Shown here: piece by piece, positions 1-64,000 of the stretch
Layout of the letters: each line of letters starts with the position of its first letter
How positions within the stretch are numbered: the stretch's first letter is position 1
Assembly: GCA_008501765.1 (NCBI GenBank)
Contig: QQUE01000002.1
Coordinates: 154,520 to 218,519 of the forward strand
Direction: 5' to 3'
Source: Calditrichota bacterium
GTDB lineage: Bacteria > Zhuqueibacterota > Zhuqueibacteria > Zhuqueibacterales > Geothermadaptataceae
DNA length: 64,000 nucleotides
Translations under genes and position numbers: made by a program
Notes under the pieces: generated by a model
Told to the model about the DNA's origin: nothing
Databases searched by the model: none
Seen by the model: the letters and a program-made list of their open reading frames with translations, nothing else

Positions 1-642
1 GCACGGTTTCAAATCGGAACGATTATCCCCTTCATGGATATTGACTTTGATTCCCGCTCGCATCATGCGGCAAGCGCCGGAATTGGCGACGTCCGTTTTT
101 TCGCCAAGTATTTACTTTATCAGCGGGACCGCAAGCGAGAGACGTTGCGGATAGCAGCAAAAACTGCAGTCAAACTGCCCTCCGGTGATGAGAATAAATC
201 GCCGGCGCTGGGAAACGGTTCGACAGATTATGCTTTTTCAACCGTTGCTGGCTGGATTAAAAACCGCACAGGTCTATACCTGGAAGGAATTTATAATCTG
301 AATACTTCCAAGGGCCCAATTGATTTTGGCGACAGTTTTTCATATAATTTGGCCATCGGCTACCGGCTGCTGCCCGGTGTTTATGAAACCTATCCAGCAC
401 TTCAGCTCAATGGCTTTCTGGAAATCAACGGTATAACAATGAGCACGAATCAATCCAATGGACGGAGCGTTGAAAATTCCGGCGGTACAACGGTGTTCTT
501 TTCTCCGGGATTGCAATTTGTCGGCGGCAGAAGATGGCTGCTGGAAGCATCTTTTCAGTACCCAATTATCAACAAACCGAACGGCACCCAGGTTGCGACG
601 GACTGGACGATTTCTTTGGGCACACGAGTTTTGCTTTTTTAA
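1..642 (+). CDS. Outer-membrane beta-barrel protein, C-terminal part (gene starts before the window)
   Basis: The frame is open from base 1, so the 5' end lies outside the window; 213 residues are visible. Alternating beta-strands, a terminal Leu-Phe and the motif VKLPSGDE followed by a GSTDY segment resemble the Phenol_MetA_deg family of outer-membrane proteins. The minus-strand protein at 1711-2520 carries the same signature (LKVPTGDE then GATDY), so the two are probably distant paralogues at the edge of the copper island. The substrate is unknown. It lies 12 bases upstream of the NHL lipoprotein and is probably co-transcribed with it. Confidence 0.7.
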   Translation, partial: ARFQIGTIIPFMDIDFDSRSHHAASAGIGDVRFFAKYLLYQRDRKRETLRIAAKTAVKLPSGDENKSPALGNGSTDYAFSTVAGWIKNRTGLYLEGIYNLNTSKGPIDFGDSFSYNLAIGYRLLPGVYETYPALQLNGFLEINGITMSTNQSNGRSVENSGGTTVFFSPGLQFVGGRRWLLEASFQYPIINKPNGTQVATDWTISLGTRVLLF

Positions 643-654
643 ATTCAGGAAATT

Positions 655-1584
655 ATGAAAGAAAAAATAATAAACATCACATTTTTATTATGCCTTGTTT
701 TGCTCAGTTGTGACTTCAAGCCTGCAAAAAACGCTGTTAAATTTGTGGACGAATGGGGCAACACAGGAAGAGAACCGGGGCAATTTAACGAGCCGGTTGG
801 CATTGCATTGGATGCGCATGGCAGCGTCTATGTTGCTGATACGGGGAACAACCGCATACAAAAATTCAGCGCTGAAGGCATTTTTTTGTTAGAATGGGGT
901 AATACGGCAAAGGGCGAAAATAAGTTAGACCGGCCGATGCATTTGTCAGTGAACAGCACAGGTTTCATTTTTGTGCCTGAATTTGGCAATGACCGTATTC
1001 AGGTTTTTGATTCCCTTGGAAATTCGCAACGAATTCTGGGGCAAACCGGCAATGCACCGGGGCAATTTGACGCGCCTGCGTCCGTTAGTTTTGACACCGG
1101 CTGCCACCTTTTCATCGCGGACTTTTATCAACACCGTGTGCAAGTTTTAGCAGAAACAGGGGTTCCCATTTTAACGATCGGTGAGGAAGGGCATGAGGCC
1201 GGTCAGCTTTATTACCCAACCGATGCGGTGGCTGATTCTGCCGGCAATATTATTATTGCCGACGCTTACAATCACCGCATCCAAAAGTTCGATCCCGAGG
1301 GCAATTACATAATTGGTTGGGGAAAAAAAGGGACAGCTGCGGGTGAATTTGATGTAATAAATGCGCTATCAATTGACGAGGATCAACGAATTTATGCGGT
1401 TGATTTTTATAACCACCGAATTCAGGTTTTTAATACAAACGGCGAATTTCTGCTGCAATTTGGCGCCTACGGCAAAGAAGCCGGGCAATTTGATCGGCCA
1501 ATCGATATTGCGATAGATGATAAAAATATTTACGTGGTCGATTTCGGCAATAACCGCATGCAAAAATTTTCTTGTGTGGATTAA
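655..1584 (+). CDS. NHL-repeat beta-propeller lipoprotein
   Basis: This 309-residue protein has a signal peptide ending in a lipobox (LLSC, Cys19), so it should be a lipid-anchored envelope protein. The rest is six NHL repeats, each with a version of VADTGNNRIQKF (for example IADAYNHRIQKF and AVDFYNHRIQVF), predicting a single six-bladed beta-propeller. Such propellers usually bind proteins or ligands; no catalytic residues are evident. It follows the outer-membrane protein on the same strand by 12 bases and is closed by the hairpin at 1680-1712. A role in metal homeostasis is suggested only by the neighbourhood. Confidence 0.85.
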   Translation: MKEKIINITFLLCLVLLSCDFKPAKNAVKFVDEWGNTGREPGQFNEPVGIALDAHGSVYVADTGNNRIQKFSAEGIFLLEWGNTAKGENKLDRPMHLSVNSTGFIFVPEFGNDRIQVFDSLGNSQRILGQTGNAPGQFDAPASVSFDTGCHLFIADFYQHRVQVLAETGVPILTIGEEGHEAGQLYYPTDAVADSAGNIIIADAYNHRIQKFDPEGNYIIGWGKKGTAAGEFDVINALSIDEDQRIYAVDFYNHRIQVFNTNGEFLLQFGAYGKEAGQFDRPIDIAIDDKNIYVVDFGNNRMQKFSCVD

Positions 1585-1679
1585 ACAGCAAAAAATTATA
1601 CAAGTGCCCATTGTTGGGAACGCCTGAATGTCCGGCCCATCCGCCATACTGCAGCCAGTAGCATCATCTATTTGGAGCG

Positions 1680-1712
1680 AAAGGCTCAGGATTCTACCCT
1701 AAGCCTTTTTTT
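1680..1712 (+). terminator. Rho-independent terminator after the NHL lipoprotein gene
   Basis: AAAGGCT pairs with AGCCTTT, extended by AGG/CCT across one mismatch, and is followed by a T run on the plus strand. It separates two convergent genes. Confidence 0.75.
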
Positions 1713-2520
1713 ATAACTTCCAATCAATGCCGGCCGTAAATGCAACATCCGGGCTACTTTCGCTAAATCCCCGGCCAATATAAAATGAAACGATTGCTAC
1801 GGGTGATAATCGGGCAAACAGCCCCAGAGAAACTTGTCCCGGTGGCTCAATATCTGAAATTATTTCAGTATAACTTTTATAGTACAATGATGCCGAAAAT
1901 GTACCGTTCCGAAAAAAACGGCCAATACCAAAACCATATCCAAACGGATTGCTGTAATCGATTTCTTGCGGATCACCAAGGTGCAAAAATCCCACATCTG
2001 CAAATGCATTAAACCGACCAAGATTTTTACTCAACGATAATCCAATTCCATAATCAGTTGCCCCGGTGCTGAACAATGTTAGTTCATCACCGGTAGGCAC
2101 TTTTAGCTGAGCCGTTATTGACAGCGAAGGCAGTGAAGTCCTCGCCTGAAATAAACGATAACTGCCATAAAAATAAATATCACCGATACCACCCGAAAAA
2201 TCATCCATCCCATGCATTGTTTCGTCATCTTCAGATTGTGCAGTAATACTTTGGTCTAAAAGCGGGCTATCCTGAAGTATGAATGGCAGTGAAGCAGAAA
2301 GACTCCAATTATTTGCACGGTAGCGCACACCTGCGTTCAAATAATAGTTGGTTGAGCTTTGATCATAAATATACTTGCTATTGTTGTAGGACATCGATGT
2401 AAAAACTGACCAATTTTCGGCTGCTACCGTTTGTCCCGAAAACAACAGGACTCCAATTAGAACCTGAAGCCCGAAGGCAAATAAAATGCCTTCGGAGAAA
2501 TTTAATCCTGTCAATTTCAT
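1711..2520 (-). CDS. Outer-membrane protein, Phenol_MetA_deg-like
   Basis: The 269-residue protein has an N-terminal hydrophobic export signal ending near TVAAEN, then alternating beta-strands to a C-terminal WKL, as expected for an outer-membrane barrel. The central motif LKVPTGDE with GATDYG matches the conserved segment of the Phenol_MetA_deg family and the partial protein at the start of the window. Its ATG overlaps the stop of the Met-rich protein gene by four bases (ATGA), so the two are translationally coupled. The family has no settled function; metal-related export or sensing is a context guess. Confidence 0.75.
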   Translation of the reverse strand: MKLTGLNFSEGILFAFGLQVLIGVLLFSGQTVAAENWSVFTSMSYNNSKYIYDQSSTNYYLNAGVRYRANNWSLSASLPFILQDSPLLDQSITAQSEDDETMHGMDDFSGGIGDIYFYGSYRLFQARTSLPSLSITAQLKVPTGDELTLFSTGATDYGIGLSLSKNLGRFNAFADVGFLHLGDPQEIDYSNPFGYGFGIGRFFRNGTFSASLYYKSYTEIISDIEPPGQVSLGLFARLSPVAIVSFYIGRGFSESSPDVAFTAGIDWKL

Positions 2521-3119
2521 TTGTTTTTTTTCGGCGCTTTGGGACTATGGCGGATTTCTTCATAATTTTTCATCATATTGCCCATGGACTGCATCATTTC
2601 ACCCATATTTTTCCGCATGTCATCCAGGTGATTTTTCATGGCAGGATCGTACATCATATTTTTATCGGATAGCATCGACTGCATATTTTGCATCATCTGG
2701 TGCATATCGTCTGTCATTTCTTTCATATTCATGCCCATCTGGTTCATCATCATTTCCTGTCCCTGACTTTCACTCATCGATCCTTGCTGCATGGTACTGT
2801 GATCATGCTCCGCCATATTTGAGTGGTCGTCGTGCTCTCCCTGTGTGTGATTCATTTCCTCGCCATGCATGCCGGAGGCACCCTGCATCATAGCGCCCAT
2901 TTGTTGATTCATTTGCTGCATATGCTGCATCATCTGATCCATATTCATCATCATATTCTGCTGATTCATGTGCTCCATGCCTTGGTGCTGTGTATTCTGC
3001 ATGGCCGGATTCATATGTTCCCCTTGACGATCCCCTCCCATATGTTGAGCCTGTACATTCGGTGCGGTAAGGACGGCAAATAAAGCAGCAATTATTAAAA
3101 CTGATTTGTTGTACTTCAT
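2517..3119 (-). CDS. Methionine/histidine-rich periplasmic metal-binding protein
   Basis: About 44 of 200 residues are Met and some 14 are His, in strings such as HMNQQNMMMNMDQMM and clusters such as HDDHSNMAEHDHSTM. A signal peptide ends at VQAQ. Met/His-rich sequences bind Cu(I), Cu(II) and Ag(I) in proteins such as PcoA/PcoE and CopC, so a periplasmic copper buffer is likely. A longer reading with 20 extra residues is possible, but the start at 3119 is chosen because AAAGGAG precedes it and the signal peptide begins there. It overlaps the downstream outer-membrane gene by four bases and lies behind the hairpin at 3154-3190. Confidence 0.8.
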   Translation of the reverse strand: MKYNKSVLIIAALFAVLTAPNVQAQHMGGDRQGEHMNPAMQNTQHQGMEHMNQQNMMMNMDQMMQHMQQMNQQMGAMMQGASGMHGEEMNHTQGEHDDHSNMAEHDHSTMQQGSMSESQGQEMMMNQMGMNMKEMTDDMHQMMQNMQSMLSDKNMMYDPAMKNHLDDMRKNMGEMMQSMGNMMKNYEEIRHSPKAPKKNK

Positions 3120-3153
3120 GATAAAACTCCTTTGTGAAAAACAAGTAAAAACG

Positions 3154-3190
3154 AACCTTGGAGTAGAGTTTTCACTCAAATGCCAAGGTT
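3154..3190 (-). terminator. Intra-operon hairpin, probable terminator or attenuator
   Basis: AACCTTGG and CCAAGGTT form an 8-bp stem; on the minus strand two short T runs follow it. It lies between the cytochrome lipoprotein and the Met-rich gene, with only 34 bases left for a separate promoter, so partial read-through or mRNA processing is more likely than a full stop. Confidence 0.5.
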
Positions 3191-3203
3191 GTTTGAGTAG
3201 TAA

Positions 3204-3491
3204 TTAATTGGCAATTTTTAAAAATTCTAAGATTTTTTTCGATTCATTGGCAGTCAAATTTCCACGGGTCCGCATGTGGGTCATCGCCACTTCCCATTGG
3301 CCGTCATTAAATTCCGACGGAGTACGAATATTATGGCACCTGTTGCAGTTTTCACCCCACAGCATGGCGCCGGTTTTTTGTTCTTGCGGAACGGTTGGCG
3401 CACAGCCAATTATCGAAAGCACTAAAAAAATCAACATTCCGCCGATGAATAATGCAGAACCATTTACATAACGTTTTGTTTTATCGTTCAT
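3204..3491 (-). CDS. Small monohaem cytochrome c lipoprotein
   Basis: Read from the ATG at 3491 (GGAG nine bases upstream) the protein has 95 residues: a membrane-spanning signal with lipobox SIIGC, then one haem site CNRCH and downstream Met residues (MTHMRTRGN) that could be the axial ligand. A longer frame reaches back to 3563 but overlaps the porin gene and lacks a better ribosome site. Small haem lipoproteins of this kind shuttle electrons in the envelope. It follows the porin in the operon; a partner could be the second cytochrome c at 4713-5153. Confidence 0.8.
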   Translation of the reverse strand: MNDKTKRYVNGSALFIGGMLIFLVLSIIGCAPTVPQEQKTGAMLWGENCNRCHNIRTPSEFNDGQWEVAMTHMRTRGNLTANESKKILEFLKIAN

Positions 3492-3510
3492 TTCATTTAT
3501 CTCCAACATT

Positions 3511-4716
3511 TTAGAAACCAAGCGTAAACTGTGTGATGAATAGTGTTTCAGTTTCTTCTTCATGCTCCTTTATCGTCTTATTTTGGAAGGCAAATTTAAC
3601 CGCGCTGTTCGGTGCCAGCCAGTAATTCACACCATAAGTTGTACGGTTCAAATCGGTATTTAATTCAGCAAGCTCCGGCAGGTCCAAATAATCATAGCGA
3701 AAAACAAATTCAAGGTTCTTTAACAGGCTGTTTTCAATTTTAACGGGGCGGTAAGCGAGCTGTCCATAACCGGAACGGCTCTCGTTTTTATAATTGAGTG
3801 GTTCTTCATCACTTTGATCGATATTGAGCCAGACAAATTGGCCGCGAACATCCAACTGACCTTTCAAAATGCCGGAATCGCGAGTATAAGATAGATCAAA
3901 GACTTGCATCGATGACTGGAGATCGGCAAGATGGCTGTCCTCAGTGCCGACGTTGGCAATCTCTAAACCGATGCCGATTTCCAGCTGCGGAAAAGGCAAA
4001 AAGCCTATGCGTGCGCCAAAAGCCTTGTTGTTATTATTATCCTGAAAGTTATTAAAATTCAGGGTGCCGGGCGCCGCTGCGTCATGTCCATCGCCTTCAT
4101 CCTCAGGCGCAGCGTCCTGAATCCGATTCTTCTTTTCCAAAGGAGTTTCACCCTCGGTATGGTCCGCTTCTTCTTCAACATTAAGTACGGGGCCGTTCGA
4201 AACGTAAACAGCATAGATTATTTTTGTGCTCTGCACAGGAAATGCACCTTTTAATTGAGCGCCAAGTTGTGTAGTCGCTAAAAGCGGTACGCCACCATGC
4301 CCTGAAACACCGAATGGTATGTTGGGTAATTTGTTTATCCATGTCGGGTGCAGCCGTTCCATAAACAAGTTATTGGGATTTAAAAACTTTCCCACACCGA
4401 ACAGCACGTTGTCAGTGACGGTATAAAAAAGTTGCGCGTATTCAAGGCCGACCTGCGTACCGCCATCTTCCAGTTCAAACTCAAATTCACTTTCAAAAAA
4501 CAAACGCTCTCCCGACTTCCAAAGTATGATCGGACTGAAGCCGGAACTGAAACTTGAAATTCCATCTTGTGCTTTTTCGAAGTTGGTAAAACCATAACCG
4601 CTTAACAGAAATTTGTTGCTTTGTTTATCTGTACTTTGACTTTGAGCATAAATAGCGTTACTCGCAAAAGCTGTGATAAATAGGCTTAACAAAAATATTT
4701 TTAATTGATCCTTCAT
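3511..4716 (-). CDS. Porin-like outer-membrane beta-barrel protein
   Basis: The 401-residue protein has a clear signal peptide (cleavage near IYAQ), then alternating beta-strands and a C-terminal TLGF, as in 16- to 18-strand porins. An acidic, low-complexity loop rich in Asp/Glu/Asn lies around residues 190-230, which could face outward and bind cations. The start is supported by AGGAGG six bases upstream. Its ATG overlaps the stop of the upstream cytochrome gene by four bases, so the two are translationally coupled. The substrate cannot be read from the sequence; metal or phosphate are both possible. Confidence 0.7.
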   Translation of the reverse strand: MKDQLKIFLLSLFITAFASNAIYAQSQSTDKQSNKFLLSGYGFTNFEKAQDGISSFSSGFSPIILWKSGERLFFESEFEFELEDGGTQVGLEYAQLFYTVTDNVLFGVGKFLNPNNLFMERLHPTWINKLPNIPFGVSGHGGVPLLATTQLGAQLKGAFPVQSTKIIYAVYVSNGPVLNVEEEADHTEGETPLEKKNRIQDAAPEDEGDGHDAAAPGTLNFNNFQDNNNNKAFGARIGFLPFPQLEIGIGLEIANVGTEDSHLADLQSSMQVFDLSYTRDSGILKGQLDVRGQFVWLNIDQSDEEPLNYKNESRSGYGQLAYRPVKIENSLLKNLEFVFRYDYLDLPELAELNTDLNRTTYGVNYWLAPNSAVKFAFQNKTIKEHEEETETLFITQFTLGF

Positions 4717-5153
4717 TTTCTTCCTCCTTTTTTCGGTACATCAAATGTGCGGAGAAAGGCTATTAATTGCCATTTTTGCTCATCCGACAATATATCTTTG
4801 AATGCCGGCATGGGCGCTTTACCATTGGAAATTTTCCAAAATATTTCACCGTCTTTTTGCTGCTGAATTATTTTGTCTTTTAAATTTGAAACTTTTGTTT
4901 CCAGAAATTGAGCCGCAATGCCGTCGCCTTTCCCTGAATTTCCATGACATGGGGCACATTGTTGTGCGAAAATTTTCGCTCCGTCTCGAGCGGCATTTAC
5001 TTTGCCCTTGTATGGATTTTGAACTTTTGCAGCCTCTTTCGGAGCCTGCCAGGATTGCTCCTTACTGCGTGTATCATCTGAATTGTTGTTTGAAAAAGCC
5101 AACAACCAGAATACAGGCAGAATCAGAAAAACTAGTAGCCTTATCGCCTTCAT
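4713..5153 (-). CDS. Monohaem cytochrome c, membrane-anchored or exported
   Basis: Starting at the ATG at 5153, preceded by a perfect GGAGG, the 146-residue protein has an N-terminal hydrophobic segment, then a class I cytochrome c domain with haem site CAPCHGNSGKGDG and a later Met (PMPAFKDILSDEQ) as probable sixth ligand. The pattern matches cytochromes that accept electrons from periplasmic oxidoreductases. It is the first gene of the cytochrome-porin-cytochrome-Met-rich-outer-membrane operon and sits directly downstream of the sigma-54 response regulator gene. A longer reading to 5237 is less likely because it adds residues before a good signal peptide. Confidence 0.85.
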   Translation of the reverse strand: MKAIRLLVFLILPVFWLLAFSNNNSDDTRSKEQSWQAPKEAAKVQNPYKGKVNAARDGAKIFAQQCAPCHGNSGKGDGIAAQFLETKVSNLKDKIIQQQKDGEIFWKISNGKAPMPAFKDILSDEQKWQLIAFLRTFDVPKKGGRK

Positions 5154-5319
5154 TTTAACCTCCATCATTATTAATACATGCTTATCCATAAAACAGGACA
5201 ATTGGTGTATTCTAATGAAAGTCAAAAACGATACCATAGAATTGATACATTTTCTATGTTTTTGTTTTTTATTGATATATGCTATTATTAACTATACTAA
5301 TCGAATAAAACTTTTGCAG

Positions 5320-5362
5320 CTTTGCAAGACTTCCTCATGGGCACATTCTCGACTTTGCAAGA
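5320..5362 (-). promoter_or_regulatory. Direct repeats TCTTGCAAAG (two copies) upstream of the cytochrome operon
   Basis: Identical 10-base copies lie at 5320-5329 and 5353-5362 (read on the minus strand), 33 bases apart, roughly three helical turns. They could bind the adjacent response regulator. The second copy overlaps the sigma-54-like site. Confidence 0.35.
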
Positions 5363-5372
5363 GGGTGGCCCA
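5356..5372 (-). promoter_or_regulatory. Possible sigma-54 (-24/-12) promoter of the cytochrome c-porin operon
   Basis: On the minus strand GGGCCACCCTCTTGCA has GG and GC separated by exactly ten bases and a perfect TTGCA -12 element; the -24 element deviates from TGGCAC. A sigma-54 activator gene lies immediately upstream, which makes the site plausible. Confidence 0.4.
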
Positions 5373-5404
5373 CAGGAGATGCTGAACAATGCTAATCAGA
5401 GGAA

Positions 5405-6760
5405 TTATTCGCTTTTTTCAATACCAAGGTCTGCCATTTTTCGATAAAGGGTCGATGGATTAATTTCCAGGCGTCGCGCAGCATCTTCTTTATTCCAGGA
5501 ACAGGCTACCAGCGTTTGCAGCAAAAAAGTGCGTTCAAATTCATGCAAGGCGTCGCGCAAATTGCTTAATTTTGCCGGTTGTGGCGATGTGCCGCCAAGA
5601 AGCGGCGGCAGGCCCTTGCCGGTTATTTGTACACCGTCACATAATATCATGGCGCGCTCCAGCACATTTCGTAATTCACGAATATTACCCGGCCAGTCGT
5701 AATCGATGAGCATCTGCAGCGCATCAGCTGAAGCATTGATGTAGTTTTTTTTCATCTCGTCATTGAACTTTTGGATAAAATAATCCACGAGCAAAGGAAT
5801 ATCAGACTGCCGCTCTTTCAATTGAGGCAACTGTATCTCAAATACCGCGATGCGATAGTACAAATCTTCACGAAATCCACTATTTTTCACGGCTTCGGTG
5901 AGATTTTTGTTTGTTGCCGTAATAATGCGTGCATCCAGTTGAATGGCTTTTGTGCTTCCGACTTTGTGGAATTCACGCTGTTCAAGAACTCGCAACAACT
6001 TGCTTTGCAGGGACATTGGAATTTCGGAAATTTCATCCAATAAAATTGTACCGCCACTCGCCATTTCAAAATAGCCTTCTTTATCATTGGCGGCACCGGT
6101 AAATGCGCCTTTCACATGGCCAAACAATTCACTTTCCAGTAAATTTTCTTGCAAAGCCGAACAATTTATCGCGACAAAGGGTTTGTTTTTACAGGCACTT
6201 TGTGCGTGAAGAGCCTGCGCAACAACCTCTTTCCCTGTGCCGGAATCTCCAGTTATCAAAACAGTGCTGTTGGTGGGTGCCACTTTTTGGATTAATTCAA
6301 CAACTCGCTGCATCGCTTCACTTTTTCCCACCAAAGACAAGGAGCTCACATCTTTACGTATATTCAGCCTGAGATATTTGATTTCCTGCAAAAGGCGTTT
6401 GTGCTTCAGAATGCGTTCGAGCTTTATAAATAAATCATCAATGACCAGAGGTTTGAGAATATAGTCGACTGCTCCTTTGCGGAATGCCTCGATAGCTGTT
6501 TCAAATGTCCCGTAAGCCGTCATCATAACCACGGCACATTCCGGATGGTTTTGCATAATTTTATCGATGGTGTCGACGCCGCTCTGGTCCGGCAGCATGA
6601 TATCGAGAAGAACGATATCCGGCAAAAAGTCCTTTAATTCAGCAATACCCCGACCGGCGGTTTCCGCCGTACGGCATTCGTAATCCTGTTGGCGCAAAAG
6701 TGTAGCTATATCTTCCCTGAACAGGTTTTCATCGTCGATTATTAATATTTTTGCAGCCAT
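5405..6760 (-). CDS. Sigma-54-dependent response regulator, NtrC/ZraR type
   Basis: The 451-residue protein shows three domains: a receiver with phospho-acceptor Asp53 (VLLDIMLP), a central AAA+ domain with Walker A GDSGTGKE (171-178), sigma-54 contact loop GAFTGA (218-223) and Walker B (236-245), and a C-terminal Fis-type helix-turn-helix with the stretch ARRLEINPSTLYRKM. It therefore activates sigma-54 promoters when phosphorylated. The sensor kinase gene ends four bases upstream, so the two form one operon. By position and by analogy to ZraSR it probably controls the metal-response genes on either side. The regulon itself is inferred. Confidence 0.95.
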   Translation of the reverse strand: MAAKILIIDDENLFREDIATLLRQQDYECRTAETAGRGIAELKDFLPDIVLLDIMLPDQSGVDTIDKIMQNHPECAVVMMTAYGTFETAIEAFRKGAVDYILKPLVIDDLFIKLERILKHKRLLQEIKYLRLNIRKDVSSLSLVGKSEAMQRVVELIQKVAPTNSTVLITGDSGTGKEVVAQALHAQSACKNKPFVAINCSALQENLLESELFGHVKGAFTGAANDKEGYFEMASGGTILLDEISEIPMSLQSKLLRVLEQREFHKVGSTKAIQLDARIITATNKNLTEAVKNSGFREDLYYRIAVFEIQLPQLKERQSDIPLLVDYFIQKFNDEMKKNYINASADALQMLIDYDWPGNIRELRNVLERAMILCDGVQITGKGLPPLLGGTSPQPAKLSNLRDALHEFERTFLLQTLVACSWNKEDAARRLEINPSTLYRKMADLGIEKSE

Positions 6761-6763
6761 GAT

Positions 6764-8521
6764 TTAGACAGCACCCTTTTTTTGTGATTCTGAATTTCCG
6801 TGTACGGGGAGATGTATAACAAAATGTGAACCCACGTTTGGTTTACTCGTCAGTGTAATATGGCCGCCATGTGCCTGAATGATATGATTGACAATGAACA
6901 GACCCAGCCCTCCGCCTTCTTCTTTGACAGTGAAAAAGGGTTGAAATATTTTTTCTTTGTCGGATACAGCAACGCCCTTTCCGTTATCAATAAACTCGAT
7001 TTTCAAATAACCTTTCGCAAACGCAGATTTAATGGTGAGATCACCACGACCGTTCATAGCTTCAACAGCGTTTAAGCCAAGATTCAAGAAGACCTGGTTG
7101 AGTTGATCGCTGACCCCGAGCGCCGTTGGCAATTTTTCTGCTAATTCCGTCGTAATTTTACAATACTTTGCATCTTTATGATATTTTAAAATTTCAATGG
7201 TTTCAAGTATGATTTTATTGATATTACAATCGCCCCAATTCATTTTTGACGGACGCCCCAATTGCGATACGCCCCTAACAATTCTGCCAATACGGCCAAT
7301 TTCTTTTTGCAATAAACCAACGCTACTATCAAAAAAAGTTTGATCCTTATTTGACTCCAATAAATGCAGGCGGGTTGATATTGAAGTAAGAGGATTGCCA
7401 ATTTCATGGGCGATGCCGGCGGCCATAGTTCCAAGAGTAACTATTTTTGCCGCATGGATCATTTCCGTTTCTAACTTTTTCTTTTCTGTTATATCCTGAA
7501 TCAGTTCAACAACCTGATAATTTATGCCATCAGCATCCGTAAGCGGGGCGATAGTAACTTGAAAAAATTGTTTCTGTCCAGCGCTGTTTACTCTTTCGTG
7601 TTCTAGGGAGCGAATTATTCCATCTTTGAGAGTTTTTTCTGCTGGACTTCTTGTATTTTCAATCCATTCGGACAATGAGGATGAGAGCGTGTTATTACCA
7701 GAATTTTCTCCCGTCGCAAACCACTGTGCTATCGGTTCATTATATTGAAAAGGATATAATTTTTTATTCAGTATGAGAAAGCCTGCCGCTGTTGCCCGCA
7801 AAACATGCGCAAGACGCTGTTGCCCTTCATGAGCGTTTTTTTCTTCGTGTCGCAGGCGATCCATTATATTGGTAAAAAAGAAAGCGGTTAACAGCAATAT
7901 CATCAATGCCAGGAATATGATGCTCCAGACATAAACCGGATGATGTGATGCATGAGAAAAACTCTCAGTCAATTCATTATGTAAATCTCTATCCATCCTG
8001 TTAATTTGCTCAGATTCATCATGGTTTTTTTCTGGAGAATTAATTTCAGAATGTGGAAAAATTTTCAATGTGTAATGTGGGATCACTTCATTTAATTCCA
8101 GAAGTGCGAGACTCGTAAAAAGTATAAATGAGAGTGCGACGACGGCATAGCACTTTGTTTTAGTTAACAAAATACCACTAAGGATGACGTGAAAGAGATA
8201 AAGGAAAAACAAAGAATTCTCAATACCACCCGAGTAATGAAGCATCAGTGTTAGAATTAACAAATCGACGACGATTTGGCTTTCCTTTATGTATAATAGA
8301 AACACCTTTTTTTTAACTAAGAAATAGTAAATTACGTTTGAAAGCCCCATTAATGCAACTAGGGAGAGCAATGGAAAAAACGTTTCGCGGTCAAGCCAAT
8401 TCAAAACATGTATTACCAAATAAATCAAAAATAAAGAGACCAGGCATGCTATCCAACGTTGACGTATAAACCAAATATCTAAATCTGATGCTGTTTTTTT
8501 GTTTTTTACCATAATCTGCAT
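6764..8521 (-). CDS. Membrane sensor histidine kinase, NtrB/ZraS-like
   Basis: The 585-residue protein has five or six hydrophobic segments in residues 20-145 and one near 198-219. Between them lies a loop of about 50 residues rich in His, Asp and Glu (for example HNELTESFSHASHH) that could bind a metal. A PAS-like region follows, then the HisKA phospho-site AAGIAHEIGNPLTS (His372) and an ATPase domain with N-box LGLNAVEAM and glycine boxes DNGKGVAV and GGGLGL. It would phosphorylate the sigma-54 activator encoded four bases downstream. No strong ribosome site distinguishes the ATG at 8521 from the one at 8512. Confidence 0.9.
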   Translation of the reverse strand: MQIMVKNKKTASDLDIWFIRQRWIACLVSLFLIYLVIHVLNWLDRETFFPLLSLVALMGLSNVIYYFLVKKKVFLLYIKESQIVVDLLILTLMLHYSGGIENSLFFLYLFHVILSGILLTKTKCYAVVALSFILFTSLALLELNEVIPHYTLKIFPHSEINSPEKNHDESEQINRMDRDLHNELTESFSHASHHPVYVWSIIFLALMILLLTAFFFTNIMDRLRHEEKNAHEGQQRLAHVLRATAAGFLILNKKLYPFQYNEPIAQWFATGENSGNNTLSSSLSEWIENTRSPAEKTLKDGIIRSLEHERVNSAGQKQFFQVTIAPLTDADGINYQVVELIQDITEKKKLETEMIHAAKIVTLGTMAAGIAHEIGNPLTSISTRLHLLESNKDQTFFDSSVGLLQKEIGRIGRIVRGVSQLGRPSKMNWGDCNINKIILETIEILKYHKDAKYCKITTELAEKLPTALGVSDQLNQVFLNLGLNAVEAMNGRGDLTIKSAFAKGYLKIEFIDNGKGVAVSDKEKIFQPFFTVKEEGGGLGLFIVNHIIQAHGGHITLTSKPNVGSHFVIHLPVHGNSESQKKGAV

Positions 8522-8737
8522 TTTGAGAGAATTGTGAAAAAAAGATCCAGCGGACGAGATCAGACTGAATACAACACGAATGCCCGTTTTGCCAAACAGG
8601 ATTCGCCATAGTTTTAGAGTGCATTAATTACATTTTGAAGTTTATTGCTTATTTCTACAGTTCATTACAATTTCAACAGTCTCATCAAAACCATAATCAT
8701 CCGGTTTGTTTAAATAATAGTTCATTTTTGATCGCTG

Positions 8738-10456
8738 CTAAATTTTGGTGATTTTTTTTATAAACTGTTGCTTTCCTGATTTCAACACGAGAAAATAAGA
8801 CGCTGACGGGATTTTCTTTAAGTCGAACGAAAACTCAGAGCTCGATGAAAAATTGCCTTCCAGCACGGTTTGACCAAGTGCATTATAGAGTTTATAACTT
8901 TTTAGCTGTATCCTCTTTTGGCGCATGGAAATAGTAACTCTCGTCGTTGCAGGATTCGGATAAATGGAAATGGCCTCACCATCATCATGTTCGACCTCAC
9001 TGTCAACACTTGTAGCACTAACAACTTTAAATTGCCCCATCATACCGTCATCTTCGTGGGTTAACATATGACAATGATACATATATGGGACAGAGTCATT
9101 GGCAAAGTCTGAGAATTTGGTAATAAAGCGAACTGTTTCCATGGCATGAATAAGAACAACATCTTTTCGTCCTTGCTCAGCAGCGATAGGCGGTAGGCCA
9201 TTTCTATCCAGAATAAAAAATTGCACATCGTGGATGTGAAAAGGATGAGCGATTGGAGAATGATTGGTAATGGACCATATTTCAGTGTTATTTAACGGGA
9301 TGGTGTAATTGAGAACGTCCATGTCAAAAGAAACATTGTTAATCAAAAACTTACCGTTCAAACTGTTGGGCCCCATGGAGGCCGGGGTTAATATCAGATT
9401 TCGTGTGATATGTGAGCTACTTTCAGAGATGGGAGAAACATCAACTAAAGTCAAGGGAATTTCAGTTACAGGATGAGATCCCGGGCTTGCAACAGTAAAT
9501 TGCATAATATTAAAATCAGTACCATTCATCGGATTTGGATTGTATCCGTTCAAAACTAAGCCCGGTCCAATACCTGGGGATGCAGCGCCATAAATCCCGC
9601 TTGAAAACGCAGATGCATAGCTCATCAAGTAGATTGTCTCGCCTTGCCTGCTCGAAAAATCCACAAGTATTTCAGCTCTTTCGCCCGGCGTTAATTTCAA
9701 TCGATTAATGGCATTCGGGGCGCTGAGCAAACCGCCATCCGATCCTATTTGATAAAAAGATTGATTGCCGCTCAACCCAATATTAAAGTTTCTTTGTGAA
9801 GAACCGTTGAGCAAACGCAGTCGGACAACTTGCGCGGGCACTTGCAAAGCCGCATCAATTGTCGCATTGACCATCAGAACAGTATCCGCATTGGAAGGCA
9901 CAACGATTTCTTTATTTGCATCGAAAGTCTTCGTTTGGATGACCAGGGGAAAATCATCGACACCGTATGTTCGCGGCAGATTAAGCGCCGCCTCTTCACT
10001 GTCGCGAACAATGATGAAACCGGCTATGCCTTTGGAAACATGCAAATTGGTTTTTTCGTGCAGATGAGGGTGATACCAATAAGTTCCGGCTTTGTCCAAA
10101 ACTGTAAAGCGTGGATTCCAGCTTGAAAATGGGGCAATCGTCGTGTGTGGGCCACCATCATTGGCTGCGGAAACATGCATGCCATGCCAATGAATTGTCG
10201 TCGTATCGGCCAGATAATTGTTGACGGTAATCTCTATGAAATCTGACCTGTTTAAAATCAATGTCGGTCCGAGAATATCGCCATTTACACCCATAGTCTC
10301 CGTATCAAACCCAGAATAAAATTGGTGTGTTCCATATTGAAGGTTTAGCTCAAATTCTGTTCCGCTCAACGTAACTGGAATAATTACTTGATTCTGAGCG
10401 TGCGTATTGGCAAAAGTAATACTGCAAATCAGGAAAGAAATAATTTGAATGCGCAC
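8738..10456 (-). CDS. Multicopper oxidase with a type IX secretion C-terminal tail
   Basis: All four copper-binding segments are present: HWHGMH, WYHPHLH, HPFHIH and HCHMLTHEDDGMM, so a laccase/CueO/CotA-type oxidase is expected, oxidising Cu(I) or phenolics while reducing oxygen. The last 75 residues (IYPNPATTRV, LYNALGQTVLEG, ASYFLVLKSGKQ) form a T9SS type A sorting domain, predicting secretion or cell-surface attachment. I choose the GTG at 10456 because a classical signal peptide ending at THAQ starts there and AAGGG precedes it. Longer ATG starts at 10549 and 10597 exist, but they overlap the DUF2231 gene and put hydrophilic residues before the signal. Confidence 0.9.
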   Translation of the reverse strand: MRIQIISFLICSITFANTHAQNQVIIPVTLSGTEFELNLQYGTHQFYSGFDTETMGVNGDILGPTLILNRSDFIEITVNNYLADTTTIHWHGMHVSAANDGGPHTTIAPFSSWNPRFTVLDKAGTYWYHPHLHEKTNLHVSKGIAGFIIVRDSEEAALNLPRTYGVDDFPLVIQTKTFDANKEIVVPSNADTVLMVNATIDAALQVPAQVVRLRLLNGSSQRNFNIGLSGNQSFYQIGSDGGLLSAPNAINRLKLTPGERAEILVDFSSRQGETIYLMSYASAFSSGIYGAASPGIGPGLVLNGYNPNPMNGTDFNIMQFTVASPGSHPVTEIPLTLVDVSPISESSSHITRNLILTPASMGPNSLNGKFLINNVSFDMDVLNYTIPLNNTEIWSITNHSPIAHPFHIHDVQFFILDRNGLPPIAAEQGRKDVVLIHAMETVRFITKFSDFANDSVPYMYHCHMLTHEDDGMMGQFKVVSATSVDSEVEHDDGEAISIYPNPATTRVTISMRQKRIQLKSYKLYNALGQTVLEGNFSSSSEFSFDLKKIPSASYFLVLKSGKQQFIKKITKI

Positions 10457-10526
10457 GAGGTTATCCCTTGTTAAAAATTTACCGAACGGTTCATAGTAGA
10501 GTACGAAAAAGTTTGTTTGTTCATTG

Positions 10527-11081
10527 TTAATGTTTGTGCTCTTTTCCATCTCTATGAATGTGGGTTTTCCTGGCCGGTTTTTTTGCCTTTTCTTCATCAG
10601 TTTCTACTTGAAAAGATTCCGGATTCTGAATTTTTAAATTCACGCCCATCCCATGTTCAAAAACCAAAACTCCTCCTTTATCTGCACCATAAATCAGCAG
10701 AGCCGAAGTAATTAAAAGCGGAATTATGAGCCATTTTCGTTGAGCGCCATTCCGCAATGGTTTTGCAAATAAAACCGCCACTGCCGTTATCACCAATATT
10801 CCTGTCATCCAATACATAATATCGCGATGCACATGAACTAAATCGTGGCCGGGGGAATCATGGCCGAGCCCATTTGAGGCGATCACTCCGCTGATTACCG
10901 CAGCCACCGCTGACAATGCGCCCAGATAGAGCAACCAGGTCGCCATCGAACGGAATTCCTCTTTTTTAAATGCCTGCCATAGTATTTCGAATAACAGGAC
11001 AACCAAAACCAAAGCTATTGGGAAATGAACAAAAAGAGGGTGAATATTTTGAAGTAAAGTGAGTCCTTGTAATATTTCCAT
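10527..11081 (-). CDS. DUF2231 membrane protein with His-rich C-terminus
   Basis: The protein of about 184 residues has four hydrophobic helices with the family signature IHPLFVHFPIAL near the N-terminus and a conserved Gly-rich helix with HDLVHVHRD after it, matching DUF2231. The C-terminal tail is basic and ends HIHRDGKEHKH, a possible metal-binding stretch. A TTG at 11117 could extend it by 12 residues; the ATG at 11081 is preferred. It sits between the copper ATPase (41 bases upstream) and the multicopper oxidase. The family's function is unknown, but it often accompanies copper oxidases and cytochromes. Confidence 0.85.
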   Translation of the reverse strand: MEILQGLTLLQNIHPLFVHFPIALVLVVLLFEILWQAFKKEEFRSMATWLLYLGALSAVAAVISGVIASNGLGHDSPGHDLVHVHRDIMYWMTGILVITAVAVLFAKPLRNGAQRKWLIIPLLITSALLIYGADKGGVLVFEHGMGVNLKIQNPESFQVETDEEKAKKPARKTHIHRDGKEHKH

Positions 11082-11122
11082 ATTTTTTCCAATTCCAGTT
11101 AACGTTGACTGATTCAATTTAT

Positions 11123-13462
11123 TTATAAAATGCGCTCAAACTTTAATTTCCGAAGCCGCAGTGAGTTTGCTATCACGGAAACCGAACTGAAACTCATTGC
11201 AGCGGCAGCTAATATCGGGCTCAATAAAATTCCAAAAAAGGGGAATAAAATTCCCGCAGCGATCGGTACACCCAAAGCATTATAGATAAAAGCGAAAAAC
11301 AGATTCTGCTTGATATTCGCCATTGTGACCGAACTAAGCTGCCGCGCCTGAATGATGCCGCGAAGATCGCCTTTTACCAGCGTCACACCGGCGCTTTCCA
11401 TAGCCACATCGGCCCCCGTACCCATTGCAATGCCAACATGCGCTTGCGCAAGCGCCGGCGCATCGTTTATACCGTCTCCCGCCATAGCAACAATTTTGCC
11501 TTCATCCTGCAATTTTTTAATAGAAACCGCTTTTTCATCGGGCAAGACATCAGCAATGACCGCGTCAATTTCGAGCTTGGCAGCAACGGCTTCTGCAGTT
11601 GCTTTATTATCGCCGGTGAGCATGACAACTTCCAGACCTTGCGCATGCAATTGCCGAATGGCCTCCGGTGTGCTGGCCTTGATTTTGTCGGCGACGCCGA
11701 TAAGCCCCGCCGGTTTGCCGTCAACGAGCACAAACATCACGGTTTGTCCTTCGGCGCGCAGAGATTGCGCCCGAGCAAAATAATCAGCATCGGAAATTCC
11801 AAGCTCTGCCATTAACGCCAAATTACCCAGAGCGACTTCCACGCCAGCAACCCGGCCTGAGATGCCTTTCCCGGTGAAGGAATTAAAATCTTTTGCAGAA
11901 TCCAGAATCACACCACGTTCTTTCGCGCCGCTAACGATGGCGGCGGCAAGCGGGTGTTCGCTACCTTGTTCCAGACTCGCTGCAAAAAAAAGTAACTTCT
12001 CTTCGCTTATTTCTGAATCCACGCTGCACAGGGAAACCAGTTGCGGTTTGCCTTCGGTAATAGTGCCGGTTTTATCAACCACAAGTGTGTTCACTTTTCG
12101 TATGATTTCAATGGCTTCAGCATTTTTAAACAGTACCCCGGAACTGGCGCCTTTTCCAGTCGCAACCATAATGGACATGGGGGTTGCCAAACCAAGCGCA
12201 CAGGGGCAGGCAATTATGAGTACAGCGACGGCATTGATAATCGCGTAGGCCATGCGCGGTTCCGGCCCGATTAATGACCAAACAATGAACGTAATTATAG
12301 AAACGCCAATCACGATGGGCACAAAATAACCGGAGACGGTATCAGCAAGTTTTTGAATTGGCGCGCGGCTGCGCTGGGCTTCCGCAACCATATTGACGAT
12401 GCGTGAAAGCAGCATGTCAGAACCCACTTTTTCAGCCCGCATGATCAAAGAACCTGTTCCATTGATTGTCGCTCCAACCACTGAATCACCGTTCTGTTTT
12501 TCAACGGGAATCGGTTCACCGCTGATCATCGATTCATCAATTGAACTCAGGCCATCGAGCACGATGCCATCGACAGGAACTTTTTCACCGGGTCGAATCC
12601 GAAGTTTGTCTCCTTTTTGTACTTTTTCAAGAGGGATATCGGTTTCGGTTCCATCGCTGCCAATCAGCCGTGCGGTAGTCGCCGCCAAACCCAGCATTTT
12701 TTTAATCGCCGATCCGGTTTGGCTGCGCGCCCGCAATTCCAAAACCTGCCCAAGTAAAATCAAGGTAACAATCGTTCCGGCCGCTTCGAAATAAACGTGG
12801 ACAGTGCCTGTTTCACTGCGGAAAGTTTCTGGAAATATTCCGGGAAACAGGGCAGCGATCAGGCTGTAGAGAAATGCAACAGTCACACCCAATCCTATCA
12901 AAGTAAACATATTCAAATGCTTGTTGCGCACCGATTGGACGGCGCGCTCGTAAAACGGCCAGGCGGCCCAAAGACAAATTGGCGTCGCCAAAGCGAGTTC
13001 CAAAAACACGCGCCATTGCTCGGAAATCAGGCTGGAAATCGGCATGCCCGGCAGCATGTCGCCCATAGCGACAATTAACAGCGGAACGGTTAACAAGGTA
13101 GAAAATTTAAACCGGCGCGTCATGTCGTCGAGCTCTGTGTTTTCTTCTTCCGAATCCAGAGAAATTATTTTCGGTTCCAGGGCCATACCGCATATTGGAC
13201 ATGATCCCGGGCCATCCTGAATAATTTCCGGGTGCATTGGACAGGTGTACTGTGCGGCAGGTGATTTTTCAGAATGTGCTGTGTGCCGCGATTCTAGAGT
13301 TGTCAATTTAACATCTGTTGGAGATAAATATTGTTGCGGATCTGCCTTAAATTTCTGCAAACAACTATCGCTGCAAAAATAGTGGACATCCCCGGCGTAC
13401 AAAAACTGATGATTGCTGTTTTCGTTAACCTTCATACCACAGACAGGGTCTTTATAATTCAT
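11123..13462 (-). CDS. copA: Copper-translocating P-type ATPase (CopA-type, YHS and HMBD N-terminus)
   Basis: This 779-residue P1B ATPase starts with a YHS domain ([19 protein letters not shown]) and a heavy-metal-binding module ([18 protein letters not shown]) instead of the usual ferredoxin-like MXCXXC domain. The core has the phosphatase motif SGEPIPV, transmembrane metal site [10 protein letters not shown], phosphorylation site [13 protein letters not shown] motif EHPLA and hinge [10 protein letters not shown]. The CPC motif with downstream Asn/Tyr and Met/Ser positions typical of group 1B-1 points to Cu(I) or Ag(I) export from the cytoplasm. It lies in the same direction as the Cus-type pump genes and 10 bases from the zinc-ribbon gene. 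Confidence 0.95.
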
Positions 13463-13472
13463 CTTGTTTTTT

Positions 13473-13952
13473 TTATCCTTTTAAAATTTTTACAGAATCT
13501 GCAGGAAAAACCAATTTCCCTTTTCTGCCACCATATTGATTCTGTACCATTTCGGTGACATGTTTGTCTAAATGGCCTTCAGCTAATTTCTGCGCAATAA
13601 AACTTTTAACGTCAACAGCGCCATTTTTATGCGTGCACTCACATTCTTCCAAAGGATGATCGCAGTTGCCACAAAGACAATCAAATTTTTTGGCGATTTC
13701 CAAAACAGCCCTTGAACGTATTGATAAAGTATTTGTGTTCTTTTCCGGTTCAACCTTATTGGTGACAAGATAAACTGTGGCAATAGCCAACACTGAACCG
13801 AATATTAAAACTGAAAGGTGGGTTGCAAACGGCTTGTTTATCCGTGTTTTCTTGCTTTTAACATTTTGATTAGGCTGGACTAAACCAGCGCCGCAACTGG
13901 TGCAAAACTTTGTTTTACGTGTTGTCTTTTGACCGCATTTCTGACAATACAT
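13473..13952 (-). CDS. Zinc-ribbon membrane protein with a CcmH-like cysteine domain
   Basis: The 159-residue protein begins with a zinc ribbon (CQKCGQKT and CTSCGAGL), continues with one transmembrane helix (about residues 45-65), and ends with a Cys-rich segment [18 protein letters not shown] followed by [18 protein letters not shown] and YGG. The spacing of that last part (cysteines, then L..G, then YG) resembles the CcmH/CycL thiol domain used in cytochrome c maturation. It could handle haem-site thiols or copper. It lies between the copper ATPase and the DUF3347 gene in the island. The family assignment is tentative; the domain order is seen directly. Confidence 0.65.
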
Positions 13953-13978
13953 TGTGCTAATCTCCTGTTTTTAAAAGT

Positions 13979-14007
13979 GAGGCTGCGCCAAAAATCGACG
14001 CAACCTC
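13979..14007 (-). terminator. Hairpin after the DUF3347 gene, possible weak terminator
   Basis: GAGG-TGCG pairs with CGCA-CCTC (nine positions, one mismatch); on the minus strand TTTT lies a few bases later. It separates the pump genes from the copper ATPase genes. Confidence 0.4.
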
Positions 14008-14025
14008 TGAGGAGGGAAAAGTTAT

Positions 14026-14565
14026 TTACTTGATCACATCTTTAACACTGCCACATTTCAACATCTTATCGCCAAAGTAGGGATTTTTAATTTCCTTCTC
14101 GGCGGACAGCCAATAAGCTCCCTTATTTTTATTTGCCATCGGGCAAAAGGCCACATAAATTTCTCCAGATTCCAGGTTCCCTTTGAACTTGTCTGCCATC
14201 AAAATACTGAGTGTTGCGAATGCTTTCCTGCGTCCAGCGAGATCAGATGCTTTGGATACAGCCAGGGCATCTTTGTAGGCAGCATCCATAATTTTTACTT
14301 CTTTTAGGGATGCAGCAAGCATTTTTGCGCTTTTGCCGGCTTCTTTGTTATCCGAGGCAACCAGCGCAGATTTTAGATGCAAATAATGCATGTAAACCTT
14401 GCCTAACTCCTTTTCATTAAACTCGGGCATGGTATTCATGGGCATTTTATGTTCACTGTGTTTTTTCTGCTCTTTTTCATGCTGGTGATGTTCGTGTTGT
14501 GCAGAGACAGCTGAAGAACATACTGCAACAGCAGTAAATGCTATAATAAGTGTTTGCTTAAACAT
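14026..14565 (-). CDS. Stand-alone DUF3347 periplasmic protein
   Basis: The 179-residue protein has a signal peptide ending at VSAQ, a His-rich linker (HEHHQHEKEQKKHSEHKM), then an alpha-helical DUF3347 domain ending in the motif FCPMA..NKGAYWLS with NPYFG, ML and CG. The same motif, nearly residue for residue, ends the adjacent pump adaptor (14593-16380), so this looks like a detached copy of the adaptor's C-terminal domain. By position and ligands (Cys, Met, His) it is a candidate periplasmic copper chaperone, perhaps doing the job of CusF. That role is inferred. Confidence 0.85.
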   Translation of the reverse strand: MFKQTLIIAFTAVAVCSSAVSAQHEHHQHEKEQKKHSEHKMPMNTMPEFNEKELGKVYMHYLHLKSALVASDNKEAGKSAKMLAASLKEVKIMDAAYKDALAVSKASDLAGRRKAFATLSILMADKFKGNLESGEIYVAFCPMANKNKGAYWLSAEKEIKNPYFGDKMLKCGSVKDVIK

Positions 14566-14592
14566 GCGATACTCCTTGAGTTAATAGTTATA

Positions 14593-16380
14593 TTACTTAA
14601 TTGTATGCCGTACCTCACCGCATGTCAGCATTGATTCGCCGAAATACGGGTTGCGAATTTCTTCTTCCAGGCTCAGCCACTCGGCGCCTTTGTCATTATT
14701 GGCCATTGGGCAAAATTGTACAAAAACCGGTTTTTCAAATGGACCAAATGTTTTTGCCAGTCCAATTATCTGGTTTGAGAGATGGACGAACTGACTTCGC
14801 ACCACTCCAATTTCCTCTGCCTGTGCAATTGAACGGGCCGTTGTTTCCAGCGGAGAACTGTGCTGCATCCACACGTTGTGTGCTTCTCCTTTGAAGAGTG
14901 CCATATTGATTTTGCCGAGATTTTTCTGAAATTCAGCGCCTGCTTTCTGTGAATTTTCAAAGTCATCTTCAGTTAAAGCATTTTTTATTTTTAAATAATC
15001 ACCCAACAATCCCTGAACTGTCTTTTGCGCTTTCGCATCAAGTTTTATTGATTGAGAGTGCGAAGGTTTCGCAGCCGCTTGCTGCATTGGTGCTCCGCCA
15101 TGATTGTGGCCAGCGGGCATGGCGCCACCCTGCGGATTCATCATGCTTGGTTTTCCGGCCAATTGGGCCGCCGCATCGATAGAAAAAGTGCCGTTGGTGG
15201 CGATTTCTTCCCCGTTATTCAAGCCTTCTTTGATGACATAACTATCCCCCAATGCAGGGCCGAGAACAACTTCGCGCAGAGAAAATGCAATACCCGTAGC
15301 TGATGTTTTTTTAATGTAAACCACAGACCGCTCGCCTGTCCACATCACTGCTGATTTTGGGACAATGAGTGTTTTATCCGAGCCATTGAGCGGGCTTTTG
15401 ACAAGGCCATTAGCGAACATTTCCGGTTTCAGCCTTTGTCCGGGATTATTGAGCTCAATTCGTGCTTTTGCCACCCGGGATTTTGGATTGATGACCGGAT
15501 CGATGAAGCTGATCTTGCCTTTAAACGATTCGCCTGGCAGTGATTGAATTGTAAACTCAACAGGATCGCCGATTTTTACCCAGGGCATATCGCTTTCATA
15601 GATATCGAAAAGAATCCATATTTTTGTCAAATCAGCGACTTCAAAGAGGGATGAGCCTGTCATGATATGATCACCCAACTTGACGCGTTTCGAAAGAACA
15701 ACGCCCGTCATGTCTGACATGATGGGAAAATCTTCCTGCGGACGCCCGCCTGCAATGACCTCGTCAATTTGCTGATTAGTGAGTTTCCAGTTTTTCAGTT
15801 TTTCCCGCGCTGCCTGATAAAGTCCTGGCTGCGTTTCGCGTGTTTTATAGGCTTCGAACAATTCTTCCTGCGCCGTCACCAATGCAGGGGAATAAACATA
15901 GGCCAGAATTTGCCCTTTGCTGATGTATTCGCCGGTAAAATTAACCAGCAACTTTTCGATGCGCCCAGCAATGTGGGAGGTTTGCGAATTGACATAGCGC
16001 TCATCCGCCTGAACTTTGCCGTTCATGCGCACTGTTTTAACCGGTTTTTGCCGTGTGATGATCGAGGTCTGCACATTTGCCAATTGCATCGCCGTAGGTG
16101 ACATTTTGATTTCCATCGGATCATCTTCCCCGGCGCCGGTGCTCACAGGTATCAATTCCATACCACAAATCGGGCATTTGCCAGGTTCTTTTTGCCGAAT
16201 CTGCGGATGCATTGAGCACGTCCAAATGCTACTTATTGTTTCCCCGGCATGCTCGCTATGATCGATTTCAGCGGGACCATTGCCACCAAAAAATAACCAG
16301 CCAACCAATAAACCGACGGCTAGTGAACCTGCCGCGATTCGGATCGAGCTATTGTTTATTAATTCTTTGATCGAGTTCAT
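14593..16380 (-). CDS. cusB: RND efflux periplasmic adaptor, CusB-type, with HMBD and DUF3347
   Basis: The 595-residue protein has an N-terminal membrane anchor (about 14-31), a heavy-metal-binding module (WTCSMHPQI, CPICGMELIPV), the membrane-fusion core with barrel-sandwich and beta-barrel parts (residues about 110-420), a Gly/His/Met-rich linker (GGAMPAGHNHGGAPM) and a C-terminal DUF3347 domain (FCPMANNDKGAEWLS). It would link the inner-membrane pump (17707-21510) to the outer-membrane channel (16451-17707) and pass copper or silver. It runs in the same direction, 70 bases after the channel gene and 27 before the DUF3347 gene. Confidence 0.92.
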   Translation of the reverse strand: MNSIKELINNSSIRIAAGSLAVGLLVGWLFFGGNGPAEIDHSEHAGETISSIWTCSMHPQIRQKEPGKCPICGMELIPVSTGAGEDDPMEIKMSPTAMQLANVQTSIITRQKPVKTVRMNGKVQADERYVNSQTSHIAGRIEKLLVNFTGEYISKGQILAYVYSPALVTAQEELFEAYKTRETQPGLYQAAREKLKNWKLTNQQIDEVIAGGRPQEDFPIMSDMTGVVLSKRVKLGDHIMTGSSLFEVADLTKIWILFDIYESDMPWVKIGDPVEFTIQSLPGESFKGKISFIDPVINPKSRVAKARIELNNPGQRLKPEMFANGLVKSPLNGSDKTLIVPKSAVMWTGERSVVYIKKTSATGIAFSLREVVLGPALGDSYVIKEGLNNGEEIATNGTFSIDAAAQLAGKPSMMNPQGGAMPAGHNHGGAPMQQAAAKPSHSQSIKLDAKAQKTVQGLLGDYLKIKNALTEDDFENSQKAGAEFQKNLGKINMALFKGEAHNVWMQHSSPLETTARSIAQAEEIGVVRSQFVHLSNQIIGLAKTFGPFEKPVFVQFCPMANNDKGAEWLSLEEEIRNPYFGESMLTCGEVRHTIK

Positions 16381-16450
16381 TCTATTTACCTCACGTTTCG
16401 TTCGGAAATCCAGCCAGGATTACCGCACTATCATTCTTTAATTTTTGAGA

Positions 16451-17707
16451 CTACCGTCCCGTTATGTATTTACGTTGCGCTTCCGCCGTATAATATTCTT
16501 TCACAGCAGTTGCTTGTGACATTTCATAGCGCAGGAGTTGCTGTTGCATCCGCAGCACTTCTTCAAAATCTTTTCCGGAGTTGCTGTAAGCCGAATGCAG
16601 GAGATCAATCGCCTGTCCCGTTTTGCCAATCTGTTCTCCATACAGAATATGGCGCTGTTTCGCCTGCTCCATTTTATAGTTTGCCATATCGAAGGCGGAT
16701 AATAAATTGTTTTCAAGATTGCTTTTTTTCAGCGTGAAATTCATTTGTTGCAACTGCGCCTCTTTTACAGCAGCCCGGTATTTTTTCCGGTATAGAGGGA
16801 TTGTCATCGAAAGCATTGGCATGAATGCGTCTTTGCCGTTATCCACAATGTTTACATCCGGTCTTTCGTCGATGAAAACATAGCTAAGCCCAACGCCAAA
16901 CTTTGGCAATCCGTGCCGGAACGCAGCTCTTTCCTGAGCTTCGGCGGCATTAATTTTGAGATCAAAAGACTTGAGCATTGGATTCTCGACAAACAAGCTA
17001 TCTGCCTCAATTCCTGCTTCCATCGCACCGATATCGAGGGCAGTTGCAACCTCAATTAAGCTCGAATCCGGACGGTTCAGGAGTTTGTTAAAAGCTGTCC
17101 GCAGCGGCTTTAATTTCTCTTCTAACAGCGCGATATCTGTTGCCGAATTATCGATCAATATATCAACCCGAATGACATCGACCATGCTGCCTTTTGCATT
17201 GGAAAAAGCTGTTGTCGCCAGTTGCTTGTAAGTTGTGAGAATCTCATAATTCTCATTTTGCAAACGCAGCATTTCATTCAGTTCGTACAAGGGGTACCAG
17301 GCAGCCGTGACCTGAAAAAACAACTGATTTTTCGCATCGAGAAATGCCTGGTATTTGGCCTCGGCGCTTAAAGTAGCCGCATCTTTTTGTGCCGCCAAAG
17401 TTCCAAACCAGGGAAACATTTGTGTGAGCGAAAAACGTGCTTTTTGCGGTCCGATCCGTGTTTCAACCGGACTGACAAAATAGTCGAAACTTAAACTCGG
17501 ATCGGGCAAACTACTCACCTGTGGAATTCGCTGCATCGCCATCTCAAATTCAGTGTATTTGGCTTTCAATCCCGGATTATTTTCTGCTGCCTGCTCAAGA
17601 TAGGCCTCCAATGTTTGGGCCATACCGACCGAGGCAATCAGGAAAACTGAGATTGCTACGATCGAGAAAATGAAGCCGGCAGTGTTTATTCGAAATCTAT
17701 TTTTCAT
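16451..17707 (-). CDS. cusC: TolC-family outer-membrane efflux channel (CusC-type)
   Basis: The 418-residue protein has a signal peptide (ending near VGMAQ) and two repeated halves of long amphipathic helices typical of OEP/TolC proteins, with AAENNPGLKAKYTEFEMA near the start. It gives the outer-membrane exit of the tripartite pump. The stop codon shares one base with the start region of the pump gene, so translation is coupled. Within the family the sequence is on the short side. Confidence 0.9.
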   Translation of the reverse strand: MKNRFRINTAGFIFSIVAISVFLIASVGMAQTLEAYLEQAAENNPGLKAKYTEFEMAMQRIPQVSSLPDPSLSFDYFVSPVETRIGPQKARFSLTQMFPWFGTLAAQKDAATLSAEAKYQAFLDAKNQLFFQVTAAWYPLYELNEMLRLQNENYEILTTYKQLATTAFSNAKGSMVDVIRVDILIDNSATDIALLEEKLKPLRTAFNKLLNRPDSSLIEVATALDIGAMEAGIEADSLFVENPMLKSFDLKINAAEAQERAAFRHGLPKFGVGLSYVFIDERPDVNIVDNGKDAFMPMLSMTIPLYRKKYRAAVKEAQLQQMNFTLKKSNLENNLLSAFDMANYKMEQAKQRHILYGEQIGKTGQAIDLLHSAYSNSGKDFEEVLRMQQQLLRYEMSQATAVKEYYTAEAQRKYITGR

Positions 17708-20700
17708 TATTTTTCTCCTCCCCTGTTAAAATTTCTTTCTTCCCGCATACCATAAAGAACCGGAACGAGAAAATAACTGACCGCCGCGATGACCATGCCT
17801 CCGAAAGAAGGAATTGCCATTGGAATCATGATATCCGCCCCGCGGCCGGTTGAGGTGAGAACGGGCAATAATGCAATTATAGTTGTTGCTGTTGTCATCA
17901 GCGCGGGTTTGATTCTGCGGTTGCCTGCCTCAACAACGGACTGTCGAATTTCTTCGATAGTATGCGGTTTGTTTTTCGCAAAACTTTGATCGAGATAAGT
18001 TCCGATCAGCACCCCATTGTCGGTGGCTATCCCGAACAAGGCAATAAATCCAACCCAGACGGCCACACTCAAATTGATAGGGTGCATTTGAAAAAGCAGT
18101 CGCATATTTGTTCCAAAAATGGAAAAATTTGCAAACCAGTCCTGCCCATAAAACCAGAGCATCAGGAATCCACCGCAAAACGCGAGAGCAATGCCGGAGA
18201 ATATCATCAGCGATGTTGTTACGGAACGGAACTGAAAATAAAGGATGATGAAAATGATGAACAACACCAGCGGGACGACGATTGAGAGCCGTTTCTCAGC
18301 CCGGATTTGATTTTCATAACTTCCGGAAAATTTATAGCTTATACCTGCCGGAACGAGCAGATCGCCGGTGTCGATTTTGTTTTGAATAAATCGCTGTGAT
18401 TCTTCAACCACGTCGACTTCGGCGTAGCCCGGTTTTTTATCCAATAGCACGTACCCGACTAAAAAAGTATCTTCACTTTTGATAACTTGGGGCCCACGCA
18501 CATACTCAAAATTCACCAATTCACCCAACGGAACTTGAGCTCCGGTCGGAGTCGGCATGTAGATTTTTTTCAATGCATCCGGATCGGTTCGCAATTCTCG
18601 AGGGTAGCGCACCCGCACTGGAAACCGTTCCCGGCCTTCAACTGTAGAGGTGATATTCATGCCGCCAATCGCTGTTTCGATGATTTGCTGCACATCTTCA
18701 ACGTTCAAGCCGTAGCGTGAAATTGCCTCGCGGTCGATATTGAGATGCAAATAGGGTTTGCCGACAATCCGGTCTGCAAAAACGGCTTCTGTTTTTACCG
18801 AAGGTACTTCCTTAAGAATTGATTCCAGTTTCAAACCAAAATCTTCGATAGTTTTCAGGTCCGGGCCATAAACTTTAATTCCCATCGGTGCGCGCATGCC
18901 CGTTTGCAGCATCACCAACCGTGTTTCTATGGGTTGCAGTTTTGGGGCAGAAGTAACGCCCGGAATCTTTGTCGAACGCACAATTTCATTCCAAATATCA
19001 TCCGGGGAGTTTATTTTTTCCCGCCAGTTACGAAAGTATTTACCGGAACCATCCGGGATCAAATCTGATGCAGCGATTCCTCGCGAAAGGGCGTCCTCAT
19101 TTGAAATTGTATCGCCTGAGGCGAGAATAAACCGATCGTCTCGGTCAACTTTAAAGCGTTGCCGATGCCCTTTCTCACTAACTACATATTCCGGTTTGTA
19201 ATTGATTACATTCTCATACATGGAAATTGGCGCCGGATCAAGAGCGGATTCCACTCTTCCCATCTTGCCAACGGCAAGCTCGACCTCAGGGATGTTAGCT
19301 AAAAGCATATCCAGCTGCTGCACAACACGTTTATTCTGTGCAATGCCAGCGTGGGGCATCGAGGTCGGCATAAGCAAAAAACTGCCCTCGTCCAGCGAAG
19401 GCATAAATTCTTTACCTATCCCCGGAAATGTATGGGAAAGCCCAGCCCAGGCGCTCGTTGTGCGGATATTTAATCCGACAAAATCAAATCCTGTAGCCAT
19501 GAAACCAAACATGTTATTAAAGCCAATCCAGATTACGGCACCCAAAAGCAGAATAAAACCAGGGATGGCGAGAAATTTTGATTTGTTGGCCAAACACCAA
19601 TGCAGCATTTTCGCGTAATAGCGCTCCAGCAAATGGAAAATACCAAGGATCAGGGTGATCAATAATCCGACAAAAATAAAATTGGTGATAAAGGCTTCGC
19701 CTGCACCGAGTGGCATCCAGTATTTTGCCAACAGCCAAACGACTGAAAATATAGAAATGAGCAGAGTTAGGTTTCGGGTAATAAACGTGTCTTTCGGACT
19801 ATAATTTTGTACGAACCAGGCCGCCCCGAAAGCCATGAGCGTCAGACCACCCCAGGCTGTATACAAAATTGCAATGATGAACCCAAATCCGATTAAAGCC
19901 GCATTCAGAATTTGGCTCCGCTGTTTTTTATCGCTTTTCAGGCTAAAAAACCAGTTGGCAATACTCGGCAAAACAAAAAGCGCTACCAGCAAGGCCGCGA
20001 GCAGGGCAAATGTTTTTGTGAATGCAAGAGGTCTGAAAAGCTTCCCTTCAGCAGCCTCCATTGTAAAAACAGGAATGAAACTAACGATGGTGGTCGAAAC
20101 GGCCGTCAAAATTGCGGAGCTCACTTCTGCTGCTGCATTATAGATTGTATTGAGTAACTTTTGGGTTTTCGGAGCTTCGGCTAGATGTTTGAGAACATTT
20201 TCCGAGAGCACGATTCCGAGATCGACCATCGTGCCAATCGCGATGGCTATTCCGGAAAGAGCGACGATGTTGGCGTCAACACCAAAGTAACGCATGGCAA
20301 TAAAAACCATGAGTACAGCGAGCGGCAACAAGCTGGAAATGAGAATCGCAGCACGCAAATTCAAAACCATAACGATCACCACGAGAATTGTAATCAAAAT
20401 TTCCAGCAACAAGGCTTCTTCCAGGGTGCCGAGAGTCTCATAAATCAGCTGCGTGCGATCGTAAAATGGAACGATTGTCAACTGGCTTTCTACTCCATTT
20501 GCCAAAACTTTTTTCGGCAGGCCGGGAGCAATAGCTGCAATTTTATCTTTAACATTATTGATAACTTGAAGCGGATTTGACCCAAAGCGCGCAACCACGA
20601 CACCGCCAACGACTTCCGCTCCATCTTTATCTAATAAACCACGACGTGTGGCCGGGCCCAGCGAGACAATACCGATATCTTTTATGCGAATCGGCACGTT

Positions 20701-21510
20701 GTCGTACACGGCAACCACGGCTTTTTCAATATCTGCAATGGATTTCACATAGCCGAGTCCGCGTACCAGATATTCCGCCTGATTGATCTCAATTGTTTTG
20801 GCGCCAACATCGCGGTTTGATTTCTTCACAGCCATCATTACTTTGTGCAACGGAATATCGTAAACTTTTAAAATATCTGGATTAACGTCAATTTGATATT
20901 CCTGAACGAATCCACCAATTGACGCTACTTCCGAGACGCCGTCAACGGCATTGAGACCGTACTTCACATAAAAATCCTGCACGGTGCGAATTTCATGCAG
21001 ATCCCATCCGCCTGTCGGGTTTCCTGCATTATCACGGCCTTCAACCGTGTACCAAAATACCTGGCCCAGGGCGGTTGCATCGGGGCCAAGGGTTGGCTGC
21101 ACACCTTCAGGTAAAATTCCAGCCGGCAATGAATTTAATTTTTCCAAAATTCTTGAGCGCGACCAGTAGAATTCGATTTCTTCTTTGAAAATTATATAAA
21201 TACTGGAAAAGCCAAAAACCGAAGAACTACGGATAGATTTCACGCCCGGAATTCCCAACAAAGAAGTGGTCAGTGGATAGGTAATTTGATCTTCAATATC
21301 TTGTGGCGAACGGCCCATCCACTGGGTAAAAACGATTTGCTGGTTTTCACCAATATCCGGGATGGCGTCTACCGCAACAGGGTCGGATGGAAGAAAATTT
21401 GTTTCCCAGCCAAACGGTGCCGTCACGAAGCCCCATGCAATAAATAGCAAAATTAAAAGGCTTGTGACTAACTTGTTTTCAAGGAAATAACGGATAATAT
21501 TATTTAACAT
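17707..21510 (-). CDS. cusA: Heavy-metal RND efflux pump, CusA-type, enlarged
   Basis: The 1267-residue protein is an HME-RND transporter with the proton-relay helix AIGTMVDLGIVLSENVL. Three methionines align with the CusA copper relay: LLMPTSMP, DPAPISMYENV and RLVMLQTGM. This predicts Cu(I)/Ag(I) export driven by the proton gradient. It is some 220 residues longer than E. coli CusA. The extra length comes from additional hydrophobic segments in the middle (about 530-660) and an insertion after INYKPEYVV; this enlarged form is, as far as I recall, typical of FCB-group pumps. It is the first gene of the pump cluster. Confidence 0.95.
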   Translation of the reverse strand: MLNNIIRYFLENKLVTSLLILLFIAWGFVTAPFGWETNFLPSDPVAVDAIPDIGENQQIVFTQWMGRSPQDIEDQITYPLTTSLLGIPGVKSIRSSSVFGFSSIYIIFKEEIEFYWSRSRILEKLNSLPAGILPEGVQPTLGPDATALGQVFWYTVEGRDNAGNPTGGWDLHEIRTVQDFYVKYGLNAVDGVSEVASIGGFVQEYQIDVNPDILKVYDIPLHKVMMAVKKSNRDVGAKTIEINQAEYLVRGLGYVKSIADIEKAVVAVYDNVPIRIKDIGIVSLGPATRRGLLDKDGAEVVGGVVVARFGSNPLQVINNVKDKIAAIAPGLPKKVLANGVESQLTIVPFYDRTQLIYETLGTLEEALLLEILITILVVIVMVLNLRAAILISSLLPLAVLMVFIAMRYFGVDANIVALSGIAIAIGTMVDLGIVLSENVLKHLAEAPKTQKLLNTIYNAAAEVSSAILTAVSTTIVSFIPVFTMEAAEGKLFRPLAFTKTFALLAALLVALFVLPSIANWFFSLKSDKKQRSQILNAALIGFGFIIAILYTAWGGLTLMAFGAAWFVQNYSPKDTFITRNLTLLISIFSVVWLLAKYWMPLGAGEAFITNFIFVGLLITLILGIFHLLERYYAKMLHWCLANKSKFLAIPGFILLLGAVIWIGFNNMFGFMATGFDFVGLNIRTTSAWAGLSHTFPGIGKEFMPSLDEGSFLLMPTSMPHAGIAQNKRVVQQLDMLLANIPEVELAVGKMGRVESALDPAPISMYENVINYKPEYVVSEKGHRQRFKVDRDDRFILASGDTISNEDALSRGIAASDLIPDGSGKYFRNWREKINSPDDIWNEIVRSTKIPGVTSAPKLQPIETRLVMLQTGMRAPMGIKVYGPDLKTIEDFGLKLESILKEVPSVKTEAVFADRIVGKPYLHLNIDREAISRYGLNVEDVQQIIETAIGGMNITSTVEGRERFPVRVRYPRELRTDPDALKKIYMPTPTGAQVPLGELVNFEYVRGPQVIKSEDTFLVGYVLLDKKPGYAEVDVVEESQRFIQNKIDTGDLLVPAGISYKFSGSYENQIRAEKRLSIVVPLVLFIIFIILYFQFRSVTTSLMIFSGIALAFCGGFLMLWFYGQDWFANFSIFGTNMRLLFQMHPINLSVAVWVGFIALFGIATDNGVLIGTYLDQSFAKNKPHTIEEIRQSVVEAGNRRIKPALMTTATTIIALLPVLTSTGRGADIMIPMAIPSFGGMVIAAVSYFLVPVLYGMREERNFNRGGEK

Positions 21511-21735
21511 GATAACCTGGTTATTTAGAATCGTATTGGAAAATGAGCAACGCCTTTAAACAAGATCGGATAGTACGCTTCACGAGCTAAAACAGGATGT
21601 AGAATACTGCCGAACTGAATCGAAAAATCAAACTCTTGAATAAATAGTGTTACGCTTGGATTTTAAAGAAAACACCAATGAGAAGTTACATTCTGAATAT
21701 CAGTAACTTACATTTAGATTAGATATTAAATAAGA

Positions 21736-22155
21736 TCAGATAAGAAATGACTGAACCAGGATTGGAATATCCTGCTTGGGGGAAGGTGGGTGATACGCAG
21801 TGAATTGAACCAGATCTTCAGAATTAACAGCTGCCAAATCATATAGATCATAGGTGGCGGTTAAATATGACATAAGTTCGTCAAGGTTTTGTGAAACTTT
21901 CGGTAAATTATCACCTTGAAGCTGAATCGATTGATACACACTTTCACAACAACTATTGCTCACTAAATCATGCGTCGCTGCCGTATCCGGTTCACATTGA
22001 TTATCGGACATCAGCATCTCGCACCCGACTGGATGGGCATCAAGCACAACTTCGGACTTGACAGCTTCGCCGCCGCAAAAATGTGTTGTGATGGTTAATC
22101 CCAAATTGCTGGCCAGCAAAGTGAGTGAAAGTAGTGTAGTAGATAATTTTTTCAT
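21736..22155 (-). CDS. HYC_CC_PP family small exported protein
   Basis: The 139-residue protein carries a signal peptide (LTLLASNLGLTI) and the three landmark motifs that name this family: a His-Cys pair (THFCGG), a Cys-Cys pair (NSCCES) and a Pro-Pro pair near the C-terminus (YHPPSPKQ). The family is mostly seen in Bacteroidota and relatives; its function is unknown. Its place directly upstream of the Cus-type pump suggests that it binds or senses a soft metal through the cysteines. Confidence 0.75.
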   Translation of the reverse strand: MKKLSTTLLSLTLLASNLGLTITTHFCGGEAVKSEVVLDAHPVGCEMLMSDNQCEPDTAATHDLVSNSCCESVYQSIQLQGDNLPKVSQNLDELMSYLTATYDLYDLAAVNSEDLVQFTAYHPPSPKQDIPILVQSFLI

Positions 22156-22373
22156 TGTTATTTGAATAACTAATAATTTAATGGGAAAGTCAAGATATAT
22201 TTTTATACACTAAATTTAAAACATCGGGCAAACTTATATGAAATAAGGACTACACACCTTTAAATAAAGTTTTAGAGTAATCGTTTTTTATGCCGACTTT
22301 GAAACTATTATCCATGGTAACAACGGCTAACGTTGCAATATTCCTCATCGGCAATTCCAATTCAAAAACAAAA

Positions 22374-22397
22374 AAAGCTCAGATTTATCTGAGCTTT
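22374..22397 (-). terminator. Strong Rho-independent terminator of tRNA-Met
   Basis: AAAGCTCAGAT and ATCTGAGCTTT form a perfect inverted repeat (11 bp, two-base centre, so about 10 bp in practice). On the minus strand TTTTTTTGTTTTTG follows. It starts six bases after the tRNA 3' end. Confidence 0.9.
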
Positions 22398-22402
22398 GCA
22401 AG

Positions 22403-22476
22403 TAGCGACGCAGGGATTCGAACCCCGGACCTTAGGATTATGATTCCTCTGCTCTAACCAACTGAGCTACGTCGCC
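22403..22476 (-). tRNA. tRNA-Met (anticodon CAT), elongator type
   Basis: The minus strand reads GGCGACGTAGCTCAGTTGG at the 5' end, anticodon loop ATCATAA, T-loop TTCGAAT and acceptor CGTCGCTA, 74 bases without an encoded CCA. The first acceptor pair is G-T and the top pair of the anticodon stem is mismatched. Resemblance to E. coli elongator tRNA-Met is close. An isoleucine-type CAT tRNA (lysidine-modified) cannot be excluded from the sequence alone. Confidence 0.95.
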
Positions 22477-22532
22477 GCGTCCGTGAAAGATTGATAAATA
22501 TATAACAAAAGTCACGAAATGCAAGAAAAACT

Positions 22533-23432
22533 TTAAATCATTCGCCGTTCCCACGGGTATGGCCTCGGGGTCACATCACCGCCGGTACAGTACTTGACAA
22601 GTGTCACATGATTTCCCGGATCGTGGTAAATAACCTCATCCATAAATTGGCGCATCATAAATACGCCACGGCCGCGTGCCCTGAACAAATTTTCTTTTTG
22701 CGTTGGATCAGGTAGTTTCTCAAAATCAAAGCCCTCACCTTCGTCAAATATATGAATTTTAGCACTTTTGGCATCAAATTCAGCCCGGACAGTAACATCC
22801 TTTTCCACATTGAGATTATTTCCGTGCTCAACGGCATTCGTCAATGCTTCGACAAAAGCGACTTTCACATTTATTTCACGCAAAGTAATGATGCCATGTT
22901 TGAACAATTCTTCTGTGAGGTAATAAACCAAACCTCCAAGTAAATCAAGCCGGCTGGGAATTGTTGCTTCAAGGCGAGTTTTGATAAATGGCAATGCCTG
23001 CACATAGCGCAGAAATTCCATACGAAAATTAACCAGCCGGTCAATGGTATTGGAGAGAATTTTTGGATCAACGGATTCCGGAATAAAATGATTGGCCCCA
23101 CTCGTAATCGCATTGCGAATGTAATTGGTTTCGCACTCTTTGGCTACGGCTAAAATCGGCAAGGATGGGTACCGGTCCCTGACATTAGCAATCGTGGCGA
23201 GCAAGGCATCGGTTTCATCCAACTCAACAAGCAGTGTTTCAACGATGTTAGCATTCGCCTGCAGCCAGGAGAGCAGCAGTCCACGGGAGTGGAATTCATA
23301 CATCTCGTAACCACTTCGATTTAATTTTTCATGCAATGCAGGATCAACTATCTCATTTTGGTGCAGGAAGGCTAACTTAATCGATTTCGAACTTATCAAT
23401 TCTGGAATACTTGCCAAATCTTTCAATTTCAC
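22533..23432 (-). CDS. Degenerate receiver fused to an RsbW-like ATPase
   Basis: The 299-residue protein has two parts. Residues 15-130 fold like a response-regulator receiver but lack the usual paired acidic residues at the start (LAFLHQNEIVD), so phosphorylation is doubtful. Residues 150-299 are a GHKL/RsbW-type ATPase with EALTNAVEHGNN, DEGEGFDFE and a glycine-rich GRGVFMMRQFMDE. RsbW-type enzymes phosphorylate anti-anti-sigma factors or hold sigma factors. The C-terminal half is clearly similar to the protein at 25982-26422. The start is a GTG at 23432; its ribosome site is weak. No partner is encoded nearby. Confidence 0.8.
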   Translation of the reverse strand: MKLKDLASIPELISSKSIKLAFLHQNEIVDPALHEKLNRSGYEMYEFHSRGLLLSWLQANANIVETLLVELDETDALLATIANVRDRYPSLPILAVAKECETNYIRNAITSGANHFIPESVDPKILSNTIDRLVNFRMEFLRYVQALPFIKTRLEATIPSRLDLLGGLVYYLTEELFKHGIITLREINVKVAFVEALTNAVEHGNNLNVEKDVTVRAEFDAKSAKIHIFDEGEGFDFEKLPDPTQKENLFRARGRGVFMMRQFMDEVIYHDPGNHVTLVKYCTGGDVTPRPYPWERRMI

Positions 23433-23717
23433 GCTCTTAAATTCAAATATGTGACAGTTAAAAACATCAATTTACACTACCCACTTTTGGAACACACCAT
23501 GTGACAGGCCGATAAAACTCATGTGCCAATGGCATGAATTTTATCCCGGAGGAATCAATTATTATTTAATTTCCCAATAAATAACTGACTTCCAGATCAC
23601 AGTTAAATCCCCAGCTTATACATAAATTTGAAGAAATTCCATAAACGGTCAACACGCACAAAAAAACATCGGCATTACTATTTTCAACAAATACTTTTTT
23701 CTATCCTTAATAATTCG

Positions 23718-23795
23718 CACACAAGGGCACTAAGTCCACAAAAAATATTTAAATAATTATAAAACATAACTTTGTGTACCCCGTGGCTTTGTGAG
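23718..23795. repeat. Imperfect inverted repeat (about 26-base arms)
   Basis: The left arm CACACAAGGGCACTAAG-type sequence (23718-23743) is the imperfect reverse complement of CTTTGTGTACCCCGTGGC-type sequence (23770-23795), with about 18 of 26 positions matching. From memory, similar 'CTTTGTG...CGTGG..TTTGTG' repeats are scattered between genes in many environmental genomes. Confidence 0.45.
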
Positions 23796-24961
23796 AGCTA
23801 ATTTTAATAGATAACTTAGTTTTTCTTCTCGTCTTATCTCAAACATCTAATTATCAACAGGTTAAGAATATTTTAAAAAATATTTGTGAATAAAGCAGGC
23901 TATATCTTCATAATCTATACAAATACATTATTCAATTTATTAAATAGGCTTAGCAAAATTTCTGCCAAACCCCGTGCAGGCTGTAAATGTATATACAAAC
24001 ATAATTTTCAGATTCTCAACTTTTGGAAATTCATTAATCCGATTATCATTGCAAAGCATCAACTCAAAAACATATCTTCCGGATCAGTTAATCTTCAAAA
24101 ATACAGGCAGCATAATCAGTAATTTAATCGGTGCGTTTAACAAAACAGAATACAGTATAAACCTGATTGCAGCACTACAATATAGCAACAATGCAATCAA
24201 GAACCGAATCTTTTCAATGCATTGTTTTTAGGAAACTTAGGGCGATTATTAATAACTCATTAAAAATCAATCTAAGTAAGGAAACCAATTCTCGCTCCAC
24301 AAAAAACCTGGATGAAATCACAGAATTAAATCAACAACCCGGCTCAATTTATGGACAAATATCGGTGTATTGTTAATACTATCAAACCTGATTTTCCCGG
24401 AGATTATTATGCCGGTCTTTGCCGAAATAGGTTCCAGGCAGCTCTCGAAAATTCTGAAAAATGAATATACAAGTTCAATGAATGTTGTGCAAGTCGTTTC
24501 TTAATTCCGGGAATTACGGTCAGCTTCCTTCCAGAACTAACACTAATTTGAATAAATCAGTAATGTGCAGGGCTGTCGTAATATTGTGATTTTTTTCAAA
24601 TTCCAGGATTTTGATGACACACTGTAGCAGCGTGAGACAATTTGAATATTTTCGAATTATAGAATAAATTCTGCCTGAATTCAGGAAAAATCAATACCAA
24701 AAATGAAACTTAACCGAGCCTGCTTTGCGCCAGAAATTTAAAGATTAATCTTAAAAATGATGAGGAATAGCTACACTTTCTCACATCGTTTATGGGCTGG
24801 GACAATAATTCAATGAGATTCACTTCGAATAGCTATTGGATATTAGCAGTTTTTTTAGTTCCTTTTAACGTAATTTTTTCATAAACCAGAGAAAATGTGC
24901 CGCGCACTTGGTGTTTTTTTCAAAAACGAAAATCATTTAAGTACGCAGCCCATCACGTGCT

Positions 24962-25133
24962 ATTTAACGTGAGTTCGATATAAGAAGAATTGGGACAAAA
25001 CGAATTAATTATAGGATATAGTCCAAAGGCGTCCCGCCAAGGATAACGCACGAAACGCTCGGCGAGACGCCTTCGCTCTATTTTAATTTGCTTGGTAAAG
25101 AATGTTACAGCTTACATTGAACTCACGTTATTT
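24962..25133. mobile_element. MITE-like element with terminal inverted repeats and ATTT target duplication
   Basis: AACGTGAGTTCGATATAAG at 24966-24984 and the reverse complement AACGTGAGTTCAATGTAAG at 25111-25129 match at 17 of 19 positions. ATTT stands immediately outside both ends (24962-24965, 25130-25133), as expected of a 4-base target duplication. The 164-base interior has no gene but contains a central GC-rich palindrome (25026-25073). This is the structure of a non-autonomous miniature transposable element. The parent transposase is not in the window. Confidence 0.6.
25026..25073. repeat. GC-rich palindrome inside the MITE-like element
   Basis: AAGGCGTCCCGCC and GGCGAGACGCCTT form a 13-base stem with one mismatch around a 22-base loop; it stands out as GC-rich within AT-rich flanks. 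Confidence 0.7.
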
Positions 25134-25186
25134 ATAAATAATGCTGGTTTACAGGTTGATAATAAATTACCATTGCGGGGTCAGCT

Positions 25187-25963
25187 ATGAAAAAAATAAA
25201 GTTCATGCTTCTTTGCTGTATATTTACATTTCTAACATCCGGATGCAGCACAAATGAGAAACAAGAAAGCATCCTGATGCAAGTGCATGCCATTCAGGGA
25301 GACCCCCATACCGGTCCGGTGCTCGTCTATTTAACAAATGAAAATAAGGGCTTGTTTCTATCGATGATAATCAATGGGGACCAGGCACTATCAATTTACT
25401 ACGCACGCAATGATATCCAGCCGAAACGGCCGCTGACGCATGATTTGTTTTCCAAGCTCATCGACACACTCAATTATCATATTGATCACATTAATATCAC
25501 TAGCATGAAAAAAGACACTTATTATTCCGAGATACATTTAGTTGGGGGGAAAAACAATCTTGTGCTCGATGCGCGCCCAAGTGACGCGATTGCTCTTGCC
25601 TTGCGCCAGGGGGCGCCAATTTATAGCCAGGTTGATATTCTCCGACCTATCGAAACCAATTCTATTCAGATTGCCGGGGAGCAACAGCTCACAATCCCGC
25701 AATTGGGATTGACTGTTCAAAATTTGAACTCCAAAATGCAGAAATTTTTTGGTGGAGCAAAAGGCATCATCGTTTCGGATCTGGAGCCGGATAGCAGGGC
25801 TGCAAATTCGGGCTTAAAACCGGGGGATATCATTATCGCACTCAATGGATATCCAGCAGTAAATATTTCGGAAATTAAAGCGATTATTGAGGTTGAAGCG
25901 CTAAAATCTGTACAAATAGATTTGATCCGGAACGGGAAAAAAAACAGGATTGAAATAGACTAA
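25187..25963 (+). CDS. Lipoprotein with bifunctional-nuclease (DUF151) and PDZ domains
   Basis: The 258-residue protein begins with a lipoprotein signal (lipobox TSGC). Residues 30-150 match the BFN/DUF151 domain (ALSIYYARNDIQPKRPLTHD, KDTYYSEIHL, LDARPSDAIALALR). Residues 165-258 are a PDZ domain (GIIVSDLEPDSRAANSGL, GDIIIALNGYP). DUF151 proteins are normally cytoplasmic and act in nucleic acid metabolism in some systems; a lipid-anchored, PDZ-bearing form is unusual. GGGG lies six bases before the ATG. It could degrade or bind an envelope target, but no function can be read directly. Confidence 0.88.
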   Translation: MKKIKFMLLCCIFTFLTSGCSTNEKQESILMQVHAIQGDPHTGPVLVYLTNENKGLFLSMIINGDQALSIYYARNDIQPKRPLTHDLFSKLIDTLNYHIDHINITSMKKDTYYSEIHLVGGKNNLVLDARPSDAIALALRQGAPIYSQVDILRPIETNSIQIAGEQQLTIPQLGLTVQNLNSKMQKFFGGAKGIIVSDLEPDSRAANSGLKPGDIIIALNGYPAVNISEIKAIIEVEALKSVQIDLIRNGKKNRIEID

Positions 25964-25981
25964 ATGAAATAAAACAGGCCG

Positions 25982-26422
25982 CTATTCAGATTCTTCTTTT
26001 TTGGTCTTAATCAGGGTGAGGGTAGTCCCATTTTCCGAGGTGTCGTAATACACTTCATCCATCAATGATTTGAGAATGAAAATACCGCGCCCATTTTCCT
26101 TCAGCAAATTATCCGGCTCCAGGGGATCCGGAACATCATCCGGTTTAAATCCACTCCCCTCATCGCGAACAACAAATTGCAGCGTATCCCCTTTTGAAAA
26201 TATTGCAAAATGAATTTTTTTCCTGGCGCTGAGCTTATTTCCGTGATAGATTGCGTTGTTTACGGCTTCCGTAATGGCTATGGCAATGCTGTCCCGATCT
26301 TGCTCTGAAAATTTCATCTTCCGGGAGATATTGTCGGTGATCGTCTCGACGTGCTCAACTGTTTCCGGTACACTAGCGAAAGTTTTACTAATTAATTGCT
26401 GAGTATTCAATTTTACGGCCAT
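25982..26422 (-). CDS. RsbW-like serine kinase/anti-sigma factor ATPase
   Basis: Read from the ATG at 26422, the protein has 146 residues and consists of a single GHKL ATPase domain: ITEAVNNAIYHGNKL, VRDEGSGFKPDDV and NGRGIFILKSLMDEV. The last two motifs are shared with 22533-23432, so they are paralogues. This class regulates sigma factors by partner switching. A longer frame to 26461 runs into the outer-membrane gene upstream. It is 10 bases after that gene, so the two may be co-transcribed; the link between them is unclear. Confidence 0.85.
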   Translation of the reverse strand: MAVKLNTQQLISKTFASVPETVEHVETITDNISRKMKFSEQDRDSIAIAITEAVNNAIYHGNKLSARKKIHFAIFSKGDTLQFVVRDEGSGFKPDDVPDPLEPDNLLKENGRGIFILKSLMDEVYYDTSENGTTLTLIKTKKEESE

Positions 26423-26432
26423 AAATCCTTGT

Positions 26433-28301
26433 CTAAAATTTCCACTGCACAATAAGTTCAAGGTTATTAATATAATAAGCTTTTCCTAAAAATGGAAAAG
26501 CTTTTTGTCGTTTTCCGGAAAAAAGGATCGTCGAACCACGTTTATTAATAAACATAAATTCCGCTATTGGACCGAGGTTTGTATGCGTGCCAACGTGCTC
26601 TTTGCGCAATTGGTTATCGGCGTTCAACTCATAATTCCACCGTTTTTGCTCATAAAAAACGGCCCCCATGCTCAAATTTAGCCTGTTGGCAAAATGCTGG
26701 CGAAATTTAATTGAGCCCCACTGGTTCCGCCACGCTGTCCGTGGCCGAGAACTGAATTTCTTCCAGTTCAAACTCCCCAATTCTTCCGCTTCATATTTAT
26801 ATTGCACCACACAACTGACTTTTTCGGAAATCCCCAAAGCCAGCGAATCGGCGATAAAATAGTCCCGGATAACATAATTATTTAGTGCTGAGTTTTCTGC
26901 GGTAAAATCGGAGACAACATAATTTGTGCGAATGCCAGTTTTTTGGCGAAATTCAGTTCGAGGAGACAGGCGAATTATGCATTCCGGTTGAAACTTCAGA
27001 ATGCGTGTCCAGTTGTTTTGCCCGGACAATTGGCTTCCAAGGTAAACGAAATGCCGTAAATACGTGCTCAACTCCCACTGCAGAGTAAAAATCTCATTAA
27101 ATCTGTGCGCATGAAAAAAAGCAACCATCCATTGCTGTTCATCGTGATTATCCGAGCGGGTCTGATCGGTATTATCGTATTCCAATTTCGACAAACCGAA
27201 ATAAAAGCGAATTGAATCGGTAGCGTTGAAACGGTATTGCGATTTTTGTGAAAAGCGTGTGTATTTTTCAACGATATCATAGCCGACACCAACGAAACGC
27301 TGCGGAAATGACAGTGCCGAAGCAGAGTCCGAAATATTGTATTCGATCGTCATTTCACCAAATTCGACCGCGAGTTGGTGTTCGTATTTTTCGCCACGCC
27401 AGTACATATGAATATTATTATCCAAATTAAAATCATCGTGTCCGCGCGTCGAAATGCGTCTTTTAATCCGGTTATTATCAATCTCAACGCCAGTAATCCC
27501 GATATCTGTTCGCATGCGAAATCCTGCATTATTCCCAACGCCATAATGCAGGTAATTTGTTAGCCCGATACGCCGCCTGTTCAAGCTCTCAACTAAATCA
27601 TTTCCCGGGTCACCAAGAAAATTATCGCGGCGCAAATAATCATAATAGAGACTCAGGGAATCCCGCGTCCCCTCTGTTAACTGATTGGAGATCGAATAGT
27701 TAATTCGAACCTGGCTGTTATTCCTGTTCTTAAAATTGCTTCTTTCACCCCACGCATCAATATTGTGATTTAAATTCATGTATTTTTGATTCGGAGCTGT
27801 GAAAAGAGCCGCGTAATAAGGACCGCTTTCGGCCAGTTCTGATCGATTTTCCATACGGAATCCTATTTCCGGCTGCAGTATGATTTCACCTTTTACCGGA
27901 AAGCGGGACGCCAGCGTCATGCCGGATTGAATACGATCATAATTAAAAGAAGAGAATTCGTCTTTGAGGGAGTTAAAATCAAACCGGGTGATAAATGTTC
28001 GATTTTGCAGCGCCTTTTTCTGAATTATCAAATCAGCGCTTTGCTGATCCTTCCACAGTTGGTTGCCGCGGCGATATTGCATCGTACTTGAAAGCAAATA
28101 ATGACTAACAAAATCGAGCTTTCCAGGGGAAGCACCCCAGCCAAAATGATAGTTCCAGTCGTAAATATTTAGACTATTTTGAAATACAGCACGGTTGGTC
28201 GGATTCAAGGTTGGCAGGCGTAATTGGGCAAAAACCGGGTTCCCAAGATTCACTAAGATCAGGAAACATAGATAATAGAACAACCGAAACACGCGGTTCA
28301 T
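26433..28301 (-). CDS. Large outer-membrane beta-barrel protein, family unknown
   Basis: The 622-residue protein has a signal peptide (cleaved near VFAQL), then long runs of alternating aromatic and charged residues with many Tyr, Trp and Arg (for example YYDYLRRDNF, LQWELSTYLRHF), ending in QWKF, which suits an outer-membrane barrel of some 24 or more strands. I do not recognise a named family. It precedes the small RsbW-like gene. No transport partner is nearby. Confidence 0.7.
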   Translation of the reverse strand: MNRVFRLFYYLCFLILVNLGNPVFAQLRLPTLNPTNRAVFQNSLNIYDWNYHFGWGASPGKLDFVSHYLLSSTMQYRRGNQLWKDQQSADLIIQKKALQNRTFITRFDFNSLKDEFSSFNYDRIQSGMTLASRFPVKGEIILQPEIGFRMENRSELAESGPYYAALFTAPNQKYMNLNHNIDAWGERSNFKNRNNSQVRINYSISNQLTEGTRDSLSLYYDYLRRDNFLGDPGNDLVESLNRRRIGLTNYLHYGVGNNAGFRMRTDIGITGVEIDNNRIKRRISTRGHDDFNLDNNIHMYWRGEKYEHQLAVEFGEMTIEYNISDSASALSFPQRFVGVGYDIVEKYTRFSQKSQYRFNATDSIRFYFGLSKLEYDNTDQTRSDNHDEQQWMVAFFHAHRFNEIFTLQWELSTYLRHFVYLGSQLSGQNNWTRILKFQPECIIRLSPRTEFRQKTGIRTNYVVSDFTAENSALNNYVIRDYFIADSLALGISEKVSCVVQYKYEAEELGSLNWKKFSSRPRTAWRNQWGSIKFRQHFANRLNLSMGAVFYEQKRWNYELNADNQLRKEHVGTHTNLGPIAEFMFINKRGSTILFSGKRQKAFPFLGKAYYINNLELIVQWKF

Positions 28302-28378
28302 CCTTTTCTGATCCTCAAATCACTTGCTTTTACATTTTTATTTGAGATTGATTGCAAATTTTGAATCAAAAACATAAG

Positions 28379-29077
28379 CTACAATGCCTGGCCTTTTGGA
28401 GCCGCTTCAAAGATTTCGATTTGACCGGTTTCTTTTGTTCTGGGACTAATCGTCCCGCCGGAAATCACTAATTTTAATGCTTCTTCAACAGGCATATCCA
28501 ACTCAATTATTTCATTTTTTGGCACAAAAAGCAAGTAGCCACTTGTTGGGTTAGGGGTTGTGAACGCCAAAATGCTGACGACGTCGATCTCCCCAAGCGC
28601 ATCTTGCACAGCGCCCCGCGTATCCTGGGTGAAAAATCCAATGGAATAAACTCCCTTGCGTGGATATTCAAACAGAACTGCTTTTTTAAAAACTTCCCGC
28701 TGCTCTCCGAAGAAAGCATTGCTGATCTGTTGAATCGTAATGTAAATTCGGTTTATAAGCGGGATACGCTTAACGATGTACTCGCCGAAATGAACAAGTT
28801 GCCGGCCAAAATAATTGCGCGTGGCCATGCCGACAATTGTTATAAACACTATGAGAGTTATAAATCCAAGACCCGGAATCGGGGCATCACCGATTGACAG
28901 GCCAATTTTTTTGCTCAAAATATCGTAAACAAACTGCTGCAAAATCCCATCGACAACCAAAAACATCTCGGATATTATATAAACCGTCAACGTAAATGGC
29001 ACCAAAACAAGCAAACCAGTCCCGAAATATGTTCGGAATTTTTTAACAATGCTGCTATTTTTCATTTTATTAATCAC
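28379..29077 (-). CDS. DUF502 family membrane protein
   Basis: The 232-residue protein has two transmembrane helices (about 20-42 and 68-90) and the DUF502 core: GLGFITLIVFITIVGM, RIPLINRIYITIQQI, FEYPRKGVYSIGF and PTSGYLLFVP. The family is widespread, of unknown function; plant homologues (COV) are needed for normal vascular patterning. The GTG at 29077 shares one base with the stop of the FtsB-like gene; an ATG at 29065 is an alternative start. Confidence 0.85.
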   Translation of the reverse strand: MINKMKNSSIVKKFRTYFGTGLLVLVPFTLTVYIISEMFLVVDGILQQFVYDILSKKIGLSIGDAPIPGLGFITLIVFITIVGMATRNYFGRQLVHFGEYIVKRIPLINRIYITIQQISNAFFGEQREVFKKAVLFEYPRKGVYSIGFFTQDTRGAVQDALGEIDVVSILAFTTPNPTSGYLLFVPKNEIIELDMPVEEALKLVISGGTISPRTKETGQIEIFEAAPKGQAL

Positions 29078-29472
29078 TATTTTTTATTGATAACTCTAAT
29101 TATTTCCTCGTCAGGCAAGCCCATATTATATTTTTCCCGCGCGATTTTTGCCATATAACTGCTATCTGCTTTTAACCTTTCAATGGCTGTTTGCAGGCTA
29201 TCTTGCTGAATCCGCAATTGCTTAATTTCTTTCTCAAGAGATTCCCGGGTCTTGCGAAGGCGCCAATGTTGCATCAAACCAAAATCACCAGCAACATAAA
29301 TATATACCAATAACAGAATCACACCAGAGACAATAATCCAGGCATGGCGCCGCTGCGGTGGTCCTTTTTGCTTTTTATTATTTTTATTCAAATTTTTACC
29401 AGGGTTGTTAATTTCAAATATTAACTTATCAAGTGGAACAAGATAATAAAAAATAACCCTGAAAAACCACAA
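29077..29472 (-). CDS. ftsB: FtsB/DivIC-like septum formation initiator
   Basis: The protein has a basic N-terminus, one transmembrane helix (about 46-64) and a leucine-heptad coiled coil (about 70-110), ending in the DivIC signature MAKIAREKYNMGLPDEEII. FtsB proteins bridge FtsQ and FtsL in the divisome. No ATG lies in front of the transmembrane helix. The start is either the TTG at 29472, which overlaps the upstream kinase gene by 52 bases, or a TTG near 29391. It sits between that gene and DUF502 in one operon. Confidence 0.8.
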   Translation of the reverse strand: MWFFRVIFYYLVPLDKLIFEINNPGKNLNKNNKKQKGPPQRRHAWIIVSGVILLLVYIYVAGDFGLMQHWRLRKTRESLEKEIKQLRIQQDSLQTAIERLKADSSYMAKIAREKYNMGLPDEEIIRVINKK

Positions 29473-30926
29473 ATAAGATTAACCGCATCATTATTTAGCC
29501 ACGACTTGCCACGAAAATGAGCTGTTCTCAGTTTACAATGCCAATTCCGCTCGGTAATTTTACCACAGGAAACACAGCGATTTTTCCGTTGCCACATTGC
29601 ACCAAATAAACTGTCGACAAATTGAGCCAACAAACCAGCCACTATAATGCTTGTCATTTCAACCAAAGTAAGTGGTACCGGGGCAAATTTGAGACTTGCC
29701 AGATAGCCCACAATTGTTACCAGGCCGGCGCCTGCAAGCGCGCCAAAAATACCCAACATTGTGATCCCACCGGACATTCCCGGCTCAATGGATTTCCAGG
29801 ATGTTATCGAACGCGGCGGCGTTTTTGACATCAAACCTATTTCCGTGGCCCAGGTGTCCGCTGTGGCAGAGGCGAGCGCCGCCAAATAAAAGATATACAG
29901 ATAATTATGTGGCGCGACGAATGAAATCATTATGCAGGCAAGCGGTGCCAATCCATTGGCCAGAACCTGATTGACGTTTCGTTTCGCCCCCGGTTCAGTA
30001 GTTTTATCGCAGCTCAAATTATTTTTATTTGGCAAATGGGATAAAGTGCTCGAGGCGAGGAAAAAAAACAAAATCGGAATCGTGTACAACCATCCGGCAT
30101 AGCCAAAAATTATCACACCGAGAATAAATGTCGCCAAAGCCCCGCTCAAATCCAGTGCGTTTAATCGCCGGGCAGCCAGAGCAATAATTAACGCTAAAGG
30201 AACGCCGATAAAAAATTGGTTTATACGCTCCGGTTGCTGAATTACACTAAGGGCCATCGCTGCGAGGAGTGGAATTGAGAGATTATCCGAGCCACGGAGT
30301 GAGAGCAATTCTCCAGCCGTCACAAGCAAAGCAATTGATACTGCCGTCATAAATATAAATAAAACCGGCAATTGAAATGTGTTGTGTGCTATCGAAATCC
30401 CGGCAAGAATAATAGTAAACGACATTAAAAACATCGAAACCGCACCGCGCCGGGATTTCTTATCCCAGGGCAGGGAAAGGTTCGATGCAGGCGGTGCGCT
30501 TTTACCGACGAATCCAGCCGCTGCGTCGGCAAATGCAAGCAATGCGAATGATATGTAGAAAATCTCGGTCTGATCGTGCCAAAAAAGCAGTGTCAACAGG
30601 ATAACCGATATGGGATAATAAACCGTTCCGAGCGACTTTCGTTCAGTCGCATTATAGGAATTCAGCATATTTTTAGCAACCGAAACCAGATTGACGATTG
30701 TAAACAAAGCAGAAATAACAAGTAACGCATAGTATGTTTCGAAAATCAGGGGAGTTGAAAGGACGGCCACTCCGCTCAATACGTGGACAAGTTTGCGAAT
30801 ATTTTCCTTGGATATCGCAAAGCGAACGTAAAAAATTTCTGCAGTTACAATTAATCCAGTCAATCCGCTGAATAGAATTATTCCAAAGAGCCAATCCGAT
30901 TGTGGGACATTTAAAGAAAGATCCAT
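29421..30926 (-). CDS. Fused phytol/dolichol-kinase-like and DUF92 (VTE6-like) membrane protein
   Basis: The 501-residue protein has about 13 transmembrane helices and two family domains. Residues 1-225 resemble CTP-dependent phytol/dolichol kinases (ENIRKLVHVLSG, FADAAAGFVGK, KKSRRGAVSM). Residues 235-500 match DUF92/TMEM19 (ALASATADTWATEIG, EPGMSGGIT, DSLFGAMWQ, NNDAVNLICG). In plants the phytol kinase (VTE5) and phytyl-phosphate kinase (VTE6) act in sequence, so this fusion could make an isoprenyl diphosphate from a free alcohol. The actual alcohol is unknown. GAGGTA precedes the ATG. Confidence 0.85.
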   Translation of the reverse strand: MDLSLNVPQSDWLFGIILFSGLTGLIVTAEIFYVRFAISKENIRKLVHVLSGVAVLSTPLIFETYYALLVISALFTIVNLVSVAKNMLNSYNATERKSLGTVYYPISVILLTLLFWHDQTEIFYISFALLAFADAAAGFVGKSAPPASNLSLPWDKKSRRGAVSMFLMSFTIILAGISIAHNTFQLPVLFIFMTAVSIALLVTAGELLSLRGSDNLSIPLLAAMALSVIQQPERINQFFIGVPLALIIALAARRLNALDLSGALATFILGVIIFGYAGWLYTIPILFFFLASSTLSHLPNKNNLSCDKTTEPGAKRNVNQVLANGLAPLACIMISFVAPHNYLYIFYLAALASATADTWATEIGLMSKTPPRSITSWKSIEPGMSGGITMLGIFGALAGAGLVTIVGYLASLKFAPVPLTLVEMTSIIVAGLLAQFVDSLFGAMWQRKNRCVSCGKITERNWHCKLRTAHFRGKSWLNNDAVNLICGFSGLFFIILFHLIS

Positions 30927-31691
30927 TACCTCACTCTATTTACTATGACTCCTGGAAATAACCGGTCCTGCGATATAAATTTTCGTAGATTTATACGATA
31001 TCACAAACTGGCAGAATGCATTACTCTGCAGAGCAGAAATTCGGGGATAGTCTGATTTTAATTTGGTATTGAACACGTTATTCGATTTCGATAACTACCG
31101 GACATCGCAACCCTAAGAGAATCAAACTATTTTGAATTATTGTACTGTTTTCTGATTAGAAAATCAACGCTATTTAATCGAATAAAGGGATCGTCAAGTC
31201 TCATTTTAGTATGTCAAGATATATTCCTGTTATAATAATACCAACACACTTATCCACATTTTTTCAAGACTCAAAAGCACAATAAATCAGTGTTCTACAT
31301 TTATAGATTATTGGTATCAGATACAACATCTTGTGTTTCACGATTCCACTCATACAATCACTCCCATTCATATTTACAACCTAAAACCTTTAAAAACATG
31401 AACTTATTTTTTTAAAACAACCCTAACACGGCAATGCTTTAAAATACAGAAAATTTTGTCACACTACTGACAATGATGTTATTTCACGGAAATATTTTTT
31501 TATTTTTTTTGGTTTTTCGCTTATCCATATGTTATCCACATTTCTCCTGCGCCTGACCAAGTAAACAATTGTGGATAAAATGAATTGCTTTTCTTATATT
31601 TATGTACAAATCAAATACGCACTAAATTTAAATGCTTCTATAAATCTGCTGGAATCCATTCTTCTCAATTTTCAGCCCTGGAATTTTCAAA
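30927..31691. other. AT-rich intergenic stretch with DnaA boxes; candidate replication origin
   Basis: Three perfect DnaA boxes TTATCCACA lie at 31250-31258 (+), 31532-31540 (+) and 31570-31578 (-, TGTGGATAA), plus TTATCCATA at 31521-31529. The three right-hand boxes cluster within 60 bases, next to a T-rich tract (about 31490-31520) that could be the unwinding element. There are no genes. rpsF-ssb-rpsR-rplI lies a few kilobases away, as near oriC in some bacteria; dnaA, dnaN or gidA are not in the window. Confidence 0.5.
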
Positions 31692-32474
31692 ATGACCAAA
31701 AAGCAAAAAGCACATAATATTCTAATCGTCAATCACAGCCAGGACACGGCCATGTTTTTTGATGTCAATCTCAGCCGAGTTGGCTTCGAAATACAAGTGG
31801 CCAATACCAGCGAGGAAGCCTTGCAGCTCGCGAGTAGTGCAACACCCTCGGCAATTATTGCCGAACTTGATTTGAAACCGCAAGACGGGATCGATATGTG
31901 CTGGATGATGCGGCAAACAAAATACCTGCAGGTCGTTCCGCTCATATTGTTGGCTGATAAAAAAATGAATGATGAGTTGGTACTCCGGGCATTCCGCAAC
32001 GGTGTGGATGCTATTTTGGAATGGCCGACCTCCCTGCGGACACTAATAGGCAGGATTGAAGCACTCATTTGGCGGTTTAATCACTTGGTACAGCCTCAAA
32101 ATGAAAGTGAAAATCGAGAAACAGATGATTTCTCGCCGGATGAACAACCATCGATTGAAGCGAACCTGAAAAGTTTTAGCCTCCTTGAGATGCTGCAGTT
32201 CCTCAATATGAACAAAAAAAGCGGGACACTCATCGTTCAAAAAGAGCAAATTATTGGCACTCTTGTGCTTACAGATGGGGAAGTAAAATTTGCTGAAACC
32301 GAGGGACATTTAGGGGAAGAGGCTGCATACAGATTGGCTATCTGGCAGGAGGGCAGGCTAAAATTTTACCCGAAACCAAAAGACTTTACCGCCAATATCG
32401 AAAAACCAACGATGAAACTCATCCTGGATTGCTGCACCGTTCTCGATATGGAAAATTTTATGGTCAATCCGTGA
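31692..32474 (+). CDS. Response regulator with receiver and DUF4388 (PATAN) domains
   Basis: The 260-residue protein has an N-terminal receiver (residues 10-125, IIAELDLKPQDGIDM holds the acceptor Asp) and a C-terminal DUF4388 domain (about 148-245) starting ANLKSFSLLEMLQFLNMNKK with SGTLIVQKEQIIGTLVL. PATAN-type domains in other phyla recruit protein partners in motility, signalling or polysaccharide control. No kinase gene is adjacent. The stop codon abuts that of the convergent VWA gene with no space between. Confidence 0.88.
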   Translation: MTKKQKAHNILIVNHSQDTAMFFDVNLSRVGFEIQVANTSEEALQLASSATPSAIIAELDLKPQDGIDMCWMMRQTKYLQVVPLILLADKKMNDELVLRAFRNGVDAILEWPTSLRTLIGRIEALIWRFNHLVQPQNESENRETDDFSPDEQPSIEANLKSFSLLEMLQFLNMNKKSGTLIVQKEQIIGTLVLTDGEVKFAETEGHLGEEAAYRLAIWQEGRLKFYPKPKDFTANIEKPTMKLILDCCTVLDMENFMVNP

Positions 32475-34646
32475 TCAGAGCATTCCTTTTTGCTTGCGTA
32501 GCAACCATTCCAATGATAAGAAAACTATAATCATTAAAAATGCAATCCAGTGGTGCCAGACCTTCACTTCTAACTTTTCTCTTTTTATCTCCGCAGCGAG
32601 CTGTAAGCCGGCAATCCAGTTAGAAAGGCTGTCCGGCGAAATCATTTTTCCACCTGAAGATGAGGCCAATCGCCGGGCAATTTCAGCATTTGCCTGTGTT
32701 TTCTGCAATTCCCACTGAAATGGTATCACGCTGAACTTTCCTGAATCTGCACTCACAACTTTTCCACGATCTGTGGCCTGCGAGACGTAGCTGTAATCTC
32801 CGGCTGAGAGTAAACCAGGTACGCATTTATAAAGCCCGTTGCCTTTTTCAGTAAATAAATAGTCCCCTGATTGTGCGCCGGTAATATTCAATGAAATTTG
32901 CAAATTTTCCCGGACACGGTAATTATCGTAATAGGCTTGAGCCCCAAATTCAATTTGCTGCCCGGAGCGAAAAATATCCCCCGCAGGCTGAACTTTGAGC
33001 ACTTTGTTTTCATCCCGGGAGGCAAGCCAGCGCACGCTATTTTGAATAAAATTTGTATAAAATACATTTTTACCATCGTTCCGTTGCATTAACAAATTCC
33101 AACGCCAGAGGCTATTTCCGAAAACAGCAATGACGCGTTTGTTATCCAATTTGCCAACTGAGATAATTGGCATTCCGGTTTGATTGCCTGGTTTGTTCAA
33201 TGCTCTACCAACAGCAGAATAAGCCAGAACAGTCGCATTTGGCTGAAATTGAATCGAATGTAAATTTGTAAAAACAGGCGGCAATTCTGCAACCTGAGAT
33301 TTTAAATTATTTGCCGAGTCGTCAATTTTAAAAATTGGATGTAAAATCCCGGAATCACTAAGCTCAACCTGAATCTGTTTTTCTTTGGTAATTTGTGGCC
33401 GTTGCGCCAAAAAAAGGATATCCTTATATCCCCATAAATTTTGCGCGGCTTCCACTGGCCCGGCGAAGAAGAATAGTGGTTTCGCATGGTTCATCACAGC
33501 ATTTTTTAACCAGGGTTCTATATCCGGATGGGGAGATCGAATCGCAAGATTGATCCCAATTATACAATCAATCTCTTCCAACTGCTGTCCCTTCGGCAAA
33601 GGATCACCAGTTATTTTTTTTGAATTTATGGCAATTGTTTGCTGCAGAGAAAAGTTTTCGTTCTTTTGCAAGGCCTGTTTGATAAAAGCTAAATCCGGCG
33701 AAGGGGCAGCAGCGAGCAGTAGCACTTTCAACTTGCTTTTCAACACGTTCAAATAAAAGGAGCGCGAATTATTCTGATCTGTTATTTCAGCTTTACTCGT
33801 ATCAAGCTCGACGATAAATTTTTGTTTTCCCTGTTGTTCCGGAGTTAAGTAAAGCACGAGTTGTTTTTCCAGACCGTCGCCGGGGAGAACAATTTCCTGT
33901 TCTGCAAAAACCTGGTGCCCCTGCTTTATTCGGACTTTCGATTTCTGCTGTGCAAAGCCCTGGCTGCGAACATAAATTTCTACCGGGATTCGGGTATCGG
34001 CAAATGCAATTTCATTTGTGATGATATCTTTCAACCAGCTATCCTTCGGGGATGTTGTGTTTCCCAGGATGACAGGAAAAACAGGTGCTGGAATTTTATC
34101 ACCCATTTGTGACGGATCATCGCCGAGATTGGAAGCGCCATCGGAGAGCAATAAAACAGCTGCCAAATTCTCATCTCGAAAGAGCGAAATTGTTTGCTCG
34201 AGAGCAAAAGTCAGATCCGTTCCATCGCCATTAAATTTCAATGAATCCAAACGATTCTTTTCAACAGCAACAGCCGTGTCTGCAAATGCGATAAAGGAAA
34301 GTGTAGATTTTTCGTTCAGCAGTGAATTTGTTGACAACTCCTGCGATAAGTGCAGGGCGCGTTCGCTGCGTGTGAGGTTCCCATCTTGCAGAAGCATGCT
34401 GGCTGAATCATCAATCAGAACAGCGACAACCGGTTTGCTTGTCCGGTTAAAAAACAACTGCAGATTTGGTTCAAACAACAGCACCAAAATGATGACCAGC
34501 ACTACTATGCGCAATGCCAATAAAAACCGGCGAAAGAAGTGGCTCGCTTCCGGCGTTGTCGTTCGATAAATCCAGAACGAAAATGCGCCGATGAGCAACA
34601 CGCCACAAATAATAAACCAAATATTGTAGGCAAAATTTAGTGACAT
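32475..34646 (-). CDS. Membrane protein with von Willebrand factor A domain
   Basis: The 723-residue protein has two N-terminal transmembrane helices (about 8-26 and 40-62), a VWA domain with a MIDAS-type motif (DDSASM, GDGTDL, LSDGASN), a large beta-rich extracytoplasmic region, and a last transmembrane helix (about 700-716). It resembles the BatA-like or glutamine-amidotransferase-like VWA proteins of FCB-group bacteria. Its partners are unknown. It follows tsaD by 7 bases on the same strand, so it is probably at the end of the ybbR-tsaD operon. Confidence 0.8.
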   Translation of the reverse strand: MSLNFAYNIWFIICGVLLIGAFSFWIYRTTTPEASHFFRRFLLALRIVVLVIILVLLFEPNLQLFFNRTSKPVVAVLIDDSASMLLQDGNLTRSERALHLSQELSTNSLLNEKSTLSFIAFADTAVAVEKNRLDSLKFNGDGTDLTFALEQTISLFRDENLAAVLLLSDGASNLGDDPSQMGDKIPAPVFPVILGNTTSPKDSWLKDIITNEIAFADTRIPVEIYVRSQGFAQQKSKVRIKQGHQVFAEQEIVLPGDGLEKQLVLYLTPEQQGKQKFIVELDTSKAEITDQNNSRSFYLNVLKSKLKVLLLAAAPSPDLAFIKQALQKNENFSLQQTIAINSKKITGDPLPKGQQLEEIDCIIGINLAIRSPHPDIEPWLKNAVMNHAKPLFFFAGPVEAAQNLWGYKDILFLAQRPQITKEKQIQVELSDSGILHPIFKIDDSANNLKSQVAELPPVFTNLHSIQFQPNATVLAYSAVGRALNKPGNQTGMPIISVGKLDNKRVIAVFGNSLWRWNLLMQRNDGKNVFYTNFIQNSVRWLASRDENKVLKVQPAGDIFRSGQQIEFGAQAYYDNYRVRENLQISLNITGAQSGDYLFTEKGNGLYKCVPGLLSAGDYSYVSQATDRGKVVSADSGKFSVIPFQWELQKTQANAEIARRLASSSGGKMISPDSLSNWIAGLQLAAEIKREKLEVKVWHHWIAFLMIIVFLSLEWLLRKQKGML

Positions 34647-34653
34647 TGTTTAA

Positions 34654-35652
34654 TTAATCAATCGATAAATTGGGGGATACCGACAAGTCGAGCTCGGATT
34701 TTTCACCATTGGCAAACCGCAATTGAGCGACTTTACCAATCATAGCTGCGTTATCTGTGCAGAAAATGCCAGCGGGCACAAAAAGTTGAAATCTTTGCTT
34801 CACTGACAATTCTTTCATGGTTGCGCGTAACGCGGAATTTCTGGCAACACCGCCAACCATCACCATTTTTTCCAGATTAAATTCCTGCATTGCAGCCGTA
34901 ATTTTAGGACAAATGGCGTCGATAACCGCCTTCTGAAAACAGGCTGCGATATCTGCGCGGTGGGTGTTTTGTTCGGCCTCACTCAGAGAGCGGTATTTGT
35001 AAAGCACCGCGGTTTTTAAGCCGGAAAAACTAAAACAATAGGGTTGATTTTTAATTCGCGCAACCGGAAATTTAACAAAACTTTCATCTCCCTGGCTGGC
35101 CAAATTATCGATATTCGGTCCGCCGGGGTATGGCAAGCCAATTATTTTTGCTACTTTATCATAGGCTTCACCGGCCGCATCATCAATTGTTGTACCGAGT
35201 ATTTGATAGGTCCCGACTCCCTGCACCAGCACGAGCAAACTGTGTCCGCCAGAAATAACCAACGCGAGAAATGGGGGACGCAATTCACTGTTTTCGATGC
35301 TTGCTGAAAAAATATGGCCTTCGATGTGGTTGATTCCGAGAAACGGAAGATTATGCGCCAATGCCAGGCCTTTTGCGAACGTGACACCGACTATAAGCGA
35401 GCCTGCAAGGCCGGGGCCGTAAGTGGCGGCTACTGCATCGATATCTTCGACGGTACAATGTGCCGATTTCAATGCTTTGCCAACGATTGCAGAAATTTTT
35501 GCGATATGCGCCCGCGAGGCCAATTCCGGAACCACTCCGCCATATTCGATATGTACTTCCTGCGATGCAATTATATTCGAGAGCAGTATTTCATCTTCAA
35601 ATACGGCTGCAGCTGTTTCGTCACAACTGGATTCGATGGCTAAAATTTTCAT
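34654..35652 (-). CDS. tsaD: tRNA N6-adenosine threonylcarbamoyltransferase
   Basis: The 332-residue protein is a full-length TsaD: metal-binding HxxxH (GINHIEGHIFSA), substrate segment VVPELASRAHIAKI, GPGLAGSLIVG and VSGGHSLLVLVQG. It adds the threonylcarbamoyl group to A37 of ANN-decoding tRNAs with TsaB and TsaE, whose genes are not here. The ATG overlaps the YbbR gene stop by four bases. Confidence 0.97.
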   Translation of the reverse strand: MKILAIESSCDETAAAVFEDEILLSNIIASQEVHIEYGGVVPELASRAHIAKISAIVGKALKSAHCTVEDIDAVAATYGPGLAGSLIVGVTFAKGLALAHNLPFLGINHIEGHIFSASIENSELRPPFLALVISGGHSLLVLVQGVGTYQILGTTIDDAAGEAYDKVAKIIGLPYPGGPNIDNLASQGDESFVKFPVARIKNQPYCFSFSGLKTAVLYKYRSLSEAEQNTHRADIAACFQKAVIDAICPKITAAMQEFNLEKMVMVGGVARNSALRATMKELSVKQRFQLFVPAGIFCTDNAAMIGKVAQLRFANGEKSELDLSVSPNLSID

Positions 35653-36602
35653 TCGTTTATTCTTCGTTTTTCCAGTATGACATGGGGAGGAAAAATTTCT
35701 ACGATTTCAACATCGGACAGCGTTTTATACTGTATGCGCAAGCCTTCGCCTGAGTTATTATTATTTGCCTGATGCACATTATTGTAGTCGACAAACAGAT
35801 AGAAATTTTCCGGTTTTAAGCTCAGTAAGTAATTTTCACCCCCAATTACCGTTACGGTTGCCGATGAAGGCAAGGGTATGACTTCCGTTCTCCGTGGGGT
35901 GTTTAAAACCTGAATAGGGATTTCCCTAAATTCAAATTGTAATAGTTTTTGCACATCCGCAGAATAATTTATCTCGATGGTTTCCATGCGTATTCGGGAA
36001 TTCAGTGGGAACTTTTTCAACTCAATTTTGCCCCCGAAAGCCGAAGATTGCCTGGTTAATGATCGCGGCTCGGTCTCAATTTTATCGATCTGCACAAGCC
36101 TTGATTTTGGCCCGCTTAGCGTTATAGAATCCGGGAGTAATTTTATATTCCCAATCAATGTATAACCATCCAGCGGTTCACAGATAATTTGATGACTGAC
36201 CGGGACTTTTTTGTTGATCAGATCGTCTAACACAATTTTAACAGATGTGGGGTGCAAAATACTTTGAACTTCCATGCTTTGACTTAACCGTGGCAAATCA
36301 ACCATGGCGGGTTGAATCACAAGTTCGCGCTCAACATCGACTTCACTGAGGTCGAGTTTCACGGTCGCATCCTCAAAAAACAACAGACTGAAGAGGTATT
36401 TTCCTTCCCCTCCCAGCTTAATTTTAACATTCTGAGGAATTTCATTGACGATGATTTTCCCAACGGGAATATCTGTCACTTGCAAACGAACCTCGACTTC
36501 ATAGGTGTAGTCATTTGCTGTCACGATAAAAAACCAGAAAATCAGCGCAATTCCGAAACATACCAGTTTGATTTTCAGATGTTTTGTAAAAAATAGATTC
36601 AT
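35649..36602 (-). CDS. YbbR-domain membrane protein (CdaR-like)
   Basis: The 317-residue protein has one N-terminal transmembrane helix (about 10-28, LVCFGIALIFWFFIVTAN) and then repeated YbbR domains (beta-rich, with VEVRLQVTDIPVGKI, KKVPVSHQIICEPLDGY, DSITLSGPKSRL). In Firmicutes such proteins (CdaR) activate the diadenylate cyclase CdaA. No cyclase gene lies adjacent here, so the link is only by family. It is the first gene before tsaD. Confidence 0.85.
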   Translation of the reverse strand: MNLFFTKHLKIKLVCFGIALIFWFFIVTANDYTYEVEVRLQVTDIPVGKIIVNEIPQNVKIKLGGEGKYLFSLLFFEDATVKLDLSEVDVERELVIQPAMVDLPRLSQSMEVQSILHPTSVKIVLDDLINKKVPVSHQIICEPLDGYTLIGNIKLLPDSITLSGPKSRLVQIDKIETEPRSLTRQSSAFGGKIELKKFPLNSRIRMETIEINYSADVQKLLQFEFREIPIQVLNTPRRTEVIPLPSSATVTVIGGENYLLSLKPENFYLFVDYNNVHQANNNNSGEGLRIQYKTLSDVEIVEIFPPHVILEKRRINE

Positions 36603-36630
36603 TTGTTTTTATCAATAGCTTAAATTAAAA

Positions 36631-36654
36631 AGGGCAAGAGACAACTCTTACCCT
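36631..36654 (-). terminator. Terminator-like hairpin between rplI and the YbbR gene
   Basis: AGGGTAAGAG and CTCTTGCCCT form a ten-base stem with one mismatch around a four-base loop; on the minus strand TTTTTAATTT follows. Confidence 0.8.
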
Positions 36655-36745
36655 GTTAACACTCATATAACATTACAAGCCAGATAAAACAGCTACTTAA
36701 AATTGAGATATTAAGGTCGGTTATCTAATTTGGAGCCGGTTTTCA

Positions 36746-36797
36746 TTGCAGCGAATCCGAGCAACTCGTTCCATTTATTTCCGGAACAACGCTGCAA
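36746..36797 (-). other. Structured palindrome downstream of rplI
   Basis: TTGCAGCG and CGCTGCAA form a perfect 8-bp outer stem. Inside are two smaller hairpins: GTTCC/GGAAC and CGAG/CTCG, giving a three-way shape on either strand. It lies between the rplI stop and the terminator at 36631. Confidence 0.55.
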
Positions 36798-36839
36798 TTG
36801 AATGCACAGGTCTGATCACTTGTACCTCCATCTCCGTGT

Positions 36840-37283
36840 TTATTGCTTAACAGCCCAAACCTTAACTTTAGCCTCAACATCCGGGTGCAGTCTTACACCA
36901 ACTTCATAAACACCGAGCGCTTTGAGCGGCTCATCAAGCAAAACTTTGCGGCGGTCGATTTCAAAACCTTTCTCGGCGAGTAGTTCAGCAATATTTTGCG
37001 AGGTGATTGCCCCGAAAACTTTCTCTTCTTCACCCACCTGAAGTTCCGCTGTCACAGATGTTGTTTCCAGCTTCGTTTTCAGTTCTTCAGCCTCAGCAAC
37101 GGCGCGGCGTTCTGCAACTTCGTATTGTTTTTTCTCTTGTTCGATAACTTTCATATTGCTCGCAGTTGCCGGCATAGCAATACCATTCGGAACAAGAAAA
37201 TTTCTGGCGAAGCCGCTCTTCACATTGATGATGCTGCCAACTTCGCCTAATTCTGCATATTTTTTCTTAAGAATTACTTTCAT
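36840..37283 (-). CDS. rplI: Ribosomal protein L9
   Basis: From the ATG at 37283 the 147-residue protein starts MKVILKKKYAELGEVGSI, has the N-domain motif GFARNFLVPNG, a long connecting helix and a C-terminal domain ending VKVWAVKQ. A longer reading to 37319 adds 12 residues not seen in the family. It is the last gene of the rpsF-ssb-rpsR-rplI operon. L9 stabilises the large subunit near the L1 stalk. Confidence 0.97.
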   Translation of the reverse strand: MKVILKKKYAELGEVGSIINVKSGFARNFLVPNGIAMPATASNMKVIEQEKKQYEVAERRAVAEAEELKTKLETTSVTAELQVGEEEKVFGAITSQNIAELLAEKGFEIDRRKVLLDEPLKALGVYEVGVRLHPDVEAKVKVWAVKQ

Positions 37284-37359
37284 TCGATTAATTCCCTGAC
37301 TAGTTAGAGTCTTATCCAAAACTTAATAAAGGCATTCACTTTCCGATAAAACAGCTGCC

Positions 37360-37581
37360 CTATCGGTTAATCTCGCGGACAAATGGGATGATTGCCATAT
37401 GACGGGCTCTTTTTACGGAATTGGCAAGCATTCGCTGATGTTTGGCACAATTGCCGCTGGTACGCCTGGGGATAATTTTTCCTTGCTCCGTTAAAAAACG
37501 ATTGAGAAATTTATCGTTTTTATAATCCACAAATGGTATCCCTTCTTCGCAGAAACGGCAAATCCGGCGTTTTTTCATCAT
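37360..37581 (-). CDS. rpsR: Ribosomal protein S18
   Basis: The 73-residue protein has the S18 core: a zinc-type pair CRFCEEG, then [18 protein letters not shown] and [15 protein letters not shown]. It binds S6 on the 30S platform, which is encoded upstream in the same operon. GGAG lies eight bases before the ATG at 37581; a second ATG follows immediately. The cysteines (C9, C12 type) suggest the zinc-binding version of the protein. Confidence 0.97.
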
Positions 37582-37594
37582 TTATAAATCTCCT

Positions 37595-38098
37595 TCAAAA
37601 TGTAAGGTCTTCGTAACCAAAGTTAAAATCATCATCCTTGGGGACTCCCGTTTCATCGTTGGATTTCTCCTCGTCGTCGGGCGTCTGATCAATATAATCA
37701 TTCTCGATAGTTGAATCATCATATTTATCATCAAAAGATGCGTCATCATTTTTTCTTTTATTGAGGAACTGGATGCGTCTCGCTTTTATTTCCACCACAT
37801 TTTTGCTCGTACCATCTTCATTTTTCCAGGCTCTGCTCTGCAGCTCCCCGTCGATGACGACAGCACTTCCTTTTTGCAAATTTTGATGGCAGCTCTCAGC
37901 AAGTTTATACCAGGCAACAATGCCAACATAGCAAACGCTTTCACGCCATTGGCCGGTATTATCCTTGAATCGCCGATTTGAGGCGATATAAAAATTAGCA
38001 ACTGGAGTTCCATTTGTCGTGCGGCGAAAGGACGGGGCGCTGGTCAAATTTCCGGCGATCAAAACCATGTTAACATCGGGCATTTTCAATTCGGCCAT
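37595..38098 (-). CDS. ssb: Single-stranded DNA-binding protein
   Basis: Read from the ATG at 38098 (GAGG just upstream) the 167-residue protein has an OB fold with NMVLIAGNLTSAPSFRRT, ANFYIASNRRF and GSAVVIDGELQSRAW, then a disordered Asp-rich tail. The last residues, GYEDLTF, differ from the usual acidic DDDIPF tip that docks partner proteins. It is the second gene of the ribosomal operon. SSB coats unwound DNA during replication and repair. Confidence 0.95.
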   Translation of the reverse strand: MAELKMPDVNMVLIAGNLTSAPSFRRTTNGTPVANFYIASNRRFKDNTGQWRESVCYVGIVAWYKLAESCHQNLQKGSAVVIDGELQSRAWKNEDGTSKNVVEIKARRIQFLNKRKNDDASFDDKYDDSTIENDYIDQTPDDEEKSNDETGVPKDDDFNFGYEDLTF

Positions 38099-38163
38099 TG
38101 CACACCTCACACTACACTTTGCTTCAACATATTATCACCTTATTGCGAACAAAAGGTGTTGTA

Positions 38164-38751
38164 TTATTTCTTCTCTTCGGTAGATTCCGCTTCCTGATCT
38201 TCCACTGGCAGTTCTGCGGCCGGCTGAACAACTTCTTCTGCAGCTTCTTCCACAGCTTCGACTTCAGGCTCAGTTGCTGTATCGGTGACTTCCACTTCCG
38301 CTTGTGGTTCTTCAGCGGGTTTTTCCTCTGTGGGCGCCACTTCGGCTGCTACTGGCTCAGTGCTTTCTTTTTTGGCTTCTACCGGTGCTGCCGGGGTCGG
38401 TTCACTTTCTGCTTTCGCCGCTTCTTCGTTCATTTTCGCGGCTTTTTCTTCAGCAGATATTTGGTTTTTATCAACTTTTAGCGTTAAATAGCGCAATACA
38501 TTTTCGCTGAGGCGATACTCACGCTCCAATAAAGCTATAAGCTGGCCAGGCCCTGTAAATCGAATAAAAACATAATAGCCATACTGTTTTTTATTGATCT
38601 CATAGGCGAGACGTTTTTTACCCAAGTCTGTTGTATCAACAATTTCACCACCATGATTGGTGATAAAACTATTCACATTCTTTATTCGGTCCTCAATCTC
38701 TTCACTTTTTGATTGAGAATCAAAAACGATTGCAGTTTCGTACAGTTGCAA
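38164..38751 (-). CDS. rpsF: Ribosomal protein S6 with long acidic extension
   Basis: Residues 1-95 are S6 (YETAIVFD, EINKKQYGYYVFIRFTG, LTLKVD). The remaining 100 residues are low-complexity Ala/Glu/Pro/Val with no fold, which almost doubles the protein. S6 in some bacteria carries glutamates added after translation; here acidic residues are genetically encoded. The start is a TTG at 38751 with AGGAG eight bases upstream. It is the first gene of the operon. Confidence 0.95.
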   Translation of the reverse strand: MQLYETAIVFDSQSKSEEIEDRIKNVNSFITNHGGEIVDTTDLGKKRLAYEINKKQYGYYVFIRFTGPGQLIALLEREYRLSENVLRYLTLKVDKNQISAEEKAAKMNEEAAKAESEPTPAAPVEAKKESTEPVAAEVAPTEEKPAEEPQAEVEVTDTATEPEVEAVEEAAEEVVQPAAELPVEDQEAESTEEKK

Positions 38752-38849
38752 AATAAATTCTCCTGATTATTTTTACTATTGCAAATTTTTCAATTACCCG
38801 CGTCAAGTCTAATGAGGTTTTGAAATTACTTATATTTTAACAAACAACT

Positions 38850-38893
38850 GACTTGCTTTTAAAAAAATTGCGAAATCTTCTTAAAAGCAAGTC
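38850..38893 (-). terminator. Perfect 13-bp hairpin after hppA
   Basis: GACTTGCTTTTAA and TTAAAAGCAAGTC form a perfect inverted repeat around an 18-base loop. On the minus strand the T tract after it is weak, so this may be a terminator or an mRNA-stabilising hairpin. Confidence 0.6.
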
Positions 38894-38922
38894 GCACCTT
38901 TATTGCATCAATAATGGTGCGA
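38892..38922 (-). other. Hairpin across the hppA stop codon
   Basis: TCGCACC-TTATTG pairs with CAATAA-GGTGCGA (13 pairs, one mismatch, three-base loop). It includes the stop codon and touches the hairpin at 38850-38893. Confidence 0.55.
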
Positions 38923-41089
38923 TTACCAGAGAGATAACGCTCATTAATTTGATCAATATATTTAGTGATGGGCCGGAAGTGTCCTTGAATGGATCCCCGA
39001 CTGTATCGCCAACAACAGCCGCTTTGTGTGGGTCAGATCCTTTCCCGTATTCCACACCATCAATCGTCACACCTTCTTCAATCATCTTCTTGGCATTATC
39101 CCACGCGCCGCCAGCGTTTGACTGAAAAATAGCGAGCAAAACACCCGTTACAGTAACACCGGCGAGCAAGCCGCCGAGCATTTCTGCGCCACCAAGAAAT
39201 CCAACTACAACAGGTGAACTCACTGCCATAAGGCCGGGAACAATCATCTGCCGGATGGCTGAAGTTGTAGAAATTTCAACGCACTTGCCATATTCAGCAG
39301 CGCCATCAGCCGCAGTGAATGTTTTTTGATCCGAAGCGGACCACTTATCAAAATCTTTCCCGTCATTTTTGCGCATGACTTCCAAGGCCGCTTTCAGAAC
39401 CGGAATGTCTTTAAATTGACGCCGTACTTCCTGGATCATCGCCATTGCCGAACGTCCGACAGCCTGCATTGCCATTGCTGAGAATAGCATTGGCAACATG
39501 CCGCCGAGAAAAAGACCAGCCATAACGTTTGCCTTGGAAATATCAATCGTTTTAATATGGGCTGAAGTCATATAAGCGCCAAACAAGGCAAGAGAAGTCA
39601 GGGCTGCGGAACCGATTGCAAAACCTTTTCCAATGGCAGCTGTCGTGTTCCCGACCGCATCCAGTTTGTCGGTGCGCGAACGCACTTCTTTTGGCAGTTC
39701 AGACATTTCAGCGATACCGCCGGCGTTGTCAGAAATTGGGCCGTAAGCATCAACTGCGAGCTGGATTCCGGTATTTGAGAGCATACCGACGGCTGCGATG
39801 GCTATCCCATACAATCCGGCAAATTCGAAGGCTGCGATAATTGAGAATGCCAAAACGATAATCGGCATTGCTGTCGATTTCATCCCGAGCGCGAGGCCGG
39901 CAATAATATTCGTGGCTGCGCCGGTGACCGATTGATTTACCAAAGCAACAACTGGTTTTTTCTCCGTGCCTGTGTAAAACTCCGTGATAATTCCAATCAA
40001 AACACCAGCAATCAGGCCAACGACAGTGGCCCAGAATATGCCGGTTGCAGAATAAGTTTTCACACCACCAAAAAGAGCGTCATCAAATGTCCAGCTTGCT
40101 GGCAACAGCCATTGGATTATAATCCAGGCGGCAATTATCATTAAAATTGCAGAGCCAAATTCACCGATGTTCAAAGCTTTTTGCGGGCTGCCACCTTCTT
40201 TCACTTTAACGAAAAAGGTACCAAGAATGGACATAAAAATACCGGTTCCTGCAAGCATAAGTGGAAGCAAAACAGCCGAAAGGCCACCGAAATTATCAAC
40301 AAATCCGGTGCCGATAAATGCGGCTCCCAAAACCATGGCACTGATAATTGAGCCAACATAGGATTCGAACAAATCAGCACCCATCCCGGCTACATCACCA
40401 ACATTATCGCCAACGTTATCTGCGATCGTTGCCGGATTCAAAGGGTGATCTTCAGGAATTCCAGCTTCAACTTTTCCAACCAGATCAGCACCAACATCCG
40501 CTGCTTTGGTATAAATGCCGCCGCCAACACGTGCAAAAAGTGCAATCGACGATGCCCCAAAAGAAAATCCGGTGATTATGGTGATGACACGAACAACACT
40601 TGTTCCTTCGATGCCAAAAATTTGGCTGTAAAGAAGGAATAGTGTACTTAAACCAACAACGCCAAGTCCAACAACGCCCATGCCCATAACCGCACCGCCA
40701 GAAAAAGCAATTTCCAAGGCTGCGCCAAGGCTTTTGCGTGCAGCATTTGTTGTCCGAACATTTGCTTTTGTGGCGACTTTCATTCCAATAAATCCAGCCA
40801 GCGCAGAACAGAGCGCCCCGACAATAAATGATAATGCAACAAACGGATGGGAAATTTCCGGATTGGCGCTCACACCCAAAAGAATGGCAACAGCGACAAC
40901 AAATACAGAGAGGACTCTATATTCTGCCTTTAAAAAAGCCATTGCTCCTTCGGAAATATGAGCCGCGATGACGGCCATTTTATCCGTACCAACATCTTGC
41001 TTTGACACCCACGCTGAGCGCCAGAAAGTATAAATCAAACCAATAATACCAGCAATTAAAGTGAATAATACGAGTGTCTGAACATTCAC
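38900..41089 (-). CDS. hppA: Membrane-bound ion-translocating pyrophosphatase
   Basis: The 729-residue protein has about 16 transmembrane helices and the pyrophosphate-binding motifs [13 protein letters not shown] and [14 protein letters not shown], plus a second acidic cluster, [14 protein letters not shown]. The segment [18 protein letters not shown] has Ala at the position that is Lys in potassium-independent enzymes, so it should be potassium-dependent. It hydrolyses pyrophosphate to pump protons or sodium ions; the ion cannot be decided without modelling. It is alone between pth and rpsF. Confidence 0.96.
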
Positions 41090-41187
41090 GTAAAACTTCC
41101 TCCAATTTTGAATATTGTTAATTATAAACAGACAAAACAGCTATCTGTTAATTATTTTTTAAATTATTTATGATAAAAATGCACCAT

Positions 41188-41751
41188 TTAATTTTGATTA
41201 AAACTATTCATCGCGTGGATTATATCTGTTTCAATAAAATCCTGCACTGCATCAGCAGCACGCTCGGAAAAGGCGCCAAGACTTTTTTTCTCCGCCGCAG
41301 AAAACTGCGACAGCACAAATTTTGCTGAATCCTGGACGCTGTGATCGCTGCCAATTCCTAAACGCAATCGTGGTATATCGCTCGTGCCCATGCATTGAAA
41401 AACAGACGCCAAACCGTTGTGCCCTCCATCACGGCCTTTTTCCCGGATACGGATGTGGGTGAATGGAATATTATAATCATCTGTAATTATTAAAATATTT
41501 CCCGGTTCAACATCCCAATAGTCTGCTGCATGTCGCACAGCTTCACCGCTGAGGTTCATAAAACTCATCGGTTTAAGCAGAATTATATTTTTCGCCTGAT
41601 AGATATATTTGCTGTACAGATAATTTCCCTTCCCACTTCGAAATGATAAGCTATTTCGACGGGCAAGTTCATCAATTACCATGAAACCCATATTATGGCG
41701 AGTGAACTCATATTTTGGCCCGGGATTTCCCAGGCCACAAATGAGATACAT
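41188..41751 (-). CDS. pth: Peptidyl-tRNA hydrolase
   Basis: The 187-residue protein shows GLGNPGPKYEFTRHNMGF with the catalytic His, LLKPMSFMNLSGEAV and ITDDYNIPF with the Asp, as well as GGHNGL. It releases tRNA from dropped peptidyl-tRNAs. It lies downstream of rplY in the conserved prs-rplY-pth order. Confidence 0.97.
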   Translation of the reverse strand: MYLICGLGNPGPKYEFTRHNMGFMVIDELARRNSLSFRSGKGNYLYSKYIYQAKNIILLKPMSFMNLSGEAVRHAADYWDVEPGNILIITDDYNIPFTHIRIREKGRDGGHNGLASVFQCMGTSDIPRLRLGIGSDHSVQDSAKFVLSQFSAAEKKSLGAFSERAADAVQDFIETDIIHAMNSFNQN

Positions 41752-41876
41752 AGATTAAAATTTTCTCTCTAAGAAATGTAAGTTTGGATAGCGCCCGGTC
41801 TGGAAAAGATTGCTTGGAATCTTTGCGTTTGCCGATTTTACGGGGAAAAACGCACCGGATTGGGCCTAATCAATAA

Positions 41877-42512
41877 TTATTCTTCACTGTCTGTTTCTGT
41901 TTCTTCTTCAGTTTCAGCTGCTTCTTCGGTTTCTTCGGCTTCTTCTTCGTCTTCTTCAACGACAAGCTTCGGCGCCGTAATGGATACGACAACACTTTGA
42001 TCGTCGGTAATGATCTCACCATTCTCAAATTCGAGGGCTGAAACGTTTAGTGAATCATGAAGATTGAGCTCTGATACATCAATTTTAAATGATTCGGGAA
42101 TATCCATCGGCAATGCTTCAATATCAACCTGGCGTAAAATGAACTGTAAAATACCACCCTGCTCCTTCACTCCAATAGGTTCGCCGACCAACTGAATTGG
42201 CACAGTTGAAGTTACTTTTTCATCCATTTTCACGCCCATGAAATCGACATGAAGTGGTTCATCAGTCACCGGATCCCACTGCACATCCCGAATAATCGAT
42301 GGCAGCTTTTTACCCTTTTTAATATCGAGGGTTATAACCTGAGCATCGCTTTTATAGCTGGTGAGAAAATTCTTTTTTTCGATGCTCAACGCCAAACTCT
42401 CCTGGCCATGAATGTAATAAATAGCCGGGATTTCATCTGATCGACGCAGCGCTTTGGCTACTTTTTTTCCAGATTCTGTCCGGATAACAGCAGATAATTT
42501 TGCTTCACTCAT
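41877..42512 (-). CDS. rplY: Ribosomal protein L25, TL5/Ctc type
   Basis: The 211-residue protein has an L25 domain (residues 1-95, with VAKALRRSDEIPAIYY) and the C-terminal TL5 domain (DVSELNLHDSLNVSALEF). It ends in an acidic tail of Glu and Asp. It binds 5S rRNA. Its neighbours are prs upstream and pth downstream, as in Bacillus (ctc). Confidence 0.95.
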   Translation of the reverse strand: MSEAKLSAVIRTESGKKVAKALRRSDEIPAIYYIHGQESLALSIEKKNFLTSYKSDAQVITLDIKKGKKLPSIIRDVQWDPVTDEPLHVDFMGVKMDEKVTSTVPIQLVGEPIGVKEQGGILQFILRQVDIEALPMDIPESFKIDVSELNLHDSLNVSALEFENGEIITDDQSVVVSITAPKLVVEEDEEEAEETEEAAETEEETETDSEE

Positions 42513-42535
42513 AAAATTGGACCTATCACTTTGAT

Positions 42536-43486
42536 TTAATCAGTTGTATCAAATAGCGAGCTAATCGATTCTTCGTTATGAATGCGCATAATCGCACGAC
42601 CGAAGATTTCAGCAACGCTAAGTACTTTTATTTTTTCAATTTTCTTGTTTTTAGCCGCTAACGGTATTGTGTCGGTAACCAGCATGCTGGTAATTTCAGA
42701 GTCCGCAATTCTCTCCGCCGCATTGCCAGATAAAATCGGATGTGTACAAGCAGCATAAATATTTTTCGCGCCACGTTCTTTCAGATACTGTGCGCCGGCG
42801 ACAAGAGTACCACCCGTGTCACAAATATCATCAAATAAAAGAACATTTTTGCCCTTAACATCGCCGATAATGTGCATGACTTCGGCCACATTCGGTTTCG
42901 GGCGGCGTTTATCGATGATCGCGATGGGGAGATGCAAACGCTTTGCGTAAGCGCGTGCTCTCCGTGTCCCGCCAATGTCTGGCGATACGATGACAAAATC
43001 ACTCAAATTCATTTCTTTGAAATGCTCGATAAATACGGCCGAGGCATAAAGATGGTCTAACGGGATATCAAAAAAACCTTGAATTTGTGGCGCATGCATA
43101 TCCATTGCCAGGATTCGATCAACACCAGCTGTCGTTAGCAAATTGGCAACAAGCTTGGCCGTTATTGCAACCCGTGGCTGATCCTTTCGATCCTGCCTGG
43201 CATACCCGAAATATGGGATTACCGCCGTAATGCGTTTCGCGGAGGCACGCCTTGCAGCATCAACCATCACGAGCAGCTCCAATAAATTCCCTGCCGGCGC
43301 GCATGTAGGCTGCACGATAAACAAATCGACACCACGAATATTTTCTTTGAACTGTACCCAAATTTCACCGTCATTAAATTCTCGAATTTGGATTTCCCCA
43401 AGTTCAAGTTCGATAAAGGAGGCGATTTTTTGTGCTACCTCGGGATGTGCTCGCCCGGTAAAAACTTTCGGATGTCTTAAGGTCAT
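42536..43486 (-). CDS. prs: Ribose-phosphate pyrophosphokinase (PRPP synthetase)
   Basis: The 316-residue protein is a class I enzyme: FNDGEIWVQFKENIRG, FGYARQDRKDQPR, DMHAPQIQGFFDIP and the PRPP loop DDICDTGGTL. It makes PRPP from ribose 5-phosphate and ATP, feeding nucleotide, His and Trp synthesis. It is about 110 bases downstream of tRNA-Gln. Confidence 0.97.
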   Translation of the reverse strand: MTLRHPKVFTGRAHPEVAQKIASFIELELGEIQIREFNDGEIWVQFKENIRGVDLFIVQPTCAPAGNLLELLVMVDAARRASAKRITAVIPYFGYARQDRKDQPRVAITAKLVANLLTTAGVDRILAMDMHAPQIQGFFDIPLDHLYASAVFIEHFKEMNLSDFVIVSPDIGGTRRARAYAKRLHLPIAIIDKRRPKPNVAEVMHIIGDVKGKNVLLFDDICDTGGTLVAGAQYLKERGAKNIYAACTHPILSGNAAERIADSEITSMLVTDTIPLAAKNKKIEKIKVLSVAEIFGRAIMRIHNEESISSLFDTTD

Positions 43487-43537
43487 TGATCAGATCGCAT
43501 CATGTGTCTATGCTTCATTGAGTGACTTTATAAGAAA

Positions 43538-43568
43538 AATGACGAAGATCATGCTGAACTTCGTCATT
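43538..43568 (-). terminator. Rho-independent terminator of tRNA-Gln
   Basis: AATGACGAAG and CTTCGTCATT form a perfect 10-bp stem around an 11-base loop. TTTCTTA follows on the minus strand and a T run lies on the plus side too. Confidence 0.75.
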
Positions 43569-43598
43569 ACAATTCTTTTTTTTGCATCAAATATCCAG

Positions 43599-43671
43599 CT
43601 GAGGCGGGAGGACTCGAACCTCCGAATGCAGGAACCAAAATCCTGTGCCTTGCCAACTTGGCGACGCCCCA
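43599..43671 (-). tRNA. tRNA-Gln (anticodon TTG)
   Basis: The minus strand reads TGGGGCGTCGCCAAGTTGG at the 5' end, the anticodon stem-loop CAGGA-TTTTGGT-TCCTG, T-loop TTCGAGT and acceptor CGCCTCA with discriminator G. The T1-A72 pair is a hallmark of tRNA-Gln. No CCA is encoded. Confidence 0.95.
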
Positions 43672-43762
43672 TCATGTTCTTTCACTCAAAAATCATTGAG
43701 CAAACAGAAAATAATATAGCATCTTTTTGGCCTGAATGCAAGAAATAATTTGAGATTGTTCT

Positions 43763-44074
43763 CTAAGCAGATATCGCTGCAATCGTTTTTAAAACATCCT
43801 CCTCAATTTCTAATCCTTCGGCCTCCAACACGCGCTTATACTCTTCCATAATTTCACGCTCGATAAGCGCACGAAACTGGTTGTTGATTGGATGAGCGAT
43901 ATCACGATAGGCGCCGTCACTCATTTTACGGCTTGGCATGCTGACAAAATACCCGGTTGCTCCTTTAATTACTTTCATGCCGCGAACGACAAAACAATCG
44001 TCGAAAGTAACGTTCACAAAAGCTTTTAGTTTGTCCTCGTCCCGAATACTGATGGTGATTTCAGTAATTTCCAT
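43763..44074 (-). CDS. spoVG: SpoVG family RNA/DNA-binding regulator
   Basis: The 103-residue protein matches SpoVG along its length: ITEITISIRDEDKLKAFV, VTFDDCFVVRGMKVI, FVSMPSRKMSDGAYRDIAHP. Homologues bind nucleic acids and tune gene expression in several phyla. It lies between ispE and tRNA-Gln, as in the Bacillus order. Confidence 0.95.
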   Translation of the reverse strand: MEITEITISIRDEDKLKAFVNVTFDDCFVVRGMKVIKGATGYFVSMPSRKMSDGAYRDIAHPINNQFRALIEREIMEEYKRVLEAEGLEIEEDVLKTIAAISA

Positions 44075-44129
44075 TCATCCTCCATCCTGAAAATAGCGGG
44101 GTGCTTTCTACTCACCCACATGATGACAG

Positions 44130-45032
44130 TTAGTTTTGACTTTCCAATTCGCGCAAACCCCAATATATTGGCTCTACTAAATTGCACTGAACAGGGGACC
44201 GAATTGCGCTGGCTGCTTTTTCAGCGGTTTTTCGATCTGAAAATATACCAAAAACTGTTGATCCACTTCCGGATAAACTGGCATAATCGGCACCCAAACT
44301 GTAAAGCATTGCTTTCAATGCTTTCAGTTGGGGGTATTCCAAAAAGACAATTTCTTCAAAATCATTTTCAATATTTTCGCGCCAGGCAGCAAGGCTAGTC
44401 TTGGATACAAACGAACCTAAATTAATATTCCTGGATTTTCTTATCAAGTCCAATCTAACTTTTGAATAAGCCCAATGCGTCGAAACGGATATTCCTGGGC
44501 TCACCAAAAGTATCTTAAAATCAAATTTATTTTCAATTGAACTCAACTTTTCACCAATTCCCGTGGCGAAAACCAATCCACCATCAATGAAAAACGGGAC
44601 ATCGGCTCCGAGCTTTGCGCCCAATATCCGTAATTGAGCTGAATTCAGTGGGCACCCGAGCGCATGATTTATTCCCAAAAGCGCGACGGCAGCATTGCTA
44701 CTACCTCCACCCAATCCGGCACCAATTGGGATTTTTTTCTCCAAAGTTATGGAGACCGAGATGTTTGTTTCTATTTTTGCTAAAAATAGACTGGCCGCTC
44801 TGTAAACCAGATTCTCTTTATCAGAATGCAGTTCAGGATTGCCACTAACAGCCAAATCAATAGTGGTGTTTCCGGATTTGCTAAACTCAAAATGCAAGTA
44901 ATCACACAATCCAACTTGCTGGAATACCGTCGCCAATTCGTGGTAACCATCCAAACGCTTTCCCGTTATATGAAGGCCCAAATTTATCTTGGCATATGAC
45001 GGCAAACTGAACCGCAGATTGGAGGGGATCAT
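44130..45032 (-). CDS. ispE: 4-diphosphocytidyl-2-C-methylerythritol kinase
   Basis: The 300-residue GHMP kinase has AKINLGLHITGKRLDGYHEL at the N-terminus and the ATP loop PIGAGLGGGSSNAAVALL, and a C-terminal SGSGSTVFGIF. It phosphorylates CDP-methylerythritol in the MEP isoprenoid pathway. Its start ATG is at 45032. Confidence 0.96.
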   Translation of the reverse strand: MIPSNLRFSLPSYAKINLGLHITGKRLDGYHELATVFQQVGLCDYLHFEFSKSGNTTIDLAVSGNPELHSDKENLVYRAASLFLAKIETNISVSITLEKKIPIGAGLGGGSSNAAVALLGINHALGCPLNSAQLRILGAKLGADVPFFIDGGLVFATGIGEKLSSIENKFDFKILLVSPGISVSTHWAYSKVRLDLIRKSRNINLGSFVSKTSLAAWRENIENDFEEIVFLEYPQLKALKAMLYSLGADYASLSGSGSTVFGIFSDRKTAEKAASAIRSPVQCNLVEPIYWGLRELESQN

Positions 45033-45424
45033 GTAGTACTTTTTAAAATAAACCTACAATTTATTTGTATTGGAAATTGATTCAATCAATTTAATGGATG
45101 GAAAATACTTTTACATTCCATTTTTACCCGACAAGGCTGAATAAAATTGAACAATTTGGAATTGAGAATTCGCGCATTCCCGTAACCACATTTTCCAAAA
45201 AGCATTCTATAAGCCAATGATTATTTGCTCTATAAAATAAATGAAAACAATGATATTCAATGGGATATAAAAAAGAACGTCTCAAAGTATATAAATTACA
45301 ACTTATTGTCAACTATTTTAATAGGTTACTTTATATAAAATAAGAAAAACTTGCATATTGGCTAAGGTATCTTTAAATTTTATGTCTTTTAATCAAGCGA
45401 AAAACCTGAGAAATTAGAATCAAT
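45033..45424. other. Divergent AT-rich promoter region between ispE and lpxH
   Basis: No gene is visible. A possible promoter toward lpxH is TTGTCA (45306-45311) with TTTATA (45330-45335) at 18-base spacing. A small hairpin ATGGAA/TTCCAT lies near 45092-45120. Nothing else stands out. Confidence 0.4.
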
Positions 45425-46204
45425 ATGCCAAATTCAGCAATTTTCCTTTCCGATGCACATATTGGCGCAAACAGCCTGTCTGATGATAAAGCAAGGGAGC
45501 GAAAATTAATTCAATTTCTTGAACATTTTGCAGAACTTAATACTGACATATATATAGTAGGCGATCTGTACGAATTTTGGTTTGAATACAAGGAAGTTAT
45601 CCCAAACAAAAATATTCCGTTGCTGGCATGCTTATACAGGTTGGCTGAAGGCAATGCCCAGGTTCATTATATCCGTGGGAACCATGATTTATGGATTGGC
45701 TCCTTTTTCAGTGACGAACTGGGCATCGCTGTTCACAAAACTGCGATCGCGGTAAAAAGCGGCAACAAAAACATTTATGTGACCCACGGAGATGGGCTGG
45801 CCGCTCAGGACTCCGGATACCGATTGTTAAAAAGAATTTTCACCAACAAACTGAATATCAAGCTTTTTAGATGGATCCACCCAGACTTAGGTATTCCGTT
45901 AGCAAAAAAATTTAGCCAGGTCAGCCGTGACAAAGGTGAGCCGGATTTTGCATGGGAAACACAATACCGCGAGTTCGCCATATCAAAGCTGCTGGAAAAT
46001 TTTGACGGCTTTATTATGGGACATACACACTGGCCACTTCATGAAATTCTCTCGCAGAAGCATTATATCAATTTGGGAGACTGGATCAACCATTTTACTT
46101 ATTGTGAAGCCATCGATGGTAATTTAACACTTAAACAATGGCCATCGAAAAAAGTATACCAGGAGGCCAAGATCCGAACGGATTTTGACCACCATTTTAA
46201 ATAG
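45425..46204 (+). CDS. lpxH: UDP-2,3-diacylglucosamine pyrophosphatase-like (LpxH)
   Basis: The 259-residue calcineurin-like phosphoesterase has the metal-binding series SDAHIGA, GDLYEFWFEY, RGNHDLW, THGDGLA and GHTHWPLH. The GDxxEFW segment is typical of LpxH, which cleaves UDP-diacylglucosamine in lipid A synthesis; E. coli has GNRD where this has GNHD. Lipid A production would fit an outer-membrane-bearing cell. Other phosphoesterase functions remain possible. Confidence 0.8.
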   Translation: MPNSAIFLSDAHIGANSLSDDKARERKLIQFLEHFAELNTDIYIVGDLYEFWFEYKEVIPNKNIPLLACLYRLAEGNAQVHYIRGNHDLWIGSFFSDELGIAVHKTAIAVKSGNKNIYVTHGDGLAAQDSGYRLLKRIFTNKLNIKLFRWIHPDLGIPLAKKFSQVSRDKGEPDFAWETQYREFAISKLLENFDGFIMGHTHWPLHEILSQKHYINLGDWINHFTYCEAIDGNLTLKQWPSKKVYQEAKIRTDFDHHFK

Positions 46205-46374
46205 GCATCTCTCATTTCGAAAATCGAGATTTACCACAACAAATATGGATTCCAATGAATTTATATGTTTTCCGGCTATCGAACCGGAATAAAAAAATGA
46301 AACCACTGAAATTTTACAGTGTTTATATAAATGAAATTCCAACAATTTAAACGAGGAATGTGGGGCACTTCACT

Positions 46375-48510
46375 ATGTCAAAAAAAATATTAGTTTGGCT
46401 TATAATTTTCCTGATTTGTTTAACTGTCGGATATACCGGCTTCAATTTTCTTAACTCCGGCCTCCCCTCACTCTCAAAACTGGAAGACTACAAACCAAGT
46501 CTCGCATCCAAAGTATTTTCCCGCAATCTTGAACTTATTCATGAATTTTATTATCAGGAACGCCGGACTTACACTCCAATCGAAGAATTGCCTCCATTCA
46601 TGTGGCAGGCTATTGTTTCAATTGAAGATAGAAGATTTTTTAAACATTGGGGTTTGGATCCCGTTCGCAACATTAAAGCGATATTTGTAAATATTATGGC
46701 ACTTGGGATTGAAGAAGGTGCGAGCACATTAACCCAGCAATTGGCCCGCCAGCTTTATATGGAGCAAAGCCTTGAAAAAACTTTTTCGCGGAAGATTAGA
46801 GAACAAATTACAGCTGTTGAAATTGAACGAACTTACACGAAACGCGAAATCCTTGATATCTATCTTAATTACATGAACTATGGCCACGGATCCTATGGCG
46901 TCCATGCCGCTGCAAAATTTTATTTCGGAAAAGATGCACGTAAATTAAACATTCAGGAATGCGCCATGCTCGCAGGCTTGCTGCAGCGGCCCGCCAGCCT
47001 TAGCCCCTACGTCAATAGCGATAGAGCCAAACGACGAAGAAATCTTGTCCTGGCAGCTATGAACAAAATGAACTATTTGACCGATGAACAATACATTGAA
47101 ACCCGGGATAGCGAACTTGGCGTTCTGGCGGAAAAACCAACAAAAGCGAGTGGTGTCGCACCTTATTTTATCGAACATATTCGACAGGAGCTGGGAAAAC
47201 GCTATGGCATGGATTTATACAAAGCCGGACTAAAAATTTACACGACTTTAGACACACGCGCTCAGTTTCTTGCCGAAGAAATCAGCAAAACACAAATCGA
47301 AGTCATGCAGGTGAGAACCAACCGGCGATTGCAAAAAGACCTGGAAGAATTGGAAAAAATCATAACGCCTGACATTCAGCAGCAACTCGATTTGTCTCTG
47401 GCACAAATTGCGCGTGACACCGTTTTAACAGATTCACTTTTGACAACACTCTCACCAATTCAAATGGGCCTGATCTCCATCGAGCCAAAAACCGGGCATA
47501 TCCTTGCAATGATTGGCGGGCGTGATTTCGAAATGTATAAATTCAACCGTGCCACCCAGGCGCAAAGGCAGCCGGGTTCCGCATTTAAGCCTTTCCTCTA
47601 CACCGCCGTAATCGACAATAACTATTCGCCGACGCTGGAATTATTAAACCAGCCCGTCGTCGTTTTTCTCGAAAATGGTCAACGCTGGAGCCCACACAAT
47701 TATGGTGAAACAATGGGTGGATTGACCACGATTCGCGAAGGTCTAAAAAGAAGTCTCAATCTAATCTCTGTGCGGCTAATTCAGGAAGTCACCAACCCGA
47801 TAGTCGTGATCGATTATGCGAAAAAAATGGGCATATCAACCGAAATTCCAGCGGTTGATGCCATCGCCCTCGGAGCTGGATCGGTAATTCCTCTTGAAAT
47901 TACCTCTGCCTACAGTTCATTCGCCAATCAGGGCGTGCGCATGGAACCAATTACTATCATCCGGGTTGAAGACCAATTTGGTAATATTTTAGAGGAAAAC
48001 ATTCCCCAAGGAAAGGAAGTATTGCGTAAATCCACGGCCTACATCATGACAGATATGCTGAAATCTGTGCTTGTCGGCGGGACCGGAGCGCGCAGCCGGT
48101 GGTTGTATAAATTCTATCGGCCGGCCGGTGGAAAAACCGGAACCACCAACGATTATACGGATGCCTGGTTTGTTGGTTTTACACCTCAAATTGCTACCGG
48201 CGTCTGGTTTGGTTTTGACAATCCTGCGCAGCAACTGGGTTCAGGACAAACCGGGACTGTCGTAGCCCTGCCCGTGTGGGCACCCTACATGAAAGCTGTA
48301 CATGACTCACTCGGTCTACCGGAAGAAGATTTTATTATGCCGACCGATGTAGTCCGTGAAAAGGTATGCAAAGAATCAAAGCAACTCGCCACACCGGAGT
48401 GTCCCGACCCGTATGAAGAAATATTCATGACAGATTTTGCGCCAAAGAAAAAATGCGAGGTACATTCAACAATTCAAAACCGCACCCCCCGCAGGCGAAG
48501 AATTCGTTAA
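46375..48510 (+). CDS. mrcA: Class A penicillin-binding protein 1A
   Basis: The protein of about 711 residues has a transmembrane helix, then a GT51 glycosyltransferase domain (EDRRFFKHWGLDP with the catalytic Glu, STLTQQLARQLY), then the transpeptidase with SxxK (GSAFKPF), SxN (RSLN) and KTG (GGKTGTTNDYTDAWF). It polymerises and cross-links peptidoglycan. A GTG at 46360 is possible; the ATG at 46375 gives a better hydrophobic N-terminus. The terminator at 48521 closes it. Confidence 0.95.
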   Translation: MSKKILVWLIIFLICLTVGYTGFNFLNSGLPSLSKLEDYKPSLASKVFSRNLELIHEFYYQERRTYTPIEELPPFMWQAIVSIEDRRFFKHWGLDPVRNIKAIFVNIMALGIEEGASTLTQQLARQLYMEQSLEKTFSRKIREQITAVEIERTYTKREILDIYLNYMNYGHGSYGVHAAAKFYFGKDARKLNIQECAMLAGLLQRPASLSPYVNSDRAKRRRNLVLAAMNKMNYLTDEQYIETRDSELGVLAEKPTKASGVAPYFIEHIRQELGKRYGMDLYKAGLKIYTTLDTRAQFLAEEISKTQIEVMQVRTNRRLQKDLEELEKIITPDIQQQLDLSLAQIARDTVLTDSLLTTLSPIQMGLISIEPKTGHILAMIGGRDFEMYKFNRATQAQRQPGSAFKPFLYTAVIDNNYSPTLELLNQPVVVFLENGQRWSPHNYGETMGGLTTIREGLKRSLNLISVRLIQEVTNPIVVIDYAKKMGISTEIPAVDAIALGAGSVIPLEITSAYSSFANQGVRMEPITIIRVEDQFGNILEENIPQGKEVLRKSTAYIMTDMLKSVLVGGTGARSRWLYKFYRPAGGKTGTTNDYTDAWFVGFTPQIATGVWFGFDNPAQQLGSGQTGTVVALPVWAPYMKAVHDSLGLPEEDFIMPTDVVREKVCKESKQLATPECPDPYEEIFMTDFAPKKKCEVHSTIQNRTPRRRRIR

Positions 48511-48835
48511 GTTCAGAAAAGCCGGTTGATTATTTTTTTCCAATTGACTGGCCACTTTTTTCACCCTCCGCAATTTTATAGCTGTTCGACTATTTCTGCC
48601 TTCCAATGTGTTTGATGCACACCCATTTATCAATTAGAAAAATAAGCATTTCACCCGAAAAGGCTTGCCCAATTTAACAAAATAGATTAAATTGTTTAAA
48701 TTAATTAAATTAACCAACAGGCTATCAGCATTCCCATTTAAATTTTCACTTTTTGAATATCAGGCATAACCACATTATTTCTGGAGTCCCTGGATTGAGA
48801 AAATTTTTCAGATTTAAAATTAACCTTTTTATGAG
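48511..48835. other. Intergenic region before the ROK regulator
   Basis: After the terminator (48521-48560) I see only AT-rich sequence, probably carrying the promoter for the ROK gene. No gene or clear repeat is visible. Confidence 0.5.
48521..48560 (+). terminator. Terminator of the penicillin-binding protein gene
   Basis: GCCGGTTGATT pairs with AATTGACTGGC using three G-T wobbles and is followed by CACTTTTTT. Confidence 0.6.
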
Positions 48836-50044
48836 ATGGAGTGTTATTTGCGAACATTAAGAGGAATTAACGAAATTCGCGTTGTTCGAGCGCTTTGCGA
48901 AGAAGGCGCTCTTTCGCGAGCTGCTCTCGCCAATATGTTGAATTTATCTCGCGCGGCCCTCACGATAATAACACAGAAACTGGCTGATAAAAATTTGATT
49001 CTCGAAGTTGGAAAAGGCACATCGACGGATCGCGGTGGCCGCCGCGAAGTTTTGCTTTCCGTAAATCAACGTGCCGGTATCATTCTATCCATTGAACTCG
49101 AAGTAGAATACGCACAATTTGCCATGATGGATATCAATGCTGCCTTCATTGACCGCGGACGGATAACCTACGCCAAGGAAACCCCGATCGAAAAAATCCT
49201 TGATGAAATTATTCTCAAATTAAAAGCGTTTATCGAAAAAGAAAATATCTACGAAAAACATATTATCGGGGTTGGAATTTGCCTCCCGGGGATACTCGAT
49301 TACGACAAAGGAACCCTGCGGGAATCATACACTTTGGGGCGCTGGCAGGACTTTCGACTCCGTGAATACATTGAAAATAATTTAAACTTGCCAACCTTTA
49401 TCGAAAATGATGTAAAAGCGTTGACACTGGGTGAATTCCAGTTTGGCGCCGGTAAAAATGTAACCGATCTCGTTTGTTTGTGGATAGGCGACGGCATAGG
49501 AGCCGGCATTATCGTTAACAATCAACTTTTGCACGGCTCCACTTCAAGTGCCGGCGAAATTGGTTATAATGAAGACAAGCTTTTGCTCCTCAAAGAAGAT
49601 GCCCTTCTGGTAAATGATGCTGATAAAAACTGGGGCCAAATTCTTACGCTCAATAATTTACGCTCTGCCGTCCGGCGCGGAAAGGAACAAGGCTGGCAAA
49701 CTGAACTGGAGATGAATGCAACCATCGAACAGATTATCGAGGCAGCAGAGGCCAACGATCCGCTGGCACTGCATTTGTTTAAATTATTCGGCAAAATTTT
49801 AGGTTCAGTTTGCTCAAATTTAATCTACACATTAAATCCACCATTGGTTATTTTAAGTGGTGCTCTCTTCGAAGAATCAACGATTGTGGTTGATGAAATA
49901 AGACAATATGTGGCAAAAGGAATTCTGCGGACACCCATCGAAAGTGTGTCGATAAAATCGGCAAAATTAGGCGAAGAGGCCATGCTGCTCGGTGCCGCAG
50001 CGCTCGTTCTCGATGATCTTTTCCATTTTCCAGTTTACCATTAA
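48836..50044 (+). CDS. ROK-family transcriptional regulator (NagC/XylR-like)
   Basis: The 402-residue protein has a winged helix-turn-helix (EGALSRAALANMLNLSRAAL) and a ROK domain (VGICLPGILDYD, IENDVKALTLGEF, WIGDGIGAGIIVN). The zinc motif of ROK proteins (CXCGXXGCXE) is absent: the position reads SSAGEIGYNED. The sugar-kinase DxGGT loop is also gone (LSIELEVEYAQ), so it should be a regulator without kinase activity. A TTG just downstream (after GGAG) is an alternative start. Confidence 0.88.
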   Translation: MECYLRTLRGINEIRVVRALCEEGALSRAALANMLNLSRAALTIITQKLADKNLILEVGKGTSTDRGGRREVLLSVNQRAGIILSIELEVEYAQFAMMDINAAFIDRGRITYAKETPIEKILDEIILKLKAFIEKENIYEKHIIGVGICLPGILDYDKGTLRESYTLGRWQDFRLREYIENNLNLPTFIENDVKALTLGEFQFGAGKNVTDLVCLWIGDGIGAGIIVNNQLLHGSTSSAGEIGYNEDKLLLLKEDALLVNDADKNWGQILTLNNLRSAVRRGKEQGWQTELEMNATIEQIIEAAEANDPLALHLFKLFGKILGSVCSNLIYTLNPPLVILSGALFEESTIVVDEIRQYVAKGILRTPIESVSIKSAKLGEEAMLLGAAALVLDDLFHFPVYH

Positions 50045-50237
50045 ATTTTTCTCTTTTTCCATTTACAGTTTACAAATTAAAGCCTATTGCAGACAACCGA
50101 ATGCACGTCATCCTTTAACATTATAAATATCCAATCTGATTCTGCACCAAATTCACCTGCACCAGAAATTATGTAATAATTGGACATAAACGCATAATAA
50201 AACCAATCATTTAGCTCACGAAAAAAAAGACGGCACT

Positions 50238-50924
50238 ATGGAAGAACGTAAAAATATCCTTTTACAGTTGTTGCAATACCCCATGCTCATTTTATCCATC
50301 ATCCTCGGCATGGCTCTCATCAGCTTTCTTTTTCAGATTGATTTCAGCCGTTTGAGCAAGGTCGGCCCCGAAGGCATCGAATTTTACGAAGACAGAGAAC
50401 GGGAAATTTCCGGCGTCTTTTCCGATCTTGAAACGCGGATGAATGAACTTGCCTCGAAAGTTGAATTTTTAGAAAGCCGGCTCGCCGAACCTGAACAGGA
50501 AAAACTGTTGCAGCGTGCAATTGAGCAATTTGAAGAGACTCAGATCACTTCAACAAAAACAGCCCAATTGGCGCGCTCGTCATCGCAGGCAAAAGAATCA
50601 TTATTGGCGGGCCGCTCCGGCTATATTTGGATTGGCGATTGGGGTGAGAAAAATAAAGCATGGCAGCGACTGACAATCGTTCAAGTTGAGGGCGAAGAGA
50701 TCCGTCTCGAACCGGAAGCTATTCTCCCGGGCATGAAGTTTCGTGTGAGCGGAAACATGGTCTTGCGTGATGGTAAACCGGATGATTCCCCCAGCTATTA
50801 CCGGTCAAAAGAATCAATAGGCACGATTCCCAAAGGCAGTAAAATTCTTACGCTGGAATCGCCGGTGCGCTACGATAGAAGATTTACAATCCAGTGTTGG
50901 ATGAAAGTTGAAGTTCTTGAATAA
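50238..50924 (+). CDS. Membrane-anchored coiled-coil protein of unknown function
   Basis: The 228-residue protein has one transmembrane helix (about 13-33), a predicted coiled coil (45-95, with many Glu and Leu), and a C-terminal beta-rich domain (130-225) with GYIWIGDWGEKNKAWQRL and TIPKGSKILTLESPV that looks SH3-like. I do not recognise a family. It lies just before the amidase cassette and on the same strand. Confidence 0.7.
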   Translation: MEERKNILLQLLQYPMLILSIILGMALISFLFQIDFSRLSKVGPEGIEFYEDREREISGVFSDLETRMNELASKVEFLESRLAEPEQEKLLQRAIEQFEETQITSTKTAQLARSSSQAKESLLAGRSGYIWIGDWGEKNKAWQRLTIVQVEGEEIRLEPEAILPGMKFRVSGNMVLRDGKPDDSPSYYRSKESIGTIPKGSKILTLESPVRYDRRFTIQCWMKVEVLE

Positions 50925-50945
50925 AAACAAATTCTATTATTGATT

Positions 50946-50971
50946 AGGCCTTTAGCTCTGCGGCCTTTTTC
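50946..50971 (+). terminator. Weak terminator after the coiled-coil protein
   Basis: AGGCC pairs with GGCCT (5 bp) around an 11-base loop and runs into TTTTTC. Confidence 0.45.
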
Positions 50972-50983
50972 TTAAACGGCCTT

Positions 50984-51142
50984 CGAAAAATGGCGTTAAG
51001 AACTTTTTGAGAATTTCCGTTAAGAATCATTTTTTGTTTGAGCGCAGCGAGTTTAAAATGATTTAGGAAATTCTCAAAAAGTTTAGCCATTTTTCGTCAG
51101 CCTTGATTTTTTTGTTTCTTTTTTGATCAAGCAAAAAAGAAA
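50984..51142. repeat. Composite intergenic repeat: long imperfect hairpin plus T/A hairpin
   Basis: CGAAAAATGGC..CTTTTTGAGAATTTCC..ATCATTTT on the left matches the reverse complement on the right (50984-51096). The left arm carries GTTAAGAA where the right has TAAA, twice. The loop is TTTGAGCGCAGCGAGTTT. Then TTTCTTTTTTG and CAAAAAAGAAA (51115-51142) pair around ATCAAG. Similar sequence ('CCTTGATTTTTTTGTTTC') is, from memory, common between genes in FCB bacteria. Confidence 0.65.
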
Positions 51143-51255
51143 ATTCATAACACATTAAAAATTTTGCGATTAGATTAAGTACAGCGGAGCTAAGATCACA
51201 ATCAATTCTATTATTGTAAGTCAAATAGCCAATCAATATAAATTCAGGAGGTCAA

Positions 51256-51855
51256 ATGGGGATTATTTGCACAGATGCCGGACACGGCGGAACAGACAGT
51301 GGTGCTGCCTGGGGAAATATGCTGGAAAAAAATCTCAATTTGGCTTATACACTTTCGCTGAATACAGAACTTAGAAAACGCGGCCATCTGGTTTTTACAA
51401 CACGGGAGAAGGATGTGACTTTTCCTCTCGGCACGCGTTGTAAACTGGTTAACAGCCACCATCGGGACAAGCAGCCAGAATTCGATGCGATTATTTCGCT
51501 TCATTGCAATGTGGCGGCAAAAAAAGACCCGCAAACAGGGAAGTATATTGCCTACGCTGACCGCCGGGGTTTTTATGCAATTTACAGCGAAGAATCGGCA
51601 AACAGCACCAAACTGGCGCAATCCATCGCCGATCAGGTCAAAATCAATGGAATTCCCCGCAAACACGAAGGTATGCTGTCAACAATCGCCCTCGGCAGAA
51701 CTCTCGCCTGGATTCACAAAACCGTTCCACCAGCAACATTGCTGGAATTGGGCTTTATGACGAATCCACAGGAATTGGCTGATTTACGAGACCCGGCTTA
51801 TCTGAAAGTGATGGTTAAAAGTGTCGCTGATGGCGTAGAAAATTTTATCAAATAA
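51256..51855 (+). CDS. N-acetylmuramoyl-L-alanine amidase (Amidase_3) without signal peptide
   Basis: The 199-residue protein is a complete Amidase_3 domain with zinc ligands in TDAGHGGTDSG (His), the conserved Glu in MLEKNLNL, SLHCNVA (His) and catalytic Glu in LLELGFMTN. There is no signal peptide and no SPOR or other wall-binding domain. It therefore resembles a phage endolysin that needs a holin rather than a cell-division AmiC. AGGAGGT precedes the ATG. Two small membrane protein genes follow in the same direction. Confidence 0.92.
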   Translation: MGIICTDAGHGGTDSGAAWGNMLEKNLNLAYTLSLNTELRKRGHLVFTTREKDVTFPLGTRCKLVNSHHRDKQPEFDAIISLHCNVAAKKDPQTGKYIAYADRRGFYAIYSEESANSTKLAQSIADQVKINGIPRKHEGMLSTIALGRTLAWIHKTVPPATLLELGFMTNPQELADLRDPAYLKVMVKSVADGVENFIK

Positions 51856-51870
51856 AACTTAGAGGGAAAT

Positions 51871-52260
51871 ATGGGAAATACTTCAGGTAAACCAAGCAAT
51901 TGGCTGCTAAAAAACTCAAGCGGTTACCCGGATTTCTTATTTACGATATTAACATATTCGATGCTGCTCTTATTATTCGTCACTATTTGTTGGGTAGGAT
52001 TCGGAATTTTATCGTTTAAATATGCCGGAACGGATAAAGCAGAAACTTTATTAAAAGTGATGGGTAGCATGCAAACCGGACTAATTTCACTCGTGGGCGT
52101 AGTTTTTGGTCTCGCCGGCAGTTATACCGTGCGGCGCTTCAAGCGCGATGAACATACGGTGGAACTACAGGCTTTGAATGGAACGGGTCACGGTGATTCC
52201 CCACCAAAAATTGCAACGGAAGACAACCTACAGCTTGTTGAAGACGAGGAGGACATTTAA
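51871..52260 (+). CDS. Small two-helix membrane protein, possibly holin-like
   Basis: The 129-residue protein has two transmembrane segments (about 23-48 and 66-86), a basic segment after the second (RRFKRDEH) and an acidic tail (VEDEEDI). Size and topology resemble two-helix phage holins, but no family is recognised. It lies 15 bases after the amidase gene and its stop overlaps the next start (TAATG). Confidence 0.65.
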   Translation: MGNTSGKPSNWLLKNSSGYPDFLFTILTYSMLLLLFVTICWVGFGILSFKYAGTDKAETLLKVMGSMQTGLISLVGVVFGLAGSYTVRRFKRDEHTVELQALNGTGHGDSPPKIATEDNLQLVEDEEDI

Positions 52261-52823
52261 TGAATTTTTCAGCTTATATCGATTTGGCCATTCTCGCTGT
52301 TCCATTTTTAATTGCACTATATATTATTATCCGCTTCGTGGCGCCAAAGCGGCCAAAACTTGGCTTGGCCCTGGTGGGAATAACAGGAATTCTTGGCGGT
52401 ATTTTAATCAAACGCCGGATGAATAAAATTTTTGCTGTTGAAGAAAAAATTGCCGAGGACAGCGAACCGATGCGAAAATTTAAAAACCGGCAAAAAAGAC
52501 GCAACGAATCGGTCATTGCAAATGATGAGGCTACTAAATTATTGCAAGAACAACGTGACAAGCTCGCTAAACACAGCGAAAAAAACGCGACAAAAATAGC
52601 CATTCTGGATAAAGAAATTGCCGAACGCCAGGAACTTTCCACGAAATTATTGCAGGATGCCGATGCCCTGTTGACGCCGGGAAATTCAGGTGATGGCAGC
52701 CGGTCCGTAAACACTGCCGGAACCATAGAAACGGATCAGGAAGAAATGCCCTCATCTGAAGAAAATGGTTCAAATTTCCCGATGCGCAAGTTGCGTGGTT
52801 TTAGCTTAACTGAAGTAAAATGA
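52260..52823 (+). CDS. Membrane protein with coiled-coil, possibly spanin-like
   Basis: The 187-residue protein has two transmembrane helices close to the N-terminus (about 8-26 and 33-50), then a basic, Lys/Glu-rich coiled coil (about 55-135) and a Ser/Glu-rich tail. The gene shares one base with the preceding stop. A phage i-spanin or a tail-tube partner are possible, but neither is established. Confidence 0.6.
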   Translation: MNFSAYIDLAILAVPFLIALYIIIRFVAPKRPKLGLALVGITGILGGILIKRRMNKIFAVEEKIAEDSEPMRKFKNRQKRRNESVIANDEATKLLQEQRDKLAKHSEKNATKIAILDKEIAERQELSTKLLQDADALLTPGNSGDGSRSVNTAGTIETDQEEMPSSEENGSNFPMRKLRGFSLTEVK

Positions 52824-52896
52824 TGCGTCACTGCAAGCATGAGCGAGGCATTGCAGGGTAAAATTCATTTTATAAATATAAGAGGTTGAATTAAAA

Positions 52897-53433
52897 TTGA
52901 AATCTCACAATAACGCCGTAGTTATCATTCCTCCGGAGGATGTCTGGGAACCGATCCAGGCTATCCGCAGCAAACACGACCGCGCTTTCTGGCGCTGGAT
53001 GCCGCACATTACCCTGATCCATCCCTTCCGGAAATTGCCTGAGCACCCCTTGTTGAAAAAGCATTTTGAAGAACAGTTATTCTCCTTTACAACTTTTGAA
53101 ATACATCTCAAATCGGTACAATATTTTATGCATAAAAGTTCCGGTTTTACTATCTGGCTGGATCCGGAGCCAAGCCCATCGATTATTCAATTGCAGGCAG
53201 AAATCCAGCAAATTGTCCCGGATTGCAACGATGTGCATTTATTTCCCGCAGGTTTTCATCCTCATTTAACCATCGCTAGCGGTAAAGGGGTTGAGCAATT
53301 TTCCCTGCTGTTGAATGCCATAAAAAAACAATGGAAACCCCTCTCTTTTAAAGTCTCGAATATCTATTTATTACACCGGGGGAAGCTACCCGAGGACAGA
53401 TTTATCATTTCAGAAGTAGTAAAACTCAGTTGA
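52897..53433 (+). CDS. 2'-5' RNA ligase family (2H phosphoesterase-like) protein
   Basis: The 178-residue protein has the two HxTx-type motifs of the 2H family: MPHITLIHPF and FHPHLTIASG, about 95 residues apart. Family members hydrolyse cyclic phosphodiesters or ligate RNA with a 2'-5' bond. The start is a TTG at 52897 with GAGG eleven bases upstream. The physiological substrate is unknown. Confidence 0.85.
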   Translation: MKSHNNAVVIIPPEDVWEPIQAIRSKHDRAFWRWMPHITLIHPFRKLPEHPLLKKHFEEQLFSFTTFEIHLKSVQYFMHKSSGFTIWLDPEPSPSIIQLQAEIQQIVPDCNDVHLFPAGFHPHLTIASGKGVEQFSLLLNAIKKQWKPLSFKVSNIYLLHRGKLPEDRFIISEVVKLS

Positions 53434-53469
53434 AAACGCATTTTTACCAAGCAGAAATAAACCAGGATT

Positions 53470-54585
53470 ATGAATTTCGATTTTCACACTATCTCTGAAC
53501 CAACTCTCCTTCTCAAAGCCGGCATCGCCATCAAACAGATCGCTCGAATGAGCGAAAAAGCTCAAAAGAATGGTGTGATATTTCGACCTCATTTTAAAAC
53601 ACATCAATCCGCAGAAGTCGCGGAATGGTTTCGGGAGTTTGGAACGACTAAAATCACCGTTTCCTCGCTGGCGATGGCAGAATATTTTGCTGCGCACAAC
53701 TGGCGAGATATTACGCTGGCCTTTTCCGTAAACCCACGCCAAATAAAAACGATCGATGCCTTGGCAAAAAAAATTAAGCTGAACTTGCTTATCGAGAATA
53801 CCGAAGTAGCTGAAAGCCTGGTTTCACATTTAAAATCTCAGGCAGGCATTTTTATTAAAATTGATACAGGATATCATCGAACAGGCCTACCTTGGGATGC
53901 GAGTGAGAAAGTGTTAAAACTCATCAAAATAATTGAAAATTGTCCAAATCTACATTTTAAAGGGCTATTAGCGCACTCCGGCCACAGTTATAAAAGCACT
54001 TCCAAAGAACAAATCTTAAAAGTTTATGATGCCACCGTTGAGCGGCTCACCAACTTAAAATCCAATATTGAAAAGTCATACGCGAAAGATTTCATACTTT
54101 CAATTGGCGACACACCCTGTTGCAGCATCGTTGAAAAATTTGCCGGTATTGATGAAATTCGGCCAGGAAATTTTGTTTTTTACGATGTCATGCAATATCA
54201 ATTAAACGCATGCACCACAGAAGACATTGCCCTGACGATGGCCTGTCCAGTGGTGGCCAAACACGAATCCAGGCAGCAGATTGTTATCCATGGCGGTGCC
54301 GTGCATCTTTCAAAAGATTCGCTGCTTATCAATAATAAAATAAAACACTTCGGACTGGTCGTTCCACTCTCGGACGACGAGGGCTGGGGTGAGGTCTACA
54401 AAAACTCGTACGTATGTTCCGTTTCACAGGAACATGGAATAATTCAGGCTGAAAATGAGTTGTTCGAATCGACCCAAATTGGCGATCTCGTTGGTATATT
54501 GCCTGTGCATTCCTGCCTGGCAGTCAATTTGATGAAAAGCTATATCACCTGCGAGGGTACTAAAATCACCATTCCCCACTTATAA
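53470..54585 (+). CDS. D-threonine aldolase/D-serine dehydratase-like PLP enzyme
   Basis: The 371-residue protein is a fold-type III PLP enzyme: PLP lysine in FRPHFKTHQS (Lys43), KIDTGYHRTGL, SIGDTPCCS and the metal-binding PVHSCLAV near the C-terminus. Family members act on D-threonine, D-serine or 3-hydroxy-D-aspartate with a metal ion. Which of these it uses cannot be told. It starts 36 bases after the RNA-ligase-like gene. Confidence 0.88.
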   Translation: MNFDFHTISEPTLLLKAGIAIKQIARMSEKAQKNGVIFRPHFKTHQSAEVAEWFREFGTTKITVSSLAMAEYFAAHNWRDITLAFSVNPRQIKTIDALAKKIKLNLLIENTEVAESLVSHLKSQAGIFIKIDTGYHRTGLPWDASEKVLKLIKIIENCPNLHFKGLLAHSGHSYKSTSKEQILKVYDATVERLTNLKSNIEKSYAKDFILSIGDTPCCSIVEKFAGIDEIRPGNFVFYDVMQYQLNACTTEDIALTMACPVVAKHESRQQIVIHGGAVHLSKDSLLINNKIKHFGLVVPLSDDEGWGEVYKNSYVCSVSQEHGIIQAENELFESTQIGDLVGILPVHSCLAVNLMKSYITCEGTKITIPHL

Positions 54586-54601
54586 AGAGGAGAGCGAAAC
54601 G

Positions 54602-55057
54602 ATGCACTCGGACGCGAAAACAGTAACGGAATATCTGGCGGAGCTGCCAGAAGAAAGAATGAAAGCGCTCAGAAAAGTGCGGGAAACTATTTTGGAATAC
54701 CTTCCAAAAGGCTATGAAGAAGTGATGGATTGGGGAATGATCACTTATCAGGTGCCGTTGTCGGTTTATCCTGATACATACAATAAAAAACCACTGCTTT
54801 ATGCAGCGTTAGCCTCACAAAAAAACTACATGGCTGTCTATTTATCAGGCATTTATATCGATGAAAAGAAGGCGAAAAAATTTGAAGAAGAATACAAGGC
54901 AACCGGGAAACGTTTTGATTGCGGCAAATCATGTGTCCGATTCCGAAAACTTGAAGACCTGCCACTCCCATTGATCGGAAAAACCATTGCCTCACTGGAA
55001 ATGGAGGCTTTCGTTAATATAATTAAAAAAGCAGGATCTACCCGCAAAAGTAAATAA
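54602..55057 (+). CDS. DUF1801 family protein (YdhG-like)
   Basis: The 151-residue protein matches DUF1801: YLAELPEERMKALRKVRETI, GYEEVMDWGMITYQV and LASQKNYMAVYLSGIY. It ends in a basic tail. AGGAG lies before the ATG. Some members have been proposed as iron chaperones, but the function is unknown. Confidence 0.88.
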   Translation: MHSDAKTVTEYLAELPEERMKALRKVRETILEYLPKGYEEVMDWGMITYQVPLSVYPDTYNKKPLLYAALASQKNYMAVYLSGIYIDEKKAKKFEEEYKATGKRFDCGKSCVRFRKLEDLPLPLIGKTIASLEMEAFVNIIKKAGSTRKSK

Positions 55058-55220
55058 ACGATTTGGTGCACGTGTACGGTTCAGTGATCTCTTTTAATCT
55101 GCAACGAATCCCTGTTTCTCGGCAATTGGAACAAATGTATTCCTACTTTTCCCTTGCTATTCACCTGCAATTTCTGCATAATCGCCACAAAATCAAGCAA
55201 ACACACAATCCAGGAAAAAT

Positions 55221-56630
55221 GTGAACGCAACAAAAATCCTCAATAAATATTTTGGCCACCCTTCATTTAGGGGGCTGCAGCAAGAAATTATCAAACACAT
55301 TGTAGCCCATAAGCATGCGTTGGTAATAATGCCCACAGGCATGGGCAAATCGCTGTGCTATCAAATCCCCGCACTCATGCAAAAAGGCCTGACTCTTGTC
55401 ATTTCACCGCTCATCGCGTTAATGAAAGACCAGGTCGATGCCCTACAACGGCACAATATCGACGCCGCATTTATCAATTCTTCTCTCACAAAAAAAAGCC
55501 GTGAATCGCGTTACCAGGCTGTGCAGGACGGGCAATACAAACTTCTGTATGTCACCCCGGAACGATTCCGCAAAAAGGAATTCGTCGAAATAATATCTCA
55601 AAGAAAAATTGATCTTCTCGCTGTTGACGAAGCCCATTGCATCAGCGAGTGGGGACACGATTTTCGCCCAGATTACACACGCCTGGGTGAATTTCGTCAA
55701 ATCGTCGGCAATCCGACAACCATCGCGCTCACGGCCACCGCCACCCCGGAAGTGCAAAATGACATAATATCCCAACTTGGGTTGAGAAATACCGAAGTCC
55801 GTCGCTTCCATGAAGGCATCGATCGACCGAACCTGCATCTTGATGTCGCCGAAATTTGGGGTGAGGAAGAAAAATTAAATGAAATTTTGAAAATGCAGCA
55901 AAAACACGGCGGGACCGGCATTATTTATTTTTCACTCATAAAAACCTTGAAGCAGTTTTCCGAGCTTCTTGATCGTAAAAAGGTGCGCCATTTTTGCTAC
56001 CACGGCGATCTCGATCGGGTCGAGCGCAAGCAGGTTCAGGATGCCTTTATGAAGGGCAAAAACAAGCTCGTTTTAGCCACAAATGCCTTTGGGATGGGCA
56101 TTGACAAGGAAGATATTCGTTTTGTAATTCACGCTGAGGTGCCCGGTTCGATGGAATCGTACTACCAGGAAATTGGCCGTGCGGGCAGGGATGGCCTCGA
56201 TTCCGATTGCCTGCTTTTATACGATGAACAGGACTTGCTCATCCAAATGGAATTTATAAAATGGAACAATCCCAACGCAGAATATTACGAGCGGGTTTAT
56301 AATTTTCTTCTCGAAGAATTGGAAAAAATTAATGCTTACGGCCTGGAAGGTTTTAAGGAGAAACTGCACTTTAAAAGCCGTCGCGATTTCCGGTTGGAAA
56401 CAGTGCTGTCCATTCTCGATCGCTACGCCGTTGTCGAGGGAAATATCGAAAGTAAAAATTTAACCGTCGAAGCCGCGCTCCCGGACCATTTATGCGATCA
56501 AAAGTATCTTGACGCAAAATTGCAACGTGAACAGCACAAACTTTACGCCCTGGTGCAGTACGCGAAAACAGAAGATAACCGCAAGGCGTTCATACACGAG
56601 TATTTTGGGTTGCCTTATCCAGCGAAATAA
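55221..56630 (+). CDS. recQ: Short RecQ-family DNA helicase, zinc-module cysteines missing
   Basis: The 469-residue protein carries the SF2 motifs: PTGMGKSLCYQIP (Walker A), VDEAHCISEWGHDFRPDY (DEAH and RecQ loop), ATNAFGMGIDKEDIRFV and QEIGRAGRDGL (motif VI). After it there is about 110 residues of helical sequence, then KAFIHEYFGLPYPAK at the end. In RecQ the segment with YFGE continues into a C..CD.C zinc site; here the gene ends before that. HRDC is also absent. It resembles short RecS-like helicases. GTG start at 55221. Confidence 0.88.
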   Translation: MNATKILNKYFGHPSFRGLQQEIIKHIVAHKHALVIMPTGMGKSLCYQIPALMQKGLTLVISPLIALMKDQVDALQRHNIDAAFINSSLTKKSRESRYQAVQDGQYKLLYVTPERFRKKEFVEIISQRKIDLLAVDEAHCISEWGHDFRPDYTRLGEFRQIVGNPTTIALTATATPEVQNDIISQLGLRNTEVRRFHEGIDRPNLHLDVAEIWGEEEKLNEILKMQQKHGGTGIIYFSLIKTLKQFSELLDRKKVRHFCYHGDLDRVERKQVQDAFMKGKNKLVLATNAFGMGIDKEDIRFVIHAEVPGSMESYYQEIGRAGRDGLDSDCLLLYDEQDLLIQMEFIKWNNPNAEYYERVYNFLLEELEKINAYGLEGFKEKLHFKSRRDFRLETVLSILDRYAVVEGNIESKNLTVEAALPDHLCDQKYLDAKLQREQHKLYALVQYAKTEDNRKAFIHEYFGLPYPAK

Positions 56631-56695
56631 ATGAAAATTTTCAGACTGAGTATAAAAAATACCGACCCAAAGGGTCTGGGTGACAGAATTTCAAA

Positions 56696-57583
56696 TTACA
56701 AAAGCAACTCTCCCCGGACGACGGTTTTCGCCGGACCGCCAACTTTCACCGTTTCGATATCGCTTCGTTGACCGATGACTTCAACCTGGGCTCGCCCAGG
56801 ACGGCCCATCCAGTGGCCTTGCTCAGCCACAAATATTGGCGAATCAATTATCCCGTAATGCCATAAATAGGCGCCCATTCCGCCTGTAGCTGAACCCGTA
56901 AATGGATCTTCGATCAAATCTGGCGGGGTTACAAAATGCCGGGCAAATGTCTGGCCTTTTTCCAGCCCGGGCAAACAAAAAATATGTGTGCTGAAGAAAT
57001 CGCCATTCGCTCGTAATTCGATATATCTGGGAATATCAAGCTCAATAGCGTGAAGTATGTGCTGATTTTTTACCGGGATCATCAATTGTGGCGTTCCAGT
57101 GCTAACTGTCTGTATTGGCACATCAGGCAATAAATCGGCTGCGGTTAAGCCGAAAGCTGGACAGACTTGTTCCGGTTGCCAGCTTTTGAGAAATTGTGGT
57201 TTTTTCTGGCTCATTGTGTAAATCGCCTCCTGCGCCGATTGGCCCGAGATTTTGACCGGAATAATACCAACCTGTAATTCGAGTTGCATAATTTTAGAAC
57301 CACCGGAGAAGGGAAACCGGCCACTCTCCACAAGAGCGTGCGTCGTTGCGATTGTCGGATGCCCGGCAAGCGGTATTTCCTCAACCGGAGTAAAATATCG
57401 AGCGCGAAAATCAGCATTATCCGAAGCCATGACAAATGCCGTCTCGGATAAATTCATTTCCCGCGCTATTTTTTGCATCATTTCTACTGACAATTCATCC
57501 GCATCAAAGATCACGGCGCAGGGATTGCCGCTCAATGGCTCGGTCGTAAAAGCATCAATCTGCAGCAACGGTAGTACAGGCAT
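56696..57583 (-). CDS. PhzF-family isomerase-like protein
   Basis: The 295-residue protein begins QIDAFTTEPLSGNPCAV and has the catalytic Glu47 in MNLSETAFV, LAGHPTIAT and the second-domain DPFTGSATGGMGAY, all typical of PhzF enzymes. PhzF isomerises an intermediate in phenazine synthesis, but most bacterial homologues belong to other, unassigned pathways. No phenazine genes are adjacent. It is convergent with recQ. Confidence 0.93.
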   Translation of the reverse strand: MPVLPLLQIDAFTTEPLSGNPCAVIFDADELSVEMMQKIAREMNLSETAFVMASDNADFRARYFTPVEEIPLAGHPTIATTHALVESGRFPFSGGSKIMQLELQVGIIPVKISGQSAQEAIYTMSQKKPQFLKSWQPEQVCPAFGLTAADLLPDVPIQTVSTGTPQLMIPVKNQHILHAIELDIPRYIELRANGDFFSTHIFCLPGLEKGQTFARHFVTPPDLIEDPFTGSATGGMGAYLWHYGIIDSPIFVAEQGHWMGRPGRAQVEVIGQRSDIETVKVGGPAKTVVRGELLL

Positions 57584-57900
57584 AATAAATCTCCCAACTG
57601 AAGAATTTTTTATTTTTTAAATCAACATTTTTAACGAGTTGGCCAACTGCATCCAAAATTAAAATATTTGATAGAACAGGCTTAATATAATAAAAATCCT
57701 TGGCATTTGGCGCCAAAGAATTTATTTTGCAGCAGAAGAACCATTTGCCAATGAAGTTAAATACAATCATGCACTTTCAAGAAATAAAATCCAATTCTAT
57801 ATTGTTCCGTAACATTACTATTTTAATAAACAATTATGATTATTCTAATTTCCATCAGCTATTTGCATTAGCACTCATTTGAATATAAAGAGAGAATTCT
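57584..57900. other. Intergenic region between PhzF and folE2 genes
   Basis: Both neighbours point away from it, so it holds both promoters. It is AT-rich; I see no gene, repeat or recognisable operator. Confidence 0.5.
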
Positions 57901-58866
57901 ATGAATAGATCGACTAACGGTCACGTCAACGGTTCTGTTTCACAAAGTGAAAAAAATCCATTTCCTAAATACGATCAGCATTTTCAGGCGACACCGGAAT
58001 ATATTGCCAGTTTGCCGGATATGCAAAATAAAAACAACAGCGGCGCTCAGGTCGCAATTCAGCATGTGGGAATCCATAATTTTAAAATACCGATGCACAT
58101 CCTTCTGCGTGACGGACAAACACGGGAAGTACACTGTGCTGTCACCGGCAGCGTATCGCTCGAAGCAGCGCAAAAAGGCATCAACATGAGTCGAATCATG
58201 CGCACATTTTATGAATACGAAAACAGCGAACTAAGCCCGGAAACTTTAAAAGATGTCGCGCGCAGCTATTTAAAAAATCTGGACTCCAGTTCAGCGCGAA
58301 TCGCGATCGCATTTGATTTCCCGATGAAGCTGGACAGCCTGCGCAGCGGTTTGAGCGGCTACCAATATTATCCTGTCGTACTCGAAACTGATTTTACACC
58401 CGATGATGGCATGCGTCAATTTATGCACCTCGACTTCACTTATTCATCTGCCTGTCCCTGTAGTTATGAACTGAGCGAACATGCAAAACAAGTACGCAAT
58501 GTAGCCACAGTACCCCACAGCCAGCGTTCCATAGCAAAAATTTCCATCAGACACGAGGAAGATATTCCAATCGAAGACCTCGTCGACCTCTGTCGAGACG
58601 CAATCAAAACCGAGACGCAGGTTATGGTAAAGCGGGAAGACGAACAGGCATTCGCTGAACTCAACGCGGCCTATCTCAAATTTGTTGAAGATGCCGTGCG
58701 TGTTTTATACGAGAAACTGGATAGTGATGAGCGAATTCAGGATTTCCGCGTTTTCGCCTCCCACGAAGAATCTTTACATTCTCACGATGCCATCAGTGTG
58801 ATCGCGAAAGGTATTGATGGCGGATTCACCGCACAGATTGAGCCTTTTACTTACAATGCCAAGTAG
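57901..58866 (+). CDS. folE2: GTP cyclohydrolase FolE2
   Basis: The 321-residue protein is a type IB GTP cyclohydrolase: GVHNFKIP-like (GIHNFKIPM), VHCAVTGSVSLEAAQKGINM, FTYSSACPCSYELSEH with the conserved Cys and His, and IAKISIRHEEDIP. It opens GTP to dihydroneopterin triphosphate for folate and queuosine-type pathways. FolE2 can use several metals and is often expressed in zinc shortage. GAGAG lies before the ATG. The terminator at 58887 closes the gene. Confidence 0.96.
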   Translation: MNRSTNGHVNGSVSQSEKNPFPKYDQHFQATPEYIASLPDMQNKNNSGAQVAIQHVGIHNFKIPMHILLRDGQTREVHCAVTGSVSLEAAQKGINMSRIMRTFYEYENSELSPETLKDVARSYLKNLDSSSARIAIAFDFPMKLDSLRSGLSGYQYYPVVLETDFTPDDGMRQFMHLDFTYSSACPCSYELSEHAKQVRNVATVPHSQRSIAKISIRHEEDIPIEDLVDLCRDAIKTETQVMVKREDEQAFAELNAAYLKFVEDAVRVLYEKLDSDERIQDFRVFASHEESLHSHDAISVIAKGIDGGFTAQIEPFTYNAK

Positions 58867-59240
58867 ACCTGTTGCCATTCCAAATTAAAGCCGGTTAATC
58901 CAAAAAATTAAACGGCTTTTTTTAAGCTCTTCCACGATTTTCTATTTTCCCAAAATGAAAAAAGAGTGCTAAATGCACGCTCACCGGATTTTATATTACC
59001 CGGCATCTAAATCGAACTTGCCACATTCCTACCATCGCATCGTCATTCCAAGGTGACAGATTATACGCTTCACCCACGCGAATCTGACCAGTCCGAATCT
59101 CCGCATTTAACATTATTAGTTCACCGATGTTCAATTAAAATCCTCCGCATTTTCATTTAATCCACTGTACCCATCTTTTATAATTTTGATTTCGGACTAA
59201 AACGATAACTTGCACCAATTCATTTGAAGTGAGGTATATA
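58867..59240. other. Intergenic region after folE2
   Basis: After the terminator (58887-58923) there is about 300 bases with no gene or strong repeat. The last part carries the GAGG ribosome site of the GAF-domain gene. Confidence 0.5.
58887..58923 (+). terminator. Rho-independent terminator of folE2
   Basis: AAAGCCG pairs with CGGCTTT, extended by TTAAT/ATTAA across a mismatch, followed by TTTTTTT. Confidence 0.85.
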
Positions 59241-60080
59241 ATGCAAACTGAAATATCCAGGCTCCCAAACACTTCAGAACAAGAGAAGGTTAGGCCCGAC
59301 ACAAATGAGTTGCAAGGCATAGCTGAGGCTTCGAGTATTGAGAATCTTCTGGTCACAATTGACCAGCTATTCGAACGAAATGATGACTTAAATCAATTGT
59401 TGAGCAAGGCGACGCAAATTGTAACGCAGTTATTAAATGTCGATGAATGTCAAATATTGTGGCTGGGTGAAAATGATGACCAGCTCATGCAAAAGGCTTC
59501 ATTTTATTGCAATTTAAATCAAAAAGATGACTTGCCGCAGGAACATGTGCAAAAAAAATTGCTTGAAACCCATGAAATTCAACAAATAATCACACCACGA
59601 TTTCAGCGAACCGACGCGAGTTCCGTCATTGAAAATAAACCAGATAAAATTTTTGAAGCGCTATATATCGATGGTCAACAAGTTGGATACGTTGTGGTAC
59701 CAAAAAATTCAATGAATGAGAAACAGCCAATATCCGGGCAAAGAAAATTTATCACCGCCATTGCCCGGCAGATTTCTCATGCTATCGAAATGCAAAAAAT
59801 GCGGCAATTGCTTTCAACAAACTACGCTATTTTTGCGTTGAAACAAGACTCAAATAACAGGAATGCCAGCGGGGATGAGTTTCGTTCCCGTGTGCTTGAA
59901 TCAGTACAGAAACCGGAAAAAGTGGCAAAAATTGTTGCCCGGTCATTTTTTAAAGATTTACGCAAGGCTGGCTTTGAAGTAAAACAAATATTGGTCGTGG
60001 CAAGCGAAATAATTGAAAACCTGAATGAAGTGCTCCGCAAGACACGCCAGCGCCGGGAAAACGAAAGAGATGGTTCGTAG
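59241..60080 (+). CDS. GAF-domain protein
   Basis: From the ATG at 59241 (GAGG seven bases upstream) the protein has 279 residues. Residues 40-195 resemble a GAF domain (LLSKATQIVTQLLNVDECQI, ISGQRKFITAIARQISHAIE). A C-terminal helical region (about 225-275) holds VARSFFKDLRKAGFEVKQIL and ends in basic residues. No output domain of known type is present, so it probably passes a signal by protein contact. A GTG at 59229 is a less likely start. Confidence 0.75.
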   Translation: MQTEISRLPNTSEQEKVRPDTNELQGIAEASSIENLLVTIDQLFERNDDLNQLLSKATQIVTQLLNVDECQILWLGENDDQLMQKASFYCNLNQKDDLPQEHVQKKLLETHEIQQIITPRFQRTDASSVIENKPDKIFEALYIDGQQVGYVVVPKNSMNEKQPISGQRKFITAIARQISHAIEMQKMRQLLSTNYAIFALKQDSNNRNASGDEFRSRVLESVQKPEKVAKIVARSFFKDLRKAGFEVKQILVVASEIIENLNEVLRKTRQRRENERDGS

Positions 60081-60101
60081 GATTCAATTGTTCGTCAAAA
60101 A

Positions 60102-60135
60102 AAAAGGCCTTCAACTCGTTCGTTGAAGGCCTTTT
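60102..60135. terminator. Bidirectional terminator between convergent genes
   Basis: AAAAGGCCTTCAAC and GTTGAAGGCCTTTT form a perfect 14-bp stem with a six-base loop (TCGTTC). T runs exist on both strands, so it can end the GAF gene and the lytic transglycosylase gene. Confidence 0.92.
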
Positions 60136-60153
60136 ATCGTTTATAGAATTATA

Positions 60154-60876
60154 TTAATTCATTTTCTGATACTTTTCATAGAGGCTCAAAACAGAGGGTA
60201 CATATTTACTTGTTTCGGCCCAAAGTATCCCATCAGCACGATTGCTTCTTACCCATTGGGCCGCTTTGCGTTCGCCACCATTGTAAGCAGCCAAACCGCC
60301 ATCGATATCATACGAGCTGATCATCGAAGACAAATAGCGACTTCCCAGGCGAATATTGTAAATCGGGTTGCCCAAGATATCTTCCGGGTTCGTCCAGGTA
60401 ATAGATTCCAACTTGGCGATGTACATTCCTGTTAAAGGCATAATTTGCATTAATCCAATCGCACCCACGGGTGATTTCACCATCGGATCCCAGCTTCGAT
60501 TGCTCTCATGAGTAATTGTAGCACAGATGAGATCAACATCCAAATTATCATACATCAGACTCATCGCATAGATTTCATTTGCAATATCATACTTGGTATC
60601 AGTATCCATCTCGGCATTAAATCGTTCTAATATTGAAAGGATTTTGCTGATATTTTGCTGACGAATGCTGTCTACATTTATAGCAGATTTCAGTTCAGCA
60701 ATTGATTGCTGCAATGAGTGGATTTGCTCACCTTGATCAACTTTCAAGGTAAGGTAACGAAATGAAAAACCAATTATTGCCGAACAGAGGGCGATAATTG
60801 CAATTAATTTAGAAAAAGCGGAAGTATTGCTATATTTGTAGCTAATTTCCTTTTCCCGCTTACTTTGTTTCATCAT
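60154..60876 (-). CDS. Membrane-anchored lytic transglycosylase (SLT domain)
   Basis: From the ATG at 60876 (GGAGG six bases upstream) the protein has 240 residues: one transmembrane helix (about 22-40), a short coiled coil and an SLT/goose-lysozyme-like domain with catalytic Glu in ATITHESNRSWDPMVKS, then GAIGLMQIMP and GGLAAYNGG. It cleaves peptidoglycan between MurNAc and GlcNAc. A longer frame to 61050 has no ribosome site and is likely untranslated. It lies downstream of the small RNA. Confidence 0.9.
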   Translation of the reverse strand: MMKQSKREKEISYKYSNTSAFSKLIAIIALCSAIIGFSFRYLTLKVDQGEQIHSLQQSIAELKSAINVDSIRQQNISKILSILERFNAEMDTDTKYDIANEIYAMSLMYDNLDVDLICATITHESNRSWDPMVKSPVGAIGLMQIMPLTGMYIAKLESITWTNPEDILGNPIYNIRLGSRYLSSMISSYDIDGGLAAYNGGERKAAQWVRSNRADGILWAETSKYVPSVLSLYEKYQKMN

Positions 60877-61140
60877 TAAATTCCTCCAATTCACACGAAT
60901 TTTGAACTTATATTCTGCGTGAAGTGTATTCTGTGGTGAGGTTTCTGCAAAACATGGCCGCCATTTTGCAAAACCCGTACCATTTGTGACAAGTAGTATT
61001 AAAACGCAAAAAAATGACGATATCGCGTCATTTTCGACCAGATGTATCAATATGAATCAACCAGAACCATAACGTAAAGAAGGTAACTTTTGTTCCAATA
61101 ATTTAAATTTTGGGGGAATAATTGAATTTTAAGGTCAAAA

Positions 61141-61285
61141 AAAATGAAATAAAAATAAAAAGCCGAGAATGCAGGTGTTGGTGTTAGGGGGGATGACCAA
61201 CTACCACAGGGTCTCGGCAATATTTCGACGGAAGCGGAATTAGGGGAGTTACCGTCTTCCATCTGCGACCAATTACGTACGCGCA
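61141..61285 (-). ncRNA. Probable small RNA with two C-rich hairpin loops
   Basis: On the minus strand, hairpin 1 (61230-61260) pairs GGAAG-A-CGG with CCGCTTCC and presents the loop TAACTCCCCTAATT. Hairpin 2 (61162-61218) has outer stem GCCGAGA/TCTCGGC and inner stem GTTGGT/ACCAAC, and presents CATCCCCCCTAAC. TTTTTATTTTT follows, as at a Rho-independent terminator. Both loops share a TCCCC(CC)TAA core that could pair with Shine-Dalgarno-like GGGGA. The transcript would be about 140 bases from a start near 61285. Start and function are inferred; no known family was recognised. Confidence 0.65.
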
Positions 61286-61295
61286 CCTGGTATTA

Positions 61296-61312
61296 AGCAA
61301 TCCAAGTGCCAA
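61296..61312 (-). promoter_or_regulatory. Sigma-54 promoter of the small RNA
   Basis: The minus strand reads TTGGCACTTGGATTGCT: -24 TGGCAC, ten bases between GG and GC, -12 TTGCT. This is a near-perfect match to the sigma-54 consensus, at the expected distance from the first hairpin. Confidence 0.75.
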
Positions 61313-61443
61313 AAATTGATGATTAAAAATATTTATTTGCTACAATAATAAACAAGCATTTAAGACAATAAGATATTGTTACAATCTCTGATATCTTTAA
61401 ATAGGATTCATTTTGAAACATTTGCATTGAAATTTGAACCATT

Positions 61444-62058
61444 CTATTTGTCAAATAATTTACTTATTTGCTCGACAGCCGCTTGAATACAATCTGAACT
61501 GGCATTGTCAAATCCTTGCACAACACCGGCGATCGTTTTCTCGGTGACGGCGGCTTGATTTTCAAAACTCTGTTCCCAAATAAATTTATGCAATTCCATA
61601 TCAAAAAGCCGCAACTCAAAGCCCACGCGAACTGTCCACCCTTCAATAGCATCGTGTTCCTCGAACGAATTGAGCTTGCCTTCGAGCACATACCGAGTTT
61701 GAATCGAGGTCGGATAGTCCAAAACATTGTGGAATATTTGTGCCCGTGAAAGATTTCTTTTCAGGGCTTCAGTTAAAAGTACGGAAGGTGGAGCAATCCA
61801 CTTTTTATAGTTCCAATATTTGATTTCTCTCTGTGAATCCTGATAAATCAGGCGGTCTTCATGAAACATGATGCCGCTGTCTAACTGTTTGATTCCTAAA
61901 TAATCTGTCGTTTTTTCTGACGTAGAACTGCTCACCGGAGAGGGCATATCAATGGTAAAATATTGCACCGATTTAGTTCCACCACAATTCGAAAATATAA
62001 AAAAGACGCCAAGAAAAACTATCCACTTTGAGCTGTGCTGAAAAATTCTGTTTAACAT
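61444..62058 (-). CDS. ABC-transport auxiliary lipoprotein (PqiC-like), Mla operon
   Basis: The 204-residue protein has a lipobox ending at Cys25 (IFSNCGGTKS) and then a beta-alpha domain with VQYFTIDMPSP and IQTRYVLEGKLNSFEE, which fits the ABC_trans_aux/PqiC family. It would sit in the outer membrane and take lipid from the MlaD-containing complex. It follows the mlaD gene by 33 bases. E. coli Mla uses MlaA/MlaC instead, which I do not see in the visible part. Confidence 0.85.
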   Translation of the reverse strand: MLNRIFQHSSKWIVFLGVFFIFSNCGGTKSVQYFTIDMPSPVSSSTSEKTTDYLGIKQLDSGIMFHEDRLIYQDSQREIKYWNYKKWIAPPSVLLTEALKRNLSRAQIFHNVLDYPTSIQTRYVLEGKLNSFEEHDAIEGWTVRVGFELRLFDMELHKFIWEQSFENQAAVTEKTIAGVVQGFDNASSDCIQAAVEQISKLFDK

Positions 62059-62091
62059 TTAATTCAATTCCCGCTTTTCGAGCTGTTCTGG

Positions 62092-62988
62092 TTATTTGAT
62101 ATTACGTCCGGGCAAACCGCTTTTCCGCACTAAACTCCACGGCTCTGTTTTAATCCTTCGGCTGAATTCTTCAAAATTTTTGCTAGCCAGGTTCAGGTTT
62201 TGTAAAGCCCGATTCACAGATTCATTATTATCACGCATCATTTGGTTCAACTGCCGTGAAGAATTATTTAATGAGACGACAAGTGTATCCGTGTGCCCCA
62301 TGGCTTTCGCCATTTGGCCCAACATCGCATTGAACGTTTCCTCATTTCCGACCATGAGATCATTTATATTGTTTGTCAGAGATTTCAAGTCCCGGCTCAA
62401 GTCGGAAATATGTGCTGCCACTTGCGGTGCGCCCCGCTGTGTATTGTAAAGTAAAGTATCCATACTCGCGATCATCCCGGAGAGATGGTCCCGATTTTTT
62501 TTATTTAAAACATCATTTATTCGAATTAACAAGGTTTCCAATTGTGTTGCCACCTTTTCAAATGGCTCTCCCATTTGGGCCAGGGATGCGACATCCTTAC
62601 TTCGCAGAAGCGTGCCGTCCGGCAGCAAGTCAGCATCCGGACTGCCGGTTGTGATCTCGATGTAATATTCGCCCATAATGCCAATGCTGGTGATAAAAGT
62701 TTCCGAATTTGTTTTAATCGGTGTTTTTGCATCGACCAGCAGCTCGATTTCCAAAATTGAATTGTCATCCTGCGGATAGTACACCCGCGATATTTCGCCT
62801 ACCAACAAACCGCCATAACGCACCTGCGATCCCGGCAGGATGCCGTTAGTATAAGAAAAGCGAGCGTAATATTTTTTTGTGTCGGTTTGAAAACTCTTTT
62901 TGGTGATGACAAAAATAAAAACCAGGGCGATAATTAATCCTACCAGCATCACTATACCGGATTTAACTTCCTGACTGCGGTATTCCAT
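62092..62988 (-). CDS. mlaD: MlaD-like MCE-domain protein
   Basis: The 298-residue protein has one N-terminal transmembrane helix (about 12-30) and an MCE domain (about 38-115, FSYTNGILPGSQVRYGGLLV, GIMGEYYIEI) followed by a long helical region (about 140-280). MCE rings move phospholipids between membranes. It is 17 bases after mlaF. It is longer than E. coli MlaD (183 residues), as in many FCB proteins. Confidence 0.92.
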   Translation of the reverse strand: MEYRSQEVKSGIVMLVGLIIALVFIFVITKKSFQTDTKKYYARFSYTNGILPGSQVRYGGLLVGEISRVYYPQDDNSILEIELLVDAKTPIKTNSETFITSIGIMGEYYIEITTGSPDADLLPDGTLLRSKDVASLAQMGEPFEKVATQLETLLIRINDVLNKKNRDHLSGMIASMDTLLYNTQRGAPQVAAHISDLSRDLKSLTNNINDLMVGNEETFNAMLGQMAKAMGHTDTLVVSLNNSSRQLNQMMRDNNESVNRALQNLNLASKNFEEFSRRIKTEPWSLVRKSGLPGRNIK

Positions 62989-63005
62989 TATTAACTCGAT
63001 TTTTT

Positions 63006-63806
63006 TCAGTTTGGGTCTTCATTAACGAGCAATTTTAAATATTGCTCACTGTTTATTTCATTTTCATCGGCGATGCGGTTTAAAAATTGCGTGATAACCG
63101 GATCGGAACTTGCCTTTAATTCATCGGGGGTGCCGTGGGCGATGATTTTTCCATCATGCAACATGGCAATTCGGTCAGCAATCGTAAACACGGAAGCCAA
63201 TTCGTGGGTGACCACGACAATCGTCATTTTAAACGCACGTTGTAACTTTAAAATAAGCTGGTCAATTCCCATGGCGACGACCGGATCGAGCCCTGCTGAG
63301 GGTTCATCACAAAATAATATCTCCGGGTCCATCGCGATAGCCCGGGCTAAACCAGCGCGTTTTTTCATGCCGCCGGAAAGTTGCGCCGGGCTGAAATCTT
63401 CAAATCCACTCAATTCGACCGATTCCAATTTCATGCGCGTCATTATTCGAATGGTAGATTCCTGCAGTTGCGTGTGTTCGCGCAGCGGCAGCGCAACATT
63501 CTCACCGACCGTCATCGAGTTAAATAATGCGGCTCCCTGAAACAGCATCCCGATTTTACGCAAAGTGGGCACCATTTCATCTTCATTTAATTTTGTAATA
63601 TCACTGTTTTTAATTTTAATCGAACCGCTGGTGGGCTTCGCCAGCCCGATCATGTGACGGAGTAACGTGCTTTTTCCACAGCCGGAGCGGCCGAGAATAA
63701 CCAGAATTTCACCATGGTGAACTTCCAGATTTATGCCATGCAGAACCTGACGTTTTCCGTAGTGTGTAACTAATTCGTTGATTTGTATTATTGCTTCTTT
63801 CGGCAT
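63006..63806 (-). CDS. mlaF: MlaF-like ABC transporter ATP-binding protein
   Basis: The 266-residue protein shows Walker A GRSGCGKST, Q-loop (FQGAALF), signature LSGGMKKRAGLARA, Walker B EILFCDEPSAGLDP and switch His (VTHELAS). The signature GGMKKR is typical of MCE-associated ATPases. It powers lipid movement with the MlaE-like permease encoded upstream. Confidence 0.95.
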   Translation of the reverse strand: MPKEAIIQINELVTHYGKRQVLHGINLEVHHGEILVILGRSGCGKSTLLRHMIGLAKPTSGSIKIKNSDITKLNEDEMVPTLRKIGMLFQGAALFNSMTVGENVALPLREHTQLQESTIRIMTRMKLESVELSGFEDFSPAQLSGGMKKRAGLARAIAMDPEILFCDEPSAGLDPVVAMGIDQLILKLQRAFKMTIVVVTHELASVFTIADRIAMLHDGKIIAHGTPDELKASSDPVITQFLNRIADENEINSEQYLKLLVNEDPN

Positions 63807-63818
63807 TCCTGAACCTGC

Positions 63819-64000
63819 TTAAAGCGTTGAGTAAAACAGAGCCGTAAAAATGACATCGGCTGCAATAATCAAAAAAATTGAAATGACGACTGAATTTGTT
63901 GTCGATTTACCAACACCCTCGGCGCCACCTTTAACAATAAACCCCTGATAACAGCCGATAGATGCGATAATTCCTGCAAAAACAATTGCTTTGATAAAGC
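63819..64000 (-). CDS. mlaE: MlaE-like permease, C-terminal part (gene continues beyond the window)
   Basis: About 60 codons are visible. The translated end has a membrane helix, then IGCYQGFIVKGGAEGVGKST and SVVISIFLIIAADVIFTALF, which match the end of MlaE-family permeases. The stop is TAA at 63821-63819. It is 12 bases before the mlaF start and heads the mlaE-mlaF-mlaD-lipoprotein operon. Confidence 0.85.
   Translation of the reverse strand, partial: FIKAIVFAGIIASIGCYQGFIVKGGAEGVGKSTTNSVVISIFLIIAADVIFTALFYSTL

Follow-up and report, generated by a model that had tools for sequence, protein, structure and literature searches.

A candidate division KSB1 RNA family with C-rich hairpin loops, seen behind the S20 gene rpsT and in predicted small RNA genes with sigma-54 promoters

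The Qrr-type sigma-54-dependent sRNAs are short intergenic RNAs that lie behind -24/-12 promoters, and in the staphylococcal Rsa RNAs UCCC loops have been proposed to meet G-rich Shine-Dalgarno (SD) sequences. The mycobacterial B11 (6C) RNA carries two C-rich loops that pair with ribosome-binding sites; either loop can suffice, and no chaperone is needed (PMC10470900). Regulatory RNAs may also come from the ends of mRNAs, as in Rhodobacter, where CcsR1-4 derive from the ccaF1 3' UTR (PMC8625941). Ribosomal protein S20 contacts 16S helices 6-9, 11, 13 and 44 (PMC3359968), no S20 operator has been established, and the literature has yet to settle S20 autoregulation (PMC10931766). Here we describe, by computation, a family of RNA hairpins with covarying stems, two genomic homes and a near-fixed promoter spacing. 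Comparison of sequences gives good support for treating it as a new RNA family, seen solely in candidate division KSB1, which adds such a family to a phylum in which Hfq went undetected and for which our searches brought up no described RNA regulator.

In the window (the whole stretch of DNA analyzed, 64,000 nt, from a member of this division), the minus strand holds an apparent small RNA gene, about 135 nt long and preceded by a sigma-54 promoter; its predicted start is at about 61285 and its end in a U-tract terminator at about 61150. The initial annotation had described a -24/-12 site, two hairpins and a Rho-independent terminator here and had given no strand; all of them are present on the minus strand, in the 5' to 3' order sigma-54 site, unpaired block, two hairpins with C-rich loops, terminator. 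The -24/-12 promoter TTGGCACTTGGATTGCT (61296..61312, minus strand) agrees with TTGGCAY-N5-TTGCW at 12 of 12 positions and is the sole perfect match in the window. When one mismatch is allowed the window contains 2 matches vs 2.75 expected, and since such sites are no commoner than expected, the sigma-54 site alone proves little. Hairpin 1 (61227..61263, minus) appears in the predicted fold, is backed by covariation and carries the phylum-wide core, here GGTAACTCCCCTAATTCC at 61253-61236, with the loop TAACTCCCCTAAT at 61251-61239. Hairpin 2 (61162..61218, minus) is predicted by folding to be nested in the terminator stem GCCGAGA...TCTCGGC, and its apical part (61201-61177, minus) has the loop variant TCATCCCCCCTAACA. 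Behind this stem a U-rich tract (61150..61161, minus) completes the intrinsic terminator, and T runs stand behind the equivalent stem in relatives as well. The fold of the minus-strand transcript has a predicted energy of -46.1 kcal/mol (z = -4.75), a stability equaled by none of 200 shuffles, whereas the plus-strand fold differs less from its shuffles (z = -2.0).

The unpaired 5' block GCGCGUACGUAAUUG (61270..61284, minus) is identical in an alignment of four genomes of the same family, amid diverging flanks, and may be a family-specific second segment for binding; when its complements were sought in an 864-kb genome sample that includes the window, the longest was 11 nt, at an unremarkable site. 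The initial annotation had held that a coding signal would speak against a non-coding gene. The reading as a small ORF was rejected, as stop codons and changes in the length of the C run (4C/5C/6C) among four relatives break the frames. The RNA is preceded on its own strand by Mla-type ABC genes and their auxiliary lipoprotein gene and is followed by an SLT transglycosylase gene.

To follow the RNA through its relatives, we used BLAST, exact and near-exact word searches and covariance models. BLAST found a copy with 83% identity in the same genus and weaker copies in the family and order; the sigma-54-like site, the hairpin and the terminator are kept in these relatives and in a copy from another family of the class. 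Most low-scoring matches covered the A-rich tail and were discarded, and a match to the core in genome G043 (L017/L035), inside an apparent coding region, looks like chance. The 18-mer GGTAACYCCCCTAATYCC was present with at most one mismatch in 18 of 63 genomes of the class, and its reversed control in none. The covariance model R1, built from 21 hairpins, gave matches at E <= 0.01 in 46 of the 82 phylum genomes. At E <= 0.001 the 44 genomes that it matched all belong to the phylum, and about 306 genomes of other phyla gave no match; these E-values are rough. Direct reading of rpsT tails gave six further carriers (G004, G028, G040, G043, G063 and G065), four of them also matched by a second model, which brings the core GG-UAACYC(3-5)UAAUY-CC to 52 of the 82 genomes. 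These genomes are mostly draft MAGs, so that absences are soft. An exact 20-mer scan of 85k species returned eight contigs, of which five are titled candidate division KSB1, the source of the phylum name used here, one Calditrichota and two unclassified bacteria. In this genome the model has three matches at E <= 0.1, one after rpsT and two at the locus, the second of these being hairpin 2 (C8:215691-215726, E = 0.015). No Rfam family matches the region, either at the gathering score or with cmscan at E <= 1, and an Rfam scan of eight relatives showed nothing at the position of the RNA. Viral contigs held no copies, and the open-licence subset of the literature yielded no paper on this RNA.

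Many of the model matches lie directly behind a gene ending like KGIIHKNKAANQKSRLAKFVN, which encodes ribosomal protein S20. The rpsT gene was identified by Pfam PF01649 in 72 of the 82 genomes, and in 40 of these 72, this genome included, the motif is found 26-102 nt past the stop codon, where it caps the terminator hairpin. The mRNA thus carries a conserved RNA element between the rpsT stop codon and the terminator. A covariation search in related genomes had been suggested by the initial annotation, and the stems do covary: among 38 rpsT hairpins, double changes occur at 11 of 14 pairs and 94% of cells pair, while none of 500 shuffles attained any of five measures. Because of the 83%-identical congener copy, the near-invariant loop, the near-fixed promoter spacing and this covariation, the locus is more than a chance arrangement, and there is strong support for describing it as a compact non-coding gene that combines a sigma-54 promoter with twin C-rich loops. 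That description proved correct and too narrow, since the same hairpin, as lay beyond its view, also terminates the rpsT mRNA in much of the phylum. Distant motif-carrying families mostly have the rpsT copy alone, and rpsT is therefore probably the ancestral home of the motif; several lineages carry the RNA only away from rpsT. A single near-invariant module serves in dedicated sigma-54 genes and as the 3' terminus of a ribosomal-protein mRNA, a clean case for studying how an RNA can pass between a 3' UTR and a gene of its own.

In its place at an mRNA 3' end the KSB1 RNA resembles CcsR1-4 of Rhodobacter; it differs from them in that the host mRNA encodes a ribosomal protein, Hfq is undetected in the phylum and free-standing copies exist, and its processing from the mRNA is putative. 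Like the autoregulatory RNAs of ribosomal proteins, it is a conserved element on a ribosomal-protein mRNA, but it is placed in the 3' UTR as a terminator and not in a leader, and it also occurs as a free RNA. The SD of rpsT itself was considered as a target of the 3' loop and rejected, as inspection of rpsT leaders by eye showed no conserved complement.

The stand-alone copies have one or two hairpins per gene. Sigma-54 sites scoring 9-12 of 12 are found 23-33 nt ahead of the motif in 11 genomes from 4 families, and the families with such a site before stand-alone copies are f1, f2, f4 (G026) and f7. In f3 and G064 a sigma-70-type promoter, TTGACA-(16 or 17)-TATATT, takes its place, and in G016/G021 a weaker TTGACA site precedes the stand-alone RNA. 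These promoter calls are consensus matches that draw their credibility from the spacing across relatives. The gene for sigma-54, rpoN (PF04552), is present in this genome (E = 1.3e-60) and in 76 of the 82 genomes of the phylum. The KSB1 RNA is like the Qrr RNAs in being short, intergenic and behind a -24/-12 promoter; it differs in showing no sequence relation to them and in belonging to a phylum where Hfq is undetected. We also noted a GAFTGA motif, typical of sigma-54 activators, at window position 6109 (minus), perhaps in the copper-island activator that the initial annotation had in mind as a speculative driver of the RNA.

The genes beside the stand-alone copies vary with the lineage: Mla genes in f1 and f2, a transglycosylase in f1 and f3, a TLC/MFS transporter in f7 and a NarL-type response regulator in f8, f10 and f13. 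In the last three families (L132, L120 and L131) the RNA is downstream of the regulator gene and is possibly its 3' UTR. In f10 no good promoter was seen before the RNA, which may therefore form the 3' UTR of the regulator's transcript there. Such varied neighbors speak for a trans-acting RNA and against a cis leader dedicated to a single gene.

By analogy with the actinobacterial 6C RNA, the KSB1 RNA probably acts in trans through its C-rich loop. The active unit would be the hairpin with its near-invariant closing pairs and loop. We propose two sources for the loop-bearing RNAs, release from the rpsT mRNA at its 3' end and transcription of dedicated genes controlled by sigma-54 (or sigma-70). 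With no need of Hfq, they would bind G-rich translation initiation regions in trans, and two hairpins would equip a molecule with two binding sites. A set of mRNAs would in consequence be repressed, with this repression coupled to ribosomal-protein synthesis and to sigma-54 signals, and the family may in this way link such signals to ribosome genes. We put at about even the chance that this is a phylum-restricted, Hfq-independent family of regulatory RNAs, arising from the S20 mRNA 3' end and from dedicated genes, that represses mRNAs in trans. Hfq (PF17209) was found in none of the 82 genomes, with five control genomes positive, and the chaperone-free pairing of 6C/B11 is therefore the nearest precedent; as a model for this RNA, chaperone-free pairing with ribosome-binding sites is a fair one, held with a confidence near the midpoint. 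The KSB1 RNA shares with 6C/B11 its two hairpins and C-rich loops. In contrast to them, it has no Rfam match (the 6C covariance model does not fit), sets its loops in a UAAC/UAAU context, is restricted to KSB1, has its hairpin in common with the rpsT terminator and is preceded by a sigma-54 promoter.

The initial annotation had proposed SD pairing by the C-rich loops. Complements of the loop of at least 6 nt occur at 32 of 586 predicted starts, vs 5-13 in shifted windows, an enrichment of about threefold in an 864-kb genome sample in which starts came from simple ORF calling. This enrichment is largely what any C-rich loop would give against G-rich SDs. Long antisense targets of the loop were not enriched over a reversed-pattern control, no long or conserved targets of the RNA were found in the sampled genome searches, and 16S rRNA holds no complement of the loop. 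On either side of the C run, UAAC and UAAU vary hardly more than the run does, a constancy which SD pairing alone does not explain and protein binding would suit. SD pairing is plausible, but the invariant part of the loop extends past the C run, and the searches brought no long conserved target to light. Neither Hfq nor CsrA is supported as a partner, Hfq having been found in none of the genomes and the distribution of CsrA not following that of the RNA. The Rsa and cuckoo RNAs, cited in the initial annotation as parallels, serve as analogies and not as known relatives of the KSB1 RNA: the staphylococcal Rsa RNAs share the C-rich loop, belong to a different phylum, have a different promoter and show no known sequence relation to it.

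Protein binding could take the form of a sponge or tag, in which the loop is the site of an RNA-binding protein that the stand-alone RNAs would draw away from rpsT and further mRNAs, in the manner of CsrB and CsrA. Loop constancy beyond the C run, the tandem copies in stand-alone genes and the lack of long complementary targets would all fit. We nevertheless regard this explanation as unlikely, given that f5, f9 (mostly) and f10 have the RNA without CsrA, that Hfq is absent from the genomes examined, and that about three sites in this genome are few for a global regulator. A different protein partner could be S20 itself. The hairpin may copy the internal loop of 16S rRNA helix 8 (GG..UAAC ... 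CUAAU..CC), which belongs to the region that S20 contacts, helices 6-9 included (PMC3359968); the rpsT 3' UTR would then be an S20 site on its own mRNA, and the stand-alone RNAs sigma-54-switched S20 decoys. The hairpin does sit on the S20 mRNA, S20 autoregulation is unsettled (PMC10931766), and helix 8 of the KSB1 16S shows both blocks, GGGAUAACC...GGCUAAUACC. Outside the hairpins and 16S helix 8 the two-block pattern has no match in 1.71 Mb of fetched loci; it has 4 in 1.6 Mb of unselected genome, from which about 0.004 would be expected in one 16S. On the other side, the likeness was noticed first and measured afterwards, the hairpin lacks the upper stem of helix 8, and several lineages have the RNA solely away from rpsT; for these reasons we judge the mimicry a live but improbable rival, and it also leaves the C run unexplained. 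The fuller claim, of an rRNA mimic that binds S20, with the rpsT 3' end as autoregulatory site and sigma-54-driven free copies as decoys tuning 30S assembly to a stress or nutrient signal, is a little more doubtful. If true, it would give an S20 autoregulatory site of a kind nowhere established so far. The family itself makes the question of S20 autoregulation testable in a new setting.

Two simpler explanations bear on the locus. Most copies are part of an intrinsic terminator, and the motif might be a decorated terminator with no further role; this is very unlikely, because termination does not need an invariant loop, hairpin 1 of the present locus is not a terminator and yet has the best-conserved loop, and stand-alone copies have dedicated promoters. 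As an alternative, the initial annotation had suggested that the RNA is a riboswitch or attenuator of the transglycosylase gene downstream, and a same-strand SLT transglycosylase does follow the RNA in f1 and f3. The RNA has its own terminator, however, gaps of about 0.8-1 kb separate it from the transglycosylase in G003 and G005, and no transglycosylase lies beside it in f7, f8, f10 or f13. With neighbors that differ among families and no fixed position before one gene class, we hold a cis leader to be highly improbable, and trans action through the loop is the reading that we prefer.

Three further features were noted near copies of the RNA or in the window. A cobalamin riboswitch (L103:3358-3561, E = 4.7e-28) is found near a stand-alone copy of the RNA. 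In the window, the stretch from the RNA to the transglycosylase gene contains a second terminator-like hairpin (61010-61035, minus), and a FolE2-type GTP cyclohydrolase gene occupies 57901-58866 on the plus strand.
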